Source: Prosopocoilus inquinatus (lineage: Eukaryota > Arthropoda > Insecta > Coleoptera > Lucanidae). Taken from it: 64,000 nt of DNA. A program made the translations under genes and the position numbers. The stretch is from positions 56,544,212 through 56,608,211 of the forward strand of contig CM069870.1 of NCBI GenBank assembly GCA_036172665.1, read 5' to 3'. Numbering within the stretch: position 1 is the first letter of the stretch; each line of letters opens with the position of its first letter. The notes beneath the pieces were generated by a model. That model did not search any database. It saw nothing but the letters and a program-made list of their open reading frames with translations, and had not been told where the DNA came from. Of this stretch, positions 1-64,000 are shown in pieces.

Positions 1-1195
1 TCAGCAGAACTATACGTTAGAAACAGATGCAATTATTTACGCTAATTATTTACTCTCGATCGTATTCATTAACATCTAATCGTGAGAAGTGGGGTGTTTG
101 GGGATCATCCATTCAAGAAGTAGGCAATCAATTTATCACGGTTTACGAAAATCGACCGATTCTGTTATAAACGACAATTAATAATATACTGTTACGTTTG
201 AAAAATTATTATAAAAATTTGTTGTTTATTTTTGGAACAACACACAATTTAACGCACGTGTTTTTAGATTTAATTAACGAAATTTGCGTAGTGGACATTT
301 CACTAGTACGATCATCGACGTGAGGTATAACACCCATGGAAACTGTCTAGCATGATTTACTTACTTCTGCTTAGCTCGCAGATCAAAGACCTATGTAAGC
401 AGATCTTATAACATAACGCAATTAGCGCGCTCGCACTTTAAATGTGTTTAGCGAGGCGCTGACAATTTTGATACGTTGATCTTTGATCTCGAATTTTTAT
501 GTTTAATTTTAATATTTTGTTCGATTAATGTAATGTAATGTTTTCTACCATATTTATTAAGTATTGCACATCATTGAATTTAGAAAAAGTAGCTCTACCA
601 GATACAATAATAAAAAAATATACAGAACCATTTAAAAAATAAACTTTGACAGTCGTTTGAGCTTGAAGGTAACTTAAAAAAAAAATTAATTGATCAGTGT
701 TTTTAGTCTCATTTCATTTGCCTTTTTGTTTTGTTTTTTAAATGAAATACGACTTGGATCGTTTTTCCCGTTCATTTGGAGTTTCCTTTCGTATAATTTC
801 AGTTAATGACATGAATACTAAATTAGATAAGTGTTAACTTTCTGAAAACAAAATGCTGTACTATGGCTATTTATGTAAAATATGTATCTGTGGAATTGAT
901 AAGATTTCTTTTTAAAAATCTTATAATTATAGGAAAAAGAAAACAAAGTAGATTGTAAAAGCGGTTTATAAAAAAAAGGAACAAAATATAAAATACAATT
1001 AAGTTTTATAAGAAAATAAACTTAAACGTGCGTTCAAATATCGTCTGCGTGTCATGTTATTTAATTCTCAGTTATAACTAGTTATTTATTTACTTATACA
1101 TTTTCTTTTTTTTTTACTCTTCATTTTGCTCTCCTCTCCTTCTCTTTTTCTCTTCTCGCTATTTCTTTTCTTTGCACAGGTAGCATTTTTTCAAG
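1..1195. other. AT-rich noncoding DNA
   Basis: No convincing coding frame, RNA gene or repeat structure is visible on either strand. The stretch contains poly-A/T runs and a pyrimidine-rich tract near 1105-1170. I see nothing in it that can be annotated. Confidence 0.5.
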
Positions 1196-1357
1196 TTCAT
1201 TTTAAGCTGTGTGGTTGTTTTTAAAAACAGAAGTCTGTATATTGACAGACAATCTGAAAACAACCCTTTAACACATTTAATAATTTATTTATATTCTGTA
1301 ATGCTGGTTTTTGTACCTAGAGATGTGTTAATAAATGAATTATTATTATTATTATTA
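1196..1357 (+). repeat. Possible non-LTR retrotransposon 3' end with ATT-repeat tail
   Basis: The stretch ends with an AATAAA-type signal followed directly by a run of ATT triplets (about 1339-1356). The same arrangement closes the recognisable reverse-transcriptase fragment at 54.3-55.4 kb. No coding sequence is left upstream, so this would be a short 3' fragment. A plain ATT microsatellite is the alternative reading. Confidence 0.3.
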
Positions 1358-2385
1358 AATATAACGAAAAGATAAATCCATATTAAAAAAAATAATCTTT
1401 CATCTCCGCTGTTATTATCGTCGTCGTCCACTTCAACAAACTTTGTAAATTTATTGACAATATCTTGTGATATTAAACTTTAATACTGTTAGACATGTAG
1501 GCAGTTTTTGTACAAAGACGGACGTAATAACGGTCGTTTTTGTAAAACTACCTGTTGTACTTTACACACTCATATTACTGAATATGGGTTGTTATTTTGT
1601 ACAAACTAAGTTTGCTATGTAGTTACCAACCTTCAGAAATATATGATATTGCGTAAATCTCGAAAATCGCATTTCTGGTTCTTGTGAAAACGTCTTCAAT
1701 TGACGAAAGAACAACAATATACAAACTGTCTTGGGTAATTGTTGCTTCTAGCAGACAATATTTCAAAAAGCGACTGTTATCCTATCCTTATTACAGAATA
1801 CAAAAAAAAAAACTCAACAAAACTTTCCTGATGCCAATCTCTTTACGAATTTTGTATTTATTTCGCGAACGGAATACTAATTGCTAATGACACGGCATGC
1901 TTCGATTTCCTCTAACACAAGTTGAGAATTACCGCGTTTCCTGTCGCTCCTATTATTTAAGGATATCAAGACGTTTACCAAATCTGTATAAGTATCTAAT
2001 AATTTACAAACAAAATAATTTGAAGTCATTTTACCCTGTAAAATACCTAAAAACTTTCCCTTTTCTGGTCGAATGAAAGCTAAAGATCTACACGTTTTTG
2101 CTCTTTTAGAAAAAGATTTATAATTTACAACTTAAAATGGAAATAAAATATACATATAGTACCGTTAAATTCATTACGTTTCTCTTCAACGTCCTTTTTT
2201 ACAACAAAAATTAAACAAGTTAACCGATTGTTTTCATAAGTGGTAAAAAAATACGTGAAACTTGGCAAATTTGAAATATGTTTTACCTATATTGCATGAA
2301 AATGTTATTATTAATTTAGTACAACATAATTTATTTGAACTCTACTTATAAATCTATCAATGCCACAATAGAATGTTAAGAATAA
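1358..2385. other. AT-rich noncoding DNA
   Basis: Nothing supported. The short ORF at 1684-1887 has no recognisable motif and base composition no different from its surroundings. Confidence 0.5.
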
Positions 2386-2411
2386 ATGTTTACGAAACGA
2401 ACGAACTTTCT

Positions 2412-2460
2412 TATCCGACGTTTTGGTAACAACTTGTCGGTTACCGTTTTCAGAGGTTCT
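2412..2460 (-). ncRNA. Decayed hammerhead ribozyme (PLE type)
   Basis: On the minus strand the order is CTGAAAA (core, 2453-2447), helix II GGTAAC with GTTACC around a 9-nt loop, AAAA where GAAA is expected (2424-2421), then a short ACGTC cleavage segment. Two core positions differ from the hammerhead consensus: G8 of CTGANGA is A, and G12 of GAAA is A. Helix II and its loop are otherwise the same as in the plus-strand copy at 3387-3431. Loss of G8 and G12, both needed for catalysis, predicts an inactive ribozyme. Confidence 0.6.
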
Positions 2461-2711
2461 GCCTTGAGGAAACCTATTGTTGAACATGTTTGGGACGAAA
2501 ATTACAATACAAAATGGGATGAAGCTACGGTGATATCAAAAGAAAAGAAAACTATACGCAGAAAATCGAAAGATGTAGCATAAATCGGAAGTGTAATCAA
2601 TTAGCAAGCAAACCTTGAAATTGAGGACATGTTGTTACCAATCAGAAGGAATAATCTAAAAAGAAGGAGAATCGCGGACATTCACACCAAGCCAAACCAA
2701 CAAAAATTATA
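2458..2711 (+). pseudogene. Penelope-like element GIY-YIG endonuclease, C-terminal fragment
   Basis: One frame reads KPIVEHVWDENYNTKWDEAT and then a lysine/arginine-rich EKKTIRRKSKDVA segment. In PLE endonucleases the GIY-YIG core is followed by an AxxEHVWNxNHxxxWxExxVL-like block with a histidine of the CCHH zinc site, then a KEKxxxxRKxxEA block, so the order and spacing fit. The frame continues through two in-frame stops (2581 and 2602) into IEDMLLPIRRNNLKRRR, which resembles the PLE C-terminal tail. The GIY and YIG motifs themselves are absent, so the fragment is 5'-truncated and cannot encode an enzyme. The sequence just before it is the inverted ribozyme segment, not an upstream part of the ORF. 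Confidence 0.6.
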
Positions 2712-2859
2712 AATATAAGTTTGAAAAGTATTTGCCTTAAGTCACTAAGAAATTGTGGGTACCAATCAGAAGGATTAACCTGAAGAGAAGGAGAACCGCG
2801 GACACTCAAACCAATTCAAACCAACAGAAATTATTAACATAAGTTTGCCTTAAGTCACT
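2638..2859 (+). repeat. Two-copy tandem repeat, about 123 bp period, in PLE 3' region
   Basis: Unit 1 (about 2638-2747) and unit 2 (about 2761-2859) both start with ACCAATCAGAAGGA and end with GCCTTAAGTCACT. They are similar throughout apart from a small deletion in unit 2. The first unit overlaps the decayed C-terminus of the endonuclease fragment, so the duplication involved the ORF end and its 3' untranslated region. Confidence 0.75.
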
Positions 2860-3150
2860 TCTTTGTAGATCTGAGAGTGGTCACCGACCGAAATATATCA
2901 TCTTCGGCATTTATTGATGAACTAATAAATTGCTTTTACATCCAATTTGACGGCGTTTTAGTGACTTATGGCCAGGTGCACCAAACATTTAAACTGAGCT
3001 TAAATTTAAAGATTGTTTATAACGTGATATTTGAGGCAGACTTGAGGTTACGTAACTCACATTCTACGCGGCGCTTAAGGTGAAGCTAAGTTAAGAAATT
3101 ATAAACTATAACAAACTGCCGCCTCAGTAGTCAAGTGAGTTGAATACGTA

Positions 3151-3264
3151 GGCCCAGTTTTACAATGGCGGTTTAACTTTGAACCGAAGCTTAAATCCTT
3201 CACAACAATTGTTGAAATAATCGTCGTTAGCTCAAAGTTGAGCTGCAATTGTAAAACTGAGCCA
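3151..3264. mobile_element. TA-flanked MITE, 114 bp
   Basis: The ends are inverted repeats. The left end begins GGCCCAGTTTTACAATGGCG, and the reverse complement of the right end begins TGGCTCAGTTTTACAATTGC. The TIRs run for about 35 bp with mismatches. The element lies between two TA dinucleotides (3149-3150 and 3265-3266), as for Tc1/mariner-type insertions. It belongs with the better preserved copy at 23541-23669. There is no coding capacity. Confidence 0.7.
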
Positions 3265-3386
3265 TAGTTTGATAAATCAGAGAAACACAGGTTCAAACCC
3301 CAAACAAAGCGAAAAAATTAGGAAGACATGCACATAAAAGTCGAACTATTCCTTTTGAAAAATTTGGCAAGCAACTGCCTGGCAAA

Positions 3387-3431
3387 ACCCCTGAAGACGG
3401 TAACCGACAAGTTGTTACCGAAACGTCGGGT
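3387..3431 (+). ncRNA. Hammerhead ribozyme, PLE minimal type
   Basis: All core blocks are present in order: helix I strand ACCC (3387-3390), CTGAAGA (3391-3397), helix II GGTAAC (3399-3404) with GTTACC (3414-3419), GAAA (3420-3423), a 2-bp helix III made from the palindrome ACGT, the GTC cleavage triplet ending at 3427, and the helix I partner GGGT (3428-3431). One unpaired C sits between the core and helix II. A very short helix III is the feature of metazoan PLE hammerheads thought to act as dimers. The predicted cut is after 3427. I infer activity from sequence only. Confidence 0.75.
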
Positions 3432-3445
3432 AAGAACAATCCACG

Positions 3446-6070
3446 AAATGGTGGTAATAGTCCAATGAACTACATTAACATAGCTAAGTGTGTTTAATTA
3501 ATAGAAAAGTATTATAACATGTGTTTTTTTAAATGCCATGATGGGTGGCTATGGAAAATATAATTCAGGCCTTAGCACCATGCATGTGTACTTCAACAAC
3601 GTTTAAATTTCTAGGTCAGATTCTTTAGATGTCAGAAATGATGTACCAGTTATTCCTTGAACCTGTACGAATCAAGCAATAACATGAAGTGTATTTTACA
3701 CAACCAGCCCTTATGGCATTAAAAAAAAAACACACATGTTAGAAGAACGGAATTTTTTTTGACTGCCCATATGCGGCGCTCATGAAGCAACAAAAAACTT
3801 TGGTTATCCGATCACTGGCGGTGATTGATGATGAACGTTCACATCATCACAGTAATTTAAAAATACTATAAATTGTCCTAGATTGTTAGGCGTTTTAATA
3901 ACTGCCACTAATTACTAATTACTAAAAAATAATTACAGTAATAATAATGAGAACGTAGGTGGTGTTTAGTTCAAGCGAATATCTCAAGCACTCTCCAAAT
4001 ACTAGGCAGTTGTTTCTAAATAATACAAACTTTCATTTCAAGTAATACAGAGCTATAAATTATGAGCGTCATACTCAAAGAAAATCAGTAAAATTCCCAA
4101 GCTCCGTTAAAAAAAACGTGACACTATTTATAGCGGGTCAAAGCGAATGCTTTTATTGGTTTCTTCTCAAAGCTCACTGCTTGACATACCGACTGAGCTT
4201 TGCATTTTGTTGTGGCAGATGTTTTCCCGATTCGATCGTCCTATAGTAAACACTTCTTCTTTCTCGATTTTTAACCATCGTTCTTCTCAGCCAAAACTTC
4301 GAGTTGCTTCCGGCTTCAAATTTCTGCTCTTATTTTCCAAACATATTGTGTACAAGGGGTGTTCAAGATTATAAAATACAAAACGAATTAGAAACAAAGA
4401 GAGATTAAAAAAGGAGACTTGGAAAGTACTTAGGAAAAGGTAAAGACCAAAATAAGTAAAAGCTGTTAACCATATTCAAACGTCTTAGACAAGGAAAAGA
4501 ACTGAACTTGAAATATGAATAATAAAGGAGAGCAGTTAAAGAGTAAGGAGGAGATATGTGTTTCCTTAATTCGTTTGAACTAGACTTATAAGAGTTCAGG
4601 GCTGATTTCGTAATCGAACTAAAGGGGAATTTAAAACAAAAGTCACAATCAGATGTATGAGTAACTATGTTTTCGCATCTTTTCGGACATATGACTGTGA
4701 CTTTAAATCTTAAAGTCTCCTGTAGTTCGATGATGAAATCGGACCTCAATGAAATATTGTAATATTTAATTTAGATTAAGAAATATGGATGAAGTTAAGT
4801 TTAAAAGGTACATGGAAGTCTCTTTAAGAAAATGACTATTACCCCTCTCAGCAATCGTGTAAAATCGTCTTGTATATCAATATAATTGTAAGCAGTGATG
4901 TACGAGTTCTATCAGTTTGAGACACTACTCATTAATAACCTTTTAATGAACGTCATGTTTCGTTTGACCTATTTTCAAAAATGACGAGAAGTTGCGAGCT
5001 TCAGGCAGGTAAGGTACATCGAGTTTTTAACTGTAAAAGAACGGTACTCTCAAAAGAAAAAAAATTGCATACCGCCGCTGTATTTTAGAATAATTAAAGC
5101 AGGCACACATTTTAGGAAAAGAGGAATCTCGTTAGCAAATAAGAAGCCTCATGAAAGGATGCAGGAAATAAGTCTCTCTGCATTCTTTTTTTTCCTAACA
5201 CTAGAAAGGAGCTTAAAGGTCGTTGTATTAACAGCGAAGTCAATGATGCAAAGATTTGCAATTTTGCTAAAATGTGACATGTATGAACAGGACAATCTTC
5301 CCCTTTTGGAGAAGACTATCTCAAAAAGGAGAGACTGGGATATAATCTGCCTTATTTCTTCCCAACTTCGTAGTAATTTGTAAGAAATTTTACATGGGTA
5401 TTTTTTGGGGTTGGGACTTGTCTGAGAAGGAGCCTACAACTTGTTCCGGAATGTATGTACTTTAAAAAAACAAAAAAAAAATTAATAGTCCTCCAAAAAT
5501 TCTTTATAATATCTATATAATTATTATGATAACAAAAAAAAATACACAAATAATTGGCACAGAAAAAAATCGCAGGAGATTTAATTATTTAACATTGTTT
5601 ATAATATTCTTTAAATTCTTGAAACTAAATATCTGAAAAGTCTGTGCAAAAGAAAGAAAAAACAATTACACACTTCAGTTTGTACTTAATGTATATTTAG
5701 CTTTTTTTAATTAAAAAAAAATATTAAGCAGTTTCCTTGTAAGTAAATTTGGACAGAAGCGAATTCGCGTGTTTCCGAATTAAATATCTGCATGCGGATT
5801 CTGCGACATTTATGCGTGCGTGCGTGTTTACTCAGTTCATGTGTTTAATTTTCAAGTTTATTTTTTCAGTAATGCTAATTTTAGAGTTTCTACGGGACCA
5901 ACATTTCATGACACCCGAAAATATATGTATTTCCGGATGTAATTCATGTGTGTGCTTTGCTTGCGACATCGATGTCCCAGAAAAAGCAGAACTCGTTTCA
6001 AACTGGAGATACCATTACAAGAATTACCCCAAAAAATAAATTTAAGTACAATTTAACACAATTAAATGTT
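3446..6070. other. AT-rich noncoding DNA
   Basis: No recognisable gene. A possible TIR end of the CAGGGTG type (AAGGGGTGTTCAAG) lies near 4355, but I see no partner end. The ORFs at 4405-4749 (minus) and 5749-6039 (plus) have no family-like motifs and look accidental. Confidence 0.5.
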
Positions 6071-6074
6071 ATCG

Positions 6075-6178
6075 GATCGGTTTCATAAAAGGAAGACAAA
6101 TTAGTAACAATAGTAAAAGCAGTTGTTACTAAATGAGTCTTATACAGTACAGTATATCTTGCGTTTATGAAACCGAGC
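6075..6178. mobile_element. Small inverted-repeat MITE
   Basis: The ends are inverted: GATCGGTTTCATAAA on the left and, read from the right, GCTCGGTTTCATAAA. Inner matches AGTAACAA/TTGTTACT extend the arms to about 40 bp with mismatches. The terminal CGGTTTC motif is shared with the TAA-flanked MITE at 23725-23926. The target duplication here is ambiguous. Confidence 0.6.
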
Positions 6179-6179
6179 T

Positions 6180-7925
6180 TTATAGTTTTCGCTGAGGTAA
6201 TAATAAGCTTGACCCCAAATTACATGTATTGGTGCAGCAAGAATATACATAGATCGATTGTGACAGTTTCTCGTGCAGAATACACTTCAATTATGATAAG
6301 GTTCACGGAACCACTTACCTTTTACAAGGATGAATCACGTTTCTTTGTGTACTTTTGCGTAAAATATAAGAACATGGGTCCTATATTCAGTTCTACGAGA
6401 CATTTCTTATTATTTTTCCGAAGAAAGGAAGTGCCCCAGTTTACCAACTATTCAGTTATTACATAAATTTTAGAGTAATATTTTTTTATCAGTGATAATA
6501 ATAAAAAAGAAAGTACTAAAACCTCCACGTGTTAAAAATAATAAATTAGAATGAGTTTAGAATTTGTAAATTTTTTTTCGTGCGTCCCAATTCCCACTCT
6601 GTGTAATTTTGTTATCAGTTAATTTGTTAAATTTGCAATTGCCTTGGAGAAAAGTCTCTTGCATGAGAATGAAACACGTTTAGCACAGAACGGCGACAAA
6701 TGCAATCAGCACGTCGAATGATTAAAGGAAGGCCAGATAAAATTAATTGCGTAAGGCAAAGGTATTTACGGTCCTCCGCAGACAAAGCTACAATTTCTAC
6801 GAATTTATCCCAGGGCGGTAATTCCATTTCCACGTTTATTTGAAGTCAGACCCATGTTAACGTTTTCGACCGTTGAATTATTGAAACGGAAACGAGTTCA
6901 AGACCTTCAAGAATAATTATTTATCGACGACAGATGATACGTAACAATTCTCTTGCGTTTAAATAAATTTGCAATAAATTGCTTAATGGTACGTGAATAT
7001 AAATTGTGGTTTCCTTTTTCAGTGTAAAGACATCTGCAGATGCCATGTCAGTGACATATAGGCTTTCTTTTAATCTTGAGCAGGCCGCCTGTCCTGGATC
7101 CTTGGATTTCAGTTACATATAAAGGGAGTAGGGATTCATTTGTCAGGACACGTCCAATTAAATGTCTGTTTGTTTCAAATCAACTTGGAATGTTCAGGAC
7201 AAATCATTTGTTACTGTATTTTGCTTTTTTACACATAAGTGAATATTTTTAATGAATTTGTTGAAATGCAAAACGTACCAGTGATGATACTGTTACTTTA
7301 TTGTTTGAAAAAACTTAGTTTTATAGTATTTCAAGTGTCACCATGGAGTTGGATTCATACAATTTTTCTTAATAGAATTTTAAAAAATGTAAACAATAAT
7401 GATATCATTAAGATTCTTCATTGTCACAATCTAATGGGAAGCAGGTGTTCGCATTATTGTTATTATCAGCGGAAAAGGAAGCGCAGAATTTAATTTCTGA
7501 TGTCGTACTTACCTACGTTTAAAATTAACATGTTAAGCCTTATTAGAGGCATAATAATTATAATTGTAAGCATCATGCTTTTAAGGTTTATTGCAAATTG
7601 TTGCTTTCAAATTGATTTACAAATCTAGGATTATTCAATCACTAGATAAATTCTTTCTGCACAATATAGAAACAAATTATCATTTAGAGCCACTAATCAG
7701 AAAGTGAAAGTAGCTTAAAAAATAAATTTTTACTGGAATGGTTGTTGTAACTTGCGCTCAATTCAAAAGTTCATCATGTAAGTGCCTTTTGAATTTTTCG
7801 GAGCGTTGCGAAGCAGATCCTGAATTAGATCATTGTGAAATGACATTTTTGGTTACGTAGCGTTAGGTTTTAACCGAAACCTTAAAACTGTTTGACAAGT
7901 GTCATGTTAAAAGTCAAACTTGAAG
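6180..7925. other. Noncoding DNA, no supported feature
   Basis: No motif-bearing ORF. The 6600-6860 part is less AT-rich and lacks repeats. It could be conserved single-copy DNA, but nothing in the sequence alone proves this. Confidence 0.4.
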
Positions 7926-7929
7926 ATTA

Positions 7930-9900
7930 GGAAGTCATCCTTTTCTTTCTCCATCTTCTCTCTTCAAAAATTGAAACCAACTCGATGGATTTTTCAACTG
8001 AACTCTTGTGAAGCGAATGCTTCTATCTTTTCTTTTTGTTTTTCGCATTAACCATTCAGGTCGGGTAGACTTTCCCTTGCGCACGTTTATTGAGAGCATG
8101 GCGGTTGTGCGGTTGGTTGTCCTTACCCAATGTCAGGTGGTAGTCCAGCGGAGCGGAGTGATCACGTCTCTGAAGCGTTGTGAGCTAGGTGTTATTTGGA
8201 TCGATTTTGTTGATGGATCAATGAACCGAGCGTGTTGAACGGATTACAGCCACATCATTAGTTGCTGTCCCAGCAGACTTTGGAATCGTTTGTTCAATTT
8301 TGAGGGACGTGTGAATCTCTTCTGGCTTGCTGTACTTCAGCAAGTAAGTAGTCCCGGGCAGATTTCCACCGCCGATTCAGTGCAGGGTGATTGCCACCTC
8401 GTTTATTCCCCTAAACGTGGCTCCGAGGAACGACTGAAGGGAAGCTTTGTTTGTTGTGATAACGTAGTCAAAGAAGCTTTTTTTGTACTCATTTAGAGCT
8501 ATTTACACCATCCCATATTTTGCCAATTTTACTAGTATTTGTTAACTGTTAATTTTATCTTGCGAATTTTACTGGTATTTGTTAATTGTTCATTTTTCTT
8601 GGCTATGAAGAGAATTTATGTGTTTTTGGAGCTTTTCTCCTTACTGTTTTTTATACTTTTTCCTTTTACTTTCATTTTGGTTTGTGCGCTGTGATATTCC
8701 TTGTCACAATTTGCATTTTGATTTTCACATTTAATTTTAAGCGCATTTGTAAAACTGCTAATTTTAAGTTAGTCTTAAGGACCAATTTATTGCTTCATAT
8801 CGTCACTCCCTTGCTCGGTAATTAAATTTCTCTAGAAGCATTTCTGTCATCTAATTTTCAATATCACAATCACCCTAATCACTTAGCTGGCCGCTCTAGC
8901 ATCTGTGCAGACATGTGGCCCATCTGAACTGATTACTCAAAAAGCTTGCACTTGCCGAGTCCACCGGAAAATACGTTCAAAAGATCATGCGTTTTCAATC
9001 CTTCTGCACATTTCGCTGTGATGGTAGTTAAAGAAAATGCAAGTCCCTTTTCTACGTTATTTACAAATTGGAGAACTAATAACCTTTTAAAACAAGCAGC
9101 TCTTAAAAATCACCTTCCGGATGCATACTTCCAGTTCACCACGTACTTTACTGAAATCTAAATCCATCCACGACCCACGGCATCCTTCAGCAGTTGCCCG
9201 GATTGCAGCCCCAGCCTTTGGTCTTCAACTTTATTACTATTCGGCCAGGAGCCATTTCAAATTAAAGTTATCCCCGTAGGGAGTCAACATCACGATCATA
9301 TCACGTCCTCCAGGAAGAAGCCCTCGCTTGTGCCTTTTCTTCAAACCTTCGTGAGTGACGACACGAACAATTATTTCTTTAGTTATAACTACTTATCAGC
9401 TCATCTTTCATTTACCCCTAAGTATCAATTGAAAAAAAACCGTATCACAATAAATCATTGTCGAAAGACCTTGGGTCCCTTCTTACTTCACTGTCCCCAC
9501 ATGCTGTCGGAGCCCTGCGCCCTGCTCTACGATCACCTTAACCCCGCATACTTTTATCGGTCCTTGCCACCCTCTTCAATTCAATCGACAGCACTTTTTC
9601 CAGGTAACGGAAGAAATTGAGAGGCAGGCATGTGACAGCGCTTCACGCCGTAATTTTTGCATATTCTTTTTTGATATTGAAACTGTAAGCAACGCGAGAG
9701 TACTCAAGCCCATGCGCCAACGTTCTTTGTTTTGAGCAATGTAAATATGAATACTTTTATAATTTTTGTGGTCGTTAATCCTATTCGGGGTTGAGTACAT
9801 TCACCTTTTTATATGTATGCTTTAACGATCTGTTTGAGCCGAACCTAAACATCGTTTTGTTTTTGCGAAGCTTATACTATCGGTAGGAAAATCAAGGTCA
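7930..9900 (+). other. Unclassified, relatively GC-rich segment, possibly retroelement-derived
   Basis: From about 7990 to 9800 the base composition is clearly richer in G+C than the flanks. Several short plus-strand ORFs (8008-8238, 8290-8496, 8946-9161, 9330-9620) follow each other but none has a recognisable domain. The downstream block 9930-10235 is a dispersed repeat shared with 59.8-60.1 kb, so this may be the body of an unidentified element. I could not assign a class. Confidence 0.3.
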
Positions 9901-9929
9901 CCTCTGGGCCTCGTTTATTAATTTCATTT

Positions 9930-10235
9930 GGGGCATACCATTGGAAAAGTGAGTTCTGCGAAATTGTACCTTCGGGGGGACATACAGGGATACATTTTCC
10001 TGGCCATGTATTGTTCTTTACTTGTGGATTATGTAATATTTGCTGGGTGGCGCCCATAATCATAACACCTTCTGAATGCCCACGCCGTCTCCACGTCTCC
10101 GCCGGGTGGGCACAGTTCTCTTCACATCTTGGTCTCCGAAGGAACGGTCGACCTTGCTGCCAGAGGCACGCCAAGGTTATGATTTTGGCGCAGCCCCACA
10201 AATTCTGGGTCAAAACGCGCTAAGCGCTCTTTTCG
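9930..10235 (+). repeat. Dispersed repeat, copy A (partner at 59.8-60.1 kb)
   Basis: Ordered short matches to 59795-60075 include GAGTTCTG near the start, GCTGGGT.GC.CCC, GTAACA/ATAACACCTT and GTGGGCA. The copies end on the shared block AAACGCGCTAAGCGCTC (10213-10229). That end block contains the hairpin GCGCT/AGCGC. The order is the same in both copies, so these are diverged members of one family. No protein is visible, and the class is unknown. Confidence 0.55.
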
Positions 10236-10239
10236 TTAT

Positions 10240-12010
10240 CACGTAACATTCGGGTATTATTTAGTTAAAATTATCTACGATAATGAAATTTAGAAAGTTA
10301 ATTTATTATTTAATAAGTTTTATTTAAATATTTAAAAAGAATTTTGTGTTTACTTAATTCTGACTTAAAAAACACAAATCTTGTTTCATTTTAATTTTGT
10401 TTACCGGAGTGAACGGTGTTTGATAAGAAAATATTTCCTTGTCAGTAAGGAAGTAAATACATTTACGAATAATATGTAGAAAAAGAACCTTTAAATAAGG
10501 ATGTCACAATTTTACTCAGTATGTCAGTAGATAAAACGTCGTCTTTAATTCTTTAATGAGGTAGTCGTAAAAAGCACAAATGAAAATTCGGAGCGTAGCA
10601 GACGTAACTTTAATCTTTTATTACAGAAACTTGTCAGGCGTTGTGAAGTTTGTGTGAGTTTGGTTCTGTCGTGGAAATTAAGGTTTAATTCTGGGGAGTT
10701 GTGTAAAAAGTACATTTTAGCTTCACTGGGTGAAGTCTTTCTGCACAATATTTATTTTAGAAAACAATCATAGAAGTTATAAATGCTTTAACATTTAACA
10801 AAGCAATTAAACAATCAAGTTTCTGCAAGTTTTATTTTGTTGTGTAAATATGTATTTAACGCTGGGAAGGACGTGTCAGCAGTTTAATTTCCTCTTCGAA
10901 AAAAAAAAGGAAAAGGGAAAGATACTTTGCAATAATGCTTTTACGTAAAAAAAAATAATGTAAGGCGAGCCATAGTATTTAAGCAAGAGATAAAAATTAG
11001 CTGTAAAATAAAGGGGTTAAATAGAACATGGTGTGTATATTGAGTAAAGGCAGTGAATCGAAGCTTGTATTTGGCATACAACTCTGTATTTGCATGCAGT
11101 AAACGCAATGAATTGAAGCACATAGTTGATAGACAATACCATAAGTTATGGGCAAACTAACTTCGTTTACACGTTGGTGCAAGACACCCCCGACAGCTAA
11201 ATTTGAACATTATTGAATATCCCGAACACAGTCGTCAGAATACATATTCTAGAAATGAGATTCTCATAAATACAAAATGACTAAAGTGACTAAATTGAGA
11301 GGAACGAGGCATAAATATTAAAAATTTCCAAATCACTGCATGTGAACAAGACGTGCTCCTAGTTACTAAATAGTGCGGTACGAATCGATATTGGCCGGCT
11401 ATTTTTATCAGAATTTCGCTTTTTATTAAAGCAGCGGCTTTCATCCGACGTTAATTGTACAATCGACAGCTGCGAGGAATGAAATTGCTGGTTACTCTAA
11501 ACTTTTCTGATAGATTACTGTCACACTTATACCTAACCGTCAGGAACTCCAAGAGTGCAATTATTTTTAAATCAACGTTTGTATATTTTCTTAAATACAC
11601 ACGTAATGAAGTACAACATCAAAACGAACAGTAAAATTTAAATTTAAATTCAGACCGACCTTGAATATTTTTGTTATTTTAACGCGTTGATTTATTAGAA
11701 TGAAAATAAATATGATTTAAATTATGTGAAAATGTTTAAATCATTTAAAAAATATTTTGTCTTTTATGCTTGCTTTATTATAATTAATATCAAAATACTG
11801 ACTTACTATACATATTAGGGTTGTACATATAAACATATCTTTAAATCTTTTTCTAATTTTTTAACAGTAAACTTAATAAAGTCACATGAGCTGAGCTCGT
11901 GAGTGACTGCACGTGTTAATTAATCGAAATAAATAGTAGCACACATGAGTATCATTTAATAAACAAACACTTGTAAAGAATCATTTTATGTAAATAAAAT
12001 TTTACTGTAG
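10240..12010. other. AT-rich noncoding DNA
   Basis: Nothing supported. ORFs here are short and overlap on both strands without motif content. Confidence 0.5.
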
Positions 12011-12014
12011 AATT

Positions 12015-13395
12015 TTTTATTATTATTTTTACTCAAAGATTTTATAGTTGGTTTTTATCCATTTTTCTAATTTTCTTTTGAAAAGAGGCAAGTAGAAGGT
12101 TCATCTGATATCAATGGGAAGCATGTTATAATATTGAGAACCTAGGTACAAAACATGTCTTTGTCCGTTTGAAGTATTACAGAAAGGAATTTTTAGATCC
12201 CGATGTCTGCAAGCTCCAGTAGTAAAATTATCATACTGCACAAAAGGAATTTTAGATTTATTCGAGTGTATACAAATAATTATAGCTTTTTTTTATGTAA
12301 TTGGTTAATAGTCAATACATTATATAAGTTGAACAATAGTTGGGATGAAAAAGTTCTGGGTTTATTTAAACAAATTTTTAAAATTAATTTCTGAGTTACC
12401 TCTAGATGTTCAATAATAGAGGTGTTTGTTGAACCCCATACTGATATTCCATAATGTAGACAGCTTTGAACTAATGCAAAATAAACTGTTCTTAGTAAAT
12501 TAATGTTACAGTAGTGCCTAATTTACCTGAAAATAAACAAGGTTTTTGTAATTTTGTTTACCAACTTCTGTATGTGAAGATGCCAACGTAGATTAGAGTC
12601 TATTAATAATCCTAAATATTTGGTATTATCAGAATATTTCAAAACTGTATTAGCGACATTGATTTTAGAGATAGAATCGAAGTTACAATTCTGAATACAA
12701 AAAGGTATAACAACAGTTTTATCTAAATTTAATTTTAATTTATAATCTAACCATTTCTTAATTTTATTTAAACCATCAGATGTTAATTTGGCGACAAATT
12801 CCCATGTATCAGATGTAGAAACTGTAGAGGTATCATCAGCAAATGCTGTAAAGCTACCTGGAATATTCAATGAAAATAAATCATTAACATATAGTAGGAA
12901 AAGAAGTGGCCCAAGTACCGTACCCTGTGGAACACCAGTTTTAACAATTCTTTCATTACTTACTGTATTACCTATTTCTTTATATTGTGTCCTATTGACA
13001 AGATAACATTTCAATAATTCTACAACTTTGTCTCTAAAGCCATAACACTGTAGTTTATCTAAAAGACGACCATGGGGCACTGTATCAAAAGTTTTTTTTA
13101 AATCAAGAAAAGCGCCTATTACTTTTTCTCCATCATCTAAAGATTGAGAAATATTCTGTGTTAAATTAAGACAGCATCATTACAACTCAGATTTTGACAA
13201 AATCAGAACTGGGAACAGGACAAAATCTTTAATGAAATTTAGCATTCTATTCTTCAAACATAATTTAGAAAAGAGTGATGTTAGAGAAATGGGTCTGTAG
13301 TTATTAAGAAGGGATTTGTCACCCGATTTAAAAATACGAATAGTAATAGAACGTTTGAGTTCATTAGGAAAAATACCTTGGTTCCTGTTGCCTAG
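12015..13395 (-). pseudogene. Non-LTR retrotransposon (Jockey/CR1-like) reverse transcriptase remnant
   Basis: Read on the minus strand from about 13390, consecutive reverse-transcriptase blocks appear: FPNELKRS then IFKSGDKSLLNNYRPISLTS, FLDLKKTFDTVPH (motif A, with its aspartate), TGVPQGTVLGPLLFLLYVND (motif B), FADDT (catalytic motif C), and TKYLGLLIDSNLRWHLHI. The longest open stretch is 12523-13080. Past it, other frames give HYGISVWGSTN and the C-terminal PFCNTSNGQRHVLYLGSQ region, ending near 12040. An A-rich tail with ATAATAATAA sits at about 12015. There is a frame break near 13175 and another near 12525. The N-terminal endonuclease is missing, so this is a 5'-truncated, dead copy with the catalytic core still readable. 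Confidence 0.9.
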
Positions 13396-13799
13396 TTTCT
13401 CTATTCATTTTTTTTACATTCTCGCCGCTTTCCTCATGCATTTCTTTTCAACGCCATTCTTTAAAGAACCCTCTTTTTGTTTCTTTTGCTCTGTGTTTGG
13501 CGAATGGCTATGATATTGTAAATTCATAATTCTGCTGTTTGATCGATTTGCTTTTCCCAAAAATTGTTTCGCTCAGAGGGTACAAGTTTATATTAATTAC
13601 TCACTTTCCATCTTTTGGCTAAACCTATTCATCTTTACCTGTAATTATTAAATGACAAGGAGCTTTTTTCCTTTCTTTTGTACTCCATGAAGTACATCAC
13701 TCACTCTGACTGATTATGTCGTTTGCCGGTCTCTAGTTAGTAATAATAATATTCAAATTACGAAACTTCTTCCTGCCAGCTGTCATTTCTACATTTCCT

Positions 13800-14178
13800 T
13801 TTTTTATTTGGTGATATTTAGGTGGACGATCATCTTTATCCTTTGTATTTCTAAGATTTGTTCTATTTCTTCATGCGGTTTAAACACAAACGTTAGAAGA
13901 CATCGTCTTCGAGGTTCTGTTTTCCCAAATTCCAATGATCCTCTGTCTTATGTATTTTCGCTCCCTGTTTTGCGACCAAGTGATCCTGCTTCACGAAATT
14001 TAAGAACACAAGCATGGATATGTTTAACTAGCTGTTCATAAGTAATAGCAAAATTAGGAAACTGCTGTCGAAACTTCTGTACACACTGATTAATTGAATA
14101 AACTAACTGTCCAGTTTCTATTCTACCGGTTTGAAAATAACTTTCAACAATAAATATTTTCTGCTGTAATTCTAACAT
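13800..14178 (-). pseudogene. Helix-turn-helix transposase, N-terminal fragment (DUF4817-like)
   Basis: An ATG at 14178-14176 opens a 76-residue frame: LQQKIFIVESYFQTGRIETG, then CVQKFRQQFPNFAI and CVLKFREAGSLGRK. This matches the N-terminal HTH found in many insect mariner-like transposases (ExxIxIVExYFxTG followed by FRxxFP and KFRETGSVxRK). After the stop at 13948 the minus strand continues in other frames with weakly similar text to about 13800. The DDE/D catalytic part is not visible. This is the start of a transposase gene that has lost its body. Confidence 0.65.
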
Positions 14179-14179
14179 T

Positions 14180-15405
14180 TTGAATTAATTGAAAATACAA
14201 AGTGTCAATTTGACATTTGTTTAATTAAATAATTGAACAGCTATCAGTGCTGCAGATCTTAGGAGAAAAAAACAGTGAAATCATAACCCACTTTAATGAG
14301 GAATTCAATTGATGGCACGGTATAAAGTGGAGTTACAATATTTTTCATGCCCACTCGAATTTCATAATTTTATTCGATGTGCCTGTACGGTAGGTCCTGT
14401 TGAATCTACCAGCCAAGTTATTTAAGGATATTTTTATTGTTTTATAATTATTATTTTATTTTATTGTTGTCGACGTCAGGTATATTATTCCTAATTTGAG
14501 TTCCTGACAAAAAAAAAAATCTTATTAAACCGTCCTTTCAGGAAAATGCGAATAAATATGTTTCCCATCTTCCAGCACGTCCCTCCCGATAAAAAAATGA
14601 TATTCCTCAGCAAATTCCTCCCGGTAGGTACACTCGTTTCCATTTAGGAGCGTCATTCATTTCCCTGAGATACACTTAGAGGCACGCATCTCCTCGTCAT
14701 TTATATTTTATCATCGTTGAAAGACGGCGCAGCGCCGCGCCGCTCTTTTAAGTGCATGGTTACCTTATGTTTACGAACGCTGGCCTGCCAATGGCGATAT
14801 ATTCATATATGTGTGCGTGAGATGAGAGATAAACGTGCATTCCCCAGAGTTATTGTCTGCGCTCGCTTTAAAACGTAAAAAGCGTCGGCGTATCTAGAAT
14901 GTATTTTAAAGTCGGGACAATAAACCGCGACGCCTCGAAGCCACCTATTGTTGTTGACGAACGCTTCTGGCTCAAAATCACCAATTTGGTTCGTAAATGC
15001 ACGTACATATGTGGCTTATTGATATCTGTTTTGTACAAGCGAGTACACAATTTTATTTTCAACTTATATTTACTTGTCCAAAATTATGCAGGAATTCTGT
15101 TTTGTACAAAGTATTGACGAGAAAATGGTAAATAAGCATCCAAAATATTTATTCTCATAGGAGACTTTGAAAATATATTGTTTTTCAACATTTAATTTTT
15201 CAGTTCTCTTTTCGTCTGAATCCATGACCAGCCGACTTTAATTTGTATATTTGTGCATTATAAATAGGAGAATTCTTTGAAACTATAAACGATCTAAATG
15301 GGTTTCATTAGTTTATGAATTTGTTAAATATTTCACTAAATAGTAGTTGAAGTAATTTCTATTATTTCCTCAAGGCGTATAGGGTGGTTAGGTTACTGAA
15401 CTAAT
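14180..15405. other. Noncoding DNA with a GC-richer island
   Basis: No gene. The part at 14640-14900 is richer in G+C and has no repeat structure (short GC-only run near 14727-14745). It could be a conserved noncoding element, but that is untested. Confidence 0.35.
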
Positions 15406-15409
15406 CGTT

Positions 15410-15770
15410 TCATTTTTCTGTGCCTTTGGTTATACAACTTATACGTTTAGATGATATGTTATTTTTTATCTGAATGATCTTGTTCATGTTTATTTTGGGC
15501 ATTCTTGATGATATCACAGCTGGGGAACTTCGTTCTAATTCTTTGCAAGGGGTAGTATATTCATGCCAATTTTCTTCTTGTACTTGCAAATATACTGCTT
15601 CTTCTCTTGGTCGTCTTTGTGATGGCCCTACGGACGGAGTTGGAAAACTACTTTTCATCCCCTTTTGTCCCCAATTCTTTAAAACAATCCGTCTAAATTT
15701 GGATTTCAATTTCTTTGTTCGTGGCGTAAACTGGTCTAGCCAAAAGCTAGAAATCGATTTTCCAATTTAT
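15410..15770 (-). pseudogene. Unidentified coding-like fragment
   Basis: The minus strand has an open frame that includes FPTPSVGPSQRRPREEAVYL, then QVQEENWHEYTTPCKELERS and PAVISSRMPKINMNKII. The composition is protein-like, and the charge and proline content do not look like translated AT-rich noise. Stops appear upstream of about 15770. I do not recognise the family. A retroelement gag/ORF1 or a transposon accessory protein is possible, as is a decayed host exon. The overlapping 163-residue plus-strand ORF (15474-15965) is judged to be its shadow because its text is low-complexity toward the end. Confidence 0.3.
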
Positions 15771-15969
15771 TTGGTTGCTCTTGAATGGCGGTTTACCTGT
15801 ACTTTCAGAAGTGTTGAAAATATCTCGTCCGTTTATCTGTGCTCCCCTTGGAGTTCAAAATTGAAAACTTTACTTACGAGAATATCTCAAACAAAAATGT
15901 CGAAAATTTTTAAAAAATTTAAGATTTTTAAGTTTAAAAAATATAAACAAAATCGTGAAATTTAATTCC

Positions 15970-18900
15970 AATACTATTACATAATTAAAAACAAATTATT
16001 TTTTTAATATGAACAATCGTTCGACGAAACGCAAAGAAAGAACTTTATTAAAATATTAACCAGAAGTTTTTGCAAATAACCAAAACTAATTCATTTTTAT
16101 AAAATAAATAAATATCTATGAATTAGAGCGTTAAATAAAGCAAAACAAAAAAAGTTTTGAAGAGAGAAGGTGAAGATTCGGTATAAAATTAAAAAAAAAT
16201 AAAATACAGCTTGTGTTAAAATAAAATAACTTTACGCGTACAACTCACCAACGTTGAAACATAGTTTAAAATACAGTAGAAAAAAATCTGTTACGATTAA
16301 ATTAATTACCAGAAAAAAAAACCAACACCCGTGAAGTAGAATAACTTCTTTGCGAAAATTAAGTTCAAAGAGGAAAACTGACAAAAAAAATACTAATTTT
16401 CGACAAGGAACGGACACATACTTTTAGCTTAGGTCAAGAAGAAGCTGCACCAGAATTCTTAATTTCAGCTTCTGCCAACCTTTTTATGCATTATCATCCC
16501 GTTTAAGTGGGGCATTAGGCGTGGTTTTTGTTAAGGAATAACACCCTTAGTGAAAAGAATTAATTAGATTTCATATTGCAGGTTCCACAATCTCCGGCAG
16601 ATGTGCGTTGCATGGTGAAAACCGTGTCGAGTGCAAAATATGTAGAAACTGGTATCCAATGCTAAATTCTAGGAAACTCTCCAGCTTGTTAGCTAACCTT
16701 GACCCAATTATAATTATGAATCATATCAATATTATAAAGCAACATTTCATTTTTTTATTAAAACTTTGCATCTCTACGTACCGAATCCTTACATCTTGTT
16801 CCATGTAGGACAAGATTCTTACGTTGTTTCTTAAGCAGTTGTAGTTTGTTTTGTATTGTATTTGCTATTGTCCATAATTGACGGGGTGACATATTAAAAG
16901 AGTCTAAACTCTCTTAAAAAATAAGGGATTTTCTCTAAAAGGGTATTCTGATCATCGCCTATACTTTAGTATCTTGTTATTGTAGCATAACATTCTGTAA
17001 GAGGCAGAGTATATACATAGATGAGCACTTATAACATTTTTGATTCATTAATTTTGTATTTACTGCTACTTTGGAGTTTCCTTTAATCTTGTTACAAAAT
17101 TATAAAATGTATATATTCTTTATTCTTATGTTTGCCAATGCGTCATCTTAATTAAAAAATAAAATGTTTCTTTTCCAGAACCTTTAATGCTCTTCTGACT
17201 TATCTGATATCTGAATAACATGAAATTGACTTAGAACTTCTGCCAAATTTAGATATTTCAGATTATCAGGGAAAAGAATTCAGGCCACTTAGTGTCGAAC
17301 GCTTTTAACGCCGAACGAATTTACTCCTGCCACCTTTTGCGGCTCCGAGGCATCGAATTGTAATTGAGTGGGAGGGGAAGGAATGCAATATGAGCGTTCG
17401 CACTTCACAGAAGTTATTGTGGACGAGGCTGATACAGTCCGAGAATTAAATTTTCGTACCGTTCGCGGAGTAAATGGCCCGTATTCTTTTCCCTGCAGAT
17501 TACCTATCTTTTATCCCCAATTTTATCTGTGATTTATTGGTTTGAACATCCCGTTTAATATTAACGAGAATAATACTCTTGTGTGCTTGGACTTTTGATG
17601 ATCTTTAAGGCCTCTTTGAGGCTTATCTTTACTGTTAAGAACTTTCCATATATTCTACCTATTTATTTCCTTCCGCGGTATCAATTATAAAGTAAAATAA
17701 GATCTATTTTAATATCAAATTCGTCCACTTTGAACGATATAGATAGTTCGAGAAGTTTTTGGAAATGTAGCCAAATTCTAAATATACTAAAATATGTAGA
17801 AGAGCATTTAGAGCTCCCGTGTTATGTGGGAGGCTTGTACGTCAGGATTTAACAACATTTTTTTTTATCTGTGGTGGTTGCCCAACGGGGTCCTAAGTGT
17901 GTTTTTCTGAGGTAGAGTATTCCATGGCTTTGTTACTTCCAAACCTCCACGTTAAAGAGGAAGGTGTGTTGAATTTTCTTACCACTTGGACCGTCCATGC
18001 GTCTTAATTAATAATTAATAAAAAAATAATATTACGATAACCATATCTCTTTAAGTAGTTATTTGAATTTGGTGAATCTATAGTAAGGATTCTTAGGACG
18101 GATTTACTTGAAAAATTTTAACAGCAAAAAGTATTTTGAAAATGAGAGGTATTCTACAATTTTTTTTTACTGGCAATGAACTTGAACTAATATACACCTG
18201 CATATTTATTTTCAGTTTAAATTCTTTTGGCAAAGGTATTTTTACCGAAGGTAGTTCAGTTTCAATTTTTGAAGAAATTTCAGTGTAAGTTAAAACGTGT
18301 TTTTGTTTCTCTGATCTTTCACCCCAAAGCCTATTCCATCAGCATTCTTTACAGTCGATCAGAAATATTACTGGAAAAGGGTGGCTACGGAATATAACAT
18401 AAAAAATGGTTAATTATTTTGCAATTTATTATATTATATATCAGACCTATTATTAGTTATTTTGGGTTACTTTAAGCCTTTGTATGTCAGAATTTAGAAA
18501 ATATAAAGTTTAAAATTTTATCCTTAGACAGAAAGCTTTGTTTTTATCAAAAACATTTAATTCTAAATTAACTTTATTTGAGAGTAATACTTATTATGTT
18601 GAAATTTTCTGATGTTTTAAAATAGAAGCCTTAAAACAAACTTTAAAAATTTGTGGAATGATGACAATGTCTTATTGGAGACTAATATTATTTTTATGTA
18701 TTCCGTGTATTAATCATTGCTCTTTTTTACGATGTTCCATAATAAAAGCATTTCAAATTTTTGTTTTACTAGTTTTGCCAAAACATGTTAACATCTCTAG
18801 TGTGCTACTACTTCAAAAAGATCAAAACTGATCCTCGCTATTAGATTTGCAAATAAAATTTCAGTATTTACAATTTCATTGCAGTAAGTTTTCTTTTACA

Positions 18901-19085
18901 TTTTCAGTTTACATTTCCGAGTGCCACAAATCAAAGACTTGTTTATAGAGCTTATCTCGTTTATAATATTACTTCTTATAGTTTCGTCTTTTACATTAAT
19001 TTAAAACTTCATATAGTACACAAGTTTAAAGAAACCTAGCCGAAGCAACTGAATTTTCGGTGACATAACTAATTTTTTAGTGAAC
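15970..19085. other. AT-rich noncoding DNA
   Basis: No supported gene over 3 kb. A short plus-strand frame at 16590-16660 has a CKIC..WY pattern resembling half of a zinc finger, but there is too little of it to call. The 17290-17530 part is richer in G+C. Otherwise I see nothing. Confidence 0.4.
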
Positions 19086-19087
19086 AG

Positions 19088-19185
19088 ATAAAACAGCGAC
19101 ATTTTACGGTCGCTTTTTGACCAGACATTGCAGTAGGATAGACAAAAAAAAAACGATTTGCAACAAAATTTTTTTATAATTTTTT
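19088..19185 (+). repeat. Fragment of the hammerhead foldback family
   Basis: ACATTGCAGTAGGATAGACA here is identical to a block in the left arm of the element at 22723-23383, and the AGCGACAT...TCGCTTTTTGACC text before it matches with a few changes. It is followed by AACGATTTGCA, which in the 22.7-kb element lies elsewhere and in the opposite arm, so this copy is rearranged. No hammerhead core is left. It shows that the 22.7-kb element belongs to a family. Confidence 0.6.
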
Positions 19186-19189
19186 TAGT

Positions 19190-20188
19190 GAAACTAATCT
19201 CTGCTTAGTTAGTCGAGGAAACAAAAATATGTTGTTCTTGGAATAAAGTAAAAATTACTAATTACTAAAAACTAATTTTGATATTTGTTAAGCATGAGAA
19301 AAGTAATGACAGCTTACAAAAAGGCACAAGTAACTAAATTTTTATTTTATACAACTAAACTACCTACAACTAATTTGTCTTATTTGTCACAAGCATAATG
19401 GAATTTCTAAAACGGTATTATGACTATAGACTAAAAAGTAAGTTGTAACAAAGCAAGTATAATTGAAATCGCCATGTAATTTTTAAGCGAATATTTGTAC
19501 AATGAATATTTCAAGAATTGTTTAATATAGATATTAAGTTTAAAATAATTTTGGAAGTTTCGATTCTACTTTATCTACAAATTAATAAACTTCTGTCTAA
19601 GTACGGATGTTTTATTCATTTCAAATTTCGTCTTCCTTAAAGTTGCTTATTTATTCATTGAAAATGGAAAACGTCACCCCTAGACGAAATTAAATTAAAT
19701 TCACCCAGCCAAAGTAGTAATTTCCGAAGATAACAACGCGCAATAATAGAATAATAAAATTTCCGGAGGAGTTCTGATTCCGGAGAATATCAACCGCGAT
19801 TCATTCTAAGGCCTGATCCGGAGTTTATTCGGTTTATCTTCGCGCGAAAATTTTCTCGTTCTGTTTTATTTGCGAGCTGTCAGATGCATTTCTTTCGTTT
19901 CATAATGTTCGGGAAAGGTTGGCGTTTCCGTCGACACGGGAAATGCATTTTCCATACTTTTGTATTAAAAATTGCATAAGCAATGGCAGATGATAAAAGA
20001 ATTTTATTATTCGCGACAGGTGCCTCTGAGAATTTCATACAAATTTAATTTGTTCACTTAGTTGACGTAAGTTTACTACGTGTTTTATTCTGTGAGTTAG
20101 TTTAGACGAGTTGAGTTTGAATAACTTGCTTGGTGGGGAAGTTTCAAAAGTTCTTCATTAGTCTTTTTAGCATCCAAGCTTAATTTTA
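19190..20188. other. Noncoding DNA, no supported feature
   Basis: AT-rich, except for a GC-richer block at about 19720-19960. No ORF with motifs and no inverted repeats were found. Confidence 0.4.
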
Positions 20189-20190
20189 CA

Positions 20191-20623
20191 CAGGATGTTA
20201 ATAAAAAGAACTTTACAAAATTTGGCAGGTGAGAGTAGAGATCGAAACGGAAAAAAATCTGATAAACCCAGTGCCAAACTTAATGGTTTTCGAAATAAGG
20301 GATATTTTGATTTACACCCTTAGATTTTAATGAATTTATCAACATCAAAAATCCTAAAACAAAGGTTGTCCTGTTGTGATAAATATTGACAGGCTTGTCA
20401 AAAGTTGGTCGAAGTTAAACGAACGTACTCTTTGAGGCATGTTCCTTCTTAACAATTAGTTTCACCATATTCTGTGATAACTTTAAGTATGTTAATGATT
20501 CTGTATGTAACTTTTTTTTTAATTAAACCATACTTGGAGAACGGTTGAGTTTTGGACTTGAAGTTATTAGAACTTGTTTTGATCTATACTACCACTTGTT
20601 AAAGTTTTATTCTTAACACCCTG
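20191..20623. mobile_element. MITE with CAGGGTG-type termini, 433 bp
   Basis: The left end reads CAGGATGTTAATAAAAAGAA. The reverse complement of the right end reads CAGGGTGTTAAGAATAAAAC, and the match continues into CTTTA. A TA lies at 20624-20625; the left flank now reads CA, a likely decayed TA. The terminal CAGGGTG motif is shared with the long-TIR element at 46094-47625. No coding capacity is visible. Confidence 0.65.
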
Positions 20624-20625
20624 TA

Positions 20626-22130
20626 TTTAAATATAATAATTAATTAAGGTATAATAACTTAATAATTTTACAATTGGTCCAACACGTATAGATATTTTGT
20701 ATTCAGTGTCATTAGGAAAGTATTTATTTTGAGAATTTTTATTATATTATTTTAGCTGCTCACAGTATTTTTTAATGAAAGATGTGTTTCAATAATCGGA
20801 TACCCCGCACATAAAAAAATACTATAAATATACGCGCTCGGTTGCGATATCAATACATCGGAGACGTCTTTATGTCTTTTTTTATAACTTTCTTTCGGGA
20901 ATGTTTGCTTATTTTCGCGCTATTAAATACATGAACCCACAAATTGACGCACGTTTAAAATAAGGCTGTAAATAGTCTGAAATTTTGCGGTTATGTGTTT
21001 GTGCCAAATTCTTACGAAATATGAAATTTCTATGACAACATTCAACCTATTTTCTTCAATCTATTTTTATTACATTTTTTTTGAAGGGAAAACAAATACT
21101 GAATGAGTCGATGTACACAGTGTGATAGATTCAAACATATAGGGTGCTTCCGGTATAGCAATGGGCAATTAGCCTAATCAAAACGAGTGAGAAAGTCTAG
21201 TATAAGTTTCGGATCCAGCTTTCGGTTTAAGAAAAAAGAAAACAAAGACTGTAAAATATTTGAGAATCGCTGAACAATACCTCGGTGAACTCAGTGAAAT
21301 CTTTGAAGACTCTTTCGCAATGCAATAATTTTTAATGATTTGAGAACTGCATTTTTTAAATCATTAAATTGACACTGATTTGTTTTTAAATTTCTATGTT
21401 GTATAAAACAAGAATATTTTAGACCACACTACTATTTTATTTCTTAATTTGCTCTCGAAATATCTTTAAAATATTGAACTTCCCAAGGAGCTAGTTCTTA
21501 GTAGTTATTGTAAGAAATTCGATATATGTACTTCATTTAATTACGGTACTTCATTAAATTAGAACTATCGGAATATGACTCGTTTGAAAACACAAATGAC
21601 ATGCATGCAGCGTTTTCTAACGAAAGCATTAGTCAGCTTGAAATGGCCCTAGAAATGAGATCAAGGGCATTTTGTTAAAAGGCTTAAATTATGCAATGCT
21701 TTGCAAAAAGTGAAATATCGTTGGATCACCGGTGAGTCGTATTGAAACAGAAGATATAATTATTATGTAAGGGCTCCTGATTTCTACAAGGAAACCTCAG
21801 CCTACATCGACATCAGTTACATAATAACTTAATAACTGCTGCCAGTAAAACAGATTGAATCATCAGAATTTTTCAAGACCAACGTATATGCAAAGTCCAT
21901 GCAGATTGGAAAGTAGATCATTCAGATTCATTTAAGTACCTAGCGTTTTCTGATCAGAGGGGAGTTTGATAACACATCTGCCACGATGCAAAAACTCCTG
22001 TCATCCAGTAAAAGTATTTCTTCTGTTTGACACGCGTCTGAATTTTCCTTGTATTTAAATTTTCTAAATTAATTTTTTTTTCTATAGACAATTTTTCTAA
22101 TTAAATTAACTAAAGTGTACCTAAGAAGCA
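20626..22130. other. Noncoding DNA
   Basis: No gene. A TATAGGGTGCTTCC element-end-like sequence is at about 21140 with no partner seen. The last bases (22131-22138) are the left target duplication of the hAT element. Confidence 0.45.
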
Positions 22131-22153
22131 CCCACAACTAGTGTCTGACCGAA
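22131..22153 (+). repeat. hAT left target duplication and terminal inverted repeat
   Basis: The octamer CCCACAAC (22131-22138) is followed by the TIR TAGTGTCTGACCGAA (22139-22153). It pairs with the right end at 26114-26136. Confidence 0.85.
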
Positions 22154-22766
22154 CATTCGGTTTCGGTTTCGGCCGGTTTTGGCCAAAGTTAAGGTTTTGG
22201 CCAAGAAACACCAGAAACTGTATTCGGCGGACCTCAGCAGGAATAACAGGCGTTCGGCATTACCCGGTTTAACCTATGTCTGCTTGCATGCATTTTAGGG
22301 TGCATTATTACTGATGTAAAATAACGAATTAGGCTGGTAATATGATACGAAAAATTTGCTGATTACTTTAACGTTGTTATTAAAAGTGGAGTCAGTGCAG
22401 CGAATGTTTGTTAACATTTTCTTTTTTTGATTACATACATATTAATCTGAAGTTTTCGATATTTTTTCAGTGAATCATATTAAACTACATAGGGTGTTCA
22501 AATAAGAATAATAAATTTTAACAATAAAGGTTTAGTGAATTTAATGTTTCAAATTTAATCATAAAGTGAATTTTCTTTGCGGTAGGGGAAGAGACATTCC
22601 TAAAGTACAAAAGTTCTTGATTCTGATAAAATTCAATTTTAAAATGCACTTAGATGTTGCTGGCCGGACACCACTTATTATAGTGTGTCCACGGATTGTA
22701 TTCACTATAGGTAAAAGTTTTCAGAAAAATTTTTTGTGCAAATCGTTTTTGATTGCAGTGAGAACC

Positions 22767-22831
22767 TCGAGCAGCCTCTGGACAGCTGTTTCAGCCCTGC
22801 TTGGGGCTTCTTCAGCAGAAACGTAGCTCGA
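22767..22831 (-). ncRNA. Hammerhead ribozyme, copy 2 on minus strand
   Basis: On the minus strand: outer helix I strand TCGAGC (22831-22826), CTGAAGA (22815-22809), helix II AGCCC/GGGCT, GAAA (22792-22789), helix III from the palindrome ACAGCTGT, cleavage triplet GTC (22783-22781), CAG pairing with CTG next to the core, and GCTCGA (22772-22767) closing outer helix I. All invariant core positions are present. It lies 314 bp downstream, in transcript sense, of the ribozyme at 23081-23142. Confidence 0.85.
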
Positions 22832-23080
22832 CATTCCCACTGCAGACTAAAAACGACTTGCCCAATTTATTCGCAAATGCGATGTAAGAATGATGAACAT
22901 ATAAAATAGCGACATCTTACTATCGCTTTTTGACCTAACATTGCAGTAGGATAGACAAATTGAAGCGGGATTTGCTCCTAATGAGTCCCCCATGCAAGGC
23001 GGCCATGCTTGCTGTCAAAGCATAATGAAAGATTTTAGAAAAATTTTTTGTGCAAATCGTTTTTGATTGCAGTGAGAACC

Positions 23081-23142
23081 TCGAGCAGCCTCTGGACAGC
23101 TGTTTCAGCCCTGCTTGGGGCTTCTTCAGCAGAATGTCGAGC
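23081..23142 (-). ncRNA. Hammerhead ribozyme, copy 1 on minus strand
   Basis: The core is the same as in the copy at 22767-22831, with CTGAAGA at 23129-23123. Here the 5' flank runs into the foldback spacer, so the spacer is read in the opposite sense to the other copies. Because the spacer contains TCGA, an outer helix I (CTCGA with TCGAG) can still form. Together with copy 2 it defines a 314-nt monomer that self-cleavage could release. Confidence 0.8.
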
Positions 23143-23201
23143 TACGTTTCTGCTGAAGAAGCCCCAAGCAGGGCTGAAACAGCTGTCCAGAGGCTGCTCG
23201 A
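23137..23201 (+). ncRNA. Hammerhead ribozyme, plus-strand copy
   Basis: TCGAGC (23137-23142) pairs with GCTCGA (23196-23201) as outer helix I, and CTG/CAG forms inner helix I. The core CTGAAGA is at 23153-23159, helix II AGCCC (23160-23164) pairs with GGGCT (23171-23175), and GAAA is at 23176-23179. Helix III is the 4-bp palindrome ACAG/CTGT (23179-23186). The GTC triplet places the cut after 23187. All conserved hammerhead nucleotides are present, and the internal loop within helix I could give type I tertiary contacts. Confidence 0.85.
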
Positions 23202-23540
23202 GGTTCTCACTGCAATCAAAAACGATTTGCACAAAAAAATTTTCTAAAATCTTTCATTATGCTTTGACAGCAAGCATGGCCGCCTTGCATGGGGGACTCA
23301 TTAGGAGCAAATCCCGCTTCAATTTGTCTATCCTACTGCAATGTTAGGTCAAAAAGCGATAGTAAGATGTCGCTATTTTATATGTAAAAGTTTTCCATTT
23401 TTGAGATTTTGAAAAAAATATCGCTCTTCTTGATTATCTTAAAAGAACCAGAAACTTGATAGAAAAAAGAAAATAGTTAAAAAAATGAAAAATTCTGTGT
23501 TGACCTTTACAAAATAGAGCAGAGTTCAAAGCTTCTCTTA

Positions 23541-23669
23541 GGCCCGGTTTCGCCATCACAGTTTAACTTCAAGCTCTGTTTTATTCCTATAGAAACAATT
23601 ATCCTTGCAATTGTTACCATGGGAATAAAGCGAAGTTTAAAGTTAAACTGTGATGGTAAAATCGGGCCA
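23541..23669. mobile_element. TA-flanked MITE, 129 bp
   Basis: Left end: GGCCCGGTTTCGCCATCACA. Reverse complement of right end: TGGCCCGATTTTACCATCAC. The inverted match continues through AGTTTAACTT and into the centre, so the whole unit folds into a hairpin. It lies between TA at 23539-23540 and TA at 23670-23671. It is related to the MITE at 3151-3264 and inserted in the hAT element. Confidence 0.8.
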
Positions 23670-23724
23670 TAGTGAAAATCATGTCATGAATTAAAATTAG
23701 GTCTCACGATATAAAAAACATTAA

Positions 23725-23926
23725 TGGCCGGTTTCTGAAACGATACAAAAACGTAGATATAAATTCAAGATAAACTCATCATAACTTCTAAAAACCGTTT
23801 CTTAAAACTTTATCTGTAGGTAAAGGATATACGTAGAAACGTATACAATTTATACTTTTCATAAAGTTATTTGTCAAGAAAAATTTATGTTTACCTAAAG
23901 TTATTTATCGTTTCAGAAACCGAGCA
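23725..23926. mobile_element. TAA-flanked MITE, 202 bp (PIF/Harbinger-like)
   Basis: Left end TGGCCGGTTTCTGAAACGAT and right end (reverse complement) TGCTCGGTTTCTGAAACGAT match at all but two positions. The flanks are TAA on both sides (23722-23724 and 23927-23929), the 3-bp duplication typical of PIF/Harbinger. There is no coding sequence. The terminal CGGTTTC also occurs in the MITE at 6075-6178. Confidence 0.75.
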
Positions 23927-24241
23927 TAAAAAATTCTCTTTAAAAAGTGTCCTTAGCTTTGAATAAATTAAGTAAAGACTTAAGATTCTTCTTTGAATAG
24001 TTTTTACCCGTAAATTATCAGCATTAATAGGCGTTACCAGCTAACATGATTTAAGTTAAAGGAATTTAATATTTTCTGAGCTATTAATTAGAATTTATTG
24101 TTTTCAAAAGCATTTTCATTTTTATCAAAAACTTTTATAAAGAATAACTTTCTTGAAAACTCAACAATAAAAGAAAATGTTTCTCAATCCATGGACATAG
24201 TGTAATATATTTGTCACCATTGTGGGTGAAAAGAAAAGAGG

Positions 24242-25998
24242 ATGTCACAATATTCAGATTCATCGAAAGCCACTTGTAAAATGTGTAACAAATTATATTG
24301 TTTGGGCAGTCAAGAACGAAAAAGAAAACAGCCAGTACACAGTTTAAAACAGCATTTATCAATATTTCATGCTGTAGACAAGTTTTAAAACGACAATTAG
24401 AATTAAACGAGCAGAAAACTGAATCTAAGTTGAAAAAAACAGGTGTTAAAAATGCTAAACCCAACCTTGTGCAACTCACTATACCCGATTTGAAAGAAAA
24501 GGATGTGATGAAGCATTGGTTAGATAATCATGAAATTTCCCGTAGAACAGACAAGACTATTATGGACTTAATAATTGAAGATATGCTGCTATACACTTTA
24601 GTAGAAGAAGATGCTTTTGGATGTCTTAATTTAGCTACATGTAAATATAATTACAAATCTGAAAAATATTTTCGAACTTCATTGATGCCCCAAACCTATC
24701 AGAAGATAAAAGCTAAAGCACAGGGATTCATTCAGAAATATGAGTGGTTAAGTTGCACAACTGATGTTAATATGGATAAATCCATACAAATCGCATTCGC
24801 TACTCAGTTTTATAAGTTCACACAAAGATTAAAAGTAATATTGGGTGCTACTGTATTGGAACAAGAATATACAGGAGTGTATGTCTCCGAAAAGTTAACC
24901 GAAATCTTCAATGAGTGGAATATGTGATAGAATATTTCTGGTTATCCGAAACAACGCAGCAAATGGGTTGTGCCATGCGTATAGCACAGTTTGATTCATT
25001 GGGCTAGGTGGCTCACACACTGCAACTAAATACTTGCCTTATTTAGCGAAGAACGTATCGAGACCGTCATAAAAAGTTGCAGAGAAATAGTTGGACATTT
25101 TCGGCGAAGCGAACAAGCAACTAGAAAATTGGCAGACTGTCAGAAGCAGTATACTCTGCCAACTCATTTTTTATTACAAGATATTTAAGTTAGATGGAAT
25201 AGCACGTACCTGATGCTGCACTGACCGTCAGAAAAAACAAGGGCAGTTAATCTGTATAGTCTTCCGCACGGAGGCATACACACACTGTCAACCACTGATT
25301 GGGACCTTATAAAACACATCATGAATGTATTGAGATTCTTCTATGAAGCAACACTAGATTTGTCTTTTGAGGATGCTTGTGTTTCTATAATAATATTGTT
25401 GCGTTATTCAATCGGAAATTGCAGAATCAAGATGAGGACGAAAATGAAGAGGTAACACACATGAAAAAATAATTACTTATCTGCTTTAATAAAAGATTTG
25501 CTTTCATGAAAAGCCAACTTGCACTGATCACCATTTTACTTGATTCGAGATACAAATCAAAATGTCTAACATCTGATGAAGTAGATATCAGAATAAGTAA
25601 AAGAAATATTACATTTTATAAATGTACAGCAAACTAAAGGTGAAGTTGTGGAAAATATTCCCATGCAAGTTTCTTCGTCACAACAAGCAAAGCATAAAGA
25701 GCCAAAAGAACAAGAGGGATTATGGGATTCTTATGATATTGATAATTCCCTTAAACACATTCATGGATTAAATGAGAAAGAATCTGTACTGGAGCAAATC
25801 ATTCGTTGTTAGTTGGCAGAACTTTGTCTACAGAGAAATTCCAATGTATTCGAGTACTGGTACTTCAATCCATAAAAGCGTTGCTAACGAGAAATTACCT
25901 TATTTAGTGTTGCTGGTCAAATTTTCATAGATCGCAGAAGCAATTTGTTGGGACAAAATGCAGAAAAGCTATTGTTTTTGTCTTATAAGATTGTTTAA
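24242..25998 (+). pseudogene. hAT transposase with BED zinc finger, disrupted
   Basis: Starting at ATG 24242, the frame reads a BED finger: ATCKMCNKLYCLGSQ then LKQHLSIFHA (C-x2-C and H-x4-H). It breaks near 24383 and resumes in the frame of the 24298-24927 ORF with DLIIEDMLLYTLVEEDAFGC, KYFRTSLMPQTYQKIKAKA and WLSCTTD, whose D is the expected first catalytic aspartate. After a stop at 24925, other frames give VIRNNAANG (the RDN aspartate changed to N) and RIAQFDSLG, IVGHFRRSEQATRKL and VRWNSTYLML. The hAT dimerisation block LFSVAGQIFIDRRSNLLGQN followed by AEKLLFL ends at TAA 25996-25998. The order matches ZBED/Ac-like hAT transposases. Multiple frameshifts, stops and the lost aspartate make it non-functional. 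Confidence 0.9.
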
Positions 25999-26113
25999 TT
26001 TCTCTTTATTAATATATAAAACTACTGATCTAGCAAAACTTGCTTCGAATAAGACTGGGTTTCGGTTTTGGCCGAAACTGAGACAAAGGCCGAAATTCGG
26101 CGAGAAAATCGGT

Positions 26114-26136
26114 TTCAGTCGGATACTACCCACAAT
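26114..26136 (-). repeat. hAT right terminal inverted repeat and target duplication
   Basis: The TIR occupies 26114-26128 and reads TAGTATCCGACTGAA on the minus strand. The flanking octamer CCCACAAT (26129-26136) matches the left one at 7 of 8 positions. Confidence 0.85.
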
Positions 26137-28029
26137 CAGCGAGGGTGAGTTTAAATAAAATAGATTCACTATTGCTTAAAATATATTTTGCAATTTAAAG
26201 ATTTGGATTTTTATTTGAACTTTTATCAAGAAGTACTATTAATTAACATAGAAAGAGATAGGAGTGTACCGATTTCGACAATTCCAAAAATATAAGTAAA
26301 CGCCATTCGAGTAGTCCATGGAAATCGTTCTTGGCTTTCTATTTGAAAACCAGAACGCTACTAACAAAGGAATTCGAATTGTAAGAACTGTCGGCATATA
26401 GTAGTAATTTAGTTATTTGGTTTTCTGGGTTTAATCAAATCACGGGAAAAGACTTTCCATCTTCTCTGAATCTGTTACTCTTCTTTTGGACGTTTTTGCT
26501 TTATTATTGTGCCTTTACTCCGAATCGAAATAATTCCGGTATTAATACAAAGTAACTCTGAAATTTTTATTAAAACATAACATCTGAAACAGAGTACCTC
26601 ACAAGAAGCTAGAACTTCATTTGTTGTTCATAAAAGCAACCCGAGAGAGCTTCCATTCACTTTGCAGCAAGAAAGCGGCTTTCTTTCATTATATAAATCA
26701 TTGGAGAGTTCGGAAATTATTGGATGCCATTAAGATGCGTTTCAAGCTGGCTATTATCGAAAGCGCTCGATGTCGCTCTTCGTTTCATTGAATTTCAAGC
26801 GAAATATTTCGTGTCCAAGTTAGAAAAAGCGTTCGTGCGGTGTCGAGGGAAACAAATTCCAAGTGGGAACAAAAATAGAAACAATATAAAGGTAGTTTAT
26901 CAAGTTGTCACGTGAGAGACTAAAGCAGCTTTTACTTTGCTAGATGGAAGGTGTAAGATGAAGGACACGAGACTAATGGATTTTGTTGCTTCGTGCACGA
27001 AGTTGCTATATTTGGACTGCACTGCACAGTTTTATTTTATTTTATTTTTTTAATATGAAGTTAAGGGACAATGTAGTTTGAATAGAAAATTATAAGGTTA
27101 TGGTCATAAAGCAATAATGTCTGGCTAGGTATAATGAAATCGATAGGAACATGCAAACAGAGTTGAATATTTATTTACGTTTCTGTAAATCAAAAATAAT
27201 TCAATTCATTAATTGATGAAAGAAACATTTGGTGGAGGAGCTGGTTTATAAATTGTGACCTAGAATTATAAAGTCATAAAGTTTTTTATTGGTGCAATTC
27301 ATATTTGCCAGAAACAATTCAGATGAGTATAAACCCTGAAACGAAAAACAAAACAAAAATAACTCATCAAAACTCATCGGGCGCATCACACAGTAAAGCT
27401 ATGAGTTAAACTCCGCGTAAACACGATAAAGCTAAATTTCAAAGAAGCCGTCCAAATGCGTGTATGAAATTAGCCTCGACTTCGGTGAAGCAATAAGCAA
27501 GGTCTGTTTGTTTTCAAATAAGCGCGGTCAAACAAAAGCTGTCACTGTGCGCCTCGTAAAATGATCTTTTAATTTTTCTGAACCTGGCGAACAAAGAGGT
27601 CTATCTTTTTTTCCAATCTTTTCTGCCGTCGTGATCTTATCGTCTTTCATGCTCGTAAACAATTCGCAGAATGAATGGGAGCTTGTTTAAATTTCGAGAC
27701 AAACGTTCACAAAGGACGACTCTATTCTGATAGATTAGTTTGCGGTTCAAACAAGATTAAAGAATTATTCAACAGTACCGTTTTTTTTTATTATACTCTA
27801 AAAGAGGTTGTGAGCTGCTACTTTTTTATTATAATATTTAGAAAATTGGAGTCAATTAAAAATACTTTGCTTTCGCATTTAGTCAGTAGTTATTTGTATA
27901 TATTTGTATATCTGGGGCGGTTCCTTTTTATAGTGTCTACGGTAACCAAAACAGCAACACATACTTGAGTAATATTCGGGTGTGAGAGCATCTCCCAGAA
28001 GATGCACATGAATCGGTTTGTTCATGCGT
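26137..28029. other. Noncoding DNA, no supported feature
   Basis: No gene or inverted repeat found. There is a short TTTTA microsatellite-like run near 27030-27050. The part at 26640-26930 is slightly richer in G+C. Confidence 0.45.
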
Positions 28030-28430
28030 TAATGAAATGCTGTGATATGTGATTCAGGAGTTTGTCCAGAACATAGATTAATGACGATGAGTGATATTCT
28101 GAGATAGAAAGACAAACAACGCGCTAGTTCTGTTGATAAGGGTAGGAGATTGTGAAGACTGAGTAGTCCGTCACATCGGTGATTGTTCTGTATCCACCGA
28201 ATGTTCGGACAGGGTTGCCTATTAGACGGCATCGTTCTTTATCCGCTGATGGCTCGGAGAAGGCAGACACAGCTAACTGTATACCTGATCTGGTGCATTG
28301 AACTTCCCAAGAACGGTCATGCATGCGAAGCACGAAGATGGACATTCTTGAATACCTTCACCGCGAGTTCCTGCCCCAGTAGAACTACAACGTCTAGATT
28401 TGCTGTATTAAAAAACAAAAAAAAAAAACG
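28030..28430 (+). other. GC-richer block ending in an A-rich run, possible retroposed sequence
   Basis: The composition changes abruptly to more G+C at about 28030. The block ends in an A-rich run (28408-28428), after which AT-rich DNA resumes. ORFs on both strands (28183-28536 plus, 28124-28345 minus) have mixed, protein-like text but no family I recognise. A SINE or processed transcript copy would explain the A tail; a plain compositional island is the alternative. Confidence 0.25.
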
Positions 28431-31400
28431 CTCCTATATTCATGTTATATTTACAAAGAATACAATAAACATGAATCATGAATCTCACAATACGAAAACT
28501 CTGTTACTCTGTATTTGTGTTAGCATATCCTGTTGAACTTAAATTGATTTTCAAAGTTGAAACATTTTTATTGAATTTCTAACACGTCATCAGGAAAATA
28601 ACTCTGCTAAGGGCAATATAAAAGCAATAAATAGTAAATCATTCTCAGCAGTCAGGGTAGTGGTGACACTTATTTTCAATTTCTACTTCGATCCCATAAA
28701 CCCCATTTTATCGTACTTACATAAATCAGTTATATGATGAAAAATAGATAAGGGAAGGGTTTCGAATAACTACATAGAAATACCGGCGCGACGCTGTTTG
28801 TGGTAAAAAAGGGCCCGACGCATTTAATCATGTAAAAAAGACTTGTGTATGCATACATTTTGCGCAAATTCTCATAAAAATGTCAGGTTCTGTTATATTA
28901 ATGTTGCACGATAGCCGCATATTTACAAGTTCCTATAAATCAAGTTTTGCACGGACATGTTTTAATTTACGCTGGCCAGGGATTATGAATGTAAGCTGCT
29001 TTGTCTTTTATTGCTGGGGACAAATAAAAAATAAATTACACGTTAATTACTGCTGTATTATTTACATTGCAAATAGGCCTTCTTTCTTGCAACAAAATAA
29101 ATAATTTGGTATTTCGTTTGCCTAGTTTCGCCACTAAGCTGAGGATGTTATGTAAATTCAACTATACTTTAGAAAATTACTTGAAATTCGTATTACATTA
29201 ATACTAGCATACAATATTGAAAGGAAAATATTGTTAATAAGTACTTGAGAACAAAAAGAAACGTTTTAATAGTCTTAAAATTATACGACGAGAGGCAAAT
29301 AAGAACTAATTTTAATTTTAAAAATAGAATCTATTAAATGAATGTTAATTAGAAAACTAGACTTTCCTGAAGCTGAATTTCCAAGCAGGAAACACCTTAA
29401 TACTTTGTGAAATCGATACATCTCTCTTGTTCTCGCTTCTCTTAATTAAAGATTTAATTGCATTAATAAATGCAGCTAAATGCAATGAGCTCGAATTCAA
29501 TTATCTCCGAACTTACGACATACTTATTTTAGCAATTTAAGTTTCTAAAATAATACTCAACCATTCTGATAATCTGCAAAAGATATATTATTATTATTAA
29601 ATTGTTATGGCTGGTTTACTTCATTTTGTTATTAAGAACGTGTGTAGGAAAGTCTTACGATCGGTAAAACGTACGTTGAATATTCATTCACTCGTAACTT
29701 GTATGATGGATCAAATAACTTTCAAGAATTCTAGTTTTTTTTTTACATAATATGAATATGAACTATTTAATATTTAAATATCCGAAGTATTAATATTCAA
29801 GGTAAGATTTACCATTCTTTGATTGTCAAAATTTGGCAAGCAGTTGAGAAAAGGTTTACTTGTTATTTGTTCTTTAATAAATTTTGTTGCAAAATTACCA
29901 TTTCTTGCGCAAACTGACAGAGATGCATCGATTCAACCAATGAACATTAACTTTGGTACCCTGTCTCTCTCACCTCGTACAAGATTTTATACAATTTTAT
30001 ATGAAATCTTGCATGGTATCTATCATACGAGACTTAAGTTCGAAGGAAAGAGAAAGGCAGTTCTGGAAAAAAGAAACTGGAAGGGATGACTGAGATACTG
30101 ATATTTTGACACTTAGAAGTCGAGATTAGAAAAAGTTACGAGATAATGAAAAATTAATTTCTTGCAGTTTTCAAAGTTTTAATAATTAAAAAAAAATGAC
30201 TATCGAAAAATGATTGAATTTTCACTATTCTTAATTGCCGAATTGTAAGCAATTGACGATGAAAAAAATTGATTTTATTGTTTACCCGAAAGAAGATTTT
30301 CGAATCGTCGAAGAAATTGAGATTCTCTTTCGTTAGTAAAATTCTTTGTTATATTTTTTTTAGACACGATTCAATCTAAATATATATCTTGGCACTCATG
30401 GAAGTCTATTAAAAATCTATACTTTTTTCGAATATCAGAAACTTCTCGAGTTTTAGAAAAAAGAAGTGCCATCTTCTGGTCTTTAGTTTAACTTTTTTGT
30501 TCTAACAAAATTTTAATAGCATCTTTAGTTCGTAATAAAGAAAGAACACGGCGTTATTTATTTTTGACTATTTATAACAGCTTTTGATATACAAAATCTT
30601 GCATAGACCAGCCTATAGCGAATACAAAAGCGCAATATTTCCATTAATAATAAAAATTTTTCACTACGAATTTATGATGCATGATCCTGTGATGCAAAAT
30701 ACAGCGTGTAATGTAACTTCCTTATTTGTACTTTTAAGTAACTTAAATTAGAAAAGTTTTAGGGCTTTTTCTCCCCGAAATACGGGTACTTTTTAAATAA
30801 CAAGAGATTTTCAACTGTTTTTAAATGAAATGTTAGGTTTTTCACGATCGCATCTTAGTGTTGCCGGAAATTGGCTACAATACCTAACTTTTTTATTTGA
30901 AATATCAGGAGGTAGCTTAAATTAGAGAAGTTTCAGGATATTTTCTGCTCGATTTTATGGTACCTTCAGAGAAACAAATGTCTATCAGGTTTTCATTGAA
31001 TCATTTTTTAAAGTCATAATTCAAGATTTTCAAGTCGCAAATTTTGAAAATCATTTGAAAAAGGAGGCACCATCTGTTGGTTGCTAATGCAACCAAATCA
31101 TTACACCAGTTCTCTCAAAAAGCAAAAAACAGTTTTAAATCTGCCCCATAAAGGCCGATTTATAAGTTTTGACGTTGACGTTTGCAGTTTGACGTTCTGT
31201 TAAAAGTTCAAGTGTAAGTAGGATTGTCACCAGTCCCAGCTTCAACCTTACCTCGGAATTTAGTAAACCTATTCAGTTAAAAATACATGCGACTCGGCAA
31301 CCGGAATTTTCCCAAAATTTCCAATATCCGATTTTACACCATTTGCCATCAAGGAATCAACCTTAAACTATAAGATTTAAATCTGCTAGCTAGATTGGCT

Positions 31401-32689
31401 ATTACGGCAAAACTATCTCTTGAGCAATTCATCGTTCACTCGTGTTCGGTTGCCGTCCGCGCTCTCATGAGTCATGAGCTTTTATGGAATGAGTTTTATG
31501 TATTCGTTCATGTGCGCACAGGACAGGATAACGTTCACTTTCACGGACACGAGCATTTTCTTTCGAGCATATTTTTCAATACACACTTGCGAATGGTTCA
31601 TGAGTGAGCGTTTCCAAACCGTGTTTTATTCACTCATATGCGCTACCCAAGAACGCTTTACATACCCACTCTTAGACTGGGTTCAAGATAGTCGAATAAT
31701 CTCAACGATCTAGTCTTTTTTTTAAAAACGACTTTTGAGAAAAAGTTGTTTTATTTAGTATCATTCACTTTTGAATGATGTTGTGGTAATCACGACTACT
31801 CCTTTAATAATTTTGTACGTTTTGAATTGACAATATGCTTTACATTTATAACTTATTTTCTTATATCGAAAGAATCTAAAAATTCATTGTGAAGAAATCC
31901 TGAGAAATATAAGACCACAGCATAAATTGGGATAATAACGTGAAGCAATATAAAAACATCAATACATAAATTGTACACCAACGTGAGGCGCAGAATAACA
32001 TTACATAAATTTTGGTGCTCCAGCATGGGAAAAAGAACTTCATTACAATATGTTTGTAAACAACAAGCGTTTGAGAAGTAAAAGTAACTTTGTCTTACTT
32101 TATTATTAACCCACTGTCACTTGTAAAATTTACTCTAAAGTTTTCACCACGCTCAATTACAATTTAAGCTGCAGTTAACTGCGTGGAACCGATTGTTACA
32201 ATAATTGATTCCATGGGAAATACGATTAAAATTAATCTAGAGTGGTGCAGGTTGTCATGAAGCTTTGTTAGTCTGAAGGAATATTCTGTAGTTGCAACTT
32301 GTTCTAGCAATAATTTACTGTTGGAACATAAGCGTTTCGAGTGAACTAAAATTAAAAATGGATAAAATTGGCATTTGTGGTATAATTTCATTATTTTTTC
32401 TGGAAGAGAAAACAGCGAAGGAAATTCATTAGAGGATCATGCCCAAAGTTAGTATATGAGAAGTTATCTCATCCGCTTGAATTTACATGGATACAACCGA
32501 ACGCCTAGTCGACTGGTGGTGGTGTGCGTACGGTATCTGGTGACGTCAGACCACACTAGGGCGATTTTAATTGGTCAGCACAGTCGGTGTCGTTTGCATA
32601 ACAGCACAACTATTAAGATGATTTTAAATGGATGAGTGACGTATACTTGAGACCCATGCGACAAATGTCGAATCCGTCCGATATTGTAT
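28431..32689. other. Noncoding DNA, about 4.2 kb
   Basis: No gene is supported. Between 30720 and 31090 there are loosely repeated segments (TTAAATTAGA.AAGTTT.AGG at about 30745 and 30912). The 31395-31713 part is GC-richer and full of ATGAGT/CACTCA-type motifs, which may be the sub-terminal repeats of an undefined element, but I could not find its ends. Confidence 0.4.
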
Positions 32690-33370
32690 GAGACAACTTC
32701 TTATATACCAACTTTGGATCATGCCTACATTGGGCAATTCACGCCCTTCTTACGAGACCGTGAGACTTTAGATAAATGGATTCAAGCGTGGCAGAATAAG
32801 CAATGAACAAACTTGACTCCTGGAACACCGAAAACATTTGTAACACCAAGAAATGTCGAAAAAATCCATGGTACGATTTTGGCCGAGAGACGAGTGAAAG
32901 AGCGCGAGTTAGGAAAGGCTACAGACATCTTAATTGACAGGATATACATAATGAACTTCACATGAAAAATCTTTGCGCAGGATGAGTGCCACGTTTGCTG
33001 ACTTCAGAACAAAAACCAAATCTTGTCGTTAAGCAAAAATTGACTCATCTATTATTTAAAATGCTTCTACATCGAGCCTGTTCACCTAATTTGGCTTTCT
33101 CGGACTATCAACAGTTTCCATAGCTCAAAACTTTTTCTATTTGAAGAAAAATTTAGGACAAATAAACAGGTCACACAGGGCCTAAACGAGTAATTTGAGG
33201 GCCTTGAAGTAAACCATTTCATGGAAGGAATCGGGAACGTAGGGAAACATTCGGTCAAGAGGGTTGAACTTCTAGGGGATTACGTCAAAAAGTAAAGCAC
33301 TTTAAAAAACTTAGAATGTTCTCTGTCATATCGTACCCAGTTATTTATCGGAGCACCCTAATACTATAAA
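32690..33370 (+). pseudogene. mariner transposase remnant with internal deletion
   Basis: The readable blocks are, in order: TPGTPKTFVTPRNVEKIHGT and ILAERRVKERELGKATDI (linker and second HTH), HMKNLCAG then VPRLLTSEQKPNLV (catalytic-domain entrance, WVPRLLTxxQK in the family), SPNLAFSDYQQFP (the SPDLAPSDYxLFP block with the last catalytic Asp) and FEGLEVNHFMEGIG followed by RVELLGDYVKK near the C-terminus. Frames change several times and stops intervene. About 100 residues between the WVPRLLT block and the APSDY block are missing, which removes the first two catalytic aspartates. The element cannot be functional. No TIR pair was found. Confidence 0.8.
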
Positions 33371-34879
33371 AATGGGCAATAATGACGTCGTTTGTGTGCG
33401 ATCCTAACCTTTCATATTTAGTGTCTAGGGCATGGTGGACAATATATTAGGTGACGATATGTGCATGAAAGCGCGAGATCAATTGCGAGAGCGACTGCTG
33501 AAAGAGGAGTTCAAATATCAATGCGCGAGAGAGAACGGTGTTTAATCCTTCAGTATGAGATAACATTAAAATATTTCTCTCAGTTACGTGCATCTTTCGA
33601 ACTCCCGCACTACTACCTATTGATTCTTTACTGTATTCTAGGGTGAATACAGAAGCGCCACCTCTTAATTAATAAAGAAATCTTTCTACAATGATTTATG
33701 TACCACGCTGTCCACAACGTATGAGCAATTGTATGAGACAGCTATGCTTTCGAGCGCTTCGAAAGCGATACCCCACTCTTGTTTGTTTCGGGAAAACGAG
33801 AATTTATTCATAGAGAAGCGCGCGGCAAATAAATACTTAATAAACAGGGCGATCGCAGTTGTAACGCCTACCGCGGTGGGTCATCCCTGGTATGAGACAT
33901 GATACCTGACATTGAATCACAACAAACCACACGTTTTTCGAGTTATAGGAAAAAGCAAGTTGCCATCTATTGTTTACTGTCTGTCACTCTTCGTTGAATG
34001 AATTTTTTTCCGTCGCCTTCCTATTTTCTCACAAATTTCATCGTACAAGAGTCGATGTCAATTATGAATTTTTTGAGTACGACATCCAAAACAAATTTGA
34101 GGTCATAAGTTATCGGAAAAAAGAAATATCGTTAGTTGGTCTCCAGGTCAACTTTTTTGTTATATCATTTTTTTTAGATACAGAATTCAAGCATTTTTTC
34201 AGGTTATACATTTTTGAGCCTCTGAAAAACATGGGCACCAGTTGAATTGAAATTCTGTTACATTTCGTCGTGTTCATCGCCAGTTAGGTGTAGGTTACTT
34301 CGAATTACGCAATGTTGCAATATTTTCTTTTCACCACAAATGTATTCACGTCCAAGTTTACATAATTGGGGCATGCCATTAGATTAAACTGAAAGATGAT
34401 TAAGTAATTCGCAAAATCGTTGAACTTGATCAGAAACTTTTCAGGCAACTAACTACCAACTAACTACTATCATTCAAATTCAAGGTGACAGAAAAAGTTG
34501 CAGAGATGCTAAATGTATCCGGAGTAATTATACATAATGTTAAACCTGACTTTAAATTCAATTCACAAACTTCAGCTTTTAGCAATCCATAGATTTTCCT
34601 TAACTCTTTTAAAACTTTATGTTACAATAAGTCACTTCTTATTTTATATGTGACATGTTTTAAAAACCACGTCTAACACATTTCTCTCATTTAGTGTACG
34701 GTTTCGTAAACACATTCCCGAAGATATCGAATTGAGAGTGGTACATAAACTTCGGGTTATAAATTCCGGCATATACCAGAGCAGATAACTTTTATGGGCA
34801 CGATACGAAGTCTAATAGGGTTATCGTGATCCATGAGATCCATATTTCACGGACGGGCGAAAAATTACTCGCTTTGAAT
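33371..34879. other. Noncoding DNA, no supported feature
   Basis: No motif-bearing ORF. A CCATCTATTG motif at 33962 is one of several similar ones in the window. Otherwise I see nothing. Confidence 0.45.
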
Positions 34880-35050
34880 TTTAATGTTCGTTCGAATAGG
34901 TCAAGGTTGTATGCAGGAAATCAGGGTTAAAGTTGCAAGAAGTTTTACTTCTTTTTTTTTTAAAGTTGCCAGCGTATCATAATTTTATTTTTTACTTTAA
35001 GATTAATTTGTTTCGGAGAAACATGTTGTACAGAAGTAATTCTTTGTGAA
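34880..35050 (+). repeat. Direct repeat, left copy
   Basis: About 170 bp with clear similarity to 36062-36226. Shared blocks are TTCGAATAGG, CAAGG.TGTATG, AGGGTTA.AGTTGCAA, TTTCGGAGAAAC and GTACAGAAGTAATTCTT. Small indels separate the copies. Confidence 0.7.
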
Positions 35051-35124
35051 AGTTCAAGATATACTCAGGAGTCTTAGAAGCCCGAGTTCTAAGTTATACA
35101 ATTGTCAATTGTTAGTAAATTACA

Positions 35125-35650
35125 TTCTCAGCAGATATTTTTGTTGAGTTCCTCTGGTAGGTATATTTTTTCACTGTCCTTTGGTGCATCGTGGGATTTC
35201 GGTCCATTTAAGAACCCGATAAAATCCAGAACTTTTTTCTTGGTCTCATCAGATAATTTATGAGGCCTGTTAATGTGTTTCCCTCTGCCATCAGTGCCAA
35301 CAACGCCCTTTTCAATCTCCTTTTTTAAAGTTTGAACAGGCCGATTAGTAATCCCCATGGAGAGCTAAAAATTCTTTGTGGCAGACAACCACATCTTGAA
35401 GATTCTCCTCAACATAACTGCGAATAGGGTAACTGTAAGAAGCTAGATGACGATCAGCATCCGATTCTTCCTACCTGTTTCGACGTTGCTGAAGAGGCAA
35501 AATCGTCGGCAATCCTGTAAGATATGCATTCTGACGATAGCATTCGTTCAAGTTTCAATTCATGCTTCGATTCGTTTAGGGACAAGCCACAAGATGGCAT
35601 CATAATCTCATTTTCATGCAAAAATTGATCGTTTTTCCCCATGCTTCTTC
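35125..35650 (-). pseudogene. Transposon-derived HTH-like protein fragment
   Basis: The minus strand reads VVCHKEFLALHG in one frame and continues after a one-base shift as ITNRPVQTLKKEIEKGVVG, RGKHINRPHKLSDETKKKVL and SEKIYLPEELNKNIC. I recall this pattern (VCKxxFLxxHGI, RGKHxNRPxKL, SHYxxxDSxxxYLxxxLN) from repetitive arthropod proteins of transposon origin; I cannot name the superfamily. Upstream, 35454-35642 is open without recognisable motifs. The fragment stops at 35128 without a catalytic domain. It lies between the two direct repeats (34880-35050 and 36062-36226). Confidence 0.5.
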
Positions 35651-36061
35651 ATATATTATCTTCAGCACCTAATGATAAAGATAAACTTTAATAGCTTCCA
35701 AATTTACTGAAGGTGTTTTGCCTTTTTCATAAATAAAATGGGAGAAGTCAAATCAATGGAAATGGATATATTACAATCGTTTATTAGTTAATTCGATACC
35801 TCTCTGTCAGTTTCTCGCAAATTTGATACAAGATCACCGTGTCTTACGGACCTAATACGGATTTTTTGCAAGAAAATGTAATTTAAGTATTGAAGTTCTC
35901 GTACTCATCGCCAGTTTTGAAATGTAAATGGAAAATTAATATTATAGTAAAAGGTTGTTATTTACTATTGATGACCAGATAAATATGCGACATGGATGTC
36001 ATTAGTTTACGACTCCCAACTTCGCTGCTGGATACCAACAAGTACCAACGGTTAAAAAAAA

Positions 36062-36226
36062 TTAATATTTGTTCGAATAGGACAAGGATGTATGTAAATG
36101 AGGGTTACAGTTGCAAAAGATTGTACTTCTTTCTTTTTTATTATTGCTGGCGTGTCATGATTTTTTTTGAACTTCGCAAATAATCTGTTTCGGAGAAACC
36201 CGTCGTACAGAAGTAATTCTTTTGTG
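36062..36226 (+). repeat. Direct repeat, right copy
   Basis: Partner of 34880-35050, about 1.18 kb away in the same orientation. The 165-residue minus-strand ORF at 36155-36652 overlaps it and has no family-like motif. Confidence 0.7.
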
Positions 36227-36229
36227 ACT

Positions 36230-38984
36230 GAAAATCCTTTTTGACATATTCTTCTTCTCGTACACATCAGATTCTTTTTCTGAGATTCCGAATTCAAGCC
36301 CATTTACATAATCAGATGTGTCGCGTTCTTTCCAGACGAGGGTAAAAGAACAAAACGAAATACAAACTCGGGCGAAAAAATTACGCCCTAATGAACTGAC
36401 AAGAGCATGTTTTCTCCTGGTATTCTTTGGGCTGAGGGGTAGAATTGCATGTGAGTTCTGCCTTTGTATTGCTTTTGCCGCGTTGAAGCGTATACAGAAA
36501 TAATAAATCTCCTTGTAACTACGAGGGGCAACTAAAGTCATCGACTTCAAAGCGCTTCTTGTAAAGTTACGCGTCTGGGAAATTCGCGAATTAAACGCAG
36601 CGTTTTCCACCATTGAATTTATCACCACGTAATACATTAAAATTCCCTGCACTGAGGATCTGGGAAAGCGAAGTAAAATAATCGCCCGCTTTATTTACTA
36701 CCTGTTGAATACGCGCAATTTTCTCTGAGAGAAGAATTTGTTTCATTTGTTCCGAGGTTTATTTTATCTAAACGCAGGCAGAATATTACGTGTATTGAGA
36801 TATAAGACAGATGAATTAAGGTGTTTAACAATAATAATTATAAGTTTATCTTTTTCTTTAGAAATATTACCTTCTGTTTTAAAATTTATGGAAATAGTTA
36901 ATCTTGGAGCAGGTTTTTTTTAAAAATCTACGTTTGTGTAAGCTTTGGCGTTGTTATTTATCCTGAAAGAAATATTCAACTAGAACAAAAGTATATACGT
37001 ATTATGTTATGAATAGAGAAACTTCCATAAGAGGCAAGCGTCTACAAAGACTTGCTCCATCTCTTTTGTGTGTTTGTTTTCATTTTATTTCAACGACCGG
37101 TATGTATTATACGGCAGTGTCCGTTTTATTCCATGTAGGTGCAATACGAGAGCATCGACCTTTTACCTACAACAACAACCCAACTGGTTTCATTATATCT
37201 CGCTTCTATAACTAGTTATAATTGTGCGAGTATTTCTAGATATGATATAAACTATTCATTGCATAAGGCGATTGAATATAAATGCACTTCAACGTGATAG
37301 ATAGATTAAGCGAGAATGAAACAACTAGGCGAGTTTCATTATATCGACATCTATTCTTCTCTTAAACAATAAGGGTGGTTGCTCCCGCGAACAATAAGTG
37401 CTAATTAAGCTTTCTTTTCGAACTGGAAGCCTAAATGCGTTACGGTGTTCGAGCAGAAGCTGGCAATGTAACCCGGATTTGTTTTGAACCCACAGACCAA
37501 GGGCAAGAAAGCAAGACAAAGAGCAGATAAATTGGGTTTACTGACATCACGTAATGTTTGCTGATAATAGCGGGTTGGGGTGACGAAGGTAACTAACGGG
37601 AGAAGAATAAGTATAGAAACTATTTCAAAAATACGGTGCTTTCATAATTATAACAATTTAGAAAATAATTTAAGTTTCGTTTCTTGGAAATCAACAAAAT
37701 TGAAATAGCAAATGATTTATTTGAATGTTGAAAAATAACTTTCTCGAAAAAAAGATTGCGAAAAGTTCGAAATTATTGTACATGTAAGGTCTGCACGTGC
37801 AATTTGTATTTAGGGAAGCCAAACATGCTTTGTAATAAAAGCAGGGCATCTGTTATTGAATATCAATGGCAAATGCACATTGTTTACGACCGATAAATTG
37901 CAGAGATTAACGAATTACGGCAAATTGCTATCCACCGACCCTGCATAGACACTGCGGTTTATGCAGCAGCTGCGAATGCACCTACAGATTCATTAATTTA
38001 AACTCGGTTCACTTGATCGTACAAATGAATACATTTCTCGGTTATATTTGGTATACACCTTCTATAAAAGTACAGATAATGAAAAAAGTTAAGAAATAAA
38101 CTTTTGTTATTACCCCTGGAACAAGTTAATCTTGTGTACAGGGCCACTTGTGGTACACCCTCTATATTTATGTAATTCCTGTTACAAAATATTTTGTGAT
38201 TTGTAACAAAAAAATGATGGGAAAGAAAATTTAATTTAATTCAGTTGTCTATATTTACGGTAGCATGAAGTGATTTAATAGAAAAATTTAAATTATGTGA
38301 TTGTAAAGGGGACTCTACATACATACGCCAGAAAGCTAAAACTTCAACGGTTGAAATGTGATTATAATGGCAGAGAGGGGACAGAATACTGGCGTGTAGA
38401 TTTAAGGTCCTCTTAATTTGAATATGAGTTCCAGAAAATTCTGGATAAATTTTGCTGCATTCATCATCACTCATTTAATACATTTTTTATTGAGCTCTCT
38501 CCGTTTGATTTATTGCGATTATTTTAACACGTGAGAATCATTTGATTACAGTGCAATAAATTCGGATTTATGTTATCCATAAAAATATCCCTCATGCGGC
38601 CAGATGAAACGTGCTACATTGTTTACCAGGATCAAAATATAAGCTCGTGACGCAAAAGAAAACAAACAGTTCCGTTTTCTTAGTTTTGTATCAGTGTGAG
38701 TCACAATTGTAATGAGTAAGTTTTGTGCTATTTCAAAAGTAATTGTATGTAATCACCGAAGAAATCAAAACTGAAACTAGAACATGGTGGTAATTTAAAA
38801 AAAAAGTTGAGAAAGCAACTGCTTTTTTATATTTAATTCTTTGGATGAAAGTCTGCATCCAGTAATGTACAGTCCTAGACTCTTAAAATAAAAGGTTGTT
38901 ATACATTCCTAACACAAAAATCTACTTCTTTTGAACCTTAAAAAAATACGAATATAGAGTAGAAGGGGTGGTAACACGGAATAA
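36230..38984. other. Noncoding DNA, about 2.7 kb
   Basis: No supported gene. The 36300-36660 part is less AT-rich, and its ORFs on both strands look accidental. Two short segments near 38050 and 38155 (TATACACCTTCTATA, TACACCCTCTATA) resemble each other. Confidence 0.4.
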
Positions 38985-39800
38985 GAGCGTTTTTAAACTA
39001 ATTAAGCCTAAGCAACAGAGTGAGTCTAATGTGGTCGTCAATTTTATTCTCGATAGGATTATTATCACAAGGTAGAACTTGTTACTAGGACTAGGAATTG
39101 ACTACGTCCTAATACTACAGAGGCTAATGATGAAGGAAATTATCACGAAAGTGGATGGTAGCGTAGTTATAATAGGAATGATGATAATTAAAATTTGGAA
39201 AACAAAGGGAAGCCAAAAGCCTAATTAAAATTTCTTTGTTCTCTTTCAATTTGAGAATTGGATTATAGTTGAAGGTAGATAAAGGTAACATACATAAAGG
39301 AAATTCCTGAAGAATTCCTACTTTGACCTAATTGGATTCCAGGGTCAACATCGACGACTGAAAGACATAGATCACAAGAGCTATAAGGAGTAGATACCAA
39401 AGAGAATACAAAAAAGGACATTATCATGAACTAGCACCAATTAAAATTCGAAATTAGAAGAATGTTAACACGTAATGCAGCATAATTAAGGAACCATCCT
39501 TGAAGAAACTGAAACGAGATGACTGCGCATTATGATGGAATAGGATTGATGATAATTAAAATTTGGAAAACAAACGGAAGGCGTAAACCAAATTAAAATT
39601 TCTTCTTTGTTGTCTTCTAATTTGAACATTAGTTTATAATCTTGAAGATAAATAAAGGCAAGCCAGAGAAAGTTAACTACAAAAGGATGTATGATTTGAT
39701 TGGAATCCAGCGTCAACACAGAAGACTGAAACACCCAAACAAAATATATCACAAGAACTATGAGGAGTAGACACCGAAGAGAATACAAAAAAACAATCAT
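38985..39800 (+). repeat. Tandem direct repeat, period about 370 bp, upstream of PLE fragment
   Basis: GATGATAATTAAAATTTGGA occurs at 39180 and 39548. The downstream blocks follow in the same order in both units: AATTAAAATTTCTT, GATTGGAATCCAG-like, GAAGACTGAAA-like, and AGAATACAAAAAA at about 39403 and 39780. A partial earlier unit is suggested by ATCACGAAAGTGGA at about 39142, matching about 39800. The array leads straight into the PLE-like reading frame. Confidence 0.6.
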
Positions 39801-40039
39801 CACGAAAGTGGAAATAGAACTAGAATTAACTTGCAACTTAATCCGAGAAAAGAAAGATACCTTAAAGAAGAAATATGACAGTTTTATGTTAATAAAGGCA
39901 GATAAAAGCAATGTAATTCTACTGATGGAATTGACTTCAAAAGAAGACACACACCTCCTTTCTCTCTGCGATTTTTTAGATTTCAACGTGTACATGAAGA
40001 TCCGAACAGAAAAGATTACAGGGACTGTAAGGACGTAAA
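39770..40039 (+). pseudogene. Penelope-like reverse transcriptase, N-terminal fragment
   Basis: The frame contains IITKVEIELELTCNLIREKK and IKADKSNVILLMELTSKED. In PLE reverse transcriptases the region before the fingers has an IxKADKGNxxVxxxxxxYxxK block, so KADKSNVILL is a fair match in a suitable context (basic, helical lead-in). The frame ends at 40038 without any RT catalytic motif. This is a 3'-truncated piece, and it is a different part of the element from the GIY-YIG fragments at 2.5 and 41-42 kb. The 188-residue ORF on the opposite strand is a shadow. Confidence 0.45.
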
Positions 40040-40955
40040 TATTTGGCCTCAATAAAAAGTGATATTTTTAAACTTTTTAATTCGAGACACTTTATGTTTT
40101 ATTACTGTCTATTTAAGTCGCAATTGTATCTTTGCTGTCAATTTGTGTGCTTTTTGGTTTCTAACACAGTAGGATCTATTTCTTTTATAAGTGAATGAAG
40201 TATTTAAATTTGATTCAACAACACATTTCTATTTTTACTATTTCGTAATTGCCTTTGAAATGTGCTTACGTTTAAATAAGTTGATTCAAATTTAAATTAT
40301 AGTTGAAGCTGGCTTCTATTCGATGAAAATTGTATAACAATTATCTTTACTTAAATTAAGGCAGGGTCTCTTTAACTCCATTTAAATTTATCTGCATCAT
40401 ACAATGGGAGCAGACAAATTTGTATAAAAGTTAAAAGTCCGAGCCTAAAGACAGGTTTTGAAAATGAAGGTTCACATTCAGATGTGGCACTTAGTTATTG
40501 ATTTACTTATTAAGAGGTTAGATTGTGGCATGAGTTTACAAACCACTTTTTAAATTTTCATTTTTTATGAGAAAAATATTTACAAAATATTAAAATTTCG
40601 ACTGTGGGTTTGTTAAAAGTTTAGCTAAAATTTTCAAAAGAACTAGAATGTTTTCGTCCTGGAACATATCGGTACAAACAAATAGCATGCAATATGTCAT
40701 CCTTCACTGATCTTTATTATTATAAATTAAGACTGTGCTTGCAAAAGTCTCGGCGAACTTTTTTGAAATATATTACCGAAAGTGAAGTACCAATTCCGGT
40801 CATTTCTAAAGTTTTAGAAAGATTTTCTTAAGTGTTTTTTCCTAATTTTTGAGTTTCCTATTGATATCATCAAATTACCACAGATTGTAATCGTAATCAC
40901 TATCTTTTTTTATATAAGAATAAGGCACTTAGAATTTAGATATTAGCTTTACTCG
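40040..40955. other. AT-rich noncoding DNA
   Basis: Nothing recognised. Confidence 0.45.
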
Positions 40956-41206
40956 TCTCTTGTAAAATCGTTATTAATAATATTTGTCGCGAATGCATTT
41001 CAAATAAAAAAATATGAATATCCGTATACATGTGATATGCGATACATATAGTTCGTAATGTTAGTGTTTCAAAATAACAATGCACAAAGCAGAGGTCCTA
41101 AAGTGGAACCTTACGAGACACCTGAAGGTTAACTAAATAAAGATGATTAACTGTAGGTTTTCTTCATTTGATTAGATAGATTTAAAGAATGAAATTGCTC
41201 TATTTA
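40956..41206 (-). pseudogene. Older non-LTR reverse transcriptase, downstream half
   Basis: The minus strand from about 41150 reads SGVS-stop-GSTLGPLLCALLF, a degraded SGVPQGSTLGPLLF motif B in which the Q codon has become TAA. Further on, HMYTDIHIFLF stands where HMYADDxQIYL (catalytic motif C) is expected. The upstream half of the same gene continues at 42549-42740, across the Penelope insertion. Sequence decay is heavy, so this copy is much older than the Penelope insertion. Confidence 0.65.
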
Positions 41207-41220
41207 TTAATCAAACCGAG
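41207..41220. repeat. Target-site duplication, left copy
   Basis: TTAATCAAACCGAG, identical to 42535-42548, flanks the palindromic Penelope insertion. Confidence 0.85.
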
Positions 41221-41287
41221 AATCACAAAGCAACACAAAACCTGTGGCTGTAATCCAAATAAATAGTGAGAAAACCCCTCGACCACA

Positions 41288-41356
41288 TTAATTCACTGAA
41301 AGCGAATACGTATTTCGGTAACGAAGTTACCATCTTCAGCGCAAAACTGATATTAA
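41288..41356 (-). ncRNA. Hammerhead ribozyme in left PLE arm
   Basis: Mirror image of the copy at 42441-42509. On the minus strand, CTGAAGA is at 41339-41333 and GAAA at 41316-41313. Helix II is GGTAAC/GTTACC with a UUC loop, and outer helix I uses TTAAT at 41356-41352 with ATTAA at 41292-41288. Same caveats as for the right copy. Confidence 0.75.
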
Positions 41357-41459
41357 ACTTTAAAACAACAAATAAACTAAACTAGACTAGCCGCACTCCC
41401 CCCCTCACTTTCTTTGTACCGTATTATGCATGCAAAGCAAACCGGGATTCTTCGAAAAT

Positions 41460-41871
41460 CTAAAGGTCGAAGAGGCAAGAAGCGGTCGGCCCGGACTTCT
41501 CAAAATTCATTAATCTATTCCTATTTTTGTGAATCTCCAAGCTTTCGAAAGAATCTAGGTTTGTTTTGTTATTAATTTGTTTGATTAAATCTATTTTATT
41601 TACCGAATGATTGTTTTCAAGCATGTGTAAGGCAACACTGGATTTATCAAAGCGTTTGTATTTTAAATGAGCCAAGTGTTCTTTGAATCTAATTTTTAAG
41701 GATCTTTTTGTTTGCCCTACATAAATTTGATCACAATTTTTACAACTAATTTTATATATACCTGATTTATCCTCCGAATCTACTTTATCTTTTGGATTTC
41801 CCAGCAACGATTTTAAGCTTAAAATCTTAAAATCTACTTTATCTTTTGGATTTCCCAGCAACGATTTTAAG
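41460..41871 (-). CDS. PLE GIY-YIG endonuclease, left arm, 5'-truncated
   Basis: Read from the palindrome centre, the frame has two copies of the 18-residue unit around LKSLLGNPKDKVD, then the same GIY-YIG domain as the plus-strand copy: GIYKISCKNCDQIYVGQT, RFKEHLAHLK, VALHMLENNHS and SLEIHKNRNRLMN, ending at 41460. No true start codon is expected because the copy is 5'-truncated at the centre. An apparent N-terminal DFPAT is just the opposite arm read through the palindrome. It differs from the plus copy only by lacking one repeat unit. Confidence 0.8.
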
Positions 41872-42018
41872 CTTAAAATCGTTGCTGGGAAATCCAAAAG
41901 ATAAAGTAGATTTTAAGATTTTAAGCTTAAAATCGTTGCTGGGAAATCCAAAAGATAAAGTAGATTTTAAGATTTTAAGCTTAAAATCGTTGCTGGGAAA
42001 TCCAAAAGATAAAGTAGA
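41786..42018. repeat. 54-bp in-frame tandem repeats at the palindrome centre
   Basis: A 54-bp unit encoding 18 residues (around ILSLKSLLGNPKDKVD) occurs twice in the left arm and three times in the right arm, just before the GIY-YIG domain. The unit contains the palindrome TTTTAAGCTTAAAA, and one of these forms the exact centre of the inverted repeat. That makes microhomology or template switching at this palindrome a natural way for the two copies to have been joined. Confidence 0.85.
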
Positions 42019-42337
42019 TTCGGAGGATAAATCAGGTATATATAAAATTAGTTGTAAAAATTGTGATCAAATTTATGTAGGGCAAACAAAAAGATCCTTA
42101 AAAATTAGATTCAAAGAACACTTGGCTCATTTAAAATACAAACGCTTTGATAAATCCAGTGTTGCCTTACACATGCTTGAAAACAATCATTCGGTAAATA
42201 AAATAGATTTAATCAAACAAATTAATAACAAAACAAACCTAGATTCTTTCGAAAGCTTGGAGATTCACAAAAATAGGAATAGATTAATGAATTTTGAGAA
42301 GTCCGGGCCGACCGCTTCTTGCCTCTTCGACCTTTAG
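41872..42337 (+). CDS. PLE GIY-YIG endonuclease, right arm, 5'-truncated
   Basis: After three 18-residue repeats, the frame has GIYKISCKNCDQIYVGQT (GIY starting at 42035, then YVG), RSLKIRFKEHLAHLK with the expected Arg and His, VALHMLENNHS, and FESLEIHKNRNRLMN with the conserved Glu and Asn. It stops at 42335-42337. CKNC together with the histidines of LHMLENNH fits the CCHH zinc site that marks PLE endonucleases. In an intact PLE this domain follows the reverse transcriptase in one ORF and nicks the target DNA. The frame here is clean, with no stop or shift, so the copy is young, but with no RT and no start codon it is a fragment. The hammerhead lies 104 bp downstream. Confidence 0.85.
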
Positions 42338-42440
42338 ATTTTCGAAGAATCCCGGTTTGCTTTGCATGCATAATACGGTACAAAGAAAGTGAGGGGGGGA
42401 GTGCGGCTAGTCTAGTTTAGTTTATTTGTTGTTTTAAAGT

Positions 42441-42509
42441 TTAATATCAGTTTTGCGCTGAAGATGGTAACTTCGTTACCGAAATACGTATTCGCTTTCA
42501 GTGAATTAA
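42441..42509 (+). ncRNA. Hammerhead ribozyme in right PLE arm
   Basis: Core CTGAAGA (42458-42464), helix II GGTAAC/GTTACC (42466-42480) with a UUC loop, GAAA (42481-42484), helix III from the palindrome ATACGTAT (42484-42491), and a predicted cut after U at 42492. Inner helix I is GCG/CGC (42455-42457 with 42493-42495). Outer helix I is TTAAT plus TCA pairing with TGA plus ATTAA (42502-42509), with one bulged A. Two departures from the ideal are one unpaired U before helix II and a U rather than C at the cleavage position. The tiny palindromic helix III suggests action as a dimer. Confidence 0.75.
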
Positions 42510-42534
42510 TGTGGTCGAGGGGTTTTCTCACTAT

Positions 42535-42548
42535 TTAATCAAACCGAG
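42535..42548. repeat. Target-site duplication, right copy
   Basis: TTAATCAAACCGAG, identical to 41207-41220. The first two bases also continue the palindrome arm, so the exact border is uncertain by 2 bp. Confidence 0.85.
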
Positions 42549-42740
42549 TGCAAAGTCCCTGATAAAACTTCGTGTTTCGAGTGCCAGATGTTGAATGCTT
42601 GACTATAATTCAAGAGAATTAAAACAACAACTTTATTAATAGCACCGACGATATGGGACTCCAATTTTAAATTGGTTTTTAAAGCAAGGTGCTAGTGTTT
42701 ATTGTAAATGGCGGGAGACACCAAAGGCCTCGTTACAAAC
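42549..42740 (-). pseudogene. Older non-LTR reverse transcriptase, upstream half
   Basis: The minus strand reads NKVVVLILLNYSQAFNIWHS, a degraded LLDYSKAFDTVDH motif A whose two aspartates have both become N or are lost. The order fits with motif B and motif C at 40956-41206 on the far side of the Penelope insertion, so the two pieces were one gene before it was split. Few intact residues remain. Confidence 0.6.
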
Positions 42741-45172
42741 CCTTTCAATTTCCGCAAACTCGCAGGCGCTAAAGGAGCACATACCGATTTTAAATGAAAT
42801 AACTTCGATAAATAGTCTTAAGGCATCAAAACTAACTGAAAATTGGAATACTATATTGGTATTCACGCCTAGTAATGCAGGACTAAAGCTATAAAATGAC
42901 TTATTCATACAGATTGACGTAAAGATTTTACTGAAATTAAATTTCTTCTAAATTTATTTTTCATTTAAATCTAAATTTATTTAACGCTTCAAAAAAGAAG
43001 ATTAACTCCGGCGGTATTCCAAGAATACCCTATATTTGTAACTAAGAACGTCCTTTTTTATTTAGTGATAAATCTTTATGAGTTTGCTAATATCTCAATA
43101 CAAGACTATTTTTGTAATACCTAAATACAAGACTATTTTTTATTGGAAAAAAAAACAATGTATATATTTTTTTTTAATTAAGTGAAAGTGTTAAGTCTGA
43201 TTCATAGAAAAAGTTCCCATTTAGTTTACACACAACAACAACACCTTTCACCGTGGGTTATGATTTGAAATTAGATACCAATAACCAGTGAATATTAATT
43301 ACCACGTGCATTATTCGCACTGTAAACTAATATTATATGTTTTCAATCCTAATATTGTATATAAATATAATTCTTTGCAACTGAATGATTAAGCAAGCTG
43401 TCACAATGATAATGTTTAAAAATAATTTGCGTTTCATCAAATGTGATACTGACGTTACGGCTACTTACACTTATAATCATATTTCACAAAACCAGATTTT
43501 TAGTCCACTACACACCATTGGCGTGTCATTGTTCTTAATCAAATTAACCCAAACGAGGATTTAATGGCTGAAAAACCGTGTGCCAAGTACTCCGCCGTGT
43601 ACATTCATCAATTCTCATTTTCCTCGACGTTAACGTGGATTAAACAAACGTAGATTGCAGGTATTACGAACTTTAGTCTCTCTGCGTTCTTTCAACTTCC
43701 AAAAACCTATAATTCGCCCATTTAATTCGCAATTACGACTTACGACGGATTTTCCGAGCCATCGCCGCGCCGCAATCAAAATTTAAAGCTCCGGTTTAAC
43801 ACGCAGATTTAAAATTATGCTCGAATATTTAAAGTTAATTGATTGAATTAAATTAAATCGAGGTGGAAGTTTTGTGAAATGTAGGGTGGTGATTCGGAGT
43901 TACGCGAGAATGTTCCAAGTGGGCCATATTTTTCGTTTTATTCAAAGTTACGAGAAAGGAGGGTTGAACCACCCTCTAAGGTGGGACTAAAACTTTGATT
44001 TATTGGTATGAATTCAAACTTCAGTTTCTCCTCCCATCTGATAATCCACTACCCTCTCATTGAAGTGATTGCACTGTTTTGTAACAAATTGGGATTTCGT
44101 ACAAGAGGAAATTAATTTATATTTCTTTGTGGCAAGGAAATCATTGTGCTACCATAAAGAGAACCGCCGACCTCAAAAATTGCACCTGTTAAATCTTGCA
44201 GAAACGCAGTCAAGATGTTAAGATAAACAAATAGGCAACCGAATGTCGCCTAATATAACTTAATTGCAAACAAAGACTGTAATTGAAGCCCGTAATGAAA
44301 AAGTCAGCATGATCGACTTCGCAAAATGCAGATCAACTCGTAGAACGCAACCACCAGGATTAATTATGCAGAAATGCAAGTGACAATGTACAAATTGCAT
44401 GTTCCGTTAATTTTTCTCGATCCATAAATGATACACCAGGTGTGCACTTGGCGGCACTCAGTTTATAAGGTGCATAGCGAGTTAATTTTGGTAAATACCT
44501 AATAAGGTCCTTGAACGAGTAATAATATGTATAGTGAACAGAAAATACTAAAAATTTGTTTTATAACTCCATGACTGCAAAGTATCGTTTATTTTGTTAA
44601 GGAAACAAAATTTATACTTTTTGACATTTACAGTCTACAACGTCCCCTGCATTCGATACCAAAGTTGGACATGTTACGAAAGGTCTCTGCATGTGGGTGG
44701 CACTTTATATAAGATTAATTTCAATTTGGAGCAACCGTTTATGTATAAATTGTGTCTTAAGTTTATAATCACTGTCCTACCTTCCTAGAAAAAGATGTTC
44801 GAACTATTTTGTCACTATTACGGTTTTAAGTCCGCACGTGGATTTACTATTGACGAACCGAAATGACAATTGCAATAATTTAATCAACACCTTAGCTATG
44901 AATAATTACTATTATGTAATAATTGAGTATTTTTTAAAATAAAGTGCTTCTTCAAATTACAACAAATTGGCGCGGAGTTGAACAGAAATGTCCAAGCTGA
45001 ATAGGATCATCAACTATGCCTAACTAAAAAAGTAAGTAATTTAAATTAATCTGGCGTGACCTACACGTATTCTGTCAGACTCAACATCTTATTACTACTA
45101 GATCAACTTTTAATTAACATTAGGACCCATGATATTTAAAATCGACAATCAATAGAAGATCATATCTATACT
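42741..45172. other. Noncoding DNA, about 2.4 kb
   Basis: No supported gene. The 43560-43870 part has GC-richer segments alternating with TTAATT motifs and could be conserved noncoding DNA. The short ORF at 44594-44788 is not recognised. Decayed gypsy sequence may begin before 45173. Confidence 0.4.
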
Positions 45173-45990
45173 GTTCCAGAAGAATATGATGCAATACTAG
45201 GCCGAATTTGGATTCGACGAAAATCAATTTGAACGAAATTGACAAGAAGAACATTTAACAGCAGTATCATCACGATTTGTTTACAGTGTCAACGAAACTG
45301 CCGGGATTATCAAAACATATTCAGATATTTTCGAAGAAAAGATAGGGTGAGTTCCAAATTTCAAGACAACTCTGTAACATCGAGAGAAAGCGAAATCACT
45401 CTCACAGAGACGCGGAAATTCCTTATGCGCTTTTCAGTAGTGTCGAAAAAGTGTTGGAGCCTCTCGAAAAAGCTGACGTTATTACGAAAACGGAAACAAG
45501 TGACTGGGGATCTCCCCTGGTTATTTTACCGAAAGCAGATGGACGAGTGAGACTATGTATCGACTACAAAATTGGCGTAAATGAACGACTTATGGATGCT
45601 CACTACACAATAAAAAAAATCGAAGATATACTCAAGAGCCTTCACGATTCTCGTTACTTTTGCCAACTGGATTTATATACAAAGCCTATCTACACATTCC
45701 AATTGACAATCAAACGAAATTCAAACAATATCAACTCATCGAGGAACTTACCGCATGAATCGACTTTCTTTTGGTATAAAAACTGCACCATCGGAATTCA
45801 ACAGAATAATTGACCAAATCCTCAGGGAGTTACCGAAAACAGAAAAATGTTTTGACGATATCATTATACACGGAGCTACGAAGGACGAGTGTAAGGCAAA
45901 TCTGATAACTTGTTTCAATCAATTACGAAAATTTGACCTACATATAAATCGCCGGAAATGTTCATTTTTTCAAAAACCTCCGTTTTTTTT
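45173..45990 (+). pseudogene. Ty3/gypsy-type pol remnant (protease end and reverse transcriptase)
   Basis: Across three frames: VPEEYDAILGRIWIRR (end of protease), a linker with AGIIKTYSDIFEEK, then VLEPLEKADVITKTETSDWG and SPLVILPKADGRVRLCIDYK (RT fingers), HYTIKKIEDILKSLHDSRYF, CQLDLY (motif A, catalytic Asp), MNRLSFGIKTAPSEFNRIID (motif B), and CFDDIIIHG (the xDD catalytic box), ending with LRKFDLHINRRKCSFFQ near 45975. This is the standard Ty3/gypsy order. There is a frameshift at about 45690-45760 and a stop at about 45230, and RNase H and integrase are missing. No LTRs were found around it. It is a dead 3'-truncated copy with good catalytic text. Confidence 0.85.
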
Positions 45991-46093
45991 CTGTGTCCAG
46001 TATCACGGTTTGGTGAGTTTAAAAAATTAGTTAATTTGTTCTTAGTTTTCTAAAACCATCAATTTTTATTTTTATTTTTTCCTCTTTGTTGTA

Positions 46094-47625
46094 CAGGGTG
46101 GCTTAATTTCGATGTCTTTTATGGGCATCTCCGTAACTATAAGAGATAGAAAAAAACTAGTAGCCAAATCTCGATCTCTTTTTTGGAGATTAAGTCAATA
46201 GTGTAAACAAAAATTGGCTATCTTTTGTTTTCAAGTTATAGGCAAAAATTGCCATTTTCGACTTTTCGTTTATCGGTCATGTCTCGTTTATTTCTGGAGA
46301 TATTAAAAAAAAGTATTTGAACTTTATTAGGACGCTTTTTGGAATACTATTCAATGGTGTAGTTTATTTTTTAATATTTACTTACATTTTCGAGATATAA
46401 CATAAAGTTATATTTTTTTAAATAGAAATCATATTAGGCAAAGTCTCATTAAATAGAGATTTTTTTTCTGTTTTCAAAAATATATTACTTTGTTGGGTTT
46501 ATTTTTTATAATTAATAGGAAAACTGTCAGGCTGGGTTCAATACGGTGTCGATTTTTTGTTTTGCAAAAAAATTTAACGAGCTTTCAAATATTTTCACAG
46601 TTTTGGCTGCGTAAATAATTTCCTATTGGCGTTAATTTACAAAGTTCCGTTTACTTTAAAAGGGACATTGTGAAATCGCAAAACCACTCTACGTTTCGTT
46701 GTCGCTTTATAGTTTCGCCAGGAGTGAAAAAATGTAAATAAACAAGTTGTCAATAGAATCGAAAAGGTAAGATGATTTTAAACTAAAATACGAGTTGTCC
46801 GAATAAACATAAAGGTAATAATAACTAAATTTAAACTAAATTAAGGTTTTTATGTTTCTCTTGAGTTATATTTCATTAAAAACACAAAAAACAAAAACAA
46901 ACACATAAATAGTAAAGTATAAACAAAATCGAACGTGTATCAAACTATATTTGCGTGCATTCATGTTTAATAAAAACATAAAAGCTTTTGCCAGATCGGT
47001 CGCGATGGATGCTACATTTCTCAAACGGAATTTTGCAAAATAAAGTGAATATGAAATTCTTTTCGCGGGCAAAACTGTCTAAAGGTTTGAAAGTTCGTTA
47101 GTATTTAATAAAAACAAAAAAAAAGTTGGCACAGTACTGAGACTAGGTTACGCAAGGATAATAACAAAAATGGCAGATTTTCCTATTATTATAAGACATA
47201 AACCCAACAAAGTATATATTTTTGAAAACAGAATAAAAATTTCTATTTAACGAGTTTTATTCTTTCGTTCTAGTTCTATTTGTTTACAATGATTTCCATT
47301 AAAAAGACATAACTTTGTTATATTTCGAAAATTTAAGTAAATATTAAAAAATAAAGTACACCACTGAATTGTCTTCCAAAAAGTGTCCTAGTAATGTTCG
47401 AACAGTTTTTTAATATCTCTAGAAATAAACGAGATATGACCGAAAAATGAAAAGTCGAAAATGGCAATTTTTGCCTATAACTTGAAAACAAAAGAACAAC
47501 TTTTGTTTACAATTTTTGTTTACGCTATTGACTTAATCTCCAAAAAGAGATCGAGACTTGGCCACTAGCTTTTTTCTATCTCTTATAGTTACGGAGATAA
47601 GAGGCATCGAAATTAATCCACTTTG
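46094..47625. mobile_element. Long-terminal-inverted-repeat DNA element, 1.53 kb
   Basis: Left end: CAGGGTGGCTTAATTTCGAT. Reverse complement of right end: CAAAGTGGATTAATTTCGAT. The inverted arms continue for about 430-460 bp (46094-46526 and 47166-47625) with scattered differences; matching blocks include GGCAAAAATTGCCATTTTCG and ACCCAACAAAGTA-like text. TA lies directly outside both ends (46092-46093 and 47626-47627). The 640-bp middle contains short ORFs (such as 46866-47072 minus) without a known transposase motif. It is thus a non-autonomous Tc1/mariner-type or related element with unusually long arms. The terminal motif resembles the MITE at 20191-20623. Confidence 0.8.
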
Positions 47626-47627
47626 TA

Positions 47628-50600
47628 CAAAAGATCTCGTGACATTTTCTCCAAGAATTAGTTTCAACTTTTTCTGTTACCTTCTTTACATTGTTTTTTA
47701 TGCTTTTGCCTAAAATTTGGAATCTAAACTACATATTTTTCTTTTTCAAATTGTCTTAATTTTATTTACCTAATCGTTTAATTATTGAGGGATTGTTTTA
47801 AAATTGATATAATTGATTAAATTTTGGGCGTATAGCGTGAAGAAAGGGGTGGAGACATTTGTTTAATTTATTTTTTCATTTCCGTTTCCTAATATAGCTA
47901 TCTTCTGTTTCTATTTCCAAAGTCAACTTTTGTTTTTACGTTTACGGATTATTTATTTGTTTCTAACTGTAAACCAAAAGCAGGACTTTTTTAAATTTTA
48001 TTCTACTTTCGATTGCCATTCATAGCTTTTGTTTCTGTTTTCGAAATGATTTATTTGTAAAGCGACAATAGAACTAAGAAAAATCCATTGCTACTTCCAG
48101 CGACAGCTTTTGTTTTTATTTTCCGATATTTAAGGTTTTAGTGATTTTTTTGGTAGTTTCTTAAGCTGTCAAAAAAATAAAGTTTCTTTAATTTCCTTTT
48201 TCTCTTTTGGAAATTAATATAAATTTTTAAATTATAAATCATCTATTTATTTGCATTATTATTATTAGATCTCTGTAAAAAAATCAATTATTTTTTAATT
48301 TCTCGCATTGTTGCCTTTTCCATCTATTTTTTTAAAATTAAATTAAAGTTATCGAAATTTTTAAATTATTTCCACATAAACTCTTTTTCTCTCTCTTTCT
48401 CTTGTTATCTTCAAACGTTTACAGAATTTTAGTTTGATGAAATGAAAAGGAGAACACAAAAGATAATTAATAATAGATAGATAAGAAATTATTTTTAAAA
48501 GAGTACTCGATCTTACAAAAATATTTGTCATTTCAGCAAGTTATTTTTTATTTGTTGACCTGGCATTAATTAAATTTTCATGTTTCTTCTTATGCTTCGA
48601 GTATTTAAATTTTCGTTAAAAAATTACGTTTTATAATCATTTATAATGTTAATGCATTTTCATCAAAGATATATTCGTGAGCGCACCCTAAGAAAGATAT
48701 TTTTGTATAACGCTCTCTTCGAATACGCTCATCGAACCCCCGAGGGTGGAAACCGAACATATGTCTCGCGATGGTTATGAAGCTAATTCCGCACCCTCCG
48801 CCCCGCGATTTCGGAATCATCCTGCAAAGGAATACCTGCGGAAGGATCAAACGCGAATAAAATTTTATTCGGTAAAGAATATTTCCCGCTTAAACTATGC
48901 GCCTTTATTCCGCCACAGGGGTGGCGTAGGCTTAAATGGAATACCTTCGGTAATAATTTTTGTTTTAGCTGACGTTCTCAAGATCCCCACTGAGTTGATA
49001 AAACGCAATATTCAGCAAAATTACAGTTTATTCTGTGTGAATGGGAATTGAAAAATACACTTTCTATTTTTATTCCTTTTAGGTATGGTAAATTATTGAA
49101 GTGGTTGCTTTTATGTGTTTCAATACTTTAGTGCTTTATACAGCGTGCTCTTATATTCAATCTGTTTACATTGCAACTTTATAACCCGTTTTCAATTGAA
49201 ATTTTCAAGAGACTCCTTGGTTTCTCAAGTTTCAATGCACTCTAAGTAAAAGTTTTGGTTTAACTGTACCTACCTTCTTAATTTGTTCTAGATTTCACCA
49301 CGAACAATTTAAAGTTCGAAATCTCATAGCATTTTCAATTGACCGCTCGAGAAAAGAGTATCTCCATCCCTTATTATTACATGATGTTATTGAGGTTAAA
49401 ATTAGATAAGTCAACTGAAAGGAACATCAATACCTTTGAAAAAAATTTAGTTACAAAATATTTTTATTTACTTTTATTTCACATAAATAAGCAAGTTAAG
49501 GTTGTTGTAAAAGTTATATACAAAGTGCGTGTCTCTCCACCGTTCAAAAGCTTTTAATGAAGACGTTCCAGGTCATGTTTAATTAGGATAGTTTGCATCG
49601 TAAATGTGTTTGCAGGTCGACTAATTAATTAATTGCTCAACTCCGTTTAAACATCGCCCTTGAACAAATGCCATGGTTCAAGGAAAACATTTTTTAATTT
49701 CGCTGGAATTCTGGGACGCTTTTCTATTTTATATCAGCGATCATTATACGCAGTACAACGCTATAATGAATTATACACCTTGATTCCTGAAGTTTATTAT
49801 GTAGATAGCTGTTAAATACAACTACGAGAAGTTTGTAGATTTCTGACAAATGTTACGTCTTCCTGTTTTAATTTAAGAACCTACAAACGCCCACGCATTT
49901 TGCCTGCCTAACTTCGTTATTGCAAGCTGTGATTAATTAAAGTTCACGCAGGAAAATCCGTTTTGTGCTGTCTGAGAACGAAGGTCGTCAAGTATAAAAG
50001 ATTTTAATTAAAAGTTTCGTGAATGTTCGTAAAATTCATATAATTTTGTAATGTTACGTTACGAAAAAATTTACTGCTTCCCTCGGGCATTAAAAACATA
50101 AATAAACGGGGAGGCTTTCAAGCAGTCCATTAAATACGTAACTCCTAAACTGTAAGAAACGTGGCGGACCTTTTTTGCTGTAAACGTGAATGCATCGGGT
50201 GTCTTAAATTATTCTTTTATGGGCTCGCGCGTTTGCTCTTAATCCTAAAATGTCAACGCAGGAAACGTATGGGTCCTTAGGTAGGGTGTAAATTTTGTTG
50301 TACTTTGATGAAATAAACTTTAGTTAGCTATTCACGTATTTCTTTTATGGACGAGATATTAGAATCACTCTTTACATGCAGATGTTTAAAGCTAACAAAA
50401 ATAAGTAAAAATATTTACACATTTTCTTAAAGCTCGACCAGGAAGTGTTGCTTCTGAAAAGCCTGACGTGATGGGACATTTTTCAATTTCTGCCCCAACG
50501 AGCGGGGTGAGTTTTTGCTCCCTTGTGTCGAGTGCTCTGTTGCAGAACGGGAAATGTCGTAGTGAAGATAAATTGTGCTTTTTTACTTGAAATTTGTGTT

Positions 50601-50660
50601 TACTTCTGACGATCAAGTACAAACTTGGCACTGTCATTTAGAAATATAAATGAATTATTA
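47628..50660. other. Noncoding DNA, about 3 kb
   Basis: 47.65-48.6 kb is strongly T-rich and featureless. 48660-48990 and 49560-50290 are more balanced in composition and could hold conserved noncoding elements. No ORF has recognisable motifs. Confidence 0.4.
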
Positions 50661-50663
50661 ATT

Positions 50664-50940
50664 AGATTATCCTTGAAGGAAACGAACTTACTTAAAGTTT
50701 CGTTTATACTGGGTGTGTTAAGAATAGTATCTATCCTTTACGCGTGACACACTACCTACAAGTTCGAGATTATCCTTGAAGGAATGCAACTTACTTAAAA
50801 TGCAGGTTGAATTAATTACATCAGATTCAAGGGTAACTCTACATATATGCATATTGAAATCTTAAACTTACATTCGTTTATATTGGGTGTGTTAAAAATA
50901 GTGTCCATTCTTTACACGTTACGTACTACCAACCAATCCG
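50664..50940 (+). repeat. Interleaved direct repeats
   Basis: GATTATCCTTGAAGGAA followed by ACTTACTTAAA occurs at about 50667 and 50769. TTCGTTTATA.TGGGTGTGTT with AATAGT.TC.AT.CTTTAC occurs at about 50699 and 50874. The order is A-B-A-spacer-B, consistent with a partial tandem duplication followed by an insertion or deletion. Confidence 0.6.
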
Positions 50941-52290
50941 ACTTTAACATGACAAATAAAATTTTCTTATATTTATTTTTCAAGTTATTTATTGGATTTT
51001 TTCGTTTTATCATTTTTTGTTTAGTCTTACAACTTTCTGATACTGGGAAACCCAAGACAAGTTTCTTATTTAATGTTTCACAATAGATTCTTACTTATAC
51101 CAGCTTTCTAAGATTATTATTACAGGATTATATTATACAACACAAATAAATACGAATATACGAAAGCAAAAGTGGTATTTCGTCCGACTGTTTATTAAAA
51201 GCCCGAAGCTACAGCACCCCATTATGTAATAGAGTGTAGAAATAACAAAAACAATAACTTTAGAAAAACAGCAGGTAAAACATGAAGGGATGAATATCCT
51301 AAATATGAGCAGGTACTCATAGGAGTTAAACGTAAACTTTAAACAAGAAATTAATTTATTGAAACAAAACCGGCGATTGGGTTGCATGTGAGAATTTGAT
51401 AAGGGAGACAAATCATGTAGATGAAAAACGAATATAAATAGATAACACCCAAAAGGCAATTATTTAACTAAAACAAATTTATCTTAATTATAACAGAAGA
51501 AAGGAGCAGATAATATTAAGAATTGAACGTGAGATTTGCATGTGTATTCTGTTATTCATTCTTCCTTTTCTGAATAACTATTGCAAAGTATCTTTTACAC
51601 TTTCCGGATAAAAGTAATCCATTAATACTATCAAGAATATTTATTACAACAACTTTTTCTTCAGTAGTAGAACTATTGACTTTTCGTTGCGTGTTGACAG
51701 CTTTCTCTGGATAAAATAATTATTATTTAATCTCGAGAAAGCTGTCAACGTATATCGAAACGTCGATGTTTCAAGCATTATAAAAATGCCGGAAATCTTT
51801 TAGGTGATTTTTTTTTTGCAGTTGCAAGTTCAAATAATTCATAATTTTGATAACTAACGACCGTGAGACATAATTTTTGAGTAAAATTTGTTACTAATTG
51901 TTGTTAATACGGTATGTCTCTTAGTTTATAACAAATTTTACACAAAAAATAATCATCGTGTTATATGGGCCTAACAAACAATAAGAACTTTATATTTGTT
52001 GTTGTAGCACAATTTTTTGAATTTCCCTTAAAAATTTTCAATTCAGCTGTTAATTTATTCATCTCTAATTTATTTCCGTGCCATTCTATTTTGTTAAGTT
52101 AGTTTTTATAGCTCTGGACATCCTGAAACAAATAATATTGGTGTGTGCCAGAATTTGTTTTCAAATCTATTAGATTACAATCCGGGATGTTATAAATGTG
52201 AACAATCAAAAGAGTAATAATTCACCTGCAAAATGGAATTTGATATTCTGTGTGTTCAACACTCAAATTATATCTAGTCAATAAAGCCCC
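50941..52290. other. Noncoding DNA with two small inverted repeats
   Basis: Apart from the hairpin at 51693-51749, there is an imperfect inverted pair TAAAATTTGTTA (about 51881) and TAACAAATTTTA (about 51929), with nearby matching flanks, spanning about 51871-51952. No gene is supported. Confidence 0.4.
51693..51749. repeat. Perfect 15-bp inverted repeat (hairpin)
   Basis: GTTGACAGCTTTCTC (51693-51707) is perfectly complementary to GAGAAAGCTGTCAAC (51735-51749), separated by a 27-nt AT-rich loop. GAAACGTCG follows at 51757-51765, as in the 3' part of PLE hammerheads, but no CTGANGA core precedes it, so I do not call a ribozyme. Confidence 0.7.
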
Positions 52291-52420
52291 AGAATTGCAT
52301 TCATTGAAATTACGACCAATGTTAATCGGAATTCATTGGCTTCCGGTTAGAAATCGTGTCGCATTGATTGTTTGTAATCGATTGCGTTCGCATAACCTTT
52401 CAAATTAAACTGGAATTTAT
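52291..52420 (+). pseudogene. Non-LTR retrotransposon C-terminal fragment
   Basis: One frame reads KAPELHSLKLRPMLIGIHWL then PVRNRVALIVCNRLRSHNL. The HWLPVRxRVxxxICxxxxxxL block lies near the C-terminus of CR1/L2/Jockey-type reverse-transcriptase proteins. Only this block is readable and the frame closes soon after. Too short for a firm family call. Confidence 0.45.
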
Positions 52421-52789
52421 TTGACATGATCAGATCACACATAAATTCTTGCTTAAACGCACACATACATACCAGCCAACCTTTTTAAAACATTTAAAAA
52501 AATATGATTGTATATTCCTAAAAGATATAAATTTAGTGCAAATAATTTTGTGTAAAAAAATAGTTTCATTCATTTTCTCACTTCGATTTTTTAATTTTTC
52601 TGATGTACTTTCCAAAATTAATAAATTTCTCGCTCGTAATGTAGAGGAAATTTTAGGACCGACTCGTCAAATTATTGAGAGTGAAAAAGGAAAGAGTAAA
52701 AAAGCCCTGCATAATCTCAAGGGCTACTTTTGGTGTTGGCAAATGGTAAATAACTCAAACGGCATGAATGAAACGTAGCGGCAAAGAAA

Positions 52790-54295
52790 ATAAAAAAATT
52801 AGATTTTTTTTTCTTTCCAGCTACGTTCAGTACTTGCTTGTAATACGACAGACGAAGTCAGTAGTTCCCTATCATTTAGAATACATTTGCCAGGAGTAAA
52901 ATGAAGAGTAACCCTCTAAGACGAAAATGCTAATTTTATGCTCTTTTACGTCCTTTTAATTCCTTTACCACCATCTACAATGAAAGGAGTGTGCCACGAA
53001 ACATCCTATATATGGGAGCGGACTGATAAATTCCCGTGAATGCACAGAAACAATTGAAAATTTTAAAAATTAATTTGTATTTGCCACATAATCTCTTTTT
53101 AACTCCCATTTAGTACTGTGATGATCTAACACCTGACGTTAGAGTTGGAGCATTAGATCGAAGGGCGCCCGACTTTTATCGGCCAAGAAATATCGCCTGA
53201 CCTACCACCGATATAAAACGACCCTTCGATGGATGAAAAAACAGAACACAATAGATCATTAAATCTGAATCTCGGCTATTGAAATAAATTAAAAAAGGCC
53301 GTAGCTGCACACGGTAATTAGAGTCACCAGCCAATATGTCTCCCCGATAAGCTTGGGATATAAAATGGCGGCGGAGAGAAAAACAGTAACACGCAACTGC
53401 GAATTCGGCCGGTGGTGAATTGGGTCGACGACGAATTGGCGACGGCGAGTCTGCGATTGCAAATCGCATTCTCTAAAAATATTATATTACGCCAGAAAAT
53501 TTCTAAACCCGCATTGCCAAGAGCTTTTTCCTATTCATTTCTGCTTCTTAAATACAAAGCAGCAAAATTAATTTAAATTTGTGCTGAAGAAATTAACATA
53601 TAGCACAGCCAGCAGCTCTCGTGGCGGGCGTGTTGTTTACTTAAACGCGAAAATAAATGAAGGCCATCTAATCTTAACCGGAGGCGAAGAGAGACTAAAA
53701 GGAAATGAGTCAATTTATGCAACAATTTACTGTAATAATAACCAGAATATACGTGAACAGAGCTTAAAACACCTGAAGGGTGTGTGCGCACCTTAACAAT
53801 TGACCAAAGTTGTATAACTGTATTCAATCAAAACTTGAACGGGATTACAAGGTAGTTAAATTTAGACGAAAAGTAATTGAATTTCAAAACCAAAAATAGT
53901 GATAAACTGAGACCGGCAGAAAAATGTCACGACTGTGCAATTATTCATTGCATTAAAGTGGCTAGTGTGTGTCAGCAACGTAGTTGAAACAGTGTTTATC
54001 GTACCGTGTTCGAATACCTGTCCATGACAACAGAGACAGACTAGGATAAACTCGGATGAGTTTTCATCCACCAGGATACCAAGTTACAGTGGCGTCGTGC
54101 GTTGCAGGAAACCTCACGTGAGGTCCTATCGGTACCAACAGACTTGCGGTGGTCCCACGATTAGATTCAGTCAGGGGGCTGCCGCCCGCACACATAAACA
54201 AAACCATCATCGTGCTCTGGAGATATCACAAGAACGACTGTATGCTGCATGCACGCCACAAATTAATAAAGCCAAAACTTGGCTCCGCCCGTAAC
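52790..54295. other. Noncoding DNA with a GC-richer island
   Basis: 53160-53470 is the most GC-rich part, with several CG dinucleotides, an ATGGCGGCGGAG start-like site near 53365 and a 97-residue minus-strand ORF (53176-53469). No protein family is recognised. A perfect 14-bp palindrome, ACCTCACGTGAGGT, lies at 54111-54124. Confidence 0.35.
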
Positions 54296-55402
54296 TGTGA
54301 AGAGAAGGGCTCGGAAAAATCAAAACCAAGATTGGACCACTTATGTTCCTTATGTTCATCAATGACATCAGTGACAGTGTTAATTCCAATAATTTGTTAT
54401 ATGCTGACGACTTTAAAATTATGGTGCTATAAACTCAGAAGCCGATTGTGAATTAATTCAAAAAGACTTGGACTCCTTAGCGGATTGGTGTGATGAAGAC
54501 AAACTAGAACTTAACTTAAATAAGTGTAAGGTTATGACATTCATTCGAAAGAAGACAATCATAACTCACAACTATAACATCAACGGCTCATTTTTGGAAA
54601 GATGCAATGAATTTACCGATTTAGGTATAATTTTTGATGTGAAACTAAGACTGCAACAAACTATAAGGTTTCATTATTAGATCATGTCGTGACTTTAGAC
54701 AAATCGACGGCCTGATTATATTGTACAATTCTTTTATTCGCAGTAAATTAGATTACTGCGCCCCATTATGGTCACCACATTGTCATATTTATATCAATAT
54801 ATTGGAACAATTACAAAAACGTTTCCTAAAATACTTATTTTTCGTAAAATTTAAACTTTATCCAGATGTTCACATTAATTACGATCAACTTCTAAATGAG
54901 TTTAACTTTAAGAAGCTAGGTACTCACAGGAACATTTCTGCAGTACTATTTTTATTTCAAGTGGCACATGGAATTACAAATGATCCTTGTATACTCCGCA
55001 TGCTAAACTTTTGTATTCCAAGATTAAATTCTAAAATTTCCACAACTTTTAAATGTGATCAGGCGCTGCCAATTATTATTTTCATTCTCCTGTTATCAGC
55101 ATGTGTAAAACACTTAACAGTATTAATTACGGAGTTGATATTTTTCACTCTGATTTTAAAAATTTGTTTCATGCGTTAACGATTGCCTGCTGTAGTTAGT
55201 TCTTAGCAGATCTATTTTTGTGTTTTAGTATGTATGTTTTGCATCTACGCTTTCAGCTTTTTTCTTCTTAGTGTAGTAGTGTATATTGCACCTGCAATTT
55301 ATTATAACTTCATTTCTCTTGTTGAATTGTATTGCTTATTTTTAAGCTTTTCCCTGTAATTAGTTTATATGACTGTTGGGGAAATAAACATTATTATTAT
55401 AT
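54296..55402 (+). pseudogene. Non-LTR retrotransposon, 5'-truncated, reverse transcriptase C-terminal half
   Basis: The fragment starts within motif B (KIGPLMFLMFINDISDS), continues with NNLLYADDFKI (intact catalytic YADD box), DSLADWCDEDKLELNLNKCK, FTDLGIIFD, and after frame changes LYNSFIRSKLDYCAPLWSPH and ILEQLQKRFLKYLFF, ending near 55180. The 3' untranslated region runs to an AATAAA signal and an ATTATTATT tail at about 55385-55402, marking the true 3' end. Frameshifts occur near 54430 and 54675. This is a typical 5'-truncated insertion of a Jockey/R1-like element, separate from the 12-kb family. Confidence 0.85.
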
Positions 55403-58400
55403 AAGTAAAAGCCAACCGTGCCTAAGATGATGTGAGTAACAAGCAAGGGCGTCATATGTCAAGGGTGAACGTAGCTTATATTTCCGTCGAAATAACAAGT
55501 GGACAATACACGCAAATCGCAGAAACCATATAATACAAAAAGTAAGGCGTCACCGAGCTTTATGACTAGTTTAGAGAATAAACGTTCTATTTAATTCCCA
55601 CGAAGTACGAGAAATACAGCAGCGGACGCTTGCGAAAGATTATGCAACCAATGCTAAAAATACAAACCTCTGGGCCGAGTTTAGAAGTTTAAGTTAAGGC
55701 AATTATAAAGCCGGTATATCGAAATCGCAAGATAAATTATTGCCGGAGTTTTCTGAGGTATTCAAAAAAACAGTCTGCTTCTTGCACCACAAAATTACAT
55801 CGAGGCGTGGGACGCTATTTGTATTATAAAAACACACTTATTCTGGCGACAAAAATGAATTAAAAATTTATTTCAACGTAATAAAAGCAGGCGAGAAACT
55901 CCTTCGTTCACACCACACCTATGTTTTCTTTCCAAGTATTGCGCCATGTGAAATAAATGCGATTTGAAACTGGCACATGCAGGATGACTTTTGAAAGCGG
56001 TTTTTCAGTCCATAACAAAATTATACTTTGCAGGTAAATTAAAAGCAGATTATTATTATTTTTTTAATTCACGGCACGTACTATGCGGTCGTGCTAATTT
56101 ATCAAGCTGCCCTCGTACATTGCTGGATTCATTTGGAAGAAACTCCAACACACTGCAGTATAAAAATTAATGAGATTAAGAGGCGATCGATGACCGGTCT
56201 CCACGATTAGGTACATTCTTATCTTTTTTTATGGTTTCATCAGTGTTGTGCTTGCAATAAATTCGAATCGATACAGATCTTCATTTGCAGAGTAACGAAC
56301 ATTGCACATTTCTTGATTGCTTTCTAAGGTAATTCCGGGTTTACAACCGGAACGTGGCCGCTCCGAACTTGGCCGAAGGGATTACCTATCGCTTCGAAAC
56401 ACGTAATATTGCGTCCGCAAAAAAAAGACAGAAGTTTTTGAATGCAAATCTTAATTAGAAATCTGGACCGGCCTTATCACAAGTAAAAGTTGCTGATTTG
56501 CGTTTTGTATCCACCGCAAAATGCAGAAAGGAGAATTTTAAGGGATTACCTGTTAAAATATTTTCGTTATCAGATCTGTGCTGTTTCACGGTAAGTTGTT
56601 TATGTAGATTTTATCCGCGAGTTAAACGGTGCGGTGGTGAAATGTTTAGTTTTCTCACGGTAATTTTATCCTACTTTTACAACGAACAGGATAATTAATT
56701 AAGCACCTGGATTTTCAGCTCCGCGCAGCTTCGCTATTCGAAATGGAAACTAATAAGCGAGATGGTTGCCTCAAGTTTGTTTTAACGAGACGTAACAAAT
56801 ATCCGCTGAAATTTCATTGCGTTAAATTAGATGATGCGATTCGAAGAGTTTCACAGATCGAACTCAATTTATCTTAATGCATCTCATAAAATTTATCGCA
56901 CGCTGAAATTGCAGCGCAAACCATATCCAATATATTCTCAGAGGATTTGAACTTTGCGCACATTCAAAGCAATTTTCATCTGACAATATAATATATGCGA
57001 ATTCCAACAAAGAGCGTTAACTCTACCGTATATCTCTTGTGTCTCACGGAACATTTCAATTCCTTTTATTAAAAAATTAAAATTCCTTGCAACCCCAAAC
57101 AAAACAAATAGGATTCAACAATATTATTGGAACGGTAATAACTTTTACGTTTAACCCCCGGCGTTCTTATCCGCTCTACCCTCGTTAGGCATAAATTTTA
57201 GAAAGCTTTCTGGTCCTTACGTGCTTCACCCATATCAATATTCATCGGGCAAGGTTACGAACAGAGTTATATATGAGCTTTCATTCTGTTCTTTCTCTGA
57301 TTGTTCTCGTGGTTTAATTATAGAATCAATTTGGCAGATACGAAATCGTGCAGAAGGGGCGTACCAGCTTACTCCAAACGTCGAAATAAATTTCGGATTA
57401 TTCCAATTTGGGCTAATGATTACGTAAAACATCCATATTCTCAGAATATTATACAGGATGTTTTTTTTTTCTTATCGATTTAAAACACATCTTCGTTTTA
57501 ATTCCGGCCGACTGCCTTCCTATAAATTTTAACTGTTACGTCGGTCTTATAATAAAGTCGAAATAATGCATTTCGAACAAAGAAAGTTGCGATTTTTGAG
57601 TTTAAATCCAAATTTCTCGTATCAAGTTTTATTTATTATTAAATGTTTTACGAACCCACTTAAAAATCATGAAATTCAGGACAGTTTAGTGACGAGCGAC
57701 GACGGTGAGAATTAATGGTGATTTATCCATCTGCTTCGTCGCATTTATCAAGCGGCGTCGGGACGCATTTTTCTTTTCCGCGCTATTAAAAAGTTGTCGG
57801 CTCTAATTGTAACCTCCTTTAAAGACGCTGCCTTTTTCTTCGCCGTCATAAATCAAAAGCAACGACGAACGAGACGAGTTCGTAACAAGTTAGTTGGCGA
57901 AGTTTTGAGGGGCCTTTGGTAGCCGGCCCCTCTGATACGTGTTGTTTTATTTGTTGTCGAAACGAAGCGGAAAATTTGCTTTTCTCGGCCAGGATATTCT
58001 AATACTTGTACATAAGTTTTTTTTTTGCTGTTGAAAATCAATAAAGAAGGTGATCGGCATTTTCATTTTAATGTCTTTTGAGATCTCAGTTATATTTTAA
58101 CAATAACAGACAATCTGAAACAATCTGAGACATACAGATTGAGAAAAACACCGCCAAAACTTCTGGAACACTGTAGACTATTCAAGACAGATCATTGACC
58201 CATGCTCTACTGGTAGCTTACTTTATAGCACAATCAGTTTTCGGTTTTAACGTTGTAAGGTTTTTATTTGTCAGCTTAATTGATATTCAAGTCATCTGTA
58301 ACTAAAAAAAATAGTTTAAAAACTGTTTTGCTTCATTTCGGAGCTTCCCGTGCCCTGGCAAACTATGTCAGGCCGTCTTCAATTTTGTGTTCTACTTGTT

Positions 58401-58490
58401 GCGTAACGTGCATTTACTTTTCACGATCACTAATCTTATTTTGTTTTCCCCTATTAAGCAACTAGTAAGGGGAAAGCACCAATAAAAAAA
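55403..58490. other. Noncoding DNA, about 3 kb
   Basis: No gene supported. 56100-56960 and 57490-57960 are of mixed composition with GC-richer segments and no repeats. They could be conserved noncoding DNA; this is untested. An ACAGGATGTTTTT element-end-like sequence is near 57453. Confidence 0.4.
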
Positions 58491-58494
58491 ACTT

Positions 58495-58653
58495 GTTTTT
58501 TTAATTCGGAGGAGTACTTTGAAATTGTGGCATTAAAAACGAGCTTTGTCATTGGTAGCTGGCCGGAATTGACTTATGACGAAGCTCGTTTGACCAATGG
58601 CAAAGTTCGTTTTTAGTGCCAAAATTTCAAAGTACTCCTCCGATTAAAAAAAA
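58495..58653. repeat. Foldback repeat with about 58-bp arms
   Basis: The left arm contains GGAGGAGTACTTTGAAATT and AAAACGAGCTTTGTCATTGG. The right arm is its reverse complement with a few changes (GGAGGAGTACTTTGAAATTT on the minus strand). A central 36-bp loop holds GACGAAGCTCGTTTG. It is compatible with a MITE, though the ends run into T/A tracts so the target duplication cannot be read. Confidence 0.7.
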
Positions 58654-58791
58654 TAAGGTATAGTAAGGATCAAACACCTGGAAAGGAACAGAATTGCCAC
58701 AATTAATTGGCATCATTTAGTGGCTCCGAATTAACCTGTTCAGTCAGGTTTGATCTGTAGAAGCGTTTGCCCTCTCATTTGAGGAAGGTAT

Positions 58792-59136
58792 TGTTACGTT
58801 TCGAAATTAATTTATTTAATCGAATAAAACACTCGGTAACAAACTTAACCGTAATTTAATAATGATTACCATCTAATTTATTTGCAACAATTTATTTTAT
58901 ACACTAAATCTAACTTCGACGATCGCTAATTAGAATTCGACTGACTCCTGAGTCAACTCCGGCCGATTTTATATTCTACGCTGCCTTCTCGTTTGTTCCA
59001 TCTTAGTATATGCTAGAAAAGTCGAGTTTGTTCGGTATAGACAGCCTGACGGCGCGGCGGCGTGGCGTGTCGCACAATAACGAATCGACTTCTTGACGCC
59101 TTCAGTGTGACGTAGTGAGCTGGGTGGCGCGCCACA
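58792..59136. mobile_element. Solo LTR, 345 bp
   Basis: The segment starts TGTTACGTTTCG and ends GTGGCGCGCCACA, so it has the TG...CA termini of an LTR. It is flanked on both sides by GTAT (58788-58791 and 59137-59140), a 4-bp duplication typical of Ty3/gypsy elements. No internal region or second LTR follows, and no primer-binding site is seen beside it, so it is best read as a solo LTR left by recombination. The orientation is not clear. Composition is AT-rich in the first part and GC-rich near the end. Confidence 0.6.
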
Positions 59137-59140
59137 GTAT

Positions 59141-59790
59141 TGTCGCCCCTACCTAAAATCATCGCGTCCACGCAACATTAGCCTACACGGACGAATTCCA
59201 CCTAAAACCGTTCAAAATTTTTTTGAGCGGGAAGGGACCCGCGGATTGATTGTAGTACGTGATCAGAGAAGGCTTAGTCCCTTTTTCTTGTGTCGTCAAC
59301 ATTTTTAGTATCATATTTACCGGATTGTGTCTACTACTTTCCTTCTTTTGCTTCTGCAATTTTATTTATACATGTTGTTTTATTTCTTAACTCCTTCAGA
59401 GCGTAAACGAAATTTTGTGCTACTTCTGTTGTTGCGCCTCATGCACAACGTTTGTTTCGGAGTTGATATTTATATATGTTTTTGTTTGATGTCGGGTTGT
59501 GTGAGCCAATACGGAAGTACTCACGTCGAAGCAATTTTTGCCTTCGATTTGGACTCTGTAACCTTTAAATTTTCTAATAAAATTACATTCGACCACCGCA
59601 TTAGGGGGCTTGATCTCATATCGAGCTCTGTTTTGAAGATTGCCTTAATAAATGATCTGTTTTTGGGCCGATCTAGAATTTATTTATTAAATTACGCCAC
59701 TGTTTGAACACATCCATGGGGAGGGGTTTTCAAAAAAAAGAGTGCAGCTTATTTCCCTTTTGGGGTCCCCTTTTCCTCGTGCTGACCTTA
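59141..59790 (+). other. Unclassified segment before dispersed repeat copy B
   Basis: Contains a 126-residue plus-strand ORF (59327-59707) with hydrophobic text at its start but no recognisable family. It may belong to the same unidentified element as the repeat that follows. Confidence 0.25.
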
Positions 59791-59794
59791 TCGT

Positions 59795-60075
59795 TCAATA
59801 TTTGGAGATATAACAACGAAGAGGCGAGTTCTGGGGAGTTGTGCTGTGTATCTTCGGTACTATTGGGTTGCGTAGCAACCGCTGGGTCGCACCCGTTTCC
59901 GTAACATCTTTAGAATTTTCCCCCGCCACTGAGTGGGCATCGTTGCACAACTTCAGTCTACGACTTAGTCTTTCAGGGGACGACCGACTTGAATTTTGTG
60001 ATACGGTAGGTTACAGATTGGCGCAGGCCCTTTCTTAGTTTCTGGTTTAGGTCGAAACGCGCTAAGCGCTCCTCT
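59795..60075 (+). repeat. Dispersed repeat, copy B (partner at 9.93-10.24 kb)
   Basis: Matches copy A in order: GAGTTCTG, CGCTGGGTCGCACCC, GTAACATCTT, GTGGGCA, GGCGCAG, and the terminal AAACGCGCTAAGCGCTC (60055-60071). The sequence is diverged, with indels. The class is unknown. Confidence 0.55.
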
Positions 60076-62132
60076 TGTCATGACAAAAATGAGACAAGCG
60101 TCGCAGGCTTCGATTGACCTAATAATAACTCAGTTTTAATAACTAATGCATTTAAATCCACAATCGTTATTTAGAAAATAATCGGGTACGAATTTTCTGC
60201 GTCAGGCCGCGTACTGCCAACTACGGTCTCACTCTGCGAGAGCGTCTATGACGTCATTCCAAAATAAATTTCAAAGCACTGACGTACAATGCGATGTTGG
60301 TACGGTACATTCGTTATTTGTATGCTCGTAACAATGATCTTTTGTTTGATGCCCAAATACTTGTTTGGTAACTTGAAAGTAGATCGGATACGTAAGCCTC
60401 ACCATTATCAGTCGGCGAAGGAATGGCCAGCAACAAACGCAGGCAGTCAAGACAAAAAAATAGGCGACGATAAAAGCTTGAGAGGACGATAAACGCTTGA
60501 TAGAAACTGAAAGAACGAGATATTAGCGATGACTGAATTTAGCATATTGCACACTTGCACCTCACCTGTGTATAACTTCCACAGGCTCTTTACTAATGCA
60601 CAAAATGCACTGGCGCCACAGAAAACACACCTGCACTCTTTGACTGAAGCTCAAGCAATACCAAGAGTCTCAAAATGAGTGAGCGCGAAAACGAGGATAC
60701 CGCGTGCGAAATCAGCCAATAGTAAATTAGGAAAATATTCTCAGAAGGAACACGCCTGGCTGCGAGTTAAGAACGTGCGGTCCCTGGAGTAAAAAAGTAA
60801 TAGATGGTGTCGATTTCACAGAATAGAGTACGTGTCTCAAAATAATCCATTACTGCATATAATTAATTAATCACTAGGCAACGTGGCACTAACAAAAGAT
60901 TATAACAGATTTAATTTTTCTTTTTATTTAAGAAGCCTTGGTGTCTTAATGCATATATCGTGTTAACTTGAAAAGCGTAGGCGCACGCGAACAGTATAAA
61001 AACTAGCGAGTGTGTCTATTATTTACGAGCACGGCCTCTGAGATATTACAAATTCTGTAAGTTATAAAACGGCGAAATTTATGTGATAGGGGCACGTAAA
61101 GCCTTTTTTTATTTAGTTTCACCGCGGAAAAAAACGCAAAACGTGTGAAGCCTGAAACTAAATCGGCTCACAAATTTTTACGACCGAAGTTTATGAAGTC
61201 TATGATATGGTCCAGATAGTATTACAGAACATTAAATGAAAAATTATTGTGTGTAGGTATATTGCGTTACTGTTTTGTTTGCAAATAAGTTTCACATTGA
61301 TTTTCTTTTCCATTATAGGAATTTCAGGAACTTAGAAGCAAATGCAACATACTTTCTTTCTTGGATTTGCGAAACATAACCCCGTTTGAGTTATCCCTCA
61401 CCTCATTTGCGGACCCCATCATAAAAGAAAATAATTTTAAAAAAAATGTAGTAGGTGAACCAGTAATACCTTTTATTTTAAATATACATTGAAAATCGTG
61501 ATATTATAATCAGATTGAAAAATAGTAAGAGCGTAGAATGTGTTCGAAATAAACTTGCAAACTTAATCCCAAGTACAGGGTGTTGCGCAACTTCATACAA
61601 AAAAAAACAACTGATGAAAATACCGATGAAAAATAAACCATTTTTGACTAGTAGAACTTTAATAAGTTTTAGGGGTATAGTCATATGTTTAAAAGTAAAT
61701 TGTAGAAACTGAAAACTGAAAATATCGTTGGATGTCGAATGAAAATACTTTTAAAATGATATGCTACTCAAACCACCTTGCCATTGAAAATGTCGGGGTT
61801 CAGAGTACGCACAACACCAACTGCTGAAACATTTTAATTTAATTTTATCTCTGAACTGGGTACTTTTACTTCTTGCTTTGATTTCTATTTTCTTCGAATT
61901 TCCTGCTTTATCTCGTTTCAAAGTTTATACCAAAGAGAAATGACTTTTAAAAAGAGATAAACGGTTGGATGTAGAAATAAAATCCTCTAAAATCCACTCA
62001 TGTCAACCTGCCATTTCAAATTTGAAACTCATAGTGCGCACAGCGCCATCCAGCGGATGTTCTAAATATATTACATCTTAAGAATTAGTATCTTAATTTG
62101 TCTTTGACGGTACCTTGTATCTTATTTAGATT
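60076..62132. other. Noncoding DNA with a diverged direct repeat
   Basis: No gene. A CAGGGTGTTGCGCAAC element-end-like sequence is at 61577. Segments at about 61727-61820 and 61965-62060 share GTTGGATGT, CTTGCCATT/CCTGCCATT and AGTGCGCACA-like blocks, so they are old direct repeats. Confidence 0.4.
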
Positions 62133-62892
62133 CAAATTAACAGAGGGGAAGGGACTTTAAAGTAACACTGTGTAAGAAGAATCTAAGAATCAATACAAAA
62201 TGAAACAATGAAGATTGCATGTACAGTGGCGGAAACATAAAGCGGGACAAGTCTTATAACGAAATTTCCGATTATTTTGATAGTGTGAAATTTCCTTGGT
62301 GACGGTCGTGACCCTTCTAATTAATTAATTACCGTCAGTAAACGTCAGAAATAACTTGTCAAATTGAGTTCTTAAGAATCTTATCGTCTTTCTAAGGGAA
62401 ATGTAAGTGAAAATTTTCGACCAGTGAATCAAATGGAATTAGTGAAGCCTTTGGAAGAACTATGTGACATTTTGGATGTGTATATTAGAAATCTTAATTC
62501 AATCTCCGGACATTTACATTCAATAATTCAATAGAAATGCTGTATGACTGTTATTTTGTTTCATCTTATTTCTCATGGCAACAATTGTAAGTATAATAAA
62601 AACTAACTATTACTCTAGTACGATTTATTTGTATGAGGTATTTGTTCGTTATAATTTTTAATTATAAACGGAATGATTAATCATTTTACTTAATGGTTGA
62701 AGGTTGATAAATTACCATAGTTACCGAAATTTAGAAGTAAGGTTTAAACTAACGAAAGTTTACTGTCCCGCTTTCTGTTTTCCCAACTGTACAGTTTTGA
62801 GATGTCCGGTTGTGAATATTTACTTGTTTCATTTTATCCAAATTCTTCTTATACAGTGTTAGTCTGAAGTCCCTTCCCCCCTGTTAATTTGG
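62133..62892. mobile_element. Inverted-repeat DNA element, about 760 bp, with nested TIR
   Basis: Outer arms: CAAATTAACAGAGGGGAAGG on the left and, from the right, CCAAATTAACAGGGGGGAAG. They continue through AACACTGT.TAAGAAGAAT. Inner arms: GTACAGTGGCGGAAACATAA (62221) against TGTACAGTTGGGAAAACAGA from the right, both followed by AAGCGGGACA. The total arm length is about 115-125 bp. The centre has no transposase. It is a non-autonomous element, or a smaller element within a larger one. Confidence 0.7.
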
Positions 62893-63470
62893 AAGCACTG
62901 AAGATGCAAGGTACAGCAAAGACAAAATCTATGTACCTTGATTTTGTAATAATTTTGAAATATAATTACTTTAGAATGTCTGCTCTTGCTAAGAATATCA
63001 ATCTTTTAAACGATTTGTGGTTTGGATTTGTGGCACATTTTAAAGAAATTTCAATTCTACATTCATCTATTTGTCAGTCTTAACAGTCTTAATTTATTTT
63101 TGAGTTACCTACAGAACTTGTGCTTGTTTAAAGTCGTTTCTCTTTCATATTAACTATGAAACAAAACAAAACAGGAAATTCGAATAAAAACTAAATCAAA
63201 GCAAATACAAGTACTAAGTTCACAGATAAAATTAAGTTAAAACGTTAATTATCTAGCGCTGTGCATACTACTAACTTCAAAATGTTAAATGAAAAGGTAG
63301 TTTGAGTGAATTTTAATCCAATGACATTATTAGCTTTCAGATTTTGTGGTGGTTCCTTGTATTATTTTTTTCCTTTGTTTTTATATCCTCCATTTTTTTG
63401 TATGAAGTTGAGAAACAATCTGCATAACCAAGATTATCAACACGACGTTTAAATTTGGAATATATGCAAA
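62893..63470. other. Noncoding DNA
   Basis: No supported feature. The short ORF at 62889-63083 has no motif. Confidence 0.45.
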
Positions 63471-63479
63471 CGTTTTAGG

Positions 63480-64000
63480 TCTGACATGTGTCATGCCAAT
63501 ATACAAGAAAAGTATTTCCGAAGAATGCGGCAGTTGTCGGCTCATTTCACTGGCTCCAGAAATATCCGAAATTATTGAAACTGCCATAAAAAATCAAATA
63601 TATTACTTTTTTTTAATCACAATTGAATCACAAAATTTAATCAGCGTAAATTAGTATGGTTTCCGCAAAAATTGTTTTACTATTACCGCGACAAATTCTC
63701 TTGTTGACTACATTATCCATCGATTAGTTTGAAAATAGAGAGTACGCATTTTCTGTGTTTTTTTGACCCTAACGAACACAAAAACATTTATAAATGCAAC
63801 TATGCAAATATATGAATGGTTTTTGAACAACAGACTTTGTTTAAATACTAGCAAAACGCAATTTATGCAATACTTCCTATGAAATATTAATAATATAACA
63901 GGCAATTTTAGCAAGGAAAAATACATAAAATAATTTGGCATTTATTGATATCAGTCTTTACAATCGCATAAACATATGGATTATGTAGATAAGAAACTGA
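63480..64000 (+). pseudogene. Non-LTR reverse transcriptase remnant, runs off the window
   Basis: One frame gives KSISEECGSCRLISLAPEIS and EIIETAIKNQIYYFF, matching the xxNYRPISLxPxISKxxExxIxxQL block before the RT palm. It then gives YGFRKNCFTITATNSLVDYI. After about 63730 the text jumps to QIYEWFLNNRLCLNTSKTQF and then FGIY, YQSLQSHKHMDYVDKKL, which belong to the thumb region. About 100 residues holding motifs A to C (including the catalytic aspartates) are absent, so there is an internal deletion. In-frame stops are present as well. It is a different family from the 12-kb and 54-kb copies. Confidence 0.7.

Follow-up and report, generated by a model that had tools for sequence, protein, structure and literature searches.

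Head-to-head retrozyme insertions with two fixed ends in Prosopocoilus inquinatus and their probable mobilisation by Penelope-like enzymes

Metazoan non-LTR retrozymes, as described in PMC7229834, are tandem arrays of low-GC units of about 170-400 nt with type I hammerhead ribozymes; they have target-site duplications (TSDs) of more than 4 bp and a self-paired circular RNA, and coexist with Penelope-like elements (PLEs). No PBS or PPT is reported for them in the part of that paper considered here. PLEs have been named strong or likely candidates as movers of animal retrozymes, a candidacy that rests on shared ribozymes, tandem form and co-occurrence (PMC7229834, PMC7761336). PLEs themselves form head-to-head inserts with short TSDs from two internal reverse transcription start sites, carry a hammerhead near these starts, and cut and extend both strands (PMC3846280, PMC11167929). 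In the Penelope elements of Adineta vaga, head-to-head is the most frequently observed arrangement, and a tail is optional on one inverted pLTR (PMC3846280). For PAc of Anolis, reverse transcription starts at two internal sites, one at each end of the tail, and the protein was found to cut and extend both strands in vitro (PMC11167929). Plant LTR retrozymes combine paired type III hammerheads, circular RNA and the lack of an ORF with LTRs, a PBS and PPT, and a 4-bp TSD (PMC4918200).

We analysed a stretch of 64,000 nt of the genome of Prosopocoilus inquinatus, hereafter the window, in which a 661-bp insert is enclosed by two perfect 12-bp copies of GTAAAAGTTTTC (Table 1). Among 4000 random position pairs 661 bp apart, none showed a flanking repeat of at least 11 bp, compared with the 12 bp observed at the insert, which bears out the duplication claimed in the original prediction. 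Two ribozymes had also been described as direct repeats 314 bp apart, and within the insert all 98 of 98 nt are identical at this spacing. The inverted arms are likewise present, at a length of 238 nt with one mismatch instead of the predicted 236 bp (the repeat listing rounds their identity to 100%), and the arms meet at a 3-nt GAA microhomology, read by eye. No ORF of at least 150 aa overlaps the insert, its one stop-to-stop frame (23039-23347) having 102 aa.

The insert fits a metazoan non-LTR retrozyme, with a repeat unit inside the range of 150-450 bp and a low GC content. It shares with the elements of PMC7229834 the type I hammerhead, the tandem unit, a TSD longer than 4 bp and coexistence with PLEs, and its RNA would, as a circle, be highly self-paired; unlike the tandem arrays of that paper, insertions here are mostly head-to-head and begin at two fixed sites. 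Cervera and de la Pena (2020, PMC7229834) use neither 'inverted' nor 'head-to-head' in their main text. With the plant LTR retrozymes, the insert has in common paired hammerheads, a probable circular RNA and the absence of an ORF; the type I alignment and the TSD of about 12 bp place it outside that group. The retrozyme also has no ORF with RT and GIY-YIG domains; it inserts like a PLE without being one. Further differences from PLEs are its presumably circular template and the distance of 138 nt between its two start sites, A and B.

Table 1. Positions of the retrozyme copies, the Penelope-like element and neighbouring features in the window.
Feature	Positions	Strand	Basis or remark
Frame with RVT_1 domain, taken for a non-LTR element	12523..13176		
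Left TSD of second, older retrozyme copy	19070..19084	.	sequence; one T shorter than right TSD
Second, older retrozyme copy, 92-bp head-to-head relative, pieces 84-92% identical	19085..19176	.	monomer mapping; same A/B outer ends
Right TSD of second, older copy	19177..19192	.	sequence
Left TSD of retrozyme insert	22711..22722	.	sequence and chance test
Retrozyme insert	22723..23383		
Left segment, 412 nt, 1.31 units of the 314-nt monomer	22723..23134	- (ribozyme sense)	outer end is start site A (m58)
Hammerhead core 1, complete, helix I within 22766-22834	22781..22815	-	pattern, descriptor and RF00163 alignment
314-nt monomer between two predicted cut sites, GC 42.7%	22781..23094	-	computed
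Inverted arms	22897..23134 / 23148..23385		
Hammerhead core 2, truncated	23095..23129	-	pattern and descriptor
Right segment, 249 nt	23135..23383	+ (ribozyme sense)	outer end is start site B (m196)
13-nt centre, part of right (sense) segment	23135..23147	+	sequence
Hammerhead core 3, complete, helix I included 23135-23202	23153..23187	+	pattern and descriptor
Right TSD of retrozyme insert	23384..23395	.	sequence and chance test
Imperfect MITE-like palindrome, 144 bp	23533..23676		138 bp from retrozyme
212-aa frame, presumably hAT/ZBED-like	24289..24927		
PLE left TSD (TTAATCAAACCGAG)	41207..41220	.	sequence
PLE 'tail', left arm only, 39 nt	41221..41259	-	sequence; start site 2
PLE fragment, GIY-YIG endonuclease, head-to-head foldback, 621-nt arms	41260..42537	.	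domain and repeat listing
Presumed minimal hammerhead-like motif of PLE, mirrored copy	41305..41339	-	
54-nt tandem repeats at PLE foldback centre	41777..42020		
Presumed minimal hammerhead-like motif of PLE	42458..42492	+	
PLE right TSD	42535..42548	.	sequence

All three ribozyme cores read CTGAAGA...GAAACAGCTGTC, a pattern absent from 100 shuffles. A generic hammerhead descriptor returned the same three cores as its sole matches in the window (shuffles gave a mean of 0.003 each over 300 shuffles), and no match was obtained among the 300 shuffles when helix I was required. In the middle ribozyme, outer helix I has lost its 5' strand where the segments join (23134/23135), and thus, of the three hammerheads originally predicted, all stand as cores and only two are complete. 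At the curated (gathering) thresholds of Rfam, no family matched in the window. Hammerhead_1 (RF00163) reached 23.8 bits against a threshold of 34, with the core bases aligned and an E-value of 4e-4, on a 101-nt stretch chosen by the analyst; in a 901-base search, the best ribozyme match was Hammerhead_HH9 (14.5 bits, E 2.5). The covariance search proposed with the prediction therefore gave no match above threshold. Since its best sub-threshold match, on the chosen stretch, is to the right family, this absence counts only weakly against the ribozymes. Several Rfam miRNA families matched the palindrome, all below their thresholds, and a miRNA precursor was rejected. The core pattern had no match in viral_contigs.

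Cleavage of the minus-strand RNA at both GUC sites would release a 314-nt RNA. The corresponding circle has a predicted folding energy of -107.3 kcal/mol, versus -74.7 +/- 5.4 kcal/mol for shuffles, none of 200 being as low. For a monomer, the hammerhead fold (-16.5 kcal/mol) is about 11 kcal/mol less stable than a misfold (-27.6 kcal/mol). The best fold of two hammerhead copies reaches -59.1 kcal/mol, twice the monomer being -55.2 kcal/mol, and this predicted dimer, read by eye, is a double hammerhead joined by a ACAGCUGU helix III; only the dimer takes the hammerhead shape. A short helix III and action as a dimer are described for amphibian retrozymes (PMC7229834).

The genome (650 Mb, 173 contigs) was searched with a 418-base query, and the best 40 of 764 candidates were scored, yielding at least 93 matches to the retrozyme, with identities of 98-100% for the full-length ones. 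Every cluster among the matches listed was taken into the insertion set, which added 38 loci to that of the window; L033 repeats L032, with the same ends and the same TSD reversed, and its removal left 38 distinct insertions including that of the window. As best-scoring candidates, these favour young and long copies. Older fragments were excluded from the count (L036a, L039b, the first L057 piece, and pieces in L038, L046, L070 and L074).

Mapping onto the monomer revealed that 31 of these 38 best-scoring insertions are head-to-head with a TSD of 11-18 bp (12-13 bp in 25 of the 31). In each of the 31, the two outer ends comprise one at site A and one at site B, the B end of L036b being assigned by eye, and inclusion of the older window copy brings the count to 32/32. 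Site A lies at monomer positions 54-65 and site B at 196-201; the A ends of L046 and L048, at 76 and 74, were read as stutters at A. The end table of 32 rows contains 17 A-left and 14 B-left insertions plus L036b, and if the ends were chosen independently, 31 mixed pairs out of 31 would have a probability near 5e-10. Some entries were settled manually: L036b was scored 'A?' by the script and B by sequence, its TSD match (22 bp, 1 mismatch) running into an older neighbour, for L052 the monomer coordinate on the left was entered manually and verified against the sequence, and end and junction coordinates were hand-copied. The TSDs of L042 and L063 lie in simple sequence, and those of L039a and L042 have one mismatch each.

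The remaining seven insertions depart from the full pattern of head-to-head form, TSD and A plus B ends. L075 has one orientation, starting from B, with a TSD of 11. L064, L074 and L076 also have one orientation, L044 pairs A with A, and L053 and L073 are head-to-head; a TSD was looked for in these six and none was found. Even so, each of the seven has one or both ends near A or B, the right end of L073 lying 12 nt beyond B. In L036a, an older nested copy, both ends are B ends, and no TSD was found.

These results support the identity of the element as a retrozyme, its 314-nt unit and its mobilisation with target duplication, and the ends of the window insert recur in 30 other insertions and in the older window copy. 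The foldback, regarded in the original prediction as a non-standard retrozyme form, is the usual form of insertion in this family. It had further been proposed that the element is mobilised as a foldback; instead, the foldback resembles what two reverse transcriptions, each begun at its own fixed RNA site, would produce, as in PLEs.

Junctions and cDNA lengths were derived from the 24 loci of the 31 that could be cleanly parsed (L035, L036b, L039a, L040, L052, L061 and L069 being left out). The cDNAs measure 18 to 2660 nt, and 36 of 48 are longer than one unit. Those starting at A and at B have similar lengths (medians 526 vs 606, p 0.83). The positions at which the two arms meet are unrelated, lying within 20 nt of each other in 4 of 24 loci where 3.1 are expected by chance, and no junction is common to any two loci. 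At the B junction, microhomology of at least 1 nt was found in 29 of 30 insertions, with a mean of 1.83 vs 0.60 after permutation (0/2000), a difference inflated by the ambiguity of the TSD boundary and only suggestive; the small window copy and L036b were left out of this set.

The window also contains a PLE fragment in the form of a head-to-head foldback with a TSD of 14 bp, and among the inverted repeats listed for the window, none but this PLE and the retrozyme is near-perfect over more than 200 bp. A protein search with its endonuclease piece returned 15 relatives, the best at 51% identity. Near both outer ends lies what we take, in the light of PMC7761336 and PMC11167929, to be a minimal hammerhead-like motif; it has no ribozyme match in Rfam and is missed by the generic hammerhead descriptor. 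This PLE is abundant, and its copies are nearly identical: scoring of the best 40 of 1143 candidates gave at least 47 matches, 45 of the 47 being 99-100% identical. Twelve opposite-facing pairs, the window included, were present among the matches listed, and all were read; this choice selects for the head-to-head form and not for the tail rule. Eleven of the twelve have an 11-14-bp TSD, and each of these eleven has exactly one arm that ends at site 1 and one that extends through the tail as far as site 2. The remaining pair, L080, has two tails and no TSD. The Penelope type of insertion is thus found in 31/38 retrozyme insertions and in 11/12 PLE pairs, and the rule of one start site of each kind is common to the retrozyme and the PLE of this genome. 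The retrozyme and the 3' region of the PLE share no sequence beyond the level of shuffles, 380 of 500 shuffles scoring as high.

That the PLE of the window inserts by the same rule suggests both the mover of the retrozyme and its manner of insertion. We consider it likely that PLE enzymes mobilise the retrozyme by reverse transcription of a circular RNA, on both DNA strands and from two sites. Multimeric transcripts of the ribozyme strand would be cut by the hammerheads into 314-nt RNAs, which would then be closed into circles. A Penelope-like enzyme would open AT-rich DNA by a staggered cut with an offset of about 12 bp. Both DNA 3' ends would serve as primers on ribozyme-sense RNA, A being the starting site for one and B for the other, and the resulting cDNAs would run round the circle for variable lengths. 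Joining of the two cDNA ends would give a head-to-head insert with target duplication. The outer ends would then be the beginnings of the cDNAs, both copied from ribozyme-sense RNA. The observed structure comprises the head-to-head form, fixed A and B ends with one of each per insertion, the TSD, and units that are largely shared; from it, we infer the activity of the ribozymes, the RNA circle and the PLE protein as agent. Another PLE family of this genome could be the partner of the retrozyme. In the predicted circle, A and B both fall in the sole two unpaired runs of at least 8 nt, which was noticed after folding and is in keeping with the proposal. Counting against it, unpairing at site B is only partial (0.30-0.96 within 3 nt) in a partition function of the linear form; further points against it are the less stable hammerhead fold of the monomer, the absence of sequence shared with the PLE 3' region, the variants described below that occur in some units only, the seven insertions outside the full pattern and the PLE pair L080.

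More tentatively, a single PLE complex may hold one circle with two single-stranded windows, each DNA end being committed to a different one, so that two opposed rolling-circle reverse transcriptions follow; PLEs and retrozymes might then share a 'one of each' pathway unlike the TPRT of LINEs and the integration of LTR elements. We give this extension slightly less than an even chance.

It is less likely that the same enzyme and rule operate on a long multimeric transcript or on two RNA molecules instead of one circle. Wrap-around cDNAs would also be expected from a multimer. Sequence variants were compared among the units (substitutions only, positions 40-60 excluded, 35 loci). Twenty-two variants are present in every unit covered, as would be expected if one monomer circle had been copied; in 14 of the 22, both arms are covered, and five of these 14 are confined to one insertion each. 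For example, 149C>T of L072 occurs in 9/9 and 1/1 units, and 76T>C of L069 in 3/3 and 4/4. A further 13 variants occur in some units only, and in L037 a variant typical of other insertions is present in one of two units; these cases speak against a strictly single template and fit a multimer or two RNAs. Another 147 variants are found in one unit, many of which look by eye like edge or rod misalignments. A first test of arm agreement was unconvincing, with 42 of 133 within-locus comparisons discordant (32%) vs 40% of those between loci, four of the six sites used being gaps in the poly-A/poly-T tract, whose placement is strand-dependent.

It seems improbable that a LINE-type enzyme moved the retrozyme and that the inversion is ordinary L1-like twin priming, although the window contains a frame with an RVT_1 domain, which we take for a non-LTR element. 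L1 twin priming leaves one fixed end and one variable internal end. In contrast, all 32 inserts of head-to-head form that carry a TSD have two fixed ends, and the inverted form predominates; moreover, the retrozyme ends are not poly-A, and the PLE of the genome follows the same rule. The similarity to L1 inversions consists of two primings on one RNA, a TSD and an inverted segment (described in part in PMC2837659), and the 15-bp TSDs of Nematostella repeats have been likened to those of LINEs (PMC4918200).

The three other explanations were rejected on the evidence of junctions, ends, TSDs and flanks. Snapback self-priming of a single cDNA has been proposed for the Penelope palindromes of Adineta vaga, on an antisense template (PMC3846280), and could generate a head-to-head form here too; we regard it as very improbable. 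The close junctions that it leads one to expect, which include that of the window, are no more frequent than by chance, and the unrelated junction positions of the two arms argue against it as a general cause. In the window insert, the left arm continues in register for 174 nt past the end of the right arm and the spacer is part of the right segment, which snapback does not explain, as it cannot copy sequence absent from the first cDNA. Recurrent ends and target duplications would also be expected if the foldback itself were mobile, be it a DNA transposon or a foldback element whose ends are fixed, but these ends are not inverted repeats of each other, the TSD varies from 11 to 18 bp, and the variable cDNA lengths and private junctions of the 24 parsed loci make this reading more doubtful still. 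Long near-perfect palindromes such as this insert can be read artefacts, but an assembly artefact from chimeric reads is scarcely credible for 31 loci with different flanks, each with its own TSD, which read artefacts are not expected to produce.

The element itself fits known metazoan retrozymes. Its insertion rule, the connection with PLEs and the template evidence are apparently new, and no report of a head-to-head insertion rule for retrozymes was found among the open PMC papers listed. The findings bear on the question of which enzyme moves animal retrozymes, and argue against self-priming as the origin of the head-to-head inserts of this one. The one-of-each rule and the duplication of about 12 bp form a structural signature common to the PLE and the retrozyme, which makes the link directly testable. 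With 314 nt and two mapped start sites, the retrozyme also offers a small model RNA for research on PLEs.

Several minor features were observed. In 10 of the 11 PLE pairs, it is the left arm that bears the tail, although contig orientation should be random. The centre of the PLE foldback contains 54-nt tandem repeats, which are in frame with the endonuclease ORF and have the look of template slippage. Near the retrozyme lie the MITE-like palindrome and the 212-aa frame, which to us recalls a hAT/ZBED-type transposase and has no Pfam match. The poly-A/poly-T tract beside site A (monomer nt 46-57) differs in length among many insertions, and between the two arms of the window insert, in a manner resembling slippage at the start of synthesis. 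At the right ends of L046 and L048, a second copy of the A/T tract follows the A end before the TSD, as if reverse transcription had restarted at A. L032 and L033 represent the same insertion on contigs C6 and C15 with unequal array lengths, either a haplotig or a duplication with loss or gain of units. Finally, new retrozyme inserts adjoin older ones, as if old ends were attractive (L036, 909-3095; L057, 955-2254; L039, 1191-2156), with L036b sitting at the end of L036a and L057b beside an A-end fragment.
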